DNA of 64,000 bases from Pyrenula massariospora (lineage: Eukaryota; Ascomycota; Eurotiomycetes; Pyrenulales; Pyrenulaceae): the NCBI GenBank assembly GCA_021030905.1, contig JAGFMI010000004.1, forward strand, positions 2,294,001 through 2,358,000, read 5' to 3'. The notes under the pieces are model-generated. The model did no database searches. It was not told where the DNA came from and saw only the letters and a list, made by a program, of their open reading frames with translations. The translations under genes and the position numbers were made by a program. This document shows, one piece after another, positions 1 to 64,000 of this stretch. Position 1 is the stretch's first letter. Each line of letters begins with the position of its first letter.

Positions 1-1331
1 GGAGAACTGCAGGGACTCAGGCAGGGCAGCCGGCCTACAGAGCTACGGTCACTGCCTGTCATCGAGTCTCTTTCTTACTGTAGTGGTTAATTAGAGTGTA
101 TCTCGCCACAGGTTTGCGACTATCAGTTCAAGTGGTGGCTCCCCAGCCTCGACTATCTGCCCCCGACGGCGGATTTCAGCGTGCCTCTTCCGGATGGGAC
201 ACCCCCTCTCGACGGATTTCGGTATCTTACTTCCTTCATCCTCATGCACGAGGTTTGTTGCTTCCCACAGCTCCATGCTTGCCGTCCCTCGCATGCTGAC
301 AATCTTGCTCTAGGTATTCCACTTGCCGCCATATTCATGTATGCTCACCCCCCAAGTCGCCTATTCATATGAAGTTATAATCTGTTAACCCAACAATCAA
401 TTTGCTCTTTATACATCCTCCCTTCTGGTTTTCCTTTTCCCCGCTGCTGACCCACCGGACCTATAGTTGAAGATGAGTCGGTCCGGTTTGGTTCCACCGC
501 TCTGGCTGTCCGCTGGAAAGATACCCAACTCGTTCTACCTAAATTTAAGCCACTCAACGCCTCGAACTATGCCTTTTTCGCTCTGCTAGCCCGCCTGCAG
601 GACCGTCACTGGCGGCTAAGCAACGATGGTAGTCTGGCGTTTGATGGGTATCTGGAGCAAGATTGGGATCTTTACCAACCACCATATGCAAGTATTAGGA
701 GGAAGGATGAACGGCTTGAAGGACAGAAAAGGAGTGAGTAATTGGAACTGTGATAGGTTCGCGGGCCCAATGCCTCCCCGTGCAATTCAATTTGTTCAAA
801 TCACTCCAAGGACTGGAGGCAAATACTGCGAAGAATAGCGTGAAATCCTATCGCCGAAACCTACTATGTAACTTGATAGTTCAAAGGTTTTAGCTTTTCT
901 CTCCTTGGTGTTCAGCGTTTGCATCAAATATATGTAATCCATTGCGAACGCCTAAGCTATAGAGCTTACATGAGCTCAGGGTTAGCGAGAGTATGATATA
1001 AAGAATCTACTTGTTTCAGCTGTACGAGGAAAGCTCTGAAGGATAACTCTTTGGACCAAGCATGGCAAGAAGATACTTCTGTGGTAGAGTAATTTTGCGC
1101 AAAAACCGGCTTTCAAAGCGGAATTAGGGAAGCGGTAAAATGTTTTTAGTGCACGGGACTGGATAGGACGGTTGACCGAGACCGGAAGCAGGAACTAGCA
1201 GTCAAGAGAGTGACTCGTAAACTAGAGGATTGAGAGTGTGGCATTGTTTCGACGTGCGTAATGGAGTAAGGTCCTCATTGTTGCCCAAGGACGTCGTCTA
1301 ATGAGAGAAATTCGCACCGGTCCCAATTTAG
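1..1331. other. no gene supported
   Basis: Only short overlapping open frames without recognisable motifs or splice structure. No tRNA with both A and B boxes was seen. I see nothing I can support here. Confidence 0.5.
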
Positions 1332-1790
1332 TCACAGCTTTGATAACTCGAATACTCCATCAGTAAAATCTACTACCCGCGCCTTCTCGAGGACCTCGCT
1401 AGCGACCTTCTTGAAGGCGGCATGAGTGGGGTCATCGTTCACGTAGTAATCTCTGTCTTCAGCGCTTTCAAATTCTACGATGAATGCGTGCGTCATGCCA
1501 TTCTGCAGAATGTAATCAGCATATGGCTCCTGATTTCGAAAGGACTGAGCATACTTGGACTCCTTCTGGTGAGTTATCTGTACCGCCGGCTGTAGATTTG
1601 ATGTACGGCTTCTTGGAAGTCGGATGAATGCAGTTGTCCTTCAGGGCGAGCATGCGTTGAGAGATCTTTAACGGGAAAAGGTCTATCAATATTCAATGAA
1701 GCCATGTTGCGAGGGGAATCTTACATCATTGATAGTATCAGGACTTGCAGATGATTTAAATCTGAAGAGCACAATGTGGGTGACACCCAT
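1332..1790 (-). CDS. Dabb (stress-responsive A/B barrel) domain protein
   Basis: Three exons on the minus strand (1790-1725, 1665-1555, 1502-1332) join into a 115-residue protein. It starts MGVTHIVLFRFK, which is the first strand of the dimeric alpha/beta-barrel (Dabb) fold, and later carries NGMTHAFIVEFES and YVNDDPTHAAF, the conserved second half of the family. Introns are 59 bp (1666-1724, ending AAG) and 52 bp (1503-1554, ending CAG); removing them keeps one frame. The length is normal for single-domain fungal Dabb proteins. These are small soluble cytosolic proteins linked to stress or, in some pathways, to cyclisation chemistry; the exact role here is unknown. The nearest gene is the rhodopsin-domain gene about 1.2 kb away on the same strand. 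There is no sign of a shared pathway. Confidence 0.85.
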
Positions 1791-2975
1791 TTTCGGGCTT
1801 AGTGATTCATGGAAAAGATTGGGACCTGAAAGCTAGATGAAGAGAACGACGATACTGAGAACAGTCGGACCGATAACTAGCTAGCTTACGTTGAGTGAGG
1901 TAAAGGTATAAGAAAGTGAACTGTATTCGAACATCAACTTAAGGTAATGTCACAGAAAAGGAAGCGGAGCGGAAGTCCGCCAAATTTGGCCGAGGTATCG
2001 CATAACACCTGACATTTTAGAATATTCAAAGTGTTAATTTCAATGCTGATCGATGCTATTTACCATTCCAGCATGACAATAAAATGTAGAGAAGCTGCAA
2101 TTATTGTAGCAACGATCCCAAAGCTCTTCCATGCAGGACCAAAATAACCCTTTCTAACACCGCACAAGCCTCTCGGTGACAATGTCGTTGCCGAAGGTCT
2201 CCGACCACCACCAACACCGCCGTACCAAGCCAGTCCTCGGAGTGTGTCCCATGCCCGGAGCTTCAACACCTGCCGACTTCGCCATCCGCGTGCCAAAAAC
2301 CTCAGTCCAACCAAACAGTCCTGCCCTGCCGGTTCAGCCGCCCAGTCTAGACCACGCAGTTAGCGCTCGCAGATCTCTGACCAAGATCCGTGCCTAGTTG
2401 CAGATCCTTTCGGCTACTTTCTATCTACCACAGACCCTTTAAGGTAATGTTGGGGATGGCGGCAGGAAGATTGGGTGGGGGCGCTTTCGAGAGGTACGTC
2501 ATGCTGACCACCCTTTTCTGACGCCATTGTTTCAGCACTCTAGGCTGAAGGTGGAGAGGGGATTGCCTGAGAAGGAGAGTGAAGTGGGGTGAGCTTGTGA
2601 TGTATGGGTGAAGATGCCGATCTGGGCTCCGTGGAACGCGTATTGGGGTTATTAAAGATGTGGGTAGGAAGGAGATGGAATTATGAGAGGTGAGCTGCTC
2701 ACTAGTGCCAAGGGCGAAATGGCATGGGAATGGGCATAGTACGCTATCTAGAGTCTCTACCTCTAAGAGCTGCTGTCCCCGTAGAATTTTCGAGGGAACC
2801 CGGTATTTCGACAGGGGAATGAGGTTCCAATTCGTTACTAGTATTCTCAGATTGATGGCCCTCTGTACTCTGGCTTCTATTCTTTTAAAGTTCTATATTG
2901 AACTATAAGCCCAGCACAAAATGCACGCTAGAGATAGCCGAAAGCCTGAGCTTTTTGCAGCACACTTCTCCATTG
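1791..2975. other. intergenic, no clear gene
   Basis: A plus-strand frame at about 2176-2397 is open for 73 codons and proline-rich but has no recognisable domain. An overlapping minus-strand frame (2060-2314) ends in a hydrophobic stretch. Neither has splice or family support, so neither is called. Confidence 0.4.
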
Positions 2976-4546
2976 TTACACAGCATCGAAGCCCCGGGAT
3001 AAGCCACTCCTTTCCCATGGTGTCGGATCTAAGTTAGACTCGTTTCCAACCTCGTTTACACGCGTCGCCTGGGTATCGGTGCTCGCTTTGGGAGCAAGAT
3101 ACGCAAGTGGAACCGTTGAGAGGGAAGGCACAGAAACCTTGTGGCGAGGAAGGTAGTCGAAACTTCCACGGCCGCTGAGCTTCGCATCCGACATTACCGT
3201 GCCAGTCTCTGTGGCCGAACCGTCGCTGACACGCGTAGTAGAAGCGCCACTTGTTTTGGATCTCGATGTCAGCTTCTCTGCAGCGTGTAGGATTCCGGAA
3301 CGTGAAGAGATCCACCGGCGTCGGACTGCTATTGGGAGAGTGTGAGCTGCGCGGAAGCTGAGGCTCGGGAGATTGCAAGCAATCAGGCCGACGCCAACTT
3401 CTAGAGTGGGCCACGTATAGATTTGGAGGTCGGAATCTAGGCGTTCTTGTCAGTCGGTAAGTCCACGAGTAATCACGTTAGAGTGATGTTGGGCTCTCGT
3501 TTTGCCAGAATCACCTACCTTGGAAGAAATTTGTGCCATTTTCAATCGCCGACGGATCCGTAAGTAGAACTAATTGGAATATTGTATTGATGAGACTGGC
3601 AATGAACGCGCTAGAAGACATTAGATCGAGTTTAAGTAACGAAACATTTTAGCACGGTGGCTTACAAGCCTCCAATTAAGAAGATCGTGGTCATTATTAG
3701 TTTACGCGAAAGGTTTAGGTGCAGTCTTAAAACCTATACAGACAGAACGAGTCAGCCGTTTAGAAAGGATTATTGAAGAATGAAGAGCGATATACTTACA
3801 AAAGGGATTGGCAAGATGATAAGGCACATGTCTATCACGCTGTCCAGGAGAAAGACTCCCGGTTGCATATCAAAACCCCAAGAATCACAAGATGACCACC
3901 CGCCCTCAAAATTGGCGTGAATATTGCTTCCACAGTATAGTAGCCATGCAAGGAAGCCATACACGAGCCACAGAAGTGTCAGCGAGATGACAATCCAGCT
4001 GCTGATATTGAATTTTCGGCCGACGAAGATACGGCGGTAAAAGAAAAGAATCGATAATTTGATCAAGGCGCTGGCTGCGAGATAGAATATCACCAAAGCA
4101 CCAGTTACCTTATGTCTTGTCAACATGGAGACCCTTTTGGATGTTTGAAGGTGAAAGAAGGAATTTGTTGCATACTCGTGCAAGAACTCGTTGTTGCTCG
4201 GTGACAATATTGGGATCCGTCTCTGTTTGCTCCACAAAAGCGTTCTTATACATCCCTTAGCAGCAGGTTATTCTCACACTCGAGACTAGAGTAGCATTAA
4301 ATTGATTACCCACCACATAAAAGCGAAGCGCAACAGCCTGTCACGCAGAGCTGTAAAAAAAGTTAATTTAGGCTCGAAGTCGGCTCATTGGACGCGAACC
4401 CATGCAGGAAGGCAAAGCCAATCATCGATCCGTTTTGAGGCTTTCTGGTGATGGCGAACGTAGAATCGAAGAGTTACTAGAATCCCACCGATAATGGGAA
4501 AACAATATCCGATTGCCAGAACGCTGTTGCGCGATGCTATTCCCAT
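2976..4546 (-). CDS. fungal rhodopsin-domain (SAT4/Pth11-related) integral membrane protein
   Basis: Seven exons (4546-4400, 4337-4310, 4255-4176, 4108-3800, 3733-3666, 3610-3519, 3436-2976) give 394 residues in one frame. Visible family marks are the helix-loop RFYVRHHQKASKRIDDWL, the helix ALIKLSILFFYRRIF, a tryptophan/cysteine loop (GGWSSCDSW) before a helix ending LIILPIPF, and KLIMTTIFLIGGFAFIASL. This is the pattern of the fungal rhodopsin domain (PF20684), with seven membrane helices and a polar C-terminal tail of about 120 residues. No CFEM domain precedes it; the start MGIASRNS leads straight into helix 1. Members act as membrane sensors or receptors; the ligand cannot be inferred. 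Two of the six introns end in AAG and one has a weak GTTCGC donor, so those joins (4338-4399, 4256-4309, 4109-4175) are the least certain. Confidence 0.8.
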
Positions 4547-6975
4547 CTTGGTGACGAGGTATATCGAACTTTCAAAATATAATTGGAAAGACGAAGCAGA
4601 TAGACAGCCTGATATACCGGGAATCAGATACGAGCCTGTGTGAAATCAGCTCCAGCCACAAGCTTACATCGGCCCCCACACTCGATGCCTGACAACCTTC
4701 AGAACGTCGGTAAGCAAATGATAGCATCCATTTGGCGAAGGTGTCAAGGCTACTGGTATCACTTGCGTGATCGGCAGGATAAGTAAAAGGAGTGCAAGCC
4801 TCTGTACGTCATAAGGTTTCGCAAGGCATTAAGAAAACTTCTACAGTCATTGCGGAAGAAGAAGACTGCCAGCTAACGAATGTCCATCCAAAATGTCTAT
4901 CAATCGTCGATGTCGGGATATTTTTCGGCGATTTAGGAGTAAACTCGCCATGGATTCACAGCACATCTCAGTCGGCAGCAGAGAGTACCAGCGAGATAAC
5001 GGACATCTGAGTATCATTCATCCTTGTAATTTCGCTGCTGGCAAGGAATGGGAGGGATGAGACGTGATCGACGGAGGCCGTCGGTCTGGACAACTCGAAA
5101 AGGCATTTGCTCTGAGTAATCTGAAAAAACGGTTGGCCGTAACACAGACACAGCAGCTACGGCACGAGCCGTACGCAGCGAGAAGTAGCACTGGGGAGAA
5201 CGGCTGAGGTGTGGCTTTTCCAATCAGGCGAACTGGTGGCCCGTCCATGAGGAATATGGTGAAGTCATTTTCACGCGCTCGGTCTCACGCCGTCCAACAG
5301 GCGGATAGCTCTCTCGACCTGCACTAGTCACGCTTGAGACTACCAAGTTGAGTTGTGGTGGCTGCAAAGGTGGTCTCAAGAAGGTATCCCCTAGATAAGA
5401 TAAGGGCCCGCGGTCCACGGCTCTTGCCGCCTGTTGCGCAAAACAGGTGCTGACAAGGTTTGATGCGCTAACTAGTTAGTTGTTCTAGCTTAGTTATTCA
5501 ACGACTCCATTCCTTCGCAATTGTTTTTTCCCACTTGCTAGGATCGTCTAGGTCGTAATTGCTTTTGTCGGCTTTCCAAATCTTGCGCTCTCTTCGGCAT
5601 CCTCACTTGTCCGACTCGGCTATCTGTAAGTTAGTAGCTGCTCTGGCTGTCCCAATCTTGGCACCGTGCACCGACGTCTTGGGCTGTGAATGCAGAAACT
5701 TTAGTAGTTTCTCGCAGAGGCTATGCGGCAGAACTTAGTCTGGAAGGAAATCGCCATCGAGCGGGAATTGCCGCCGCGAGTCTTTGGGCAGGTCAAGCCA
5801 CAGTGGAGGCTTTGACAGAGGTGACGCTATCGCAACATACAAGGACCGGCTTATCATGGCTGCCATGACCTGCCGGAATTGCAGAAATATGCGCGCGGCT
5901 CACCTCTTTCGGGTGTTAGGGTAACGTTGCTTTATACTCACCGTTTACCGCATGAGTCAGCTACCGATTGCAAGCCTTGAATATCGGATGCCTGCATTAC
6001 AGAAGCATTATCCAGAGCTAATGTGCAGATGAGCGCACCAAGCACCCGTGCATGCTACATTTAAAAGTATTGGAAAGCAAGAAGTGACAACAAGGTTTCG
6101 ATTATCTCTTATCAAGCGTGTCTACGGTGCAAGGCGATCGAAGCACCGACGGTCCAGCTCACACGACAAATCCCAGCAGCGGAGGCGAATGCACGTGCGG
6201 GAACTCCACAGCATGTGAGCAATCGCCTATCAGCTCTTCGTCGGTGACCTCTAAGCCCCCTCGCTATCTCGGGCCGCATGTCTAATGCCGTCCAGCAGCA
6301 GCAGCAGCAGCAGCTACGCGCTATTTACTGCCTTTTCGTTCCCTCTTTACTTGCATCTTAGTTTTTCTCCTCAGCCTTCAAGTGTCCTGCCGGTTCGCCA
6401 AGATTCTCTGATCCCACTCTCACCCTTTGAGTTCTTCTCTCTCCCCTGCACTCTCCTTTCTGGTGGGGAGCCATGTCATAAACGTCCAGAAATAGTCCTT
6501 TACCCGCTCGAGTAGCAACCGGAACTGCGTCTTGATGAAACTAGCTCCTATCGCGATGTCCGCCAGGCCTTCGATCGTATCCTGTATATAGGAGTCACTA
6601 CTGAACGCGGTAGATATGGCCTTATGTAGAGCAGGGCTGAATCGGTAAAGTCGCGGAAGGACATGATCAGACCGCGGAAAATCTCGGTGCTGATGCCAAG
6701 AGTTTCGAGGGCTCGTATGGTTATATAGGTAGGAGTATGGGCCGAGAAGACACTCTCGCCCCTAGTGAAGAGGTTCTAGTCGCTAATGTTGAAAGAGGTC
6801 CAGTAGGCGTCGTTTCTTGCGAGAGCTATTCGCATGAAATAACGTTTCAAGTCATAAACGGAACACGTCACTATATTTTGACGAAGTCGTTGCAAGAGAA
6901 TGGTTTCTTAATCTCGGGCCCGCCCTGTAGGCTCCACGTCCAGGCAGGAGAGACGGAAAATCATCGGTAGAACCA
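4547..6975. other. intergenic, 2.4 kb
   Basis: Contains scattered short open frames on both strands without recognisable domains, plus a short CAG microsatellite listed separately. The left end holds the promoter of the rhodopsin-domain gene. No gene can be supported. Confidence 0.45.
6293..6313. repeat. (CAG)7 microsatellite
   Basis: Seven perfect CAG units in a row. On the plus strand one frame reads a short serine run inside an unsupported open frame. It is most likely a neutral trinucleotide repeat. Confidence 0.9.
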
Positions 6976-9900
6976 TTATTCAGCCCGTCCTCGGCCGCGT
7001 GAGATGATAGACTTCCAGGCAGAGCCAATGATACCATGGCCAGGAAGCACTGGTGGAGACTTCAATTCATCTGGAAGAGACTTTCCTCTGAAGCTGCCGC
7101 TTGCCTTGTCCATGAAGCGCCTGTGGAAAGAGTTTCCGTGTTTGGTCATGCATCCTCCATGCTGAATGAGCATCCTCATCGCTCTTAGTAACGGCTCAAA
7201 GTCGCTCGCTTGCCGGCTTTTATGAAGAGTAAAATTGATCATCCAGTAATCTAAGGGAGTGCGTCCTTGGCTATCAAGGGCGTTCACGTTACCTTTGGCT
7301 TCGATCAATGGCTGAGCGAGCGCCCAGAAAAGGTGAAGGGGAGTAGTGGATATTAAGTCGGATCCAGTTCGGCAGACAAGAGTTGTATTTGGATTTTGAC
7401 CGTTGGAAAGGAGAAGCGACGAAATCTTAGACGAGTACTCAGTGAGGGGCATGAAAGCCTGATTGAAACCTTCTAAAGGTACGCCTTCGAATATTAAATC
7501 AAAAGCAGATGATTCTCGATACAAAATTGTCGAGTCTGATGTATTTTCAATGATCTCCTGTATCATTTCTACCCATATGTGCTCTGAAATTGTAAAGAAT
7601 TCAATATTAAGATGGGCATTCCATGCACATAAAACAGCACAATGGAGTATCGGTATTCCTTGAGGCTTGTCCAAAGAGCTAAATGATGGAGATCTCCTCA
7701 GTCTATCTTTGAGGTAGAGTCTAAGGCCTGCGCAAACGGCGAAAGTTGCTGCAGAATCGCAGAACCGTAGTTTCTGCTGTTTCGGAACAATGCACGGGGG
7801 ACGCGAGGTACCACTCCTTTCGAATTGACTCCATTTCCAGGAAGAGAAAACATCTGGCTCGATAGTATCCAGAAAGCTTCCCAGATGGACGCCAGTTGTG
7901 GATTCTGAAAGATTTGCGTATTTCATAGCCTTTTGCACATCCATTGGCCTTGTCTCGCTCCCCATCAGAGCATTTCTGGTGAGCCAGTATTTAGCAAGGT
8001 AGGTGGAACCATTTTCTGAGCTGAGACGGAATTGATAGGCCTGACCAACGATAGACTCTTTCACTTCGGGCTTTGCGAGGAAGTCCTTCATAGTTCGATG
8101 AATAAACTGAACTCTTTGCCGATTCCCGGGAAGAACTTCGATAAGACCGCCGCACAAATTCATAAGTTGTCGCGACATCTCAGACTCGGGTATGTGCTGG
8201 TTGATGGTCGTCTGCAAGCGCTCTAAGCTGTCTTCAAACGAGGAACCCTGAGCGCAGGCAGAAGCGTAAAATAATTCGTCAAGCCAGGTAATGTCGGTTG
8301 AACGATGTAGAATTTCAAGTAGGATGAACGCTGGATAACGGCTTCCAGGTGATATGCGGTTCACTGTTCGGCGAAAGTGTTCTTCTAATTCGTTGGGAAG
8401 ATCTAGTAGAAGTTGCCTTAGATCAGAGATGGTTGTCGCATGCCCAGACTCAACTGTAGATTCCATACGATCGAGCACAAGCCTGACCCACAGAAAAACC
8501 CCTTCCGCACGTAATGCAATCATATCAACAAACTCCTTTGACTCTTCAATGGGAGCATGATTGGACAAAATTCCTTGGAGCTTTGGCATTTCCGATATTC
8601 TTCTGTCCACATACTTCCGGACATCGTCTTGTGTCTGGTTTTGTATCCAGAAGCCCGGGCATTCACTGAAATTTTTGACGAACGCATCCCATGGTCGACT
8701 TGAGAAACATATCTTGACGCGTATGGAAGCATCGGCTGGCTGTTCACCCAAAATCTTCAACACTTTCGCGATTCTTTCGGGAGCTCCGTAGTATTCATCT
8801 AGAGCATCAAGAAATATAGTGATCATGATCTTTGACTTTTTCTGCTTGAGCACTTTCTGGAGAGCTAATTCGAGCTTGTTCATATCCCACCGTTTGGACT
8901 CTGGCTGAAGAAATGCTTGAAAAACCTTCCTGGCAATCCACCCATCTGCATTGATAAGATTCACTAGAATTGAGCGTAGCAACCCTTCATAGGACTTCTG
9001 AAGCACTGAGCCACGCTCATGAAAAAAATGCCAGATAGGCACCGATTTGTACTGCTCTAAAGTGGACCCCAGCATGTCCAAAACTTTATCATTGGTAGCT
9101 AAACGTTCTGCACATATGATTGTCATTAATCTGCTAAGCGAGTTGAAACGAAAAATCGTGGTAAAAGCAGATGATCTGAAGGCGCGCGTCCGAGTCAATT
9201 CTTCAAAAGTCAATGAGAAACGTGTACATACTCATTAAGGTTGACTTCCCAGATCCAGCTTTGCCTTTAATCCAATATATGCCACGATCAGATTGTAGCC
9301 ATGAAACAAAGCCTAGTGGTTCTCTTTGGAGGATCCATTCGAATGTGTCGGATTGCGGGTTGGTAATATCGTTGCGGCGGAAAAGCATCTCTTCAAATCT
9401 TAAACTTTGTTGTAGCTCTGTAACAGTTAGAAGGTGCTGAGCGTAACACACAGCATTGCATCTAACCATTTAGATCTTCTCCATGAATAGGTTCCTTATG
9501 TTTATCGGGGACCTTCTTAGCTCCGAAGGTAAATAGCTTCTGGGCGGCTGCGCTTGGGATGGTGTTGGTCAGACGGTTTTGTTTTGGATTCCGAATCTCT
9601 ACTTCTCCAATAGCCCGTGCAATGGCGGATATAACACTTCGATAATTGTGGTCATCCTCTGCAAATTTGACCATATTCGAATGGTCCTCATTAATTGGAA
9701 ATACGCTCTGGAGCTGTGCGCTACTCTCAACTATCGCTGATTCCTCGGGCACTAGAACCTCATGTGGCCCTGTTCGTTCCCACTTCCCGTTGGCATTTTT
9801 CTGATCAGAATGTAAGCATACTGAATACTAAATTAACTAGACGAACGCACCACGACCGTCGGAGATCGCAAGGTCTCAAAAGCGACGACAAGATTAATAT

Positions 9901-10884
9901 GTTGTAGCCCGGAGATATTGCAGAAGTTGGTGGCTAGCTCTTTCAGGTAATCCGATTGGATAGATAGGTCTTGAACCAACGGCTTGTTCGGCTGAGATCT
10001 CACCATCGCCAGCAGGTGCTCGGTGTGCATTCCTTTATTAGGAACGCCAAAAAGAACAGCAGCACGTACGGCTTGCAAAGTGAAGGAGTCAATATCCGAT
10101 CCGCCAGCAAGATACAGAAAACTTCTTTTAAGGATAACGCCGCCTAGGCTATGCGCTAAGAACACGATGGGTTTCTGTAAGTCTCCCAAGGATCTCAAAT
10201 GGACTAATCTGTTGGTGAACTTGAGCGCCAGGTGATCGATGGTCTGAAATGATTGACTGTCAATCAATTTTGTGTCATATCCATATAATATAATCCGAAA
10301 CGATGGTTGATCTTTGGGGAGCTGATCACGCAGCCACATAAAATCGTTGTCGCTATCATTGCGACTTCGTTTCTTCCATGACCCATAAGCGTGACTAGCA
10401 AGACCCGAAATGGCGATGCAGCTACACAATTATGTCTCAGTCATAAGTTCAATGATTTCCTTGGTAAGACATACTCAAATTTGTGAAGGCTATGATCTAT
10501 CTCATTTAGCGGCGTGAAGTCGTTGAAGTGAGTGTCGAGCACCAAATCATTTCTCGACCCAGGGACAGGGAATTCCCATTGATCTAATCCGGTTTTGAAA
10601 TTTTCAGGCACATTTTCAAATCGGACGGTGGCTGTCTTCGATGGCGGCACCGCAAAATCGTCTACACTGGAAGCAAAGGAATTGATCACGAGGTCGTCGG
10701 AATTGATCAGTCCTGGAATCGAGCGAACTAAGAATTCTTTGAGTGACCATGCCTTCACATCAGGGGGAATACAGCGTATGCGAAAGGTCCACTTCTCTCT
10801 TTTCATGTTCGTGGTGTCCCACTGCGGAGGAAAGTCAACGCACACTAAAGTGGGGGAACAGAGAGTTGCGGGCGTCACTTCCAC
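6976..10884 (-). CDS. NLR-like STAND protein: SesB-type alpha/beta hydrolase - NACHT - ankyrin-like tail
   Basis: Five exons (10884-10475, 10421-9851, 9800-9467, 9417-9228, 9133-6976) give about 1220 residues. Residues 1-136 have no recognised domain. Residues 137 to about 330 form an alpha/beta hydrolase with the nucleophile elbow AHSLGG (Ser228) and the upstream ISGLASHAYGSW, typical of the SesB lipase-like effector domain of fungal NLRs. The NACHT NTPase follows, with Walker A GKAGSGKS at 490-497, Walker B IFLDALDEY at about 608-616, and the usual RSILVNLI and CFSSRPW segments. Around residues 1100-1165, TTPLHLF and DSQGRTPLDYW look like degenerate ankyrin units; there is no long repeat array. 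Such proteins are intracellular sensors that oligomerise on ligand binding and trigger incompatibility or cell death. The intron after Walker A is uncertain: the GTATGT donor does not keep frame, whereas GTACAC at 9227 with CTTAG at 9134 does. Confidence 0.85.
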
Positions 10885-11149
10885 GCAGCCCTAAGCGGGT
10901 TAGTTTAGACTTCAAGCCAAGAAAACGACGGCAGGGCCACCCGAGGCCGGTGCACCAAAGGATAGCCTAAGGCTAAGGGCTGACCTCCGGCCTGCAAGCA
11001 GACCTTTCTCCGTTTGAACCAAAACTTGTCCTCGGATAATTTTCTCTATCATGTAAGCTATGGGGAAAAGTATCGCGAAACTTGGCCAAGGTCTTAATTC
11101 TCTACCGGGGCAAATTAGGTTCACCTACGACTTTTGTCCGCTGCCCCAA

Positions 11150-13273
11150 TCAGTCCCTGCGCCATTGTCTATCCCTCGCTTCAGACGGAAGTATAATGCG
11201 ACTTTCAAGCCGACGAGGCATGGTTCGTGATTTTCCAACTAATTCCATTGCGACGATCAGTAACTTTGAGAAAGGCTTAAATCGTCCACACAATGAAGTC
11301 GCGGTGTCGAGCGGCTCGAGCGAGAAACCAACATTGCAGTATGCCGATACGACCTCGAAAAAGATAGAAAACAGGGAGAGCGAGGACGCCGGTCCATCTG
11401 CGCGACCAATGTGGGAGTTTTCAACGATCGAAATGATAACAAATGTGAGATAGATAGCCCACATATTCTTGCCTAGGTCTCTGATAAGGAAGAAGTGGAC
11501 CCTTTTCAAGGCATACCAAAATGTCCCTGACGGAGGACCTAGGAGCCGTATCGCGTCTTCGTTGCCTGAGTACACTCCTAGCGTATTTGCTTCGTATTCT
11601 TCGCTATATTGTGGAACCATTACTGGCCCTAGAAAGAGGTACATTGAAATTAAATAAATAGCCTGCATTGCGGGACTTACACCTGCAAGGTCTGCCATGA
11701 TAAAGCCTGCACTCTTCACTGACACAGCTTGAAGAATCCCGATCATGATGCGTTTTCCAAGACTTAATGCGGTGAGATCATGATTACTTAGGTTCAACGT
11801 CATAAAAAACATCAAGCTCAGGCCGTAGAAACATAGAAGAATGGCAAGTAACACTTGAGTCGGTTTCTTCGGCAGGAGTAATGTCGATATTAATCGTGGG
11901 TGGTCGAGACAGAAGTAAAGTTCTTCCCACGTGCCTGATCCTCTAGGCACGAGCTTTGAGAGAGTCCAAATAGAGGCTCTGAGTATGCATGAGAGTCCCA
12001 CATTGCCAGCAAATGCCAGAAATGTAATCAGGAAGAAAGGCCATACCGTCCCTTGGAAGATGACCAGAGAGTTGCGAGTGGGTGTAAAGCCCCAATTGTT
12101 CACGGCTGATGCAGCTACAAACGCCCCCAGCCATAGGTGAGATTCGTTACTGGATGTGCCCGGATGGAGAAGGTGATGCTTCGCTATCCAGGGCATGAGA
12201 CCAACCACTCCAACAGCATGTAGAATCAGATACAAGCAACACTCAATCATGAAGAGCCTCTTTATTGAGCGATACTCAATACCTCCAAGCTCTTCTTTTT
12301 GTTCCTCTGTGAGGTCGACGAACAGTTTTCCACGATTCCTGATTGGTTCCCAGCTAAGGTAAGGGACAGGGTTGGTTTCTTGGCCATGATTATCTACGAG
12401 ATCAGAATCTGTCGAGCTAGGGAGATCAAAGCCATCTTCATGAGATACTCGATTAGGAGCAGAAATTTCAAAGACGGAGGATGTAGAACTTTGTACTTTA
12501 ATAGGTGTAGAATCTTTCTTAGAAAGCGAATGAGATTCGTCGAGTTTCCGGATATCGTCTGAACCATGATCTTGATCGGGCTCTATCTGGTCACTGGAGC
12601 CACTCTCTATGTCAATCGGTCTTCTTCCAGCAACAGAATCATCCGAAACACGTTTTGCCTCGTTTGTATTTAAGTTGCTGTGATGCTGGCGTGATGGAAA
12701 TTCATGCCGTGTCTCGACCTCACGGGCGCTTTTTTCTGCATCGGCACTTTGGTCTTGCTTAAAGCGCTTTTCATGTAAGGGGAAATGTACAGCTTTCTGA
12801 ACCATGTCATCAAGAGCTTTCCGATCGCCATAGAAAGAGTCATCGTCTCCGCTGCGATTTTGATACATCCTGATCTCGTTTCGGTTGACTGGAGAGCTGG
12901 GTGACCGTCTCCGTCCCAAACGTCTCGCTTCACCGGCGATTTCTTGGAATCTCCGTTCCATCTTGTACACGCGAAAAGATACGGGTATTATGTCCATTGG
13001 TACGCCACAGATGATGGAGCAGCAGTAGAGTATGATTTGTTGACTCAGATGCAACTGGGTCAGGTCAGTCGTGTGCAATGCAGTATGCGTGCAGGCACCG
13101 CCAGCCAGCACAAGTGCATCAATGAACGCTATGCCACCAATAGCGAACAAAATGACGGAACAAAGAAGAGTAAAACCTGTGATAAATATGTAGTATACCG
13201 CAGGGAAATGGAGATAGCCAGCATTAATACGGACTCGACCCCAAAGAATGATTGGGATTTCCCAGATCGCCAT
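11150..13273 (-). CDS. TRK-family potassium transporter
   Basis: A single uninterrupted frame of 707 residues. It begins close to the first membrane-pore-membrane unit, whose pore loop reads GACTHTALHTTDLTQL. A long hydrophilic loop follows (about residues 105-335, rich in Ser, Asp and Arg), as in all fungal TRK proteins, then three further pore units with filter-like loops NNWGFTPT, SVKSAGF and AYCNVGFS. The C-terminus, FKPFSKLLIVAM...RIILPSEARDRQ, matches the family's end. TRK proteins sit in the plasma membrane and take up potassium. The start at 13273 gives a short N-terminus before helix 1, normal for this family. It lies convergent-free beside the NLR on the same strand, 266 bp away, with no functional link implied. 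Whether it is a TRK1 or TRK2 type cannot be told. Confidence 0.92.
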   Translation of the reverse strand: MAIWEIPIILWGRVRINAGYLHFPAVYYIFITGFTLLCSVILFAIGGIAFIDALVLAGGACTHTALHTTDLTQLHLSQQIILYCCSIICGVPMDIIPVSFRVYKMERRFQEIAGEARRLGRRRSPSSPVNRNEIRMYQNRSGDDDSFYGDRKALDDMVQKAVHFPLHEKRFKQDQSADAEKSAREVETRHEFPSRQHHSNLNTNEAKRVSDDSVAGRRPIDIESGSSDQIEPDQDHGSDDIRKLDESHSLSKKDSTPIKVQSSTSSVFEISAPNRVSHEDGFDLPSSTDSDLVDNHGQETNPVPYLSWEPIRNRGKLFVDLTEEQKEELGGIEYRSIKRLFMIECCLYLILHAVGVVGLMPWIAKHHLLHPGTSSNESHLWLGAFVAASAVNNWGFTPTRNSLVIFQGTVWPFFLITFLAFAGNVGLSCILRASIWTLSKLVPRGSGTWEELYFCLDHPRLISTLLLPKKPTQVLLAILLCFYGLSLMFFMTLNLSNHDLTALSLGKRIMIGILQAVSVKSAGFIMADLAGVSPAMQAIYLISMYLFLGPVMVPQYSEEYEANTLGVYSGNEDAIRLLGPPSGTFWYALKRVHFFLIRDLGKNMWAIYLTFVIISIVENSHIGRADGPASSLSLFSIFFEVVSAYCNVGFSLEPLDTATSLCGRFKPFSKLLIVAMELVGKSRTMPRRLESRIILPSEARDRQWRRD

Positions 13274-14155
13274 CTCTTCGCGTTATGCTCTTGAAAGACG
13301 CTGCTGAGAATTGCTCTGAGCGAAGAGTTTAGGGAGATTGAAATCAATTAACTTCACATGGTGACCGCCTACTTCAAGCAAGGTAGCTTGATGACATTGG
13401 AGCAATTAAATCGATTGCACACACGTAGACACCATTCTTCGATTCGTGCACGATTCCCAGTGGATGCACGCTGGATGTTATACCTGTAGCTGACAAGCTA
13501 TTAATGCTGCATTATACGCACAAAGGCATCGTCTGCGGTATTTTTTGTCATAGAGTCTAGTGCAGCGAGTGGCGGTCCAACGGCATGTCCGACAAATTAG
13601 TTGTAACCCTTCCTTAGGGAAACTTGCCGCAGCAAAATTATCACTTTATACTGCTATGAAGTATGGGGAAACGGTTCGAAGATGCGACTAAGATGGTCAA
13701 GTGCCATGAGGTGTGGCTGCCCCCGAAACTCGTGCGAGAAAAAGGCTTTTGATTGCAACAAAAATCATATCCCCTATCCTGTTAACAATGTCGAGGGTTT
13801 TTTGATTGGCCTGCCTCGGTCCGTGTCATCCCAGCCCAGGGTTGGCACAGACGAAAATTGGGTTGGCACGGACCGAGGCAGGCCAATCAAAAAACCCTCG
13901 ACATTGTTAACAGGATAGGGGATAGATACGCTGTAGATCAAAATTTGAGGAGCGGTCATTTTTAAGCGTACCTATTTGTCTACAAATCGTGCTAATTGGT
14001 CCGACCGTATCTCATGCATCGAAATGTAGTGTCAGGTACGGGTGATCGCTGGACGGTACCGCCGACAGGTACCTACATCAGTAAGTACCGTGCGTCCCAG
14101 CCCGAATATAGAAGAGGTCCGGCAGTTGAAGGGCTCTAGTATCTCCGTAATACCC
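13274..14155. other. intergenic carrying a hairpin element
   Basis: The promoter side of the TRK gene and the 3' side of the terpene cyclase gene meet here. Apart from the 155-bp hairpin listed separately, I see no gene. Confidence 0.5.
13769..13923. repeat. 155-bp near-perfect inverted repeat (MITE-like hairpin)
   Basis: Two 57-bp arms (13769-13825 and 13867-13923) are exact reverse complements by eye, starting ATCCCCTATCCTGTTAACAA and ending in its complement. A 41-bp spacer separates them; its right part repeats GGGTTGGCAC in direct orientation with the start of the right arm region. No open frame of note is present. Arms this long and this identical suggest a recently inserted or recently duplicated non-autonomous DNA element, or a fold-back formed by local inverted duplication. 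No convincing target-site duplication flanks it, and no second copy was noticed in this window. Confidence 0.85.
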
Positions 14156-15234
14156 CTAACGCTTTGTACGTGCTTCAACCAGCTCGCCATCCACGTCCAC
14201 AATACTCAGCTCGTCGAGGCGATATCGCCAAGTCTCATTGAAGTGCCAACCAATATAACTCATAAGAAATCCATCTGCGGCTCGAAGAAGCTCGGGATGT
14301 GGAGATAGTACGCTTTGAACTTCTCTAATACTGCTTACAGTGTCCTCAACTAGTTCATCGATCGCCTGTGCCAGCACAATATTCTTCGCAGCAGCTACAT
14401 TGCAAATGTAGTTGGTTCGCTCATGTCCTTGGAGGGTCTCTTTGTAGAATGACATGAGATCGTTAATGTGAACAATGCAGTCGTGTAAAGCCGGTATGGC
14501 TGGTAGATAGAATTTGCGATACTTAGATACTGGAAAGGTGTCTTCTGGGAAAACCCATAGTGCCCATAGCTCAGCAAGTCCCGTCTTAGAACGAAAGAAG
14601 CTTGGAAAACTGACAGCGTGTCTTGGTGTGCCTTCGAAAGTACATTCGAAGATAGAGCTTTCCACAAAATCAATGGTTATTTTGATGGCTGCAGATGCGG
14701 TGTAGGAACCCAAGAAGGTGTCAAGGCTGCATAGGAAGCTGCTGAGAGTTAATGACCGGACAAAAAAGCTTGAATACGAAATCTGACAAAAGAGGAATGG
14801 ATACTGAGTACCTACGTCGCTAACGATTGAAGTAGAGGGGAGTCTTGAACCTCGCCTCTTATCAAACAGGGCGCAAACTTTCCCACCATGGCTTGTACAT
14901 CGTCTGCAGAGGCCTTGCCCTGTCTTTCAGACAACATATCATCGTAGACGGTGACGAGCAGGCAGAAGATGCTGCAGTATAAACGATTCTCAGAAGACGC
15001 ATGTGGATACATGAAACCGTTTCCTAGAGAAATCCCTTTGGCGATTTTGAAGGCACGAGCTTTCAAGTCTTCTGGCCATGGTTGCTCTTCAATGTAGGTG
15101 ACCACTGGCTGATACAAAGTGTAGTCGTAGTCGTGCTTAGGCATCTTAAAATTGATTTGTCTGAGAAAGCGAGACACAGCATCTTGATATGCCCTTGGAG
15201 ATGGTAGCTGGAGAGATCCATTGCTATTGGCCAT
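14156..15234 (-). CDS. TRI5-family sesquiterpene cyclase (trichodiene synthase-like)
   Basis: Two exons (15234-14816 and 14741-14156, 74-bp intron) give 334 residues. An ATG 24 bp upstream at 15258 keeps frame, but MANSNGSLQL looks the more natural start. The aspartate-rich metal motif is VYDDMLSERQ (Asp98, Asp99, Glu103), where trichodiene synthase has DDSSDD. The second metal motif is HINDLMSFYKE at 231-241, an intact NSE/DTE-type site. The Arg-Tyr pair appears in ETWRYRLDEL. Segments FVESSIFECTFEG and YIGWHFNETWRYRL align with trichodiene synthase by memory, so the protein belongs to PF06330 and should ionise farnesyl diphosphate and cyclise it. The product cannot be predicted and need not be trichodiene. 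No P450, acetyltransferase or regulator lies next to it, so it looks like an orphan cyclase. Confidence 0.88.
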
Positions 15235-18200
15235 CCCGGACAGGAAGCTGTAGCACAAGAAAAGAAATGGGACAAGAAACAGTCAGGGAAGAAAGAGATG
15301 GCCTAAATATTAAGGTTCTGTCCGACTGAGCACGCGCGTGAATGTGCGTATTTGAAAGCGGTGAATAACGGAGGAATCTACGATTGACGTGATTTTGAAC
15401 AGGGCGGTCCCAAAAGATACCCGACCCCGCAAGTGCAGGGTGAACACTGGATTATTCTTCGTACACGTTTTTGTACTTGTTAAACAATTTTGTTTTTTCA
15501 AGAAGGTTCTTTAGCTACCGTTGAGCAATCTCGTCATGATAATGGCAATTAAAGGAAAGCGCCCCAACACGACTGCCATGGCTACAATTTCAAGCATTCG
15601 ATGACAAGGAAAGCATCGTATTTCTCTGTCGATCGCACCTTCGTCAGATGACCTACGGAAAGTGAAGTTGCACATAACGTCGAATGTGGTTAGAAGAAGT
15701 ATCACTCGGATTAGGCAGCATGTCAATGGAGACCTCCCAAGCTCCCCACTGGAAGGATCAAGAGGCGCTCGTGATCCTTCGAAGAGATGATCTTGATCCT
15801 TTGAAGATCAGTCGGAGATGGCCGGGTCCATGTATTCAAGTAGAGCATAATGTTTGGCAAGGTCTCGCTGACTCTTCAGCACGCACGTGATATACCTTGC
15901 CGGCGGAGAGGACGTAAGATCTTAATCGTCAATCTTGTGAAGGTCAAATGTTCCTTCAATAATTTGTAGAAATCTCACTACGAGATTGATGTTGAAACGC
16001 TAGTTTGTCAGAGGCTCCGCAGCCAAGAGCGCGAATGCTCTCGGCCTTCGGACATGTCTCGTTAGTACCTCCGTCTTGCAGGAGATAATACAGTTGCATT
16101 CGTGGTGTCAAGCTAAAAGTCAATAACAAGATCAGATTCGCCTTGATTAAGGACCGGGTAATCATGATAGTCTTGACGAACCGTGATTGGGAAGGTTCGT
16201 GCTACGTTAGTAATACGCGCTGAACTATTTATCCGTACTCCGTCACAAAACCTGCATGACCTAATCCATCGGATATGGATATCTGGTCCATAAATCCAAT
16301 CTCTTATTCACCGCAAGCGTAAAGCTGAATGATTGGAAACATTGGCCCACAATGACAAGCATCTGAAAATTTTCTCGAAGGCTTTGGATCGCTCTGTGCC
16401 GTCCCAATAGACACCAAATTGCGGTGCAGCTTGACAGCCACGGAAATTGAAATCTTTGCTCCAACTCTCTTATATGGGCAGTAGGGATCTCAAGATGTCA
16501 ATACTTTGATGATTGAGTATCAATTCCCTGAACATTAGATTTATTCAGGCCAAGGAAGTGGGTAGAATTACGAGGGGTGCCAATACTGCAGAGCAGACTC
16601 TTGTGCACCGAATGCATAAATGGAACATTGTCAAGATAAGGTTGCATATGCTCTTCACTAGTAGATGCAGCGCGATCGTCCAGCGAAGGACGTCTTATAA
16701 TACCAGCGGCATATTTTCACGCATGTTATCGGCCAAATCACTTATAATCTCTACTCGCCCTCACATGCAAGTTCCATGTGCCATTTTGGCGCGAGTTTCC
16801 CTTTTACGTCCCCTCGATGACAACTAAGACGCATCCGCGATTGGGCGCAGAAGCGAGGACTATTTTTTGGCGTTTCCGGCCAGAGGTCTGGCCGAACCAG
16901 AACGTATGTCTTAGCGAGCCATGAACCTGGGGATCGAGAAGCCACGAAAGCGGAGAAATTCTAAGTAAGGTGTCGACATGTCCTTGTGGTTTACATTTCT
17001 GGCATTTGTTTTCTTAGGGTGGTTTTCGGAGAATCGTCTAGGTGCGTCAAGAGAGATAATTCACTGGTTGCTGGATTTTCTTGGTAGGTTTAGATGCTGA
17101 TAAGATGATGTAGAGACTTTCCCCCCTTGACTCGATCTCATGCTCAGATATGCGCTGGTGATCATGTTCATGGATAACGCCTGGCCAATTCTTCTCTGCC
17201 TCACGCTTGCTTAGTGCATTCCTCCCAAATACGACTATCAGTGTCAGCTTTCAGATAGCCAAGCTCAGCATGGAAAAAGCAACTGCGTTAGTGCTCGCCA
17301 CTGCTTGAAGTTGCTTCAGAGCCGATAACGTGTCAATCCCTGTATAGTTGATTACAAAATCGGACGAGAAACAAGCTTTTCTAGGCAATGTCGCCGACGA
17401 AGCTCGAAAAGAAGTTATTTTCCAGGAGACAATGGCATCTCACTGCTTGAAAATGGCGTATGCCTACAATTTCTCCCGTAAATTTTGACGGAAAAAGATT
17501 AATCCTCAACTGTATAGCTGGGATACGCTCAAGGAGGTCATGCGCATCCTTCCCACAACTCCACAAGGCTTACCGCACAAGTCGGTAGGAGTTCCAGTCA
17601 AGGGCCAACATGTTCCAAATGGAGTGGGTCACGAGTAGTCATTGAGCTAGGAGATTTCTACTGCCCAACGAGGGATCTAGACCGAGTTTTACGTCTCCTA
17701 ATAGCCCGTTGCCCACGACGAACGCTACTTCCACAAGCCATCGGCCTTCCAACCAGAGCGCTGAATCAACCCGGACTACAAAGACAACAAAGTAGCGAGT
17801 CTGTCTTTCTTGGTTAGACCTCGTGCCTGTGCTGGGAGATTATGAGTGACCTGACTTCGCCACCATGAATGGACGTCAACTCACTAACATTGTGCACCTT
17901 TGCGTACGGGCAGATGTCGGTCCAGCTTATGAATATGATTTACTGCATGACATGGACCTCGTCGATTCAGAATCAGGACTCAGAGCCATCTTGTAAAATG
18001 CATTTCTTGTGGTGGGAGCCGGAATTGAAGATGCATTCCGGCGTATAACTCCAGCTTAGTTGTAACACGGTGCAGACGGACCCTATTTCCACCATATGAA
18101 CCCCAGGTTTACACGGTGAGCGCGAGTAGCTCTTTATTCTTGACTACTAGAAAACAATTTTGATGATCCATTTCGGAGGCGGAGGCAGAGACAGCCGCGT

Positions 18201-18250
18201 CGTTGGCTGTGACCAGAAAACCCCCACGTGCCAAAGTCAACAGCACGCAT
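15235..18250. other. 3-kb gene-poor spacer
   Basis: Short open frames occur on both strands, the longest about 104 codons at 16513-16827, but none shows a domain, signal peptide or splice-consistent extension. A Kozak-like ATG at 17865 opens only 43 codons. I can support no gene here. Confidence 0.45.
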
Positions 18251-18725
18251 CTAGAAATCCTCCAATCTGTACACCTGATATGCAGGCTCCTCATACGGAT
18301 GAGCTCTAGAACAGTCATCAGCCTAGACCTCAAACGAAAACGCCTCGTACATTCACACCCGCCGACTTCAATAGAGCCTCGACATCACAGACAATAACAA
18401 CCAGTAAGAAAAGGAAAATTCACCTCTTAAGCGCCTCAACCGCCTTCCTCGCCGTCCCCTCTCCAACGCACAGCGTCTCAACCTTCGCCTCCGTCGTCTC
18501 TTCCAGCGCGCCCCGGCTCCCGATGTGCGGGTTCGCCGCCTCCCCCGGCCGGAACTGCCCCGTGCCCATCGCGGTCCAGCAGCATTCGGTGTAGTTCCCG
18601 GGGCCCGGGTAGCGTCCCGCGCCGGCGGCGAAGATGGCTTCCTTGCAGGCGGCGAGGGCGGATAGGGGGGCGTAGAAGACGAGTTTGTAGCGGGCTGCTG
18701 CCGCGGTGGAGGTGGGGATTGACAT
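18251..18725 (-). CDS. small NIF3-like domain protein
   Basis: Two exons (18725-18424 and 18305-18251) joined over a 118-bp intron give 118 residues. The protein opens RYKLVFYAPLSALAACKEAIF and continues AGRYPGPGNYTECCWTAMGTGQF, GSRGALEETTEAKVETL and, across the splice, LKRAHPYEEPAYQVYRLEDF. The V-x-Y-x-P start, the GAG-x-x-GNY-x-x-C loop and the HPYEEPAY end are the signature of the inserted ferredoxin-like module of NIF3/YqfO proteins, which in fungi also occurs as a stand-alone protein of this length. The intron is needed to reach the HPYEEPAY motif. The protein is probably cytosolic. The biochemical role of these stand-alone forms is not known to me. The first exon is GC-rich compared with its surroundings. 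Confidence 0.85.
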
Positions 18726-20065
18726 TTTTGGGGGAGGGGCGGTTTAGTTGACTGGTTGGAATGATGGGGTTAGGTGAGGATGATGGGATGAGAGGGGTAG
18801 GTTGGTATAGGAGATAGGATGGTTCAAGGGTTGGATTGATATGAAAGACTGCTTTGGTTAGAAGGTACGCGGCGGTCATGGAGGTTCTTCCCCACCTTGT
18901 GCGCAGTCCCAAGCGGTGCACAGGTGAGAACTCCAAGTGCGTAGCACTTACGGGCTTTCATTCTATAATGATTTTTGGAGGGCTGAATATAATCACTATT
19001 TCTGTCTTCTAGTTCTACTCCACAGAGTCGTCTATATTTGGTCTTCAACAATAGAGAATCCTCGCCTACCTCCGCGTCAACCTGGCCAAACTAGTATACA
19101 TATTACTGCGGATGATGCATTCACGTGGAAAATGTAGCATTGACGTTGTCAGGCATGACAGCGGATCTATTAATCTATTCTTTAAACAATTCTGCTGTGC
19201 CTTGCAGCCTTTGTCTTAATCAGACAATTCCTCATTCCTTTGGCCCGTGTGAGGTTTAGGCATGACCAGCCAAGATCTAGATCCCTCAAGATTTCCCTAA
19301 CAGGCGATCGGTAGACGCGAAAATGAAGTCTTGCGGCGGCTGAAACTGTTCCGACGATACCAATCAGGTATCTGAAGCGCCAGGATGATGCAAGACAGGA
19401 AGGAGGTATGTGCGGTACCCCAGCCTATCGATTCTATCAGGCGTCGAGAGTGAACTAATTCCCTCAAGCACGCTCGGCGGGCAGGGTTGGCCTAACTGGC
19501 AGAGCCGTGGCTACAGAAACTACCAGCGGGCAAACCTGGCTGGATGCCCTGGCCCAGCCGGTTTCCATCACCATCTCCGCCTGGCTGATGATCCTGTTAT
19601 TCTGTCCCCGTTGTAAAGTATGTACCGTTGTGGCTGGACCATCTACCGCCTGAGCTACGCGTGTATTCACGTACGATGCAGCGGCAATAAGTTACACCGT
19701 TAAGAACATCATTGTTTGAAGTAGGAGAATGCCTATTTAAGGCGCAGAAGTTATAAATCCTGTGTCCTGTTCGAGCACCTAACTCACGCGAGTGTCTCAC
19801 AAGAGCTATCAGCTAGTCCTGCCTGGAAGTCAGCGGCGTATGATAACATGGCTGATCTAGATATGAGGCGTCCGTCTCGCACCCAGAACACCTACTTTAG
19901 ATTTTTGATTAATAATAAATCCGTCAATCCTTGACAGAGACGACCAACATTCCTTCCCTTGGCACCGTTATCAGGCACCGATTTGTCTGAGCGGAGGGTT
20001 TACTACGTGCCGATCGCCGAACGAAGTGAGTGGAGAGTGTACCTTCTGAATTACGAGCCCCGTAA
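18726..20065. other. intergenic, no clear gene
   Basis: No supported coding region. Two spots (about 19488-19530 plus, about 19625-19665 minus) resemble tRNA A boxes but lack a matching B box and cloverleaf closure, so no tRNA is called. Confidence 0.45.
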
Positions 20066-21349
20066 TCAACCCGTCTTAATGGCCTGGACCATCTCCTCAT
20101 ACTCTGGGAGGTTCCATCCTTTAACATTCTCTTTGAGCATCCACTTGCCGATATTCACCTTCAAGAGGGAGGCGACGCCGAGGAGACAATTTAGGATGCC
20201 GACACCGAACGACGTTAACAGTATACTGTCTAAGCCTGAGTCCCCCGATACCCCTTTCTGTACTTGATCCATGAAGGGTCGGAACTCTCGCTCGTAAGCC
20301 TTAAGCGCGGTCGCAAGACCGTCCTCAGTATTTCCACCTCCATTGGCATACTTTTCGTTGGGGCGGCCACAATGTTTTCCGATCTCACCGGCTAAGATAT
20401 AAGCACCGACTATGCCAGAGGTCGTGCCCATTCCTGTGTTCGCTGACGGACAATATGCGGCATCGCCAACCAGTGCCACGCGGCCACGGGACCAGGAATC
20501 CAGCTTTATGAGGCCTGGGCGCTCACAATAGAAGTCGTCGCTGTCCTTGAGAGACTTTAATATCTCGTCCGTTTGCCACCCTGCGCCTTGGAAAATCTCT
20601 GTTAAGGCTTCCTTTTCTGCCTTGACATCTCCTGGGCGAGCGCTCTTGAGCCGCTTTGACTCGGTCTTGCAGGTGAGGTACACTTGGATGTTGTCCGGAT
20701 TTTGCCGTCGGGTCATCACAAACCGGTTTTTGGGAGCCGAGTACGATGTAGCGATGTACTCATCTCCGGCCTGTATTGGCCGAGGAATAGTAAAGTATGC
20801 CACATAGTTGTTGTGGAATGGATGGAACCCATCTGCGTTGTCGGATCCGAGCATCATCTTGCGGGTGCGTGATCCCAGGCCCTCGGCACCGACCAAGAGA
20901 TCAAATTGGTCTGTGTTTCCATCTCTAAACCGAACTTCAAGGGAGCCATTCTTTTCCTCGAAGCTTTCGATCGACGTTCCAAAGACATATTTGGCCCGAT
21001 CCTTGGTGGCGTCGTATATGATGCGACACAGATCTCCTCTCATGATTTCGAAGTCAGAAGTGAAGTTCTGCGGTCCACTGCCCGACTTATTCGCTGGGAA
21101 GTATGCTCGTCGTCTGCCCGACTTGTCGATTACCTGTAAGCCTAGCTCTGGCGCCGCTTTGGAGCGGAAAACCTCCTGAAGGCCCATCCGCCTCATGACC
21201 TCAATCCCGTGGCCGCGTAGATCGATCTGGAGTCCTGTAGTCCGCAAAGTGGAGAACCACTCAATGATGGTAACGTCATGGCCTAACTTTGAGAGCCAGA
21301 AGGCGAGCGCGTTGCCTGCAATACCCGCACCGCTGATCAGGAACTTCAT
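20066..21349 (-). CDS. FAD-dependent monooxygenase (PHBH-fold, PF01494 type)
   Basis: One uninterrupted frame. An ATG 60 bp upstream exists, but the start at 21349 places the dinucleotide-binding motif at the very N-terminus as usual: MKFLISGAGIAGNALAFWL (GxGxxG). The total is 427 residues. LLVGAEGLGSRTR is the DG-type motif, and GRVALVGDAAYCPSANTGMG is the GD motif that contacts the FAD ribityl chain and pyrophosphate. The protein should hydroxylate or epoxidise an aromatic or polyketide-like substrate with NAD(P)H and oxygen. The C-terminal segment after residue 370 contains a hydrophobic stretch. No biosynthetic cluster is visible; the terpene cyclase is 5 kb away with the NIF3-like gene between, so a joint pathway is possible but unsupported. 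Confidence 0.9.
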   Translation of the reverse strand: MKFLISGAGIAGNALAFWLSKLGHDVTIIEWFSTLRTTGLQIDLRGHGIEVMRRMGLQEVFRSKAAPELGLQVIDKSGRRRAYFPANKSGSGPQNFTSDFEIMRGDLCRIIYDATKDRAKYVFGTSIESFEEKNGSLEVRFRDGNTDQFDLLVGAEGLGSRTRKMMLGSDNADGFHPFHNNYVAYFTIPRPIQAGDEYIATSYSAPKNRFVMTRRQNPDNIQVYLTCKTESKRLKSARPGDVKAEKEALTEIFQGAGWQTDEILKSLKDSDDFYCERPGLIKLDSWSRGRVALVGDAAYCPSANTGMGTTSGIVGAYILAGEIGKHCGRPNEKYANGGGNTEDGLATALKAYEREFRPFMDQVQKGVSGDSGLDSILLTSFGVGILNCLLGVASLLKVNIGKWMLKENVKGWNLPEYEEMVQAIKTG

Positions 21350-22821
21350 TCTTGATGTGATTTGTTTGATATTGTTGGCGCTCGGAATGTTAAAACTTGA
21401 CATCAACAATACGCTTAGGTTGCGATCTGAGTGACAATGAGAGCGAGTATGATCGAGACCTCTTCAGGTCTCAGAGATCCATGCATCCAGCCCGCGTTGA
21501 CAGGAACTGAGAATGTTGACGAAAGCTGATTAAATACCCAGCGGTCCTCTATTATTTTCGCGGTCATTTTGACGCGTTTGGCGCCGGAGTTTACGACGGC
21601 CGTCACCTCCGTCCTCACCCAAAACATGAGGTAGTCTGAAAGGAGTTCCAGGAACTGTAATTATAAACATACCTATCGGCACTTTCGAATTATCAACAAG
21701 TGCAGTCTTGGCACATCCATTTTGAAGCCAAGACTGCCCTGAATTCGGGAACCCGTGAGGGTCTTGCAGACAAGATGCATGTTTTCTCCGGCTCTCAGCA
21801 TGCAAGCTGTATGCCATTCACCACCAGGCCCTTCTCCATCCTAGAATTTGCACGTAGAACCTATCAGAGGCGCAGCCTGCTTCTAGGTACGAGACCAAAG
21901 ATTCACAGTGAACGCTCGTGCAGGAAATTGCGTTGTGGAGATGGGGCAAGAGAACGCGGAGGTATGAGCTTCCGGGGCCGAAGACTTGTCAGCCAGGCCA
22001 AGCCTCCGGCAGAACATCACACCACAGAACAATTGATTAAGTAGATATGGATGATGGTACCGCAACACACTAAGAAGAGCTTACATCTACCTCGAAAAAC
22101 CTCCATCGGACGTCGTTTCTAAAAATTAAGTTAAAGTCTTAGATCCCAGCCCTCATTATGATACTTCTTCGTGTTCTGAAGACGAGTGCTGAAGGAACTT
22201 GTTCTTGATCCAACCATTCACTCTCAATGCCAAAATTCACCAAGATCATGATTTCAGTATAGTCTGAGCTATATCGCCCCATGTCCACACTTTTAGTTCA
22301 TAATTCATAGTGATGATTGGGACCGGTCCCGCTAGCTGCCGAGCCGGTGCAAGATCCAATCACCAAAGTGGGAAAAAGAAAAAGAAAAAGAAAGTCCACC
22401 TTGAAACCCAGTATGCATAAAAGCTCCCCATCCGACAATCCGCATGGATCGATCTATGATTTTCTCTACGAGCCCCCAATCTCCGGCCGCAACGCGTTTA
22501 TGGATGTCCAAATCAGTCTCCGCTCTGAGGCGTCGATTGCATCAGGTGCCATTGGGAAGGAAAGCATGCCATGACATATCCATCCCAGAATTGCCATTCA
22601 GTGCCCAGTCATAGATCACTCATCAGTCTTCTCATATCATCCTTCCAGATCTTCTCGCTCGTCGATTAGTTTTCCCCGCGATCTAATGAGCCCTTCAGAA
22701 CATTCGCCAGCAATCCAAACTTCGTCGTAGCCACGAATTGATTCTCTTTTCTCTTTCATTTTTGTCTATCACTCCATAGTCAACGTCTAGCTCCTAAATC
22801 CTTTTTCCTGTATACAACACA
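21350..22821. other. intergenic, no clear gene
   Basis: Holds the promoter of the monooxygenase gene on the left and, on the right, a pyrimidine-rich leader before the ATG at 22822. An A-rich lysine-coding run (about 22370-22395) sits in an unsupported 85-codon frame. No gene is called. Confidence 0.45.
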
Positions 22822-23238
22822 ATGCCCATCTCTCACAAATCCTATCCCGGCCATACCCACGCCTCGGGACAAGAAATGAACATCTGGATCGACACAGACG
22901 CCAACCGTGGCAAGCCAGAAGAGGTCTTTAGTCTGATCCTGAAGGGACCGCCGTGTAGCCTAGAGACTGCCGTGTCCGCGTTTGCCTACGGCTCAGAGCC
23001 GGGTGGGAACTGGGATGATGCTGAGGTAGGACAAACCTTGCTGTCTAGGTATCAACTGCGCTCCCTATTGACCTTGGATTCTCGTCAGCTCTGGTTTGTG
23101 AGCTCCTGGCACAGATCTCCCGCCGACATGCGCAAGCACTGCACATTTAGACTTTTTCGTCACGTTAGCACAAAGCCTATCAATACCGAGTCCTACCACC
23201 TGTATAATGACGGGACGTCGCGCTCGTGGAGGCACTAA
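22822..23238 (+). CDS. hypothetical protein
   Basis: I do not recognise this gene. The ATG lies in a good fungal start context (ACACA before ATG) after a CT-rich leader. The frame is open for 138 codons. A 63-bp stretch inside it (23026-23088) has a GTAGGA donor, an ATTGAC branch-like site and a TCAG acceptor. Because its length is a multiple of three, the protein is 138 residues if it is kept and 117 if spliced out. The N-terminal half is polar (SYPGHTHASGQEMNIWIDTD), and no signal peptide, membrane segment or known domain is visible. It could be a small lineage-specific gene or a chance frame. Confidence 0.35.
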   Translation: MPISHKSYPGHTHASGQEMNIWIDTDANRGKPEEVFSLILKGPPCSLETAVSAFAYGSEPGGNWDDAEVGQTLLSRYQLRSLLTLDSRQLWFVSSWHRSPADMRKHCTFRLFRHVSTKPINTESYHLYNDGTSRSWRH

Positions 23239-24003
23239 CTGGCTTCAGATTGACGAGGTTTTGTTTCATATTGGTGATGGACTTGTGGTGGAATGCATCA
23301 CCGGCGGAGGAATTGGCGCAGAATTCTTGTACAAAGGACGGATCCATTGCAGAATGCGACTTTTTGATTGAACGGATTACGTTCATGAATAAACGCTTGT
23401 CTATGAGTTCACAATCCCTCTGAGCGCTCATCTCAACGCATTTTGCTTCAAAATCTCTTGCAAACATCTCCTCCCATGTCGACCATCCTTGTGATACTCA
23501 CACTCTCCACAGCCAATCCGTAATTACTCGGGACTTTCATAGTATGTTAAAACGATTTTTGCCATTCTTGAAAAGAAACCTTGTGTTTATAGTATTTAAA
23601 CATTAATATAAATTCTTATTTATTTGTTTATTCCATGCTTTATAATTGTGATAAACAACGGAATAGACGAAACCTGGTGTACCTGTACAATCGGCGCTAA
23701 AGCGACCCACCGCAGTGTCTTAATCGGTTACGAATATGGCCCGTCAAGGCGGTCAGCCGGATACAACGACTCTTTACGGACAAGTCTTCATAAGCTTTGC
23801 GTGTTAAGCTATATTTAGATCACGTGGAGGGCATGAGAGTAACGTATCTACTTTGTCCTTAATTTTTTCAAAATTTAGGACAATCCAATAATAATCTGCT
23901 TGACAGCTGCCATATTAAAAATGCATATCTGTACAAAACGTTTCTGAATAATATCGTCAAGGTTGTCTGCTTGATACTTAGATTGATAAAATAATACACA
24001 GAT

Positions 24004-24147
24004 TCCCTTGTAGAGGGTCCCTTAAGAGAGATAGTCCAGAGTAGGCCTGATTCCATTGAAGAAGGTCCGTTAAGAAAAGTGGTTCAAACTAGGCCTGGTT
24101 CCATGAGGGAAGGTAGTTCAAGAAAGGTAATCCAGATTAGGCCTTTT
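24004..24147 (+). repeat. three degenerate 48-bp tandem repeats, in frame on the plus strand
   Basis: Units at 24004-24051, 24052-24099 and 24100-24147. Read on the plus strand each encodes 16 residues of the form S-x-x-EGPLR-x-x-VQ-x-RP-x. The third unit is more diverged (EGSSR in place of EGPLR). The repeat keeps the reading frame, and that frame stays open to 24321, but upstream it is closed at about 23992. The reverse strand has stops in every unit, so if the repeat was ever coding, the plus strand is the better candidate. Confidence 0.7.
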
Positions 24148-24242
24148 GATACTTCGAAGCGGAAGGGGAACTTTAACAGTATAGACGTAGGAGTCCTAAC
24201 TAGACTCCTCACGATCCCGAACTCACACCCCCCCTCGAGCCT

Positions 24243-24887
24243 TCAGGATTGTTGTCCGAACGATTTTTCCGAGGGCTTTGACGATTGCACCTCACTCCAG
24301 AGGAAAGACTTCTTGACGTAGAGCTTCGGAATCCTGTGGAAAAATTGAGATATGTAATTGCAGATGCCTGCTTGATTCAGGACCACTATTGCGAATGGCG
24401 CGTTACAGTATCCACTCTTGTCCTGTTTGCTGGTGGATATGGACTGAGATTCAGCATCGATAAATAACACAATCTCTTTCTGGCGCTTTTCAAGGGAGAT
24501 CACGTCGAAGAGCTTCTCATCTAAACCGAAGGTTAGCTAAAGTAAGATATAATCTCATGCAAGGTTAGCTGAAAGTAGGGCAACATCTCAAATAAGGCTA
24601 GCTAAAAGCATAACAGCATCTCGAAGGCTCTTACTGGTCTCAAGGTCCTTTCGATCATGTATGGTTAGCTTGTCGTCTTGGCAATCGTAGACCCAGGCTT
24701 TCTCATGCTTTTTGGGAGGAGTTGGTGTGCGGCTTCTTTGCTTGAGGCTCTGACGCGGAGAAGGCTCCTCCTGTTCGTGAATACCGGCCGATGCTTTTGA
24801 GCTAGATGTCATGTGCTGTTGTGGGCCATCGGATACATACATTGTCCTATACTGCTGAAATTTTGAAAAGAATCCGCAAACATTCAC
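24243..24887 (-). pseudogene. decayed gene fragment with 11-residue repeats, family unknown
   Basis: Minus-strand coding-like sequence starting near 24887 includes a basic Ser/Pro-rich stretch (residues such as SRTPTPPKKHEKAWVYD) followed by KDLETSKSLRDAVMLLASL. From about 24640 down to 24531 it runs through about four degenerate units of 30-33 bp (11 residues, pattern D-x-x-x-LL-x-x-L). The units are interrupted by stops of the TGA and TAG type, as expected from C-to-T change in CGA and CAG codons. The frame then reopens as LDEKLFDVISLEKRQKEIVLF and runs to 24243. I do not recognise the family. It looks like a host gene inactivated by point mutation, possibly RIP. Confidence 0.45.
24531..24640. 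repeat. about four degenerate 30-33 bp tandem repeats
   Basis: The word GGTTAGCT or GGCTAGCT recurs at 24531, 24563 and 24596, with a weaker copy at 24626, each followed by A-rich sequence and an ATCTC word. The spacings are 32, 33 and 30 bp. The set lies inside the decayed minus-strand gene and matches its 11-residue repeats. Confidence 0.65.
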
Positions 24888-26354
24888 ACCATATTTCAGC
24901 CCGAGGGGATGTGCATTATATCAAGCGATCATAGGCAAAGCTGCCTAGTCCCATGATTTACGGACATAGAGGCTCTGTAACAGCGAGTGGGAGATTATGC
25001 CAACGGATGGTAGGCTGCACCGGGATTAGAAGAATCGGAAACCAAAAGATGGGGCCACATGATGTTGCTTTTGACGCGGCTGATTATAGCCACATGCGAA
25101 TTACAGCTGATGATCGATGCCTTTTTCGGTGACCGCAGCCCCGTGCAATGGGTCCAACCTACAATGTCTCGCAACGAAGGAGGGGTACTTTTGCCATTTG
25201 CCTAGCGGCATTCCGCGCACGCCACGTTTGCCTTTCCTGCCACACCATTTCCTCACCTTTAGGCAATGGGGCGAACACTCTCTCCTCCTCTCGATCCCTA
25301 GGATTTACCGCCCTTCCGTACGCCCCAGCCTTGCGGCTTACCAATAAATAGCGCATGCGGTCCAAGACCATAGAGGTTTTGCTTCCTGAAGGACTCATTT
25401 GTTTTTTCGGAACTCTTGCCGCGAGACAGACTTCGCGTCACGTTTCACAGATCGAGAGACACATCTAATCATCAGAGAAATTCGCAAGTCTAATACAATG
25501 AGGCAGTGAACCTAGTCAGTCCTTGCGACGATTGCATTGGATCGGGTATCGCACTATGATGAGCCTAGCGACTTCGAAGCTGGAGCCACAATAGGGCGAC
25601 GTGTGCCGGTCCTTCTATAGGACATGGTGGGCAGACAACAAATAATGTCTCTTGCAATCTTCTATGTGTGTCATCGCTTAAATCTTCCTTGCGCGGTCTC
25701 CAGCCATGGTTCCTCGTCGCAATAGCTAGTCCTATTTCCTGTACCGCTGGAACTTCACCGCTTCGAGGGGACGGCAACGTATTCTGGGCGTTAAACTATA
25801 ACCCACTTTGTTCGTACAGCAAAAGGCAACTGAGGCTTTGTTCGTCTTCTCTATGTGTCTTTCCGGCAAAGGGCAGATCTAGTCGTTAATCCTTCTACAT
25901 CACACCTTCGCTCAGCCTCCCAATGTAAAGAATACCCCATGGCTATGAGCGCGGGATATCGAACCTTCGCAAACCAGACTGAACCAGAGCAAGCCTATCT
26001 AATGGGTAACATTGCGGCTGGGATGGTGTTGTCGCTCACATTCAAGCAGATCATTTCTTTAGATCAACCAAATCTGATCTATGCCCCATCACCCTCCTTT
26101 ACATTTTTACTCAGCCTTCCTTTCCCCTACAGCCTCGGTACGAAAAACTTCAGATATGCGGTTGTTTCGGCCCCTGACACTCATTAAAGTATCAAAAAGC
26201 AAAACTGACCGGTGGAATTGAGCCCCATGCTACGCGCTCAACTGTGCGGCTCTGCCTTCTAATTAAAGTTGGTAGCACAAAAGATGAGGCTTCCCAGGCA
26301 ATAAGTATGAATACCGGCTGTAGCACGCGAAGCCGTATCTAAAGCTCAATTACG

Positions 26355-28161
26355 ATGGAGACCAACAACGGAATGAGTTCAGGCCAAACGGCGACTGGAT
26401 TTACTAATCCATGGAATAACCCAGAAGAAGCGTGGCAGAAGTGCAATCTACTCAGTCTTGGTATGTTTGACAATTTCATTAAATTCTCAGCGTTTGAATC
26501 TTCCTTTGGTAATGATAGTTCTGTTCTCCTTTTGACAAGATATCCAGATGGTGGAGGAGTCCGCGGCTACTGGAGCCTTCTTGTTCTTAAATATCTCATC
26601 GGGTGGATAGCCACCATTGAACAGGACCAAGATGAAAATGCGCCAATGGATGGAAGCCACGGTCATAGCTTTCACCCTGAGAGGTATCCCAAAAACGTTT
26701 CGCAGAATCTATCGGAAGATGAGAGGAAAAGTATCCGCGCCGCGGAGGCTAAGGACACGTACAACGTGCTGGACTTGGATAAGCAACGACGGTACTTACC
26801 ATGCCATTATTTTGACTACATATGTGGGTCAAGTACTGGAGCGTCAGTATACCATTATGATCATTGTCTTTCAGTAACTAACGCATGCAGATTGATCGCA
26901 ATCATGCTTGGTAGGTTGCGGATGACTGTACAGGATTGCCTTGATGAATACCAAAACCTGGTATCCCAGGTCTTCGGAAAACCTCGATATTTTACAAAGA
27001 TGGCTTTCAAAGTTGGCTTCAATAAATACAGCACCAAACGATTAGAGCAGGTCTTTCAAGGAGTAGCTACCCGGCGCTGTGAACACGATGGAGGAAAACG
27101 CAACAACTTTAAGTTCCCTTCCAGAAGAAAAGTTTGTAAGACGTAAGTAATCAGAAACAACGAAACAATGGAAGTAGCCATTAATCGTAGTCTAGCTAAC
27201 TTTCAAGTTCAGTTTTGTTACCTCTCTTGTTTCGGAGTGTGAAGAGGGCAAGCAAGAAACGACTCGTAAGAAGTACCTAATACGCTCTTACGATCATTAC
27301 GACGATATGAAGCACCGTCTTCGTTCTCAATCCCGTATGAACAGCGGTATTTCTCGGACTACCGACGTATCGAAGTATCAACCTCGCACAATCAATACTG
27401 GACCAGCCGAGCCTCTAGAGATCTGGCAGGTAGCGCGGGCCGCGACGGCTGCTCCATTGTATTTCAGACCATTCGAGGACACCGTTGACCCTGCAAACAA
27501 TACCTTTCGTCGGTTCGTCGATGGTGGACTTCACGCGCCAAACAATCCAACCTTAGAAGGTGTGCATGAAGTTAAGGAACAAAACGGTGCCAAATCTCTG
27601 AATCTTGTGGTAAGCGTCGGGACGGCACGTACAGACGAACCACCAGGGACTAGTCTCCCACAACAGATCAAGAATATGATCAGTCTAGGAAACGATCCGC
27701 AGCCGGTCCATGAGTCGGTTCTTAGAGAGGCAGGGCCCGAAAAGAGCGCTTTCGAATACTTTCGTTTCAATGCTGCCGAGGGTACGGGAGTTGAAATGGA
27801 CGAATGTAAGCCAAAACGTGGAAATATGCCGGGGTGCAAGACTTTGCAAACGCTAAGAACCCATTTCGATGCTTGGGTGCAACGACCGGAAAACGCAACG
27901 GCCCTCTGGCGTTGTGCGGTTCTCCTAGTTAAGCAACGAAGAGAAAGAACTAAGGAGAAAGGAAGATGGGAGACATTCTCGACCGGATCGACTTACCGTT
28001 GCCCTGTTGATGGGTGCGATGATATTTCGTTGAGCAGGGATGAATTGACAAGTCATATGAAGCAAAAGCACAATGAAACAATTGATGATGAGGCCGTCAG
28101 AGACTTGCTGGATGCTTGGCAGTACAGGAAAGAGACAGGGGTAATATCCTCTTCGATATAA
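26355..28161 (+). CDS. patatin-like phospholipase with C-terminal C2H2 zinc finger
   Basis: Four exons (26355-26460, 26548-26842, 26891-27142, 27213-28161; introns 87, 48 and 70 bp, all ending CAG) give 533 residues. Splicing restores the oxyanion motif DGGGVRGY at residues 36-43 and the nucleophile elbow GSSTGALIAIML (Ser131). ATAAPLYF and FVDGGL (Asp321-Gly323) complete the Ser-Asp dyad site, so the enzyme looks catalytically whole. Members are cytosolic or membrane-associated acyl hydrolases acting on phospholipids. After the patatin fold, residues 479-504 form a C-x4-C-x12-H-x4-H finger (Cys481, Cys486, His499, His504) followed by an acidic helix. No NACHT or ankyrin region follows, so this is a free patatin and not a patatin NLR. 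Fungal patatins are also used as effector domains in cell-death NLRs. Confidence 0.9.
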
Positions 28162-30909
28162 TGTAATATAGAAAAGTGGCAGGTGTGTGGGTGGCCAAGC
28201 GGTTCAGTGACCTAAATGTCTCCATGAGGGTAAAACGCTCGGCAATGCGAGTCAAGTCCAAAGACATCCTGAGCATATGACTATTTACACAAAGCAGGCT
28301 GACAATTGGTGAGCTCTGTATGCCTTGAGGAGTGAAAATGCCAACTAAAACTCGGATATCAATATAATCAAGCACTTGCCTAATAATGTCCTTGATCATG
28401 TCCAGTCCCCAATCCTATCTCAAACCCTTTCCCCCAAGCCTTCTTAATGGATGTCCTGAAAGTTTACGATTTTTCTTTAGCGGAATTTGTACTGAATGGA
28501 TCTGTAGGTAACTCAAACTAATTCGCAATGCATATAAGGACTGGTGAGGGGCGACCATGAATTTGTCGATATTAGAATGCATCATGTTATCGTCTTAGAA
28601 TGTCGATTTAGAATAAAGTCCCTATAGCTTTACAAAAGCATCTCCTGTTTTCATTCGGGATTCGGGCAGATAGTATTACTCTGCAAAGGAAGTTCTGCGT
28701 CGTTGAAGCAAACTTTTTTTACCAGAGGGATCGCCAGAAGAAGTATTTGACTTGATGAATATTAAGGCCGGACAGATTTTTTCGACACCTTTCTCGTCAT
28801 CACAAAGTCGCGTGTATGTAATCGGTAGGATTCTCAAATTTCTGGCTCATTGGCTGCTTTGCTGCGGGCAATGTGTACTGGAGCTATTCGCATTTTGACG
28901 CTACCAGATTACCACTCCTATCAATTCATCACAATTTGTCCGATCTTATAATTGGCGGCTCTCACCGGTGGAAATCAAAGACCTGGAGACCGAAATGAAT
29001 ATCCTGGAAAACCGGCGAGCACGGGAGAACCTAAAGCTGTAATTATTTTTATCGCTGTACCCCTCTTCATACACCTAAGGCTGTTGACCCACCACCGCAT
29101 TGACTTCTGAATCAAGGTGCGTTGTGCTAGACGCAGCCATAATCGGTTTATACTTGCAATTCACCATCCAGCAGGCCAGCTAGGTCGCATCCGCTCTTTA
29201 GTACAGCAGTCTCATCTCGCCATCTAAGGGATCTTCACCTTTGCGCAGCAGGTCACCGTATTTGAGATCCTTCGACGTCAACCAAAAACCGAAGAGTCCC
29301 CGGAATGTATTCACTGTATTTAAAGGTATTTGAATTTTCTACCACGCGAGATTCATCCTCAAGAAATAGGACCTAAATGGAGGGAGTCATCGAAATCAGT
29401 CGTTAGAAGTTTCGATAGAAGATAGTTTTCAATTCGGCAGTATTGAGTGGTGCTGATGAACTATTTCGTCTGCTCATATCTCGTTTGGCTTAACAGTCTA
29501 AATCCGCGCTCTCTTCGTACGCCATGACCTTTAGGTCGTTCGATCTAAAGTATACTTCACTTCCATTGCAATCTTCTGCTGACCCGGCCTTCCCCCTCCG
29601 ATTTTGTCCCTTACTCAGTCGAGGAAAGGCTGACACAAAATTTAATATTAAACAACAAATCAGGACGATAGATCAGAAGGTCAGGCAAAGGGAGACATAC
29701 CTAGCAAAGGTACACTGTTATCCAAAAGGACCTTACACCTCCTCAGCTTCGGCACACAGGCTTCATCGCAAGGATGATATGTATCCTTAACGCACGTTCC
29801 AATTTCGGAGAGGGCACGCATTCCGGATTTAAACTTACCAAGTTCTTGGATTCCTTACTGAACAAGTCTGTGTCATTCTAGCAGGAACGATACTGTGTCG
29901 GGGCACTCCCAATCCTTGGTCTCTCGCTATGCTTTCCCATGTGCTCTCGCCATGATTCACTTTCACCATCGATCTCCTCGTCAACCATTTCTCACTATCT
30001 TTTTTATCATGTACACGAATGTAGATATAAATTCCTAAAGTGCTTGAAAGTGCACTTTCCGCCACCGCGTTATGATCCGTGACCGCCCGGGTGCTATTGA
30101 CGAATTTTACAATTTTGTAGACGCCGTCATTGATGATGATTCAAAGACTACTTCTATCTGTTCTGTGGAAGGAAACGTCGGAAGGGGAGATTGTCTTCGA
30201 CATGATAGTATTTGTATAAGAGAGGGAATGAGAGGAGAGGGAATGAGAGGAGAGGGAATGAGAGGAGAGGGAATGAGAGGAGAGGGAATGAGAGGAGAGG
30301 TGATGATGAGTGAGGTTCCTTCGGAGGCATAGGCTCGCGGGCGAGCGATAACAGTGGGTTGCGGAGATTGTCGGTAGCCGCAGCAAAAGAAATAAGGGGG
30401 CGGAAGAGAGATTTGAGGTTTGAGAAAAGATCGAATGTTGAGTGGGCATGAGGAGAGTGTTTGTAATAAAACTACTTATCTTGAACACAAGACTTACGAG
30501 TAGTCTGTGGCAGAATGACGGCCCATCATTCCGTCTTCCCCCGCCGTGGCGGGCAACGTCCAGCCTTGTTCCCTGGTGGTCAGCGAGCTTATCCTGCGGC
30601 TGATTGGGCAAACCGGAGACACGTGTGCGAGATCGTCCTGTACGGGAACTGATGCACATCTACGGATTTGATGTTGCACAGATCTGTGATCTATAATTTC
30701 TTTTTTTTTTGACCCGACCCGGCTCCGCTTTCTCCGGCGATTAGCAGTGCTTGATCGAATGACACACCAAGTTGGTCCTCACGCATCACATTTTAGTACC
30801 TTTATTTTCGGAAGATTTGTAAAAAGATTGTGCCCAATCTAATTGACTTCACAGCCTTCCATGCTTTATGCATCTTGACTTTCCCCAGAAAGTCTACAAG
30901 GTGACCATC
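28162..30909. other. 2.7-kb gene-poor spacer
   Basis: Contains a 15-bp minisatellite (listed) and a short coding-like tail on the plus strand near 28960-29042 (SPVEIKDLETEMNILENRR then stop) that could be the end of a lost gene but has no upstream support. A tRNA A-box-like word at about 28190 has no B box. No gene is called. Confidence 0.45.
30224..30298. repeat. minisatellite, five 15-bp units
   Basis: Five perfect tandem copies of GGGAATGAGAGGAGA. On the minus strand one long open frame reads them as SHSLS units, but that frame has no other protein-like feature. Confidence 0.95.
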
Positions 30910-32928
30910 TCACGTCTTGATATCCTTGTGCCCATCAGAGACCCGAATCACAGCCGTAACCTCATCCTCCTCAATCTCCATAATGACCTGCGGGCCCTTG
31001 TACCCGTGGTTCCGCTTCCACAGATAATAGACACCGACGATGATCGTGAACCCGCCGCTGATGACGGAGCTATAGTTCATTTTCTGAGCGTTGGTCGGTA
31101 GCGTGTAAGGGAAGCAGTAGATCACATCGAACACGATGATATACGCGCACGCAATCGCGAGCGTCGGATACGCCCACCCGTCCGGCATCCAGAAGGGGCC
31201 CGGCTTGACGAAGCGGCGGCGCGAGAGGAGGTGCGGCAGGATGGCGGCGGCGTAGGACAGGGTGGTGAGGATGGTGAAGCAGCCGATGATGGCGCTGAAG
31301 GCGGTGGCGTAGGCGACGTAGACGCAGCCCAGGGCGATGGTGGCGGCGAAGATGTACAAGGTCGCGATGAAGGGGTTTTGGTAGCGGGCAGACACGCGGG
31401 CGACGTGCGGGGCGAAGGGGACGGCGTTGTCGCGGGCGAGGGTCCAGAGCATTCGCCCGGCCGTGAGGAAGGCGCCTGGTAGGGAGAGCAGACCTGACAT
31501 AGTGAAGAGGACGAGCAGGATTGACGTTCCGGTCTGTGAACGGGTGGCTTGTTGATATATCGCGGCCAGGGGGAAAGACGGAATGTTGGGATTTAGCACA
31601 TCATTGATGTCGGTTACGGCGTAGAGAAGAACGGCATAATAGAGAAAAGCTGTAACGAATCCAGTGCTCAGTTGAGCAAAAATGCCTTTTGGAATGTTGC
31701 GTTTCGGCTGAGGAATTTCTTCAGCGACTGTTGTGTACGTGGTTAGCAATGATGGGAGATTTTTGGATAAGATTGCAGCATACGATGTGTGCAAGAGTCC
31801 GGAGTGCCTATAGTATAGGCGCCGTTTAACATTCTATAGATCGGATCAACAACTTTATCTCAGCAATCTCATGCTTGGAACACTCTCACCCTGCAAGGAA
31901 TACAAATCCGTTACTCGAATAGCCAGTGTTGTTAATCCAATCTCTCCAGACGAACGAACTGCTTGCGTGGCCGTGCCCATTATACGAGGGCCAGATTGCG
32001 CACATCAGGATAGTGATAAACCAGATCCCCAAACACGAAACGCCGCTAATATTAGATAGTGTGGGTAGGACACGCTGCCCAAATAATATTACGCCGCAAG
32101 CGAGGCAAGACACAAGCACATAGGCTATGAATATATGCCAGCGCTCGGGCTGAAACCCTTCATGGAAAACACAGTAGATTCCAAGAATGGCGTTGGCACT
32201 GAAAAGGCCGCCTGAAGCCGATCCAATCGTCCTATATCTCTAAGCTCATCGAGAACCAAGTCTTGAGAATAGGCTAGATGCGTAAGAGAATGGTCGGTGC
32301 TTACCATGCAAAACAGTTCCACCTGTGCATTGATTAGTGTGATAAATGAGTTGACTGTAGGGAACAACCTACCAGCCAGCGTACCAACTGCAGACGCGTC
32401 CGTACTTAGGCCCACCTGTGATTGAGGCCCAATGGTATACTGATCGCAATAGTAAGCAGGGGGTAAATATGATTATCACGATGAAATGCGCAATACCTGA
32501 CGCAGATGAAGGCAATGCAGATGCAAGCTCGGCGAGAGCAGCGCCAATTGAAAGGTACAATAGACATGCGGCAGTACTGTGAAGGGTCAGCGAGGGTTGA
32601 TTTGATGGAGAAATCAGGGAACAGGACAACTCGTAGACGACTCCAGGCCCTCCACCGTTAGAAAGAGCGACGACCTAGTATAATAGTTATTTCCGACCCA
32701 CACACATCGATCCAAAATTCTAACCAGAGAACCTGATCCAGCAAGCCAGGCATTGTCTACAGCGATAGCGATGCAACAAATACTCCACAACCCAAAATTT
32801 CGATCAAGCTCTTGAACATGACCGGATGCATTAATGGTCTGAACGATGACCCCTTGAGATGTATTTTTCTCTGCTTCCGATTGAGGAATTGAGCGGCTCG
32901 ATAACTGAATGTTATCTTTGATGTCCAT
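30910..32928 (-). CDS. amino-acid / GABA-type permease (APC superfamily)
   Basis: Eight exons (32928-32725, 32674-32628, 32576-32497, 32439-32373, 32322-32305, 32231-31890, 31833-31784, 31727-30910) join to 541 residues in a single frame. Introns are 50-73 bp. The order of motifs is that of fungal amino-acid/choline/GABA permeases: a polar N-terminus, FGLWSICCIAIAV, SNGGGPGVVYEF, LAELASALPSSAS, VYHWASITGGPKY, AGWWNCFAW, MLNGAYTIGTPDSCTHLAEEIPQP and GRMLWTLARDNAVPFAPH near the tenth helix. About twelve membrane helices are expected, with an acidic cytosolic tail. The 18-bp fifth exon and 47-bp second exon are short but each is needed for the conserved sequence to read through. The protein should import amino acids or related amines across the plasma membrane. 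The substrate cannot be assigned. Confidence 0.92.
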
Positions 32929-34154
32929 GATTGACTTACAAACGATTGAAAAATTGCAGCAAGCTTGTGGGAAACCAGACAATGTAGCACATCCCTCCGC
33001 AATCTATCAGATATTTGTGTTCCATCTTCACCGCTAGAGGAGAGAAGATGCGTCGTGCACTTGAATGGTCGAGAACGGGACATGCATATTCTCGGGATGC
33101 CCAACATAATCGGCCAATCAATTCGAAAGCAACAATGAGCGCTGCACACGGCGTTACACAAAAACTTCTCATAAAAGTATCTCGCGTAGGATAGGGCTGA
33201 GCGGACCGAGGGAGGCGATGCACGGTGCCTCAAGCTGTTGTGTTGGAAACCAATCAGCTGCGCGGATATCGTGCTGAGGGTGTGCGAAGTGCATGGAAGA
33301 CCTCGCGGGCGGGACAAACCGCGGGATAGCTCTCCTTGTTGAAACAGGCGCTTCTGGGAAGCCCTTGTGACGAGCGACGCTCAGAATGAACTTCATGATA
33401 AGCGCAAATATCCACGACCAATTGATGCCTTTTAGGCATCTCGTCTGTACACTCCCTCCAGAGTTCCCTGTCTTTCTGTACAGCAATCAGAGGCGCGGAC
33501 TCGAAGATCCAGGCATCCAACCACGCGGCCATGTCGTATAGGTAGGCCATAGCATTTGAAGTCATCGCTCCGGTTGCGTTCGTCGAAAGGCAGACTTGGG
33601 TCAACCCGTCTGCTCCTACTTGTCATAATATCCACCGTTACAACATGAGGCGCGCAGGCTAGGTTTAAACACGGGTGAGTGACTTGTGGGGATGAGGCTA
33701 TCGCGATTTCACTCGAGGCTCGGTGATCATTTTAGCGTGGTGCGGGGCAAAGTAAGCAGCCACGACTTCTGTCACCCTGCCCTCGACTGTAAGTGCGGTG
33801 CGGGGCAACGGGAGCGGTTGCTCAGAACTAGAAGCCAATCACTCCTTCGATACCTCGTAGCCGTGTGGTGAACAACCATCGATCTGATTGTGCGAGGCCA
33901 TTAAATATTCATCAATTGATCAATCTAAAGCTTACATTGAGTCCATCACCAAACCCTGGCTACTTTCGAAAAAGGTGTGAGTAACACAACACAACGACGT
34001 CGGACGCGCTCTTACGTGGACAAAACACCAAGATATGCTCTTGATGATAATAATTTCGTCATGTATGGCGCATATTCGATGCCATCTTGAGCCTCAGCTT
34101 TCAATTCAAGTCTTCCTGCACAGCCCGACTGCCTCTCCTCTAATAAGATCTCGC
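32929..34154. other. intergenic, no clear gene
   Basis: Promoter side of the permease gene. Minus-strand frames of 95-186 codons overlap each other between 32757 and 33635 without domains or consistent codon pattern, so they are taken as chance frames. Confidence 0.45.
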
Positions 34155-35691
34155 TCAATCCTCTGACATCCGCTCATAAGACCTACGTGCAAAGTATCGA
34201 ATTCTGTAATCTTCCACGAGACCTTCGACATTGGCTATCGTCCTGTCATGCTCAACTATACTGAACAGGTCTCCATGATCTAAGTATGCAGACTCGACTC
34301 GGGCCAAACAAGCATTTCGTATCTCCTGGCTCTGCCAAGCTAAGTACTTCTCGATAGCTTGCATCTTTGGAAACTCAAATTCCACGGTTCCACTCGATGA
34401 AGTCGTCTGCGCCAACAGCGTTAGGAGTCTATCAATGAAGTATGATTGACAGACCGTAATCGTATAGGATACATTCGGTTTCATCAAAAATTTTCCGTCT
34501 CTCGGCATTATCATCGAGCTGGTTGCAAGGCATAGAGTTTCTCATCGCTATTAGAGGAGCGATAGCCTGTCTTGCATCCGCAGTATCAGTCGTGCGCCGA
34601 ACTTCGAGAAGCCTCGGATTACCAGTAGTCCTAGCGCAAGAAGTAGGAAATTATGACAATAGCCCTCTTTTGCTATTATCCCTAAATACCAGCTCGTATA
34701 ATATTTCACTAGATAGTTCTGCACGCCGTAATAAAGTCGTAGCTATCCGAGCTCAGGACCCAATCGGTCCGGACTATGGCGTATCTCTTTTCACGTTCCG
34801 TGGCCATGCTCAGCAACTTCGCTCTAGGCAGACCCAACAGTTCCTTTGGCGATGGATGTCTGCATTGGAGATTGTTTTACCGATCATACCTTGTCATTGG
34901 TCCTGGTCATGATCGTGATGGCCATCTCGAAATACGGAGCCTGAGTAGCAACAATCGAGAACGATAACGGGTCGAGAACTTGTTGTCCTCTATATCCTTC
35001 GGCGTAGTAGCTAGCTCGAGAGCTTGAAGGTAAATAGCCCTAGAGACGGGGTCATAGAGCATAAGTGCCAGCCTACTGTTTTCATGATCACTAAACTCTT
35101 CCGCTAGACCACGTACCCTGAGAAGTAGATGTGGGTTAAATCTTCTGGATCCGCGTTGCTCCTGATCGTCGAAATCGCGGAGCGTACATTTTCTAGCCTA
35201 CGCTAGTGTTGTTCATCGTCTAAAGGTAAAGCCCTCGATAAGCCCCGTACGTCGCCGTCATGGGAGCTGGCCCATAGGGCTGCTAGGGGCATCTTCCTTC
35301 AGGCTTCGAGATATTGCAGGAATTGGTCGACATCATGCAGGTTCAGAAGAGGATTGGATTCCATGCAGGTCTTATCACGAAGATGGCGTACTTTGAGGGT
35401 AGGCCGATACGATTAATAGCGGCGTTGCTGCACCAGGAAATATGATTGCTTTTCCTCGCCCGAAATGCCGTCAAGCTTCGTGAGCTGACTGTCAATCTGT
35501 GAGAGAACCCATCGGAGCGATGAAAGTGAGCCTATCTCTAAATAAGCAAACTCTGTGCACAACGTGCAATAGGTCGCAGGAAGATTACTGTTGCTGGAAG
35601 GGATCTGCCGGATAGGTATGACTCCCTCACAGCGGGTCACGTAATGGGAATCATGCAGGTGCTGAGGTGGTACGAGAAATCTTGCTCTCAT
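34155..35691 (-). pseudogene. decayed caspase-like (peptidase C14) gene
   Basis: Coding-like sequence on the minus strand carries the two halves of a caspase/metacaspase-type peptidase. The first is DLTHIYFSG followed by YV where the catalytic His-Gly belongs. Further on comes VIVLDCCYSGSVF with the catalytic cysteine box intact. Between them SRLALMLYDPVSRAIYL matches the usual fungal spacer but lies in another frame. Several in-frame stops of the TAG, TAA and TGA type and at least two frame changes show that the gene is dead. The His-to-Tyr change and most stops are what C-to-T mutation would give, which suggests RIP. Flanking open pieces (34155-34514 and 35413-35691) probably belong to the same gene. 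Intact relatives are cytosolic cysteine peptidases tied to cell death. Confidence 0.6.
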
Positions 35692-37408
35692 CCATTGCTG
35701 AGATAGTCAACAACGGAGACATTTCCAAAGTCCCTGCGAGCAACACCTGCATTGGTTCTTTGGCAGTTTCTTTGGCGAGCCCACCATATAATAATCTCAT
35801 GCAAAGGAAGATTTCGTAGTATTCTCTACTAGTTGAAGTATAGACGACTGAGCGTCTTCGGGATTATGGTTGTTTGTCATGCCCATATTATTAGTGCTGT
35901 ATTGTACGTGAGTTCCTAAAAATTCCTGGTATTCCCCAACCTCGTTCACCCTCCTACCACCGCTTTTACAAGCACGCTCACGCATCTCATCGTCGACTGG
36001 CCGTCAATGTAGCAGTCGCTGGGGGAGTCGAAGAATGATCGTTCCGAATTCTACCTAACCTTATCTTTTTCAACGCACTGTCCTGGTCTCTACTTCTTGC
36101 CGTGGCTAGCTGTGCTCGGAGAACTTGAGATCCGACCGTTCGTTATCCAATGCTTGGTCGCCATGACTTCCGAATGGCCGCAGTAGACTTGTTTATTCGC
36201 CAATGTTGAGACTCACTAGCTACGACGTATCAGGCTTTGCTTGCAGGTGTTATTGTCATTGCGAGTGGATTGATGATAACGCTACGGCTTGCCTCTCAGT
36301 GCGCTGGGCGCGGCCTATCCAGCCTATCATGCTCTTTTTGATCCTCACTAGAATGTTTACGCTCTAATATCTCTAATCAGTGTACCTTGCCGTGGCTTGA
36401 CAGGAGCTTCGTGGCTGATCTTTTGAGAGCTGAAACTCACATTTCAGCCAGGCGTCACACGAGGCTTGCTAGTAGAAGTAATAACACTTCCTACTCCGAT
36501 CATCAGGCGGTGATGCGTGTCACAATTTCTGCCACCAAGCCCCGACACCCCTGCAATGTCTTCGTATCGACAGGTGGAAGTAGCCTTTTCGAGACCATCC
36601 TTCGAAAGCTTGAGTCTAGCGTAGACGACATTGAGTTACACCACTCGAGCTGTCAAATTTTCTTCTTTTGCTTCTACTTGTTCCGTTCATGCAATGCTCA
36701 GTACAAGGAATTGCTAGATCACAAGCGATTGTCGAGAGTGCGGCTGTGCATGCTAACATCAGCGTTACAAGATATTGCTCTCGTTAAGAATTGAAATCAG
36801 TTCCAATATGTTGCTTTCTGCGCAGGTTCTATCCAGAACACCAAGTTGGCTGAGTTTTTCAAGCGTGCAGTCGGACATCCCTCCGATCTTGAGTGATGCT
36901 AATGAAAACTTGACGATGCTACTCCGGAGGTAAGCACTCCTGAGTTCGCAATCTATGACCCCTTGCACATAGCAGCCTAATTATCAAAAGTTCCAGCTCA
37001 CTGACGCCTCGTGGCGCCGGATACATCTCCGCGATGCGTGCTGGTCAAGATTTGCCGTCAAAATTCATCCAAATAATCCTGATGCTTGTCAATCACCTTA
37101 TTCGTTGGTCGTGATTCGACGAGTATTGTCACAACTAGCAATGATGTTTTCCCACTACTGCATACTAGCATATCCATCACGTTGTGCGTGTCGAGACTTG
37201 TCTTACAACAGCGTCGCCACCTCGAGAATGGAGCATGATGTGTCACATAGGAGCCCGGGGTGTGAATTACACCGTAGAAAGTGAACTTGAGGCGCCGGGC
37301 TTTGGGGTTATATACATCTAGGCGCAATTCCTGTCACATCTGCCATAACCATTTCTTTACAGTATAAAAAGCCAATTTCGCCGACTACACTTAGCGTCTC
37401 ATCAATCA
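35692..37408. other. intergenic, no clear gene
   Basis: A plus-strand frame at 36387-36794 (135 codons) has no domain and no upstream promoter sign. The right end is the promoter of the gene at 37409, with a clear TATA box. Confidence 0.45.
37363..37370 (+). promoter_or_regulatory. TATA box of the 37409 gene
   Basis: TATAAAAA lies 46 bp upstream of the ATG at 37409, with a CATCAATCA leader before the start codon. The spacing suits a TATA-driven, possibly strongly inducible promoter. Confidence 0.7.
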
Positions 37409-38656
37409 ATGTCTGATACTATCGATTTCACGACCGAGATCACAGCCAACAGCGCAGTTCCCCCCTCAGCTAGTCTCAAGGCTGGAGACGACGGTCCCAT
37501 CACCAACTGGGAGGAGACCATTGAGCCCGAAGCAGCAGAAGCTTCCATAGGATCTGCAAAAGTTGAAGCAGTTGGATTTCAACCATCTGCTCGTCAGCCA
37601 GCACAAGTTATCCCCCAGCCAACCCAGCCCATCATGCCGTACAATCAGAATGAGCTGCCCAAGATAACTAACGCTGCTACCCTTCCCGGGGCTTTCTTCT
37701 TTCTAACACTGACAAACAAGGACAAGAAAGTGAATCAAGTGGTGGCTTACGATCCTTTTGTGGAAAAAGGGCGATAAGGCGGTTGATATTCTTGCTGTTT
37801 ACGAGACAGGTAAACTGCCATACTACGAGTACTTCGATGAATCTGCAGGCGGAAAGTGGGAATATAGCACGAGCTACTACTGTAAGTGTTTAACAAAAGA
37901 CATCAAGACCATTTAACTTTCTTACTAGCACAAGAACACCTTTGGAGATATTACACACCTACTGACTCATCTGCAGCCGGTAAATATGGTGGCAAGGACA
38001 ACGACAACAAGGGCGTCAACAGCCCACCCTGGCCTTACACCGTCAAGAATGCTGCTGGCAACGATAGCATCATTTTAAATGGAGTGAACATCGCTTTCTG
38101 GAACAACGGATCACAGGGCGGACTTTTTACAAGTGCTCCTAGCACTCCGTTTAGTCAGGCGAAAGCACTGACCCCAGTCGTGCCTCTGTACAAGGCGAGC
38201 GGCCAAAATTTCATCAAGACAACTAGCAAAGTGAATAAGCTCCTCAGTGCGGCCCAGGTCGACTTCTACGCCATGTCGGATGGTAAACTCGGATAGCAAA
38301 AAGCTGCACAAATCAACATTGACGCTTGTTTAGCGGTGAATTTTCAAGAAAGGTTTAAGGCAGGGGCCAAGGATCTATGTTTATGGTCAAAACATCAGTC
38401 ACTTCCTACATATAGTGCAGTCATGGGTTCAGGGCAGGGAATGTATACATGTAATTCTCAAATGTTGTTTGAAGGATCTAACGAGCCTAATGAGTTTCAA
38501 TCTCTAACGATGAATGACAGAGTATCTAGTATCGTAAGCCAAGAAGTATCTGAACAAGGACAGCAGTACCTATTCTTTTTGACGAATGACGTCGATTACC
38601 AAGGACTCGAAGATAGTTTTCCCCCCCGGGGCAGATCCTATGGATCACTCTTGTGA
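37409..38656 (+). CDS. unknown cytosolic protein, four exons
   Basis: I do not recognise the family. A consistent model is 37409-37729, 37779-37881, 37929-38282 and 38334-38656, with introns of 49, 47 and 51 bp, giving 366 residues. The first 85 residues are acidic and Ala/Pro-rich, low in structure. From LPGAFFFLTLTNKDKK onward the sequence looks like a beta-rich globular domain with many aromatic residues: DILAVYETGKLPYYEYF, QEHLWRYYTPTDSS, NSPPWPYTVKNAAGND and NIAFWNNGSQGGLF. No signal peptide or membrane helix is visible. The first intron ends in AAG; if it is not spliced there, the frame is broken at 37774 and the gene would be a recent pseudogene. A sugar-binding or extradiol-like fold is possible, but this is a guess from composition only. 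Confidence 0.6.
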
Positions 38657-39874
38657 TTTAGAGTGCAGCAAAGGCCGCTCATCATTATGAAAGAAAGCTA
38701 TTGCTTCGGTAGACGTTGTTCTCTCCTGTAACTGACCTAACAACGCTTCAGCTGCCGTGAAAGACTACAGCTCTGTTGCCTTAACTGCGTACCCAACAGT
38801 ATAGGAAGACATAACTTGATATTTGTTTTTGATGCTCAATCCTGAGATGTAGGATGTTCGACCAGGACAACATCTGACTATTTAGCTGTCTTGGACCAAG
38901 CAGCGCAACACATAAAATCCCGTCGTTATGAGATCACGACCGCTGTCCAGTCGAAACATGGAAGACATCTTGTGTGGAGTACTCAATTCCTGTGCTTAAT
39001 TCTGTACAGTGTTTTAGTGCGAGCAGGGACGATCAGCCGATGAAAAGAGCACATGCTCGGTTCTAGTTGGGAAACCTCTAGCCGCAAGAGCTAGTGCCCA
39101 GTGTCACTGCTCTCCCTCTGCAGCAAGGCTTTCGAAGATTCTTCTTACACAGAATTCTAGATTCCAGGCCATTTTGGTAGCTTTGCGAAACTCCTGCTTA
39201 TTTTGATCTCTGCTGCGTCACGGAAGTTTTGAGTGCAATCTCACTCCACTAACTCACGCTACCTCGCTATGATACAGCGTTGACATAAGGTGGATAGTTT
39301 TGCTGCTATTAGCACAGTACGAGGACAAGGGTTTGTTAGTGTCAGGGAGATAATCAACGTACAAATTGATCTCTAGGGTAGTGGATTCCCATCTTCTCAG
39401 AGGCAACTCGCGGCCCCCCTCCTCCCCGGGTTTCCTTGTCCCTATCATTATCTGAACAGGCTTAGCATGCACATAAGTTTTGATTCTTGACGGGGACTGA
39501 TAGATCAATTTGGGAACTAATTAGTCTTTTAATAAAATTTTTAACAGGAAAGATCATCTGGAGGCTGGCAACAGGAAAGCTCAAGTGTGAGATCTGGGTA
39601 GGTGGCGATAGGCAGAGAGCAGAAGAACAATAGCTATATCCCTATACCTGATAGGTTCGAGACTTAAAGGTTGAAGGGCTAGAAGGTGAACAGCAAAGAG
39701 AGACTTGGCAGGTCTTGGCAGGCGTGACATCCAGTGCATAATTATTATTTATTAAAGGGATGCCAACATAGAAGATTTCAAGAATAAAAGAATATTAATA
39801 ATAGTGAATGATTTATCTGAATTAACGATAAGGGGTTTTATACAAATGCACTTCTTGAAATGTACTGATTAATA
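38657..39874. other. intergenic, AT-rich towards the right
   Basis: No supported gene. From about 39500 to 39860 the sequence is markedly AT-rich and lies just beyond the stop codon of the FAD oxidoreductase gene. Confidence 0.45.
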
Positions 39875-41381
39875 TCATTTCAAACCTGCAAGCATCCTTG
39901 GCAGTAGCTCATTTGTAAACGCCCAGACATTACCAGAATAGTCCTCAGACCAGAGCCCTCCCGTATACCAAGTCGAGCGGTAACCCTGCGACGAATAGAT
40001 GTCTTGAACAATGCCGGCTCTGAGCAGATCCGGAGATTGCCTCCAAAGGACCGAGTTGTGGTCGACGAAGGCGAGGAACTCTACGCTGGTGTCCGTCGAG
40101 TTCGGATATGTACCGCCCGAAGTTAAGTTTGCTACAGCAGCGGTGATTATTTCTTTCGCCTCTGCATGGCTGATAGAGTAGTTGGTGGCGAACAGGACTT
40201 CGAAGAGATGTTCTTCGGGTAAGCCGGCAGACGCAAATTTGAGCGCGTAAGGCCAGTCCCGGATGTTTAAGTGGCTGGACGGCACCGCATCTGGAGCGGT
40301 AAAGGTGACTGTAGTGTTCCCTGGAATAGATGGGACCCGAGCCATGGCGGCAAATGACCAGGTGCCTGTCCATGTGCTGAGGGGTTCGCTCTCTTTCGAA
40401 TCTAGATCAAAAGCCTTAAGCCTTCGCACACTTGGTGGAGGTGTAAACAGTAGCTTTTGCGCCTTGATCAATTTCTGGCTGCCCTCTGGGCCTTGTACAA
40501 CGAGCTTCACGCCATCCGTGTTCCGCTCTGCTGTAACGACCCGACTCTGTAGCATGACATCTTCCCGTAGTAGGTCCAGTGCGCGATTATAGAGTTCACT
40601 GTTGCTAAAGCCCTTTGGCACGAATAATGAGGCGTCCAAAAAACTTTGAGCAACTGGCTGTCCAACTGCAAAGTACACGTATAATGTCAGGACGTCCTTG
40701 ATCCCACCTACACCTAGATTTGATAAAAGTGAAAATGTTGGAGCAGCAGCTTGTAGCCCGTAGCGAGTAGCGAAGTCGCCAAATGGAAGAAGTAGCTCGG
40801 ATGGAATGTCCGAGGGTGACCAGAAGTCGAAATAGCCAGGCAGTAGTTCATCCGAGTATGACGAAGTCAGATTGATCCATTTCTGGATTGCTGCGACTGT
40901 ATCAGGGAATGAGGGTGGCGTGTACGAAGACAGTAAGCTGCCATCAGTGCTGTTGACGTATATAGAAGTTGCAGTAGTTAGTGGGACGTAAGGCGTGATG
41001 GGAAGGTTGAAGCGCTCGAAGAAAGCTTCCGCGTTGCCGTAGCGGATGTAGGCTTCCACACCATAGTCAATAGAAGAATTGCTAATTGGGTCAAAGTACG
41101 TGTTTACATGGCCACCCTAGAACAGCTTAGTGTGTGATTAAGGCTTGCCGTATAGACTGATATTGGTTGTTACACACAAGGTGGTCTTCCCTTTCAACTA
41201 CGACAATACTAGTATTAAAATCTTCACGCAGGCGCACAGCGGCATACGTGCCAGAACCGCCGCCTCCAATGATAGCTACATCTTTGGTGATAGTGTCCGC
41301 AGGCGCAAATATGGTCTCATCAATTGTGGATGTTGCGTGCGTGAGTGCGGCAGTGACGTAAAGGAGATAAAGTCGTAACAT
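39875..41381 (-). CDS. secreted FAD/NAD(P)-binding oxidoreductase, beta-cyclopiazonate dehydrogenase-like
   Basis: Two exons (41381-41178 and 41116-39875, 61-bp intron) give 481 residues. The N-terminus MLRLYLLYVTAALTHATS is a signal peptide. It is followed by DVAIIGGGGSGTYAAVRLRED with the Rossmann GxGxxG at residues 39-44 and, across the splice, VEREDHLGGHVNTYFDP, which is the GG motif of amine-oxidase-like flavoproteins. YGVEAYIRYGNAEAFFERF and the late AFTNELLPRML are typical of the secreted fungal family that includes beta-cyclopiazonate dehydrogenase. Several N-x-S/T sites (for example NSTDGS, NTTVTF, NLTSGG) fit a secreted glycoprotein. It should oxidise an amine or indole-like substrate with FAD. 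No tryptophan prenyltransferase or PKS-NRPS is nearby, so a cyclopiazonic acid cluster is not implied. Confidence 0.88.
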
Positions 41382-44215
41382 GATCAATTGTACATGTATA
41401 GAGAGGTTCTTAAAAGACTTCTGAAAGTGTGCGCGATGAGAAATGCACTTATATACCCTTTAAAGTCTTACTCAACATATGAAGACACATTTTCATTTTG
41501 GGCCAGGCATCAAAGTCGACTTATACTCGCTGGCCAGGGCCAGCGGGTTGCCATGGCGCACGTCGTGCGAGTTTTATCCCAGCCGTGAGCCGCCGGAATG
41601 GCGTAGAGGGCTTTTAATAATGATGTGGGGTAGCGTGAACTTAGTCTGCTTGCTGTAGTCAAGGCTAAATTCGAGAAGCGGGTGAGAGGAGGACTTTGCG
41701 CAGCGTTCAGAGCAAGAGGAAGCTAACAACAAGAGGAGGGTACCACCGACTATTTTGTCGGCTTGTCGATCAGTACGAGGCAGTTCGCAGGAAATGGTGG
41801 CCGGCTCCCCTCGTCCGTTAGGCACTTGTTACTGCCGAAGACACCGGAGGCTTTGACTAGCGGGACAGGCCTTGAAGAAGTGTCGGCGATCATCAGGAGC
41901 GGTAGGGCAAGCTAGACCATCTAGCGCTTAACATCGAAGGTCGACCCGTCAAAGGCCCGTAGACTGCTTAGGGCTACGAGCAAATCCTCCACGCTTATAG
42001 TGGACTTCGCCTCAGCTGTCTGATCGGGGTCATACTTACCGACATATTATCCGTTGAAGCTCCGCGACGTCACCCTAAAGTTCCGTAATAGAGAAAGAGT
42101 ATCGTAGAGCAGTGGCCACTAGCAGCGGCCTCTGCCTTGTGCATCTTTACTTTTAATGATGGTTCAGCTTCGCGGCCAGTCTCATCCAAGAGATGTAAAA
42201 TATTAACTTCCACCATAAACAGATTGTGCTCAGCTTGGGAATATTGCCTGCTCCCAACGGATCTCCGAATTAATATCGAAAATTCTCAAGGTCGGCGTCA
42301 TAACCAGTTTCTGCGTGTCGGCACGGTGGGCTTGCAAGGTCATGTCGTAACTTAAAGAAAATATTCGCCCACTGCTTTAGAGGTATATTTGAAACGTGGC
42401 TCCGTCCGGACCGAAAAGCTCTTTTGACGATGGCCGTGGCTTCCATTGCTGACCCAGTTCGTCCGGACCTCTAACATAGTTCTTACCAGAGCCTTGGTGC
42501 GACTGTTCCCGATGGACCCTGTATTTTTGAAGCGTGCATCCCCTCCGCCTTGCAGGGTAGGGTCGATGGCCTGGAGCGTTCGCGGTTGGCTCGTAGAATT
42601 GAACGATGTCCGTCACCTTGATTAGTCTTACCATGCTAAAAGACTTTCGTCCAATTTTGTCATCTATTATCCCCGCTTTGATTCCTACTGTCAGCAATAT
42701 TCAGCGGCATTGACCCGCTCCCGCCGCTCAAAACGAGCCATCGCAGGGGCGACTGAGACTTTGGAGCGATCAATTTCGGGCTTTCCAGGGACTTTCTCAC
42801 GGGCCACTTCCGAGCCACTTCCGGGCCTTCCAGCCTTCGGGCCTCCTCCGGGCCGATGCCGCTTATCGCTAGAAATCAACGCCACCATAAGGCTGAACCC
42901 TTCCGTGCCCAATGTGATAAGTGCTCAGGTTTCATGAGATCATTCGATGTCGTCACCTCAGCCTGATGAATTTCCAACTGCTCTACCTGATAGGGGATAC
43001 TACCATGAGACATCAAGAATTTGCAAAACGAATGTAAACAAAACGTCTTAATATCTGACAACTTCCATATGGAACATTATGCAGCCCTATTGGCTCGGCT
43101 CCGTGAGGCGTTTAGGCTCGCTTCTAGGCATTTTAGACGAAGTGCTAGCTGGGACGAGATCCCGAGAGAGGCTCTACAAGCCTGCACATCTTTCAGATTC
43201 ACGAAGACGCTAAAACGCCACCCATCCCGCTCGCCGTGAGCGGCACGATTATCGGTCGCTATCGTCGATCCACCCTCCCTCCATGCCTGACCCGCTCGAG
43301 CACACACGGGGTCATGTCTCAATACGGATGTTTTTGTGAGTCTTGGACCTTGACGAAGGGATGACAAGCGCGAAGCGTTGGAGAGGAACTTCCTTTACGT
43401 TCCAAGTAGCCTGATCGCGGGAACGGCAGCATTTGGTGTAGCAATGCACGATTCATTGATAAGAGGAAGCATGCCACACTAGGGGAGCCACGAGAGTGGC
43501 GTTCACGGCGTTCGAGGCGTTATTTGTGTCAGCGGAAAGGGGAAAGGGAACGATGGAGGTTGCGGAAGGGCCGTGCGGATTCGCAGGTCTGAGTTTGAGT
43601 AAGGCGGATGGAGAAAAGGAGCTTGATTGCTGGGCAGGGTACTTCAAAGGAGAGTAGTGTGGGGATGCAGAGAATTGTTCGGAAGAGACGGCGAGGGAGA
43701 TCATGAACGATCGTCGTTGCATCAACAGCACCAAGCTACAAGAAGTATGCAACACTATAGCTGATGATGAGATACACAGATTTCTTATCCTGGCGTTGTG
43801 TGATTGACAACCTTCTCCATCACCAATTTAGGACGAGAGCATCTATATGGCGAGCACATTCTAGCTTTTAGACTTTCAATACATCGTGGGAACTCTGTGG
43901 AGCGTGAGATAGAGTGCAGCCGTTGAGATCACGAAAAAGTCCTATGATGGCCTGCTTGGGTTTGTGGAAGGCGACAGTCTTTCCGTTTCCTAGGCTCTGC
44001 ATATTTCTGTGTTTTCTTAACGACTCCTAACAGGCAAATATTTCTAGATGGGCCCTGTTCATCCATCAAGGGTCATAGAAGCTAAGTCAGCTCAGCGTTC
44101 GACAGTGTGGTTCACTTGGCCGTGCCATTTCATTGTTGTCTATGAATTGATACCCCTCCAGGCTGGTATTATCTATGGCCGCGTTTTGAGGTGCCACATT
44201 ATCATCCCAACCACT
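41382..44215. other. 2.8-kb spacer
   Basis: A TATA box for the FAD oxidoreductase is at the left end. The remainder holds short frames, with a CG-rich patch of repeated GGGCC-type words near 42780-42860. I see no gene that can be supported. Confidence 0.45.
41448..41455 (-). promoter_or_regulatory. TATA box of the FAD oxidoreductase gene
   Basis: TATATAAG on the minus strand, 67 bp upstream of the ATG at 41381. Confidence 0.6.
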
Positions 44216-44528
44216 TCATTCCTTCAGGTCGTCCCCGGTCTTACATTCTCCTGCATTTCCTCTCAAAGTCATCCAAAATCCAACCCCAAGATAAATTATT
44301 GCGAAAAGGAATAAAATGGCTGCTCTTCCCCTGTCGTTTTCCGGTATGAAAGCAGATATCAGGGTGTCGTTCGAGAAAAAGAGTCTATGCTGAAAGAAGG
44401 GGCATATAGAAACCAAGTAAAAGATGTTCTGCACTCTCATTAGCCAGCAGGTACCTGAGAACAGTGGGTGTTGCTTTTACCAGCAGATAAAAGGTCAACA
44501 GGAAGGAGTACAGTAGTGACGAGGACAT
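44216..44528 (-). CDS. small membrane protein, hypothetical
   Basis: Two exons (44528-44455 and 44384-44216, 70-bp intron ending TAG) would give 80 residues. The protein starts MSSSLLYSFLLTFYLLVK, a membrane helix or signal anchor. After the splice it reads RLFFSNDTLISAFIPENDRGRAAILFLFAIIYLGVGFWMTL, a second helix preceded by a short polar loop, and ends in a charged tail. An upstream in-frame ATG at 44576 adds 16 residues. I do not know the family. The two-helix layout and the RGRAAIL loop resemble small uncharacterised fungal membrane proteins. The join depends on using the TAG six bases after a TTTCAG; the CAG itself breaks the frame. Confidence 0.45.
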
Positions 44529-45359
44529 ATTCAAAGGCTGGGCTTCTGCAAAATCTGAATGGGTTACCTGCATCACCTTTGCAGAGGGGGCTGATGCCTT
44601 TTGAGGAAGTCAAACATTAGAATCTCGCTACTTTATTCTGGTTGGGAAGGCTACAGTCTTAACGATCACCTTGCCGCAAGAAAATACGGGTACATAGAAG
44701 TCCTCTCGTAAGGAGTCCCACTCCTTAAGTCAAAGTCAAAAGCACCCGCTGGATCATTCAAGTCCCTGGCAATTAGAGGTGGAGCATAAAGTAGAATGGA
44801 GTTGATTGATTCGAGAGACTAGGCCCAAATCAGTAATAGATCTCGGAAGTTATCTATCCTCCGGGCCACCGAGTGATGATTCGTATCTAACAGGAATCTT
44901 ACGAAGAAGCTTGCTCAATTTGCGCACTTAATTGCCAAGGAAAGCATATCTGTCCATTCATGCTTATGATCTTATGAGCTGGATCGGGAAAATGGTGACT
45001 CGGGGGTCCGGGGCGTGACTGCTCCCGAACCAGCTCCCCCATGGACCCAGCTAGGAAACCGCCATTTCGACCACCCTGTTCCCTCCTCGATTACGTTCCA
45101 CATATGCATCTTGTCAGTATGCGCGTCTTTTCACGATGACTATGCTATCTCTGCAGCCACTCAGCGCTGGTCCACGAGCCATTATTAAGAACTCCATTTT
45201 GCTAGTACTGAGGAGACTCTCGATGCTACAGTTCTTGGCCATTAGCCAATCTCGTAGCCTTTGCGCGTACAGAAGCCGTGCTGGAAAATCCACACAAGGA
45301 CAATCTCGACAACTATCCTACCCTTCTCAAAGGTGTCCAGCATTCGAACAATCCACAAT
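44529..45359. other. intergenic
   Basis: Nothing beyond possible promoter sequence. An in-frame ATG at 45261 could extend the next gene by 33 residues. Confidence 0.45.
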
Positions 45360-45941
45360 ATGTCTGCCGAATCCTACCCGGGCGACTCCATCATCCCCCA
45401 TCCAGAGATGAACTACAACCACGTAAAGCGCATCCGAGCACCACCGTCTACGATCTACCCCTGGATCCTACAACTCGGAAAAGGCCGCGGCGGCTGGTAT
45501 CTCCCCTCAGCCGTTGAGCGTCTCCTGCCAAAATCGATGCGCGCCGTCCAGACGCTGAATCCCGCATGGACCACGCTTGCGGTTGGGGACCGAGTGGAGG
45601 ACTATGGTTTCGATGCAGCGGAGGATTTTTTCATCGTGGCGGAAATTGTGCCGGATAAGGCGCTTGTTTACAGGAGCGAGAGGTACGGCACGGTGTTTAC
45701 GTGGGCGTTGATTCTGGAGGAGAAGAGGGAGGGGTGGAGCGAGGTGAGGTTAAGATTTCGAGGGCGGATCCATAAGACGGGTTGGCAGAGAAGATTGTTG
45801 GTGATAGGTGGAGGTTGGATGGATTGGGTCACGACGGCACCGATGCTGGCGGGGCTCAAGGAGAGGGCGGAACAAGAAAAGCTCAATGAGACAGAGGAAG
45901 ACTTTTGTGGTACAGGAAATAGGACAGCGGTCGCAATGTAA
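45360..45941 (+). CDS. SRPBCC/START-like fold protein
   Basis: A single exon of 193 residues from MSAESYPGDS. The pattern IRAPPSTIYPWILQLGKGRGGWYLPSAVERLL, AWTTLAVGDRVEDYGF and LVYRSERYGTVFTWALILEE belongs to a family of SRPBCC-type proteins known from bacteria and fungi, with a helix-grip fold that binds a hydrophobic ligand. The line P-W-x-x-Q-L-G-K-x-R-G-G-W-Y is its most conserved part. An in-frame ATG at 45261 would add 33 Arg/Thr/Ser-rich residues that could act as a mitochondrial presequence; I prefer 45360 because the family motif begins right after it. The last 20 residues are charged and not conserved-looking. No enzymatic role can be assigned. The ligand is unknown. Confidence 0.75.
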   Translation: MSAESYPGDSIIPHPEMNYNHVKRIRAPPSTIYPWILQLGKGRGGWYLPSAVERLLPKSMRAVQTLNPAWTTLAVGDRVEDYGFDAAEDFFIVAEIVPDKALVYRSERYGTVFTWALILEEKREGWSEVRLRFRGRIHKTGWQRRLLVIGGGWMDWVTTAPMLAGLKERAEQEKLNETEEDFCGTGNRTAVAM

Positions 45942-48003
45942 GAGACAGGTCGCCATTCTGCTCACTTAGGCTTACTACCATGAAAGTAAGCAGTGCAAAC
46001 TATTTGTGACCAGTCGTAATCGCAGCCATTTCAGAAACGCTGACAGTGCCATTACTGGGAGCAAAGAGGCGGACTATCTGCAAGGAAAGAGGCTCGTCCG
46101 GTCAGAATAAACATTGAGGGTAGGTCATATCTCGAACTCTAGCACTTTGGATCAATACTTATCATTGCCTTACTTTCACAAGAAATGCTGCTACGCGTGG
46201 CAGAGAATCCGAGGTGATGGCGCCTGTAATTGTTAGTCCTGGCGCCCGTCCGGCTGCTCCAGTAATTGGACGCGCTGACCAGCGACTTGTTGAAACCCCG
46301 CCTAGGCGCCAAGCCCACGGCTTGTTGCAAGACTCCCAGCCCACTATCTGCTATTTAAAATCTTCAGGTTCTTCACTTCGCCAATTGTAGATTAAGGAAA
46401 TATCTCACCTTTTTGTCCTAAAACCGTCCATTCTCACCTATCCTCGTCCCTAATGTATCGAATAAAAAGGCAAGCGCAGTAACACCCATGTTTCCACGTT
46501 GACTTCGGCGGCTTCGAAATGGACCGAAGAGAGTAGGTATCCAGCTGCTCATCAACCAAATTTCAGAAACGCTTGAGAACAAGTCGAAGAGCCTCGCCTT
46601 GGACAGTCAATTCTGCGCAGCTCTTTTGAGTTGATGATTCGCTTTCTGTAATTTACCATCAACCTCCGCAGATAAATGGCGAATTTTAGATTTGACAATT
46701 GCTCTGAACTCCTCCGGTGCTTCGCTAGATTCCGGAGCGAATGGCAAGACCTTGAAGAGTTCGCAACTTCAGCGTTGTATCTCGTTGTAGGTTTTCTTCA
46801 CGGGGTTCTTTTTCCAGCCTTCAGGTGTTTTCGCTTACTGGACTTTACTCAAGTCTACCACAACAATAGCGCCGCTTCCCTGTACCATTTGAAGGACTTC
46901 AAGCGCGATTTTTTTTTATATGAGATTTATATTGTCTGAACTGAACAACGAAGTTTTAGTCCTTGCATGTTTATTAAGGTGTCCGCTTCGCCGAAGAATC
47001 GACATTCTTCGCCTTTGGTCCTAACATAGGCATCTGCGCAGAGGTTGAGGGCTGTCGCATTTGACGATCTTCTACCAGAGGCTAAGAGGAAGAACCCGTC
47101 AAAGAGATCCTTCGAGAATCTCACGCGGGATTTTATGTTCAGAGTTTCTGCAATAAGATAAGCTATGAGAGCCTCGTAATGGCAACGATGCTAAGCAGTC
47201 TGCAGGCTACATGGCTATCACGCGAAGGAGCTTGATGATCGCCGCCAAATCTAATGGTGACAGCCTTGCAGCAGCTTCTCTACTACCCAAGGAAGCTCTA
47301 CAACCCAGAGACGGCCACTCAAAACGGTTTCATTTCAGCGTGTCATGACCACATTTCTGGGGCATCTTGTAGGTCGGATTGAGCAGCCATTTTGACGCTA
47401 TTCCTTTTCCGATGCTCTTGCATTTCGGCTAAGTGTCACCTTCCGCTTTCTTTTTCTGTACCACAGCTTCTTTTATTGTCTTACGCTTAGCCATACCAGC
47501 TTCCCAGAGGAACGATGCATTATTTTGGCCTGTGAACTTACTCAATTATCCCACACATTCACGCCTGTGAATTTTGAAAATGGATCATCTTACAAATCTG
47601 CTACATCTGACTTTTAATCTAAGACATGAAACAATGACTCTGATGTCCCAATCGGCCCCCACCCAGCGCCACCTCGGAAGCCATGCTTTACTAAATCTTA
47701 CCGCCGAGCCGCCTCGATGTACCCAAAGCAGGGGCCCGAGCTGGAATTTCTTACTGTATTGGTTGAATTGATCGCCCCCAATTTACTGTTAAGATCTGTT
47801 TTACGGTGGTAAGGTATTCACTATGAACTCCCTACCGATCCTCACGGCTCTGAAAACTGCCCCCACCAATCCTTCAGCCTCGTTGATGGCTGAGTCGTCC
47901 CGATCACGACAATAAATGCCCTTTAAAATCGCTGTTTTACCTTTTCGCAGAAGTTCTTCAATAAATTAGCATTCACAGCGTTTTCGGTTTCATATTCATC
48001 AGT
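45942..48003. other. 2-kb spacer with a possible coding remnant
   Basis: A minus-strand frame near 46927-47190 reads ALIAYLIAETLNIKSRVRF then FSKDLFDGFFLLASG and is protein-like, but it has no recognisable domain. Upstream it is closed by a stop that a TTAG acceptor at about 47195 could remove. I cannot build a gene from it. The rest shows nothing. Confidence 0.4.
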
Positions 48004-49884
48004 ATGTACACCTGGCAGCACATCTTCTGTACCGCCGTTACGCTATGCTTGTCGAAAGACAGCTTCGCAGCACCCACATTGAATTTTACTGTCACAGTGC
48101 CCGACGGCTCTTCTAACCATGGAGACCCACACCTTCTTTGCATACCACAGAAACATACGGCAGTGGCGGCATTTTTTCTGGCGAATTATCTGGCCCACAT
48201 CGCAACTGTGAAATCTATTCCAGGTCAACCACCGATACCTTCAGTGCTTGATCTGATATTGACACTCTTCTTTCCGGGTTACGGGATTATCAGGGGTCTC
48301 AGTTCAATACAGGCGAGAGCAATCCGAGGAAAAACGCATCTAGACAAAGCTCACCGTGCTGGCGCCCTTTGCGAGGTAGTTCGGACCAAGTACTGGCATC
48401 CTAAGAGTGGAGATAAGATTCGCAACGTCGGTGTGAACCGTCGTAGACCCTCAAATCCATTGAACATGAAGCCGATAGACCTCAATGGACTAACGAATCG
48501 CGCTCATGATGTTGCTGTTGCGGATGATACTGGGCGCAACGGAACTCCTGTTCATTATCGATCGCTTCCATCGAAACTCTTACTATATGTGTTCCTGCCG
48601 TTCCAACCTCTCAGCTATGATGCTCCAGTGTTTGTGCCAGCTGATGGCTGGGCAAGTCCAAGTGGACGCCAAGTCCATGGACACTGCTATCTTCCCCGTG
48701 GCTTTGCTTTATCTATAGTTCCAAAAAAAACAAAAGTTCGGGATGTCAAAGACCCCACGCAGTCTCAAATACAAAATGGGCACAGTCTCGACCATCGCGA
48801 TACCCAGAATTCTTTGTTCAAATCACCGTCTTTACCCGGCAAAAGGGAGGTCGCATCGTCTCAGATAGGCTCCTTCTTCAGTTTTACAAAAGGCCTAGTC
48901 AGCATATTGCAGCTGCTGTATGCGTCATATACTCTTGTTCAGACCCGTGGTGACCAAATCAAACGCTTTGGTTATGCCGCCTTTGGCTTGACAGTCACTC
49001 CTTATCTGATGATGTCTCTTATTAATCTTCTCAGTACTCTGGTTACACCTGACTATTCACACGTGTATCTTGTCAAGTCTAGTATCATGAAAGAGGCTGA
49101 GAAACACGGAGGCTCTTTCGGTGGCTATATCGGCGAAATAGAACAGGAGTCACTGCCAGGCACTTTAACAGTGGAATTTTTCAAGAAGAAGGTAGAGGAA
49201 TCCGATGCCAATGGCTATCCGAAAATCCCTCAGCCCGATCCAAACCAACATGACTCTCTCCTCATCAAGGTGCTTCCTCATAACGACGACACTACTGATA
49301 CCAGTGAACATGACGAGGCGGGCCTCGTAACCACCTTCTCTTGGCCTGGTGTGAGCAACAGCAACAAAGAAAAGTTTAAGCGAGAGAAAGAGAAGGCAGA
49401 CCAGGAAGATGAAAAAATCAAAACCATATTCGGATACCTTAGACTCGTCCTCCTTCCAATGCGCCGCGGCTTCTGGCTCGAACATTACCAAAAGCCAAGA
49501 GCAGCTCACCTTCACATTCCCTTCCGCTCCGAGGGATCCACTAGCATTCGGACTGAAATCCGTAAGTCAATCTGGCTGCTAGCTCTCAGCACCCTCGTTG
49601 GCGCACTTCCTCTCACTGTCATCGGCGGCATGTCTCATTTCCAGAAGGGCGACCATAGCACACCCGCACAGCGTGGATGGACCTTGGCGTGGCTAGCTGC
49701 GGGCATCTTGATCGGGCCCGCCACGTATTTGTTTCCGCAGCTGCATGCTGCCTTGACGGATAATCCTGGTGGCGTGCTGGTCCATCGGACGTTTGTGTTG
49801 CTCTATGCTGCGCCGGCCATTGGAGGTTTCGTTGTTGTTAGTCAGATGATCTGGGACTATGGGGATTGCACGAAGCTTTTCTGA
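48004..49884 (+). CDS. conserved fungal multi-pass membrane protein, unknown function
   Basis: One uninterrupted frame of 626 residues. The N-terminus MYTWQHIFCTAVTLCL...SFAAP looks like a cleavable signal peptide. Hydrophobic segments follow at about residues 80-95 (LDLILTLFFPGYGIIRGL), 325-350 (GLTVTPYLMMSLINLLSTLV), 523-540 (WLLALSTLVGALPLTVIGG), 558-578 (GWTLAWLAAGILIGPATYLF) and 596-616 (FVLLYAAPAIGGFVVVSQMIW). Between the second and third lies a long hydrophilic loop rich in Lys and Glu. ALCEVVRTKYWHPKSGDK and PRGFALSIVPKKTKV look like conserved blocks. The layout suits a class of uncharacterised mould membrane proteins with no known enzymatic domain. It is a different family from the rhodopsin-domain gene. 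The codon pattern and length make it a real gene. Confidence 0.8.
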   Translation: MYTWQHIFCTAVTLCLSKDSFAAPTLNFTVTVPDGSSNHGDPHLLCIPQKHTAVAAFFLANYLAHIATVKSIPGQPPIPSVLDLILTLFFPGYGIIRGLSSIQARAIRGKTHLDKAHRAGALCEVVRTKYWHPKSGDKIRNVGVNRRRPSNPLNMKPIDLNGLTNRAHDVAVADDTGRNGTPVHYRSLPSKLLLYVFLPFQPLSYDAPVFVPADGWASPSGRQVHGHCYLPRGFALSIVPKKTKVRDVKDPTQSQIQNGHSLDHRDTQNSLFKSPSLPGKREVASSQIGSFFSFTKGLVSILQLLYASYTLVQTRGDQIKRFGYAAFGLTVTPYLMMSLINLLSTLVTPDYSHVYLVKSSIMKEAEKHGGSFGGYIGEIEQESLPGTLTVEFFKKKVEESDANGYPKIPQPDPNQHDSLLIKVLPHNDDTTDTSEHDEAGLVTTFSWPGVSNSNKEKFKREKEKADQEDEKIKTIFGYLRLVLLPMRRGFWLEHYQKPRAAHLHIPFRSEGSTSIRTEIRKSIWLLALSTLVGALPLTVIGGMSHFQKGDHSTPAQRGWTLAWLAAGILIGPATYLFPQLHAALTDNPGGVLVHRTFVLLYAAPAIGGFVVVSQMIWDYGDCTKLF

Positions 49885-50943
49885 AGCCAATTCTTGCGCC
49901 CCCGTGAGTGCTAGTGAGAACATTCCCACAGTATTCTCGCTCTTAGCGATTAGTTGCTTACTCATCCTCGACCTAACAAGTTAGGTAAATAGGAAGGACT
50001 CCTATAGGTAGATAGGTCTCGATATTGGTAGATTAAAAGGCGAATCGCTGTGCAGGAAAGACAGCGTGAAAACTGTTGAAAGCGGCAATTTTACTGGAGA
50101 GCATATTCCCGTCCCATGGTCTATAGGTAGCGGAGGTCGTGGAATTCTTGGGATCGCACATACTTGCTCGCATTTAAGCTGTTGCAATATTGCCCAAGAT
50201 CACTACACGCTTGACCAATACGTTACGGTATTTCAACGCCACAGGGGCGTTGATGGACGTCAGACCAGGAAGGAAGACATAGGGACTTAAAAGGAGCGAC
50301 GGATCTCCAGCTCTCTGCAATTTTCATTTGTCTTCCTCACGTGTTTGACTTAAGTATCTTTTGAGCGTCTCTAGACTATGTGCATCTAGCAAAAAAGAAG
50401 AATATCTCAATTACTTAACTGAAGAATCCATTCCAATAGCATGCTCAGGTGCCCTAGCCCTAGCCCTGGATACTCAATTCGTCTGCCAAGACTCCCGGGT
50501 TCCTACTCCCTGAGCGATGCTGGTAGTAATCTCGAAGGCCGAGATTCCTCTACCTTTCAAGATAGATGAGAATCTGTCTGAGCTTGACGCTACGGCTCCG
50601 TATGGACAAAATGTAATGGTCAATGGCGGTGATGCTCTTCGACCCCAACGTCCACGTCAGGATGCAGCGTGCCCTGCAGGATTGGTTACATCAATTATCT
50701 CATCTACCGGTAGGTTGGCTTGCACAGCCAAGGCAGCCTTTTCTGGCCCTACTCTTCATCGGTCTTCTTTCGTAGTGGCCTACTTGCCCGATGAGCCCTT
50801 GCACAGCCAGCGCAGCCTTGCCATCGCCCCGCGTTTAAAGATGCAGGTCTTTGCTATTTTGCCTGCGAAAGTAAGTTGGACATTTCTCTCGCTGAATGTC
50901 CGTGATAAAGTGCATTCTCTAGTGGCAACAGGAACACAGAGAG
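49885..50943. other. intergenic
   Basis: Plus-strand sequence from 50517 is open for 166 codons and overlaps the start of the next gene in another frame. It has no domain and is taken as promoter and leader of that gene. Confidence 0.45.
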
Positions 50944-53033
50944 ATGGATCCAGCTTCTGCCATCGCGCTCGCCGGATCAATTATGGGCATCGCCGACAAA
51001 GTCCTTCAGACTGCTAACCGGCTGAGCTTACTTCAGGTAAAATATAAGCAAGCGGATATTTCGGTTTCTCTGTTGATCGGTCAAATATTTACCACTCAGA
51101 CTGCGTTGAAACAGCTTGCAAATCTACAGCAGGATAATGCTTCGAGTCTCTATTCGTCTGGGCCGGAAGCCTTCGATGGGCTTGCGATCTCTCTTGACGG
51201 ATGCGACACCCTTTTTGCCTCCTTGAATAAACATCTGAATGACTTGGAGAGACGCGCAGAAGGTGAACTCAGTATGAGAGGCAAACTGTCCCTGTTATGG
51301 CGCGAGAATGAGATCAAGGAATACCTGGCTATGCTAGATCGATACATCAATGTCTTAAACCTTTTATTGCATGTCATGCAATGGTACGTCAATTGTACCT
51401 CTTCTACGTTGTGGCCTAATTCTCACGTTCTTACAGCAAAAATTCGAACGAACAACGTACGCTTCTGAGAGATGAAGAGAGTATTACGATCCTCAGACTC
51501 GCTCGCGAATGCACGGAATCTCTCTATCCGTTAGATAATACAAGCCTTGACATTGAACGAAGAAGTATCTTTACACAAGATACATCTAATCTTAGCACCC
51601 AATTTGACTTTGACCGTATTCTCCTAGGTTCTCGAGCCTATCATGCGGCCTTCAAGATTAATGTTCGAGATCTCATTCACCAGAGAGCAAACTCTCGGCT
51701 TTCGTACGATACCATGAATAAAGAGGCAATATCGGAATTACCAGCAGCATCAGATAAAGACGACGCCACTAACAAGACGCCTGCGAAATACCCAAGCGAG
51801 ACCAAAGATTGTCGCTTCCAGTCATTGAATTCAGACCAGACCGTAGATTGCACAAAGACAAACGCACGCTTGTGGCAGCTTCGACACTACGCCCTTTCGC
51901 CGCTTTCGTTTACCCGGCGCTGGAGTGAAAGTGTAAGAAAGACCCCGAAGATCGAAGCTGCGGCCTCGGCCTCAAGCTTGTCCCCCCAGCTGGAACCACT
52001 GGAAGCGAAGACTCTACTTCTGGGCACTTCCGAGAGCGGGAAATCTACGCTTTTGAAGGCTTTCAAATTGATGCATGAAGACTACTCCCGGGAGGAACGG
52101 GATTTATTTAAGAAAATTATATTCGACAACGCTGTTCAGGGTATGAGAACCATATTGGAGGCCATGGAGAAACTTGAGCTCCCGCTCCAAGATCATGAGA
52201 AGAATGAATATCACGTGCACACAATTTTCATGCAGCCTTGCCTGCTAGAGTTTGACCGCTTGCCTAGCAGTGTGAGCAACGCACTGAAAGCGCTTTGGAC
52301 TGATGAAGGCGTACAATATGCCTATAGCCGTCGACGAGAGTACCAAGTCACTTCAAGCTTGGCCTACTACTTGGATGAGATTAGCCGCATAGGATCCCCA
52401 GAGTATATTCCAGACACGAAAGACATGGTCAGAAGTCGCGTCAAAACCACTAAGATAACAGAAACCTCCTTTGATGACGCATATCGATCTGGAGTTTCAT
52501 GGCGTGTGTTTGATGTTGGGGGGGCACGCTCTCTACGCAAGGGATGGATTCGTCTTTTTGCAGACGTGGATTTGATCTTCTTCATTGTCGATGCATGTTG
52601 TTATGATAAGGTGCTATTTGAGGACGAAACCGTAAACCGTATGCCAGAAGCAATAACATTATGGGACAGCCTCGTCAACAGTAGATGGTTCATCAAGACA
52701 TCATTTGTGCTCGTTTTTACTCATGCAGACCAGCTAGCTTCATGTATAGCTGAGATGCAGCCCCATGTATATTTCCCAGATCTTAACGAGGACATTTCGG
52801 TGAAAGAGTTTGAGATCTTCTTGGAAAAAAAGTTTCTGGACTTTGTCAAGGAGAAAGAGACGCGACCGCAGATCAAGGTAATATTCGAGAGCTTTACGGA
52901 AGACCCTGTCGGAGCAGCAAGCAGACTTCTTCAGCATGGCCGGGAGGCAGTCCTGGCACAGCGAGCGCAGATCTCCAGTCTTCACACTCGGGATGACCAA
53001 GGAGTTAAGAGTAGGGGGAAAGCGTCACGTTGA
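50944..53033 (+). CDS. HeLo/PigL_N-like domain fused to a divergent G-protein alpha domain
   Basis: Two exons (50944-51383, 51437-53033; 53-bp intron GTACGT...TTACAG) give 678 residues. Residues 1-150 start MDPASAIALAGSIMGIADKV and are all-helical, matching the N-terminal domain (PF17111-like, HeLo/PigL_N group) that precedes NACHT or other modules in fungal STAND-type proteins. A linker with FDFDRILLGSRAYHAAFK follows, then a Ser/Lys-rich stretch. Residues 335-655 are a G-alpha domain: P-loop LLGTSESGKST (341-351), helical insert, switch I RSRVKTTKITET (479-490), switch II DVGGARSLRKGW (506-517), then LFEDETVNRMPEAITLWDSL. Departures from active G-alpha are clear: DVGGQ is DVGGA, so the catalytic Gln is Ala; NKxD is THAD; no TCAT motif; no N-terminal lipid site. 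It probably binds nucleotide differently and hydrolyses GTP poorly. Partner and trigger are unknown. Confidence 0.85.
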
Positions 53034-54475
53034 ATACGACTAAGTTGAAAAGCCACTTCCGGCTATACCAAGCCACCTGAACATATGATGCGGATGATGC
53101 TCTGTTGCAGGGAGAAAAGTGACGTTCAATCCGCCGGGGGCCAAAGACGCCGCAACGATGTTAAAATACCAAGGGTCTATTGAGGTCTGCGACCCAAAGT
53201 CCGAAGGTATAGTCGTGCAGCTCAAAATGGGCTGGGAGGGATAATACCGCCTTAGACATCAGGACCTTGCCGGACCATCAACGCTAGCACTTACTACCTC
53301 CTCGCATCCATTCATCCATCCCTCAACCCTCCCAACCAAACCCTCTCAACAACCCCTTCAACACCTCCCTCAACACCTCCCTCAAAACCCCTCACCATGA
53401 ACCATGCCCTCACCCTCTCACCCTCTCACCCTCTCAACCCTCTCACCCTCTCACCGCCCCGGCCTCCGCCCTCGTCGGTGGCTGCCCCACCACCCAGGAT
53501 CCACGGCGCCCTAACCACCACCCTTTCGCTCCTCCGCCCCGGCCCGGGCCTATAGGCGCCAGATCCCTCACCCCTACGCAATCTCAAAGTCCCTATCCTG
53601 GAAGACGCAGTACACAAGCCCAGGAAATGGGAACCGATGGAGCTTGCTTCTATGCAAATAGACATCAACCCCCACGAAGCCAGTGCCGAAGATACATACT
53701 TCCACCCCGTCCCCGCGGACTCTAACGAAACGAACCGAAACCCCATCGTCCCCAGACACGCCGGCCAAACCACCGAGGACGGTAAGCCAGACATATTAAA
53801 CCATCACCCCTCAACAATACCAGCCCACCCTGCTCCGCATCCGCACCTTAAAAAGGACGGGCTTAGGAAGTCTGTCAGGCATCTCGTGTTGCTTCCGGCT
53901 ATCTAAATCGCGAGACGCTTGGCTATCCTACCCGAGCGGCCTCGGGAGTGTCAAGTTCATCTTTTCCGAGGACGGTGACGGGATTGGCAATGGGAGGGAT
54001 ATAGATGGAAGATGGGGGATGGGAGAGTCTTCGAGGCATCGGGACTTGGCATAGTTTCCTGGAGGATCCAGAGGCCACGGAGGATCTTCAACGGCGATTT
54101 CCGGAGATGTTAAAGCGGGTTCTGAAATTGGAGGTTCTCCCGAAATCGTTGATACAAGCGAGAAGGAGGGGAGCTTAGTGAATCGGAAAGAATAGCATAG
54201 ACCATAAGAAATCTGTAATAGACGCCAATGGCATGTATAAGTAGGAGGGCAGAAGATCTCCAAGGCATATTCCTGATGATAGACAGATGGTCATATGAAA
54301 GAGTTTATGAGATACTGTGCTCTCTTTTGCAGTGGCCCATCTGTATTGGCGTATCTACATTCTAAAATCAACGACTTTTCTCCACCTTTTTTTTTCTTCC
54401 CGTAAAATCATAACCAATAGCGCCGAACGTCAGCCAAGTGTTAAGATCCGATCGTAACTCCACTTTAAACAATTC
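53034..54475. other. intergenic with C-rich low-complexity patch
   Basis: Open frames on both strands in 53426-54263 reflect strand-asymmetric low-complexity DNA and show no domain. The region separates the accessory G-alpha fusion gene from the conserved block that follows. Confidence 0.45.
53305..53460. repeat. C-rich low-complexity DNA with CACCCTCT repeats
   Basis: A pyrimidine-rich plus strand made of CCCTCAAC-type and CACCCTCT-type words, with an almost regular 8-bp period from about 53409 to 53455. It is simple sequence, not coding. Confidence 0.8.
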
Positions 54476-55984
54476 TCATGAAGGAGCAGAGGTCTCAGAT
54501 GCCGATCCCACCCCATCACGATTCGAAGATCCTTCCTCTCCATCCTCCGCACCAATCGCACGAAACCCGTCCAACGAAACATTCACAGCGCCCGCTTGAA
54601 CCAGCTAAACTCAAAGTCAGCACGCAATCTTCACATCAAAAACTCACTTGCTACTCACCGCCCTCCTCAAGTCATCAATCAAATCCTCCACATCCTCAAT
54701 CCCAACACACAGCCGAATAATATCCTCCGGCATCTCCCTCTCCTTGCGCGTCTGCGCATCAATGCTCGCGTGGCTCATCCGACACGGCATGCTGATGAGC
54801 GAGTTGACGCACCCGAAACTCACGCTGATGGCCCAGAGCTTCGCCGACTCGACGATGCGCTCGCTCAGCGCGACGTCGCCGGTCTCAAAGCTCAGCACCG
54901 CCCCCGCACCGCGGGCCATGGAGTTGTGCAGGTCGTGCTGTGGGTGGGATTTCAGGCCGGGGTAGCGGACACGGAAGCCGTGCGACTCGAGGAAGTGGGC
55001 GATGCGGAGGGCGTTGGATTGTTGCTGCTCGAGGCGGACTTTGAGGGTTTTGATGCCGCGCATGAGGAGCCAGGAGTCGAAGGGGGAGAGGCCGCAGCCG
55101 GACGCGTTGATGGTGAAGTAGAGGCGTTCGCCGACGGTGAGGTCGTTGACGGCGAGGACGCCGGCCATGAGGTCGTGGTGGCCGGATAGGTATTTGGTGC
55201 CGGATTCGTAGACGATGTCTGCACCGAGGGAGAGAGGGTTTTGGAGTAAGGGGGAGAGCATGGTATTATCAACAGCAACTAGGCAGGAGGAATTGGCAGC
55301 GTGAGCGAGTTGAGAAAGGTGTGGGATGTCGACGATTTTAATCAGGGGATTGGTGGGTGTTTCGAGCAGGAGCATGGCGGTTTTGGAGTTCAAAGCGGCG
55401 GAAACTTTGGCGGGAGAGGTAGTGTCGATATGGTGGACTATGATACCACCATGGGTGGATAGGTATTTAAGAAGGCGATTGGTGCCGCCATAGAGGTCGT
55501 CACCGGTTATGACCTCGTCCCCTGGGCGGAGGAGGCGCGTTATGACATCGAGAGCACCCATGCCAGAGGAGACGACAAGAGCACGCTGGGCGGACATAAT
55601 CTTGGCGAGGTGTCGCTCTAGGTGGGTTCTCGTTGGGTTGCCAGATCGTGTGTAGTCATATTCACCACCTCCACCGCCAGAGCTCTGCTTGAAAGTCGCG
55701 GACTGCGCTGTGTTAGGGACTCATTCCTTGCCATCCGACTCGCTTGAGCATACCTGGTATATCGGTACACTGCTTGCGTTATATTGATCACTTCCTTCCG
55801 TATATACCAACTCTGTGGCAAGAGCGTATCTTCTCCCATTTCGAGGAGTAGACGGTGCCGGTGAAGGGGGAAGATCGTGACCGTCGAGATCGACCTGCGC
55901 AAAAGCTTTGCCGAGCGCGCCCTGGCTTTTGTCGGTCGTGGTCGCTCCCGACGCTGAGGACGACGAAATCGCGCCGTCTGACAT
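54476..55984 (-). CDS. cystathionine beta-lyase (Cys/Met metabolism PLP enzyme)
   Basis: Three exons (55984-55754, 55702-54659, 54604-54476) give 467 residues. After a Ser/Thr-rich N-terminus come SSVPIYQSATFKQ, EYDYTRSGNPTRTHLERHL, SSGMGALDVITRLLRPGDEV, VAVDNTMLSPLLQNP and YESGTKYLSGHHDLMAG, where Lys247 is the pyridoxal-phosphate lysine. NASGCGLSPFDSWLLMRGIKTL and FGCVNSLISMPCRMSHASID match fungal cystathionine beta-lyase (met-2/metG/STR3 type) better than the gamma-lyase. The enzyme cleaves cystathionine to homocysteine, ammonia and pyruvate in methionine synthesis. A TGA soon after the last helix (54644) is avoided by a 54-bp intron; the third exon then supplies LVQAGAVNVSLDGF, which I recall as the normal fungal C-terminus. 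It stands tail-on to the G-alpha fusion gene and in the same direction as MCD4. Confidence 0.92.
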
Positions 55985-56706
55985 GATTTTGAAGTGTATG
56001 AGCGTGTGTGAAGGGTGTGGCTGTGACTGTTTCAATCGAGACAATTGTCGGTTCTTAGATCAAAGACTCTTGAGATAATCGGTGCGCAAGTCAGCATAAC
56101 TGCACAACATCTAAGGGGAAACGGAACATTAATTTCAGCTCAAAACAAGAAGCCCATCTCTCAGGTTAACGGCATTGGATTGACTACATTGTGGGCAGGA
56201 TTGGATGTAAACGCACCGAAGATCGGACAACCTGCCTTGTTGCAATGACGCCATGTCAGAAGATTCCTTAACGGGAAAACACACGATATGTGGACGACAA
56301 CCATGGCTTGGAGATTACGGTTCAGATCTGTGCAATCTGCTCATGGAAATGTCCCTTGCATATAGTCCTACAGTCAAGTCTCGATACGAGCATGGTATTT
56401 ACCCATTCATAATGTTCCCACGGTAAGCGGGCACATCCCTTTTTGAAACAGCGACCTCCACCTTCATACCTATCATGCGCTAGTTAGACGGGCTTCCATA
56501 ACACAATCTTCAAGGCACTCGGAGTCAGCTCACTGACTTCCATTGTGAGACTTTGCTTACAGCACGTGCTAATTATGTGAAGTGCGATAGTGTTCGCTCT
56601 TTTCATGAACAGAAGCTTTGAGCAATCTTGAACTGATTAAATTCAACTATTTGAGGATGAACATAACACACTTAGGCATTAGCGTTGGGGTTTCTCTGAA
56701 CCAGTG
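55985..56706. other. intergenic between cystathionine beta-lyase and MCD4
   Basis: Contains the promoter of the lyase gene and the 3' region of MCD4. No further gene seen. Confidence 0.55.
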
Positions 56707-59700
56707 TTACCCTTTAGCAAGACCGTTCGAATAATTTTCTCCTGCCACCTTCTCTTTCTGCTCTGTCGTCGGATCGCCGTTCATAGCTTGCTTCGTCTCA
56801 TTTACGTGACTCTCTGCATCGTTATTATCTTCCATTTCCACCCCACCGATGAAAAGCTCGCTCACGCCCTCCAACCCTGCCACAAAAACACATAGCAAAC
56901 TCGCAATAACAAAATGACTAATCGTCGTCCCAATGTCCAGCCAGCTCCCCTCATCCTTCACCATGTAAAAGAAATTCAATGTCATCACGTCACTAATAGC
57001 CATCACAATCATGAATAGCGCCGACGGTGCAACGCCTAGCCTCCGATTAAGGATGCCGAGGTTGGCGGAGATGATAGCGAACGGAATCATGAGCTTAACG
57101 ACGAGCAATGCGCCCTGGGAGAAAGGGTCGAAAATCGGGATGAGCCGATAGACGCTGTCGAGACTGAAAGAGGAGAGCGAGGCGACATTACCGGTACTGA
57201 AGAAGGCAGATTGCAGGAGAAAGAAGAAGAAGAGGGCAATGCGGGCATCGGCGAGGGTGATGGCGCGGTAGTTGCCTTTTTCTAGGGAGTGGAGCCTGGC
57301 TCGTGTGGCTTGGAGAATCGGAGTTACGATATTCAGTTCGGCGGATATGTTAGATGGCGTGGTTTTCTTGGTAGTGAAGAGATATATCCGATGTTCAAGG
57401 CGGACCCATGTGAGAATAGTTGCGCAAAAGGCAAAATAAAAGATACCCTCGTAGGAGATAGTAAGAATGACGAATGCTGGCGAGAAGGTGAGGAAAAGGA
57501 CGACGAGGCGGTGGAGATAGTAGCTGTTGGGATGAGATCGATGTGCAAAAGGTAGTATGATGGAAAGGACTGTATCTCAATTAGCGCAGGGTGCTGCAAA
57601 TTCTGGTGTTACTGACTAAGGACAAGCCATCCAACCACCTGATTGCCAAGAGGCAGTCCCTGTTTTGCCTGCAAAGAAGCCGCACTGCCTCTCGTGACAA
57701 TAACAGCGAGCGCAATCAAACCAATCTACGAAGGTCAGCCAGAGCAGAAGCCAAATCCCAACTTTTCAGAACACACCTGAATACCCATGATGAGGCGTGA
57801 AGCGCCATCGACCTTTTCCACTTGCTTTCTGCTAGCAGTAGACCGAGACATGATGCTGCTTTCGAAAGCCATGTACAAAACGCCAGCGGCAACCATCAAT
57901 GAACCGCCAAAGGTGCTAAAAGCCATATTAGTTGCTACTCAATACAGGATCAGTGAGCGACTGACATCGTATTGATATTCTCAATCTTGATCGCTGGGAA
58001 TAATGTGAACGTGCTCATCGTCACACAACCGGCTACCCATGCTCCAATCACAGATGCATTTGAATGAAGAAATTCTCGACCATATAATGCGGGCCAAATA
58101 GTGGCAAGAAGAAAGCAAAACGTGTATATTTCTCGCTGAAAATAAGATTGTACCTTTAGAAGAAGTTAGTGGATTATCATCATGTGCACGGCGGCGGGAA
58201 AGTACCAGAGCTTCAAGCACCCCCAAAAAGGCGACGGACCCTACGCCCAGGGCCAGGAGATCCTTTGATGAATCTACGTTACCGAATAGTATATTCTTAC
58301 CCGCCATAACGGCCTCACGCTTCGCAAGTACCTCCTCCCAGAAAAACACAGGAAAGAAAGCGTAAGCATAGTATGTCCATGACGACTTTTGGAACCATAA
58401 CATAGAGTACAGAAGAACAAGGACGGACGAAAAGATAACGTTGCTCGTGATCGTTCTTTGAGCATTAGACGAACCATGAAGGACATGAAGATCGATCACA
58501 GTGGTGATAGCATAAGCAATCCAACCAAGGTACCCAGCGGTGACGAGAGTCCTAAGAAAGAGCCAATCATAGGTTTGCAAATATCTGAGACCTTCAATAC
58601 CAAGCTGTAGGAGGTCTGATGAAGCCTGGATCGATTTCTCGTAGGATCTCTGCTGGATTAGACCTTGAACAGAATCCACGCGCTGCGAAATGGATGCACC
58701 TGGTCGCGAAAATGGCTCAAAAGCTCTAAAGCCTAAGGATGTCGCCTCTTTCTTTTCTTCTTTGATCCGATACATCTCAAGAACCCCCTGAGCATTGGCT
58801 AAGGCCGCGTATGCTTTGTCCTCAGCATTTGCGGCAATGTAGGCTAGCGGAAGCTCTCCTACAGAGTTCACAGGGTATTGTACACCCGCCAAATAAGCCA
58901 TTAGAGCTGCTACATCGGCTTGGGCTACATCGTGGCGCTGAACATGATCGAGATTCCAGTCATGAGAGAACCCGTCTTCGTGGCCAGGTGCTTTACCAGC
59001 TTTCCATGTCTTCGGTCTCGCCACACCAGATCCCCACGCAATCAGGGGTGTACGTGTATTGTCGGGATGACCGTCACCATGACTGCCCCAGTCACTCATG
59101 CCGTGATCTGCAGTAAAAACATAGGCTGTCTTATTATCATCATAGAAAGCGTCAATCATTTTCGTAACCTCTTCAACGCCTTTGTCAACGATTTTTATAT
59201 TGTGTAGATATTCCTTCGAGTATGGTCGATACGCGTGTCCAGTTGTGTCGAGCCCAAGCAGATGGAGGAAAAAGACTACTTTATCTTGCCGCAAAGCGGC
59301 GTCAAGCGTCGTATTGGTTTTTGCAGCGTTGAATAAATTCTTCACCCGATCGAAAACCCATGTATCCAAGTATGTCCCATCCTGTGTAAAATCTTCATCC
59401 TCTTCAGTGTAGGTATCCGCGTCAATCCGACCCGGCATAGCGCCTTCCTTAAACATTGGCAGTATGTCAGGGCTTCCCCAGCTCCATGTGTGACGGCTTC
59501 GGTTGAAGACGCTGTCAAAATTGACAGGGTTCAGCTTCCACCCCGTCGTCACAGCTGATACGTCTTCATATAACCCGGCAATTAGAGCTACATGCCCCGG
59601 CCTTGACTCGGTTGGCACTCGAGTGTGGGAGACGCCAAAGGTTCCATGTGACAACACTCTTGATCGCAGGAAAGGTGCAAGCGGTCGAGGAATCGAAGCA

Positions 59701-59945
59701 TCGGAGGAGGATGTCTCTGGTGAGGGGTCTGGAAAGGATTGGAAGGCTTTGTCGGCGCGCAATCCGTCACCCACATAGAGGACAAGGCGCTTCGCCGGGG
59801 TATTGGTTCCTTTCTTGGTCGAGTCATAAGGTCGCATGCCACTGACAATAGGGCTGACAAAGTAGATGTCGAATATTGACCAAATATACGTCAAATGAAA
59901 GACGACAGCAATGGCGAGAAAGCCTGCTCGACCAATTCGCGCCAT
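56707..59945 (-). CDS. mcd4: GPI ethanolamine-phosphate transferase 1
   Basis: Five exons (59945-58206, 58153-57966, 57915-57777, 57725-57617, 57569-56707) give 1012 residues, the usual size. The N-terminal helix MARIGRAGFLAIAVVFHLTY is followed by a luminal alkaline-phosphatase-like domain. Its metal and nucleophile residues are in LYVGDGLRADKAF (Asp60), TRVPTESRPGHVALIAGLYE (Thr112), GLDTTGHAYRPYSKEY and FTADHGMSDWGSHGDGHP. Many membrane helices follow, ending with PFAIISANLGILNRRLGV and LNFFYMVKDEGSWLDIGTTI, hallmarks of MCD4/PIG-N. It adds ethanolamine phosphate to the first mannose of GPI precursors in the ER. The C-terminal tail lacks an obvious KKxx signal but is acidic and Asn/Glu-rich. 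The first intron ends in AAG after a perfect CACTAAC branch site. The gene is essential in most fungi and marks this part as core genome. Confidence 0.96.
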
Positions 59946-60555
59946 GGTCGGTGTGGCAGACGAAGGCAGGAAATAAAGTCCTCAATTCAAGGGTCACCAA
60001 AGGCCGCGAACATGTTGAACATCTGCTTGCAATCGAAATAGAAGCAAGCAAAGTTGCGCAGGCGGCACACGGCCATGGATATGGCGGGTTCTGTTGACTT
60101 GAAGAATTTCTTCAGGCCGAACAGACTCCGCGTACTTGCCCAGGGGCGCGTCCAAGCAACGGACCAATTGGGCTCAGCCTACGACGCAGGGTCTTACGGT
60201 TTAGGCCGAGCCTTGCGCAGCCTTACTGAACAAAGAGCCTGACAGTATTCAATTCTATATTTACTGTGAAGAGCTTTATATTCAAGAAATTATGGTCAAG
60301 AATGTCGGAGACGCCTTCCAGAGAACATGCATACTCCCGTAAATGAAAATCCCCATTGGCGTTTTGAAGGAAAAATTCCGCCATGTCCAGAAAACAACTC
60401 ATCCCAAAACCGCTGCGTTGCCCGTGAACACCATGTATCCAGATTCAGCACCTCACGACAACAACCTTGCGGCTGAGCAGAGCCGACAACAGCAGATTCC
60501 GTCAGATGAGCAGGCCAGCCGGCATATTAAGGAGCAAAGCAATGACTGTCCCATA
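59946..60555. other. intergenic between MCD4 and BEM1
   Basis: 610 bp containing the MCD4 promoter and the BEM1 3' region. No other gene seen. Confidence 0.55.
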
Positions 60556-62619
60556 TCACGTCAAGAAATTCACCACAAGTGAGAGCTTTGGGTTTCTTTG
60601 AATGGCAACGTCAAGATCTCGATCGCTCATGAGTTCTACCATCTGCCCATTGCTGGCCTCGTCTTTGTACTGTACCATTACATCTTCGTTGATTTTCAGT
60701 CGCTCTCGTATCTTCTCAACGAGAGCGCGAAATGAGATGTCATTTGGCACTCGAATCGAGATGATCTCGTGCTCAAAAAATATCTTGATTTTGAGCGTAC
60801 CAGCGGGATTGGCATTTACCGGGGTCGTTGCTTGCCCATAACCTGCATTATTGGCACCATTGCCATTGCTTGTGGCCTGTGTGAAGCTCGGCTGCTTATT
60901 CATTGGCGGATACTGGCCGTTGGTAGCAGACAAGGAAGGGTTACCACGCTGGTGTGTTGGACGCGCTGACTGTTGACCGTATGCTCCCCCACCGTTCATC
61001 TGACCCCTCGATGATTGCCTCGAAGCGGTGCGCGATGGCGCCTGCACAGACGATTGCTGTGAGGCTCCAGATAATCGATACTCCTCTCCTAATGCGCTTG
61101 GATCGATCTCGTAATCACTCGAACGTGGCTGGAACAACTGCCTTACTAACATCGACCTGCTGATGTGAGGTGGCAATGCTAGAACCAGCTTGACGTACTC
61201 GTCAAGATTCTGTTTCCGGCCGGCGCTGATCGCGTCTGTCACATGGGCCACTGGTCCGGGCATATAAGGGATAGTGCGAGGTTTGCCGCCATTTCCTGCC
61301 TCCTCGGGGAACTTATTGAGCAATGCGATCTGAAAATCGTAAAAGTCGGCATAGAATCTTCGTAACTCCCACCATCTGCCATCCTCCATCTGACATTCCA
61401 CAATATAGTAGTATACGTCATTATCAAAGATATACCGCGGGATAGAAACAGATACAGGGGCGAGTAGCTGAGGTCGCGATTGCCGGTAGCCATAGTCCGC
61501 CTGGCTCTGACTGTTGTTGTTCTGGTGAAAGGACTGTTGCTGCTGTGGCATCTGTTGCTACAATTGATAATTTAGGTTAGTCCACTATTTCTACCGAAGA
61601 CCGGGTAAGGAAATGACCCACGTAAGAGCTGTTTGCCTGATTGTATTGTTGATCTGGCGGCTGGGTTGGGCCATTTAAGCTCATTCTCCCCATGTCCGAA
61701 GTCATCGACTGCTGGGACGGTGCATCAAATTTTCCGAGACTGATGCTGCTGTTCTTATAGTCCGCAGCCATCTTCTTCCATTCCTCGACTTTGGGGACGC
61801 CTGCTCTTTGAACAGCCTCGTGCGGGTCGGTCACAGCTTGACCTGTTGACATGTCTCTGATCTCAATGAAGGATACCGGTATCAGACCTGGACCGCCCAG
61901 TCTACCAATCGGCTTTGCAACAAACCATTCAGGGTTAGATTGCGCAATCACGATGATAGCTTCGCCTGATTTTGCTTCGAGTTCATCGGGCCGCTCTGCG
62001 TTAAAATCATACATAACCATGCCGTATACCATCGCACCTGAACCTTTCATCATGTTGGACATTCTGATGCCGCCGCCTGTCCGCATTGTATTCACAGACT
62101 CGGATCTCCCATGCGTCTGCTTTTCTGAGTACCCTGAGTCATGGGCCTCCCCTGGTTTTACAGCAGCCCCAACGTCTTTCATTGACCCCGCACTAGCTCT
62201 CTCCTGCTTTCCAATGACCTCAAAGTAGGCCACAGGTACTAGACCTCTTGCGGTGGGTATCAGAGGATTGCAAGCTTCATACCAGTCCGGATCGTCTTCT
62301 CGGCTGATGACGTGAAAGAAGTCACCGCGGTGGAACGCCAACTGCTGCCCATTGCCATCGGTTGGCTCGAAGTCGTATAGGGCTTTGATAACCTACGACG
62401 GATCAGTCGCCGGCGCTACAGGACATTGCTTGGTGATGCGGGGCTCACCTTCTTAGGAGGAACTATGGATACGGCGTCTTTGGGAGTTAGGGAAACATGT
62501 TGTGGCTTCGCATCCTTATCTCCTTTCAAGGAACGTCGAAGCGCCTGTGAGGAATGATCAGTCGGCAAGCGCACCACGGAATGAGGCGTGAAAGCTAGGT
62601 TTTCAAGACGGACCTTCAT
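60556..62619 (-). CDS. bem1: polarity scaffold protein BEM1 (SH3-SH3-PX-PB1)
   Basis: Five exons with a 6-bp first exon (62619-62614, 62544-62449, 62392-61622, 61557-60556 plus the start exon coding only Met-Lys) give 624 residues. MK is spliced to ALRRSLKGDKD and SIVPPKKVIKALYDFEP. SH3-1 spans about 35-100 (ALYDF, WYEACNP, GLVPVAYFEVI), SH3-2 about 155-212 (MYDFNAERPDELEAKSGE, GLIPVSFIEI), PX about 324-440 (ARYIF-type basic strand then RRFYADFYDFQIALL) and PB1 543-624 (KIKIFFEHEIISIRV, ending LVVNFLT). A Gln/Ser/Asn-rich linker joins PX and PB1. BEM1 links Cdc42, its exchange factor (through PB1) and PAK kinase at sites of polar growth; PX binds phosphoinositides. Order and length match filamentous-fungal BEM1. 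In the exon list above there are four coding segments in total, the first being the 6-bp one. Confidence 0.95.
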
Positions 62620-64000
62620 TGAGGCAAGCGACGGCAGCGCCCCTGCGCCGGACTGTAGGACGTTGGTGGGCGCAAAGTAGGTTAGATGCTCCAATTTAGA
62701 GTGCAATTACATGCAGTCGGGAAGTGTCGCAGAAATGCCCCTACAGTTGAAGGATTTGATCGTCAGTCGAGGGTCTGTCGAGTCGATAGATTGTTCAAGG
62801 CTCAATCTTTCACTCGAAATGAAGCCGATCGGAGATCCCAGAGGTGTACACCTGGTTCATCGGTCCACGTTACATGTAAAGCGGACGTGGGCGGACAAGG
62901 GATGTTCCGAGTTGTTGGGCGCTATATCCAAAACTCGCCCTACCGCGAGCGGCGCAGCACCGTCGATATCGATGCGGACAGCCTGGAACGGATGGGAGGT
63001 CAAGAATGATCTGTTATAGATGCTGCGGCTTCTTTGACGGGATTGATCGCAACAGAGTGAAAGAAAGAATGCTGGTCGAAGGCGATGGTAGGTTCTGGCT
63101 GCGACTGACAACGGCGGGTGGTGAGGAGAGAGGCTAAAGAGATGGGGAGACCAGGATTGTCAACGAAGCCCTGCACCGCTGGTTCGGGCCCTACCAAGCC
63201 GCTATCTACGTAAGAGGCATTCGCTTGTGCCGTTGACTATCCAGACTTTTCACAGCCTTGAGTTCTACGCGATTCCATAATGGTCAGACTACTCTCCAGT
63301 AATCATGGCGGCTGTTGCGAGCAGAAGGAATGAGGTGCTGCAGCCCGCCGCACTGATCCCACTGAAAACAACGGCGAGCGATCAACACAGAAGCTGAATT
63401 GAATCCGCTAAACGATTATGATACAAGCATTTTCTCGGTCTGGATCAATAGCCCTTCACCACTCAGCCTCGCCTTCTCCAAATGCTGCAGAACTACAGGG
63501 TCACACGTCGCCTAAGCCCGCTAGATCCCTTATGCTCCTACGGCCTCCCGCCTCGATCCTGTCGCTAACCATCGGAAGCTCACGCCCCTGGGCCCTTTAA
63601 TGGCAGTGTGGTGGTTGGTCGTTGGTCGTACCCGCCCCAGGAACCTACGAGGCTGCGCCATGCGGCTGTGAGCTCTATTCATCCCACTGCCTACCAGTTC
63701 ATGAACATGCCATAATCCTGCTTATGGATCTCGGGTCCGCCGGTTGATATCCATGTGGTAGTAATCAGACTGTACTTCGTCTTCGACTTACTGCCATAGC
63801 ATCTTAGTTGTTGACGTGTTCTCACCCGACCTTGGAATCTTGCGAATGAAATTATCAACCTGATATCACCCTCGATCTACTTCTAATACATAATCATATG
63901 GCCCCTGTCAACCGACCTATCATGTATGAGACTCTCGTAGAGTCTATAGCCTTTATTTGCGCGTGACCAATGTCTTCAAAGTGCAGGCAGATGCTAGTTC
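62620..64000. other. BEM1 upstream region, no further gene
   Basis: Short frames only (62686-63009, 62857-63197, 63418-63600), none with a motif. The left part is the BEM1 promoter and leader. The window ends without another supported gene. Confidence 0.45.

Follow-up and report, generated by a model that had tools for sequence, protein, structure and literature searches.

In the 64,000-nucleotide window analysed here, a gene on the forward strand (hereafter W; positions 50944-53033) encodes a protein of 678 residues that begins with a helical domain and ends with a G-alpha domain. The coding frame runs through 678 codons, all of them open, and its features are listed below in window coordinates.

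50944 to 51383, plus strand: exon 1, encoding a HeLo-like (PigL_N, PF17111-type) helical domain (residues 1-146 and two bases of codon 147).
51384 to 51436, plus strand: intron of 53 bp in phase 2, GTACGT...ACAG (GT..AG).
51437 to 53033, plus strand: exon 2, encoding a conserved mid region, a variable linker, the G-alpha domain, a tail and the stop.
51603 to 51668, plus strand: segment FDFDxxLLxSxxY...R (residues 203-224), common to relatives of the N-terminal domain that have no in-frame G-alpha.
51990 to 52898, plus strand: G-alpha domain (residues 332-634; PF00503, 276.5 bits).
52023 to 52049, plus strand: P-loop GTSESGKST (residues 343-351), with Ser345 in place of Gly42 of Gi, the equivalent of Ras Gly12.
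52437 to 52448, plus strand: switch I RVKT (residues 481-484), in which the catalytic Arg and the Mg-binding Thr are retained.
52512 to 52529, plus strand: switch II DVGGAR (residues 506-511), with Ala510 in place of the catalytic Gln204.
52719 to 52730, plus strand: THAD at the NKxD position (residues 575-578), with Asp578 retained.

The HeLo-like/G-alpha fusion is real. A preliminary description had placed both domains in one gene across a single intron, and this is borne out by two paralogs in the same genome, L016 and L017, which have the same order of parts. At all three loci the intron follows codon 146 in phase 2, with lengths of 55 bp in L016, 61 bp in L017 and 53 bp in W, and the recurrence of this architecture and intron at two further loci puts the fusion beyond chance. 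A chance joining of neighbouring genes is ruled out by the same three-locus agreement, and separate transcripts for the two exons of W are disfavoured by the shared intron position and phase. A single in-frame TAG interrupts L017 where switch II has its Trp (Trp211; reverse strand, near 4570), and this copy is likely a pseudogene or the source of a truncated product.

Identity among the three fused copies is 63-68% over residues 1-146, 62-71% over residues 147-215, 34-40% in the linker and 42-53% in the G-alpha domain. For the N-terminal, mid and G-alpha regions dS ranges from 1.3 to infinite, close to saturation of synonymous sites; pN/pS is 0.23-0.29 in the N-terminal and mid regions, 0.45-0.54 in the G-alpha domain, 0.63-0.72 in the linker and 0.59-0.79 in the tail. 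With synonymous sites so close to saturation, this pattern indicates that both domains are constrained, the N-terminus more so. A PF00503 profile search of the genome (37.8 Mb in 33 contigs) gave 15 match rows, 12 of which correspond to seven G-alpha genes: W, L016, L017, L020 and the canonical L018, L019 and L021. The three weaker rows are L012-L014, and the two that were inspected resemble Arf-type GTPases by eye. Pattern searches of prokaryote contigs with the G-alpha part (32 matches) and of viral contigs with the N-terminal alignment (349 matches) and the G-alpha part (9 matches) gave no confirmed case, and these collections are silent on distribution among fungi.

The preliminary description had named PF17111 and PF00503 as the families to look for. 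The second was matched clearly by W (276.5 bits, E 3.9e-82, profile positions 20-314 of 333; cut-off 48.8 bits), but PF17111 fell short of its Pfam cut-off of 27.2 bits, scoring 22.8 bits (E 6.5e-5) with exon 1 and 22.4 bits (E 8.7e-5) with the full protein. Among the paralog N-termini, that of L016 also scored below the cut-off (19.5 bits) and that of L017 just above it (27.3 bits). A profile-profile comparison was then made between an alignment of the W-type N-termini (A4; W, L016, L017 and L058) and one of PF17111-type domains from the same genome (A3; L027, L031, L046, L022, L023 and L028, of which L046 lies below the cut-off and the other five above it). This gave a probability of 95.1% and an E-value of 3e-8 over 131 columns, against 0.5% and 0.13 for a reversed-sequence control, which argues, at the level of sequence, that the N-terminal domain of W is homologous to the PF17111-type domains of this genome. 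PF17111 corresponds to the ‘HeLo-like’ family of the fungal NLR literature (available text of PMC9815663), a family that occurs in death and NLR proteins (PMC9815663 and PMC12881547, same limitation) and is described in the available text of PMC12881547 as related to 4HB and MLKL domains, with a membrane role.

A single-sequence AlphaFold2 model of exon 1 (mean pLDDT 74.4) comprises helices at residues 3-36, 42-64, 74-107 and 111-145. When this model was used for a fold search, the matches were at the level of a helical bundle only (best Foldseek E 0.041), the top VIA rows including IncA, a V-ATPase rotor and Rx-CC. MLKL and HET-S were absent from the matches listed, an absence that excludes nothing. 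By the hydrophobicity of its first helix, W could not be told apart from its relatives or from the copies carried by NLRs. Downstream of the bundle, F203, F205, D206, L209, Y215 and R224 are invariant in all six sequences of alignment A2, from which L060 was left out, and the FDFDxxLLxSxxY...R segment to which they belong is a possible docking or assembly motif. The closer relatives of the W N-terminus are L058 (28% identity) and L059 and L061 (25-26%), in frames with no recognised partner over cut-off, and a further relative, L060, has an SH3-like region downstream in a neighbouring frame, with SH3 below the Pfam cut-off; for these four loci the partners are read from frames rather than from gene models.

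HeLo-type and NACHT domains are plentiful in this genome, with at least 31 match rows for PF17111, 20 for HeLo (PF14479) and 65 for NACHT. Four PF17111 loci, picked for their long frames and so not a sample, were inspected for partner domains. In L027 and L031 the PF17111 domain is followed by NPHP3_N/NACHT, with PF17111 and NACHT both over cut-off; in L046 NPHP3_N is over cut-off and the PF17111 and NACHT scores are below; L037 has ankyrin repeats, with PF17111 below cut-off. The usual partners of HeLo-like domains are NACHT or NB-ARC switches or amyloid motifs, according to the portions available of PMC12258605 and PMC12881547. The earlier suggestion that G-alpha occupies in W the place where NACHT usually sits is therefore fair as a statement of architecture, as PF17111 precedes NPHP3_N/NACHT-type NTPases in L027, L031 and L046. 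W resembles these STAND proteins in that a helical N-terminus, homologous between them, leads into a nucleotide-binding module of the P-loop type, but in W this module is a G-alpha rather than a NACHT, and no repeat domain comes after it. Neither NACHT nor NB-ARC is among the ten Pfam families listed for the W protein at E up to 1.

The G-alpha part of W has Gi alpha-2 as its best PDB match (205.7 bits). In a tblastn comparison with the other G-alphas of the genome, the class-I gene L018 was the best match, aligning in two pieces, at 51% and 53% identity, over approximately residues 329-595. A midpoint-rooted tree of eight rows unites the G-alphas of W, L016 and L017 (100/100) and joins L018 to them (99/97); three of the five inner branches of this tree are weak, L020 sits on a long branch, and the trimming of the canonical sequences was manual. 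L018, a canonical, Gi-like class-I gene, starts with MGCGMS, carries Gly42, Gln204 and NKID, and has introns within the domain, including one that interrupts the P-loop. None of the three fused copies has the lipid site, the Gln, the NKxD motif or those introns; as to Gly42, L017 has it and W and L016 do not. The W protein begins MDPASA, and the lack of an MGxxxS lipidation site noted in the preliminary description thus holds. An intronless fused G-alpha beside an intron-bearing L018 would be compatible with intron loss or with capture of a processed copy. The receptor-binding tail had been reported missing, but all three fused copies retain a C-terminal helix region, with 41 residues beyond the TCAT-equivalent in W, 24 in L016 and 34 in L017; it is divergent and non-canonical, with FE.F..DP..A.SR common to the three. 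A single-sequence AlphaFold2 model of the G-alpha part had a mean pLDDT of 38.0 and was not used.

Key positions are given below with Gi numbering, for the fused copies in the order W/L016/L017 and, where shown, for the canonical L018, L021, L019.

Gly42: S/S/G; canonical G, G, G.
Lys46: K/K/K.
Ser47: S/S/S.
Thr48: T/P/T.
Arg178 (switch I): R/R/Y; canonical R, R, R.
Thr181 (switch I): T/I/T; canonical T, T, T.
Gly203: G/W/G; canonical G, G, G.
Gln204 (switch II): A/L/A; canonical Q, Q, Q.
Arg205: R/R/G; canonical R, R, R.
Arg208: R/R/V; canonical R, R, R.
Lys210: G/K/Y; canonical K, K, K.
Glu245: E/E/E; canonical E, E, E.
Asn269: T/T/T; canonical N, N, N.
Lys270: H/R/M; canonical K, K, K.
Asp272: D/D/D; canonical D, D, D.

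The equivalents of K46, S47, D200, G202, E245 and D272 are retained in all three fused copies. Of the three, only W has every Mg and phosphate ligand: Lys-Ser in the P-loop, Arg and Thr in switch I, and DxxG. It also keeps the Gly-Arg-Glu switch triad, the guanine-reading Asp and, in switch II, Arg511, Arg514 and Trp517. L016 has lost the switch-I Thr and Gly203, and L017 the switch-I Arg, Arg205 and Arg208. As these two paralogs lack different switch residues, a working GTP switch is not a family-wide property: what the fused copies have in common is that the catalytic Gln is gone and that Lys/Ser in the P-loop and the Asp persist, and only W appears switch-competent.

The preliminary description was correct as to the Ala at the switch-II Gln and the retained switch-I Arg and Thr, and tabulation across the homologs of this genome, as it had advised, shows that both the Gln and NKxD are lost in all three fused copies, the Gln being present in all three canonical ones. 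It also took the P-loop to be intact; ESGKST is indeed present, from residue 346, but the Ser at the Gly42 position immediately before it had been missed. DVGGAR begins at residue 506 and THAD at residue 575, as read before, but the loss of guanine selection drawn from THAD is unsupported. Its counterparts are TRTD in L016 and TMTD in L017, so that the Asp alone of the motif is kept in all three copies, and Rho-type GTPases ordinarily have TxxD. On these two grounds W has probably retained guanine selection, and we have set aside a loss of guanine binding.

In Gi1, G42V and Q204L are GTPase-deficient, G42R blocks the active state but not hydrolysis, and at the Ras Gly12 site every residue except Pro is activating (PMC3285607, from the text available, in which a Ser variant at Gi1 position 42 is not described). 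Given the effect of G42R, Ser345 could act otherwise than G42V does. W would be a natural G42/Q204 double variant, and it is directly testable, as both positions have already been mutated by biochemists to alter G-alpha (PMC3285607, as above).

Our best reading, tentative and a little short of an even chance, is that of a GTPase-impaired G-alpha of class-I descent which keeps hold of, or presents, a HeLo-like bundle, with MLKL and the plant XLG proteins as analogues. A class-I (Gi-like) fungal G-alpha would have become the C-terminal module of a HeLo-like bundle protein, giving rise to a small paralogous family, and the fused G-alpha would then have lost GTP hydrolysis. The retained phosphate and Mg ligands, Asp and triad, set beside the Gly42-to-Ser and Gln204-to-Ala changes, suggest that W may bind guanine nucleotide and remain GTP-bound once loaded, or may be a fixed, nucleotide-stabilised scaffold, in either case with no cycling. 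Through a putative coupling, the G-alpha module would keep in place, or present, the N-terminal bundle with its conserved FDFD segment, until nucleotide loading, a partner or nucleotide loss acted as the trigger that frees the bundle. Once free, the bundle might be targeted to membranes, or might make homotypic contacts with the many HeLo, HeLo-like and NLR proteins of the genome. Counting against this reading are the differences between the paralogs at other switch residues, the in-frame TAG of L017 and the different effect of G42R, and W may be one step behind its paralogs in switch loss. The close N-terminal relatives in partnerless frames or before an SH3-like region also count against the bundle as a membrane effector.

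The likeness to MLKL is by analogy: in MLKL a helical bundle from the HeLo/4HB superfamily is coupled to a module that is no longer catalytic (PMC12881547, in its available text), and W would have the same make-up. MLKL has a pseudokinase where W would have a pseudo-GTPase; the link of the W bundle to 4HB rests on the PF17111-type homology, a relation not seen in the fold search. It is unlikely that W is a fungal equivalent of MLKL, with a G-alpha of class-I origin that no longer hydrolyses GTP and gates a membrane-active HeLo-like bundle. If it were, heterotrimeric G-protein signalling and the fungal immune or cell-death machinery would be directly linked at the molecular level.

A possible, if somewhat doubtful, alternative is an adaptor in the manner of the plant XLG proteins, in which the G-alpha would be a nucleotide-stabilised interaction module (for example for G-beta-gamma or for former class-I partners) and the bundle a scaffold or localisation domain with no death-effector role. 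The partnerless L058, L059 and L061, and L060 before its sub-cut-off SH3-like region, suggest an adaptor-type subfamily, and the switch-II Arg511, Arg514 and Trp517 of W fit well with this. However, the region of the alpha-N helix, which helps hold G-beta-gamma, is replaced by a linker in W, where Lys210 is also a Gly, and the Trp211 position of L017 is a stop. The N-terminus moreover belongs to the family of death and NLR proteins (PMC9815663 and PMC12881547, as far as available). XLGs themselves combine a large N-terminal extension with a C-terminal G-alpha of weak or no hydrolysis (available text of PMC13185490), but their N-terminus is cysteine-rich with a putative NLS and that of W is HeLo-like, and the two architectures are likely of independent origin.

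It is rather improbable that the fusion was formerly a working switch and is now a decaying family of duplicates, losing function copy by copy. Such decay would be in keeping with the TAG in one of three copies, the loss of different switch residues in L016 and L017, and the faster evolution of the G-alpha part than of the N-terminus. Against this, W is open throughout with a GT-AG intron, the P-loop Lys/Ser and the TxxD Asp are retained in all three copies, and neutral decay would not keep the N-terminal and G-alpha identities given above when synonymous sites are nearly saturated. Given the pN/pS pattern, simple decay is not preferred as the whole story. A very improbable alternative is a locked-off switch, in which Ser345 would block the active conformation as G42R does and leave W permanently imitating the inactive state and sequestering G-beta-gamma or GoLoco-type partners: G42R mutants favour both in any nucleotide state (PMC3285607, in part) and L016 combines the same Ser with Gly203 to Trp, but Ser is small, unlike Arg, activation is the rule for substitutions at the Ras site, and the additional loss of Gln204 fits a loss of hydrolysis better than a loss of activation.

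Returning to the GTPase-impaired G-alpha that holds or presents a bundle, a G-alpha in the place of NACHT, stripped of hydrolysis residues but with its phosphate and Mg ligands, would, if true, mean that parts of the heterotrimeric G-protein system have been co-opted to regulate an immune-type bundle. No description of a HeLo-like and G-alpha protein was found in the open-access literature, as judged from titles and the starts of abstracts among the matches listed, and there may well be database entries of this architecture that are still uncharacterised. In the text available, PMC12258605 makes no mention of g-alpha or gtpase, PMC12881547 none of g protein, gtpase or heterotrimeric, and PMC9815663 none of gtpase.

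A second locus with a helical N-terminus and a G-alpha, L020 (G000:C29, near 1695602-1696643, minus strand), has a SesA/PigL_N-like N-terminus, both families scoring below their Pfam cut-offs, upstream of a divergent G-alpha. Its P-loop, GPGHSGKTT, is split by an intron, switch II reads DTGGER with Glu for the catalytic Gln, and TKQD stands at the NKxD position. The first two frames join poorly, and the locus may be interrupted or hold an extra intron. In the tree L020 lies, on its long branch, outside the fused trio, and its origin is apparently separate from theirs; if so, L020 would point to more than one invention of the design.

Three further loci were seen by eye in the window. A long frame at 6976-9231 (minus strand) is NACHT/STAND-like, and two frames at 26343-28161 (plus strand) resemble a patatin-like phospholipase, a type that also serves as an NLR N-terminal domain (PMC12258605, in part). 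At 60556-62392 (minus strand) lies a Bem1-like scaffold, with SH3, PX and PB1 segments.
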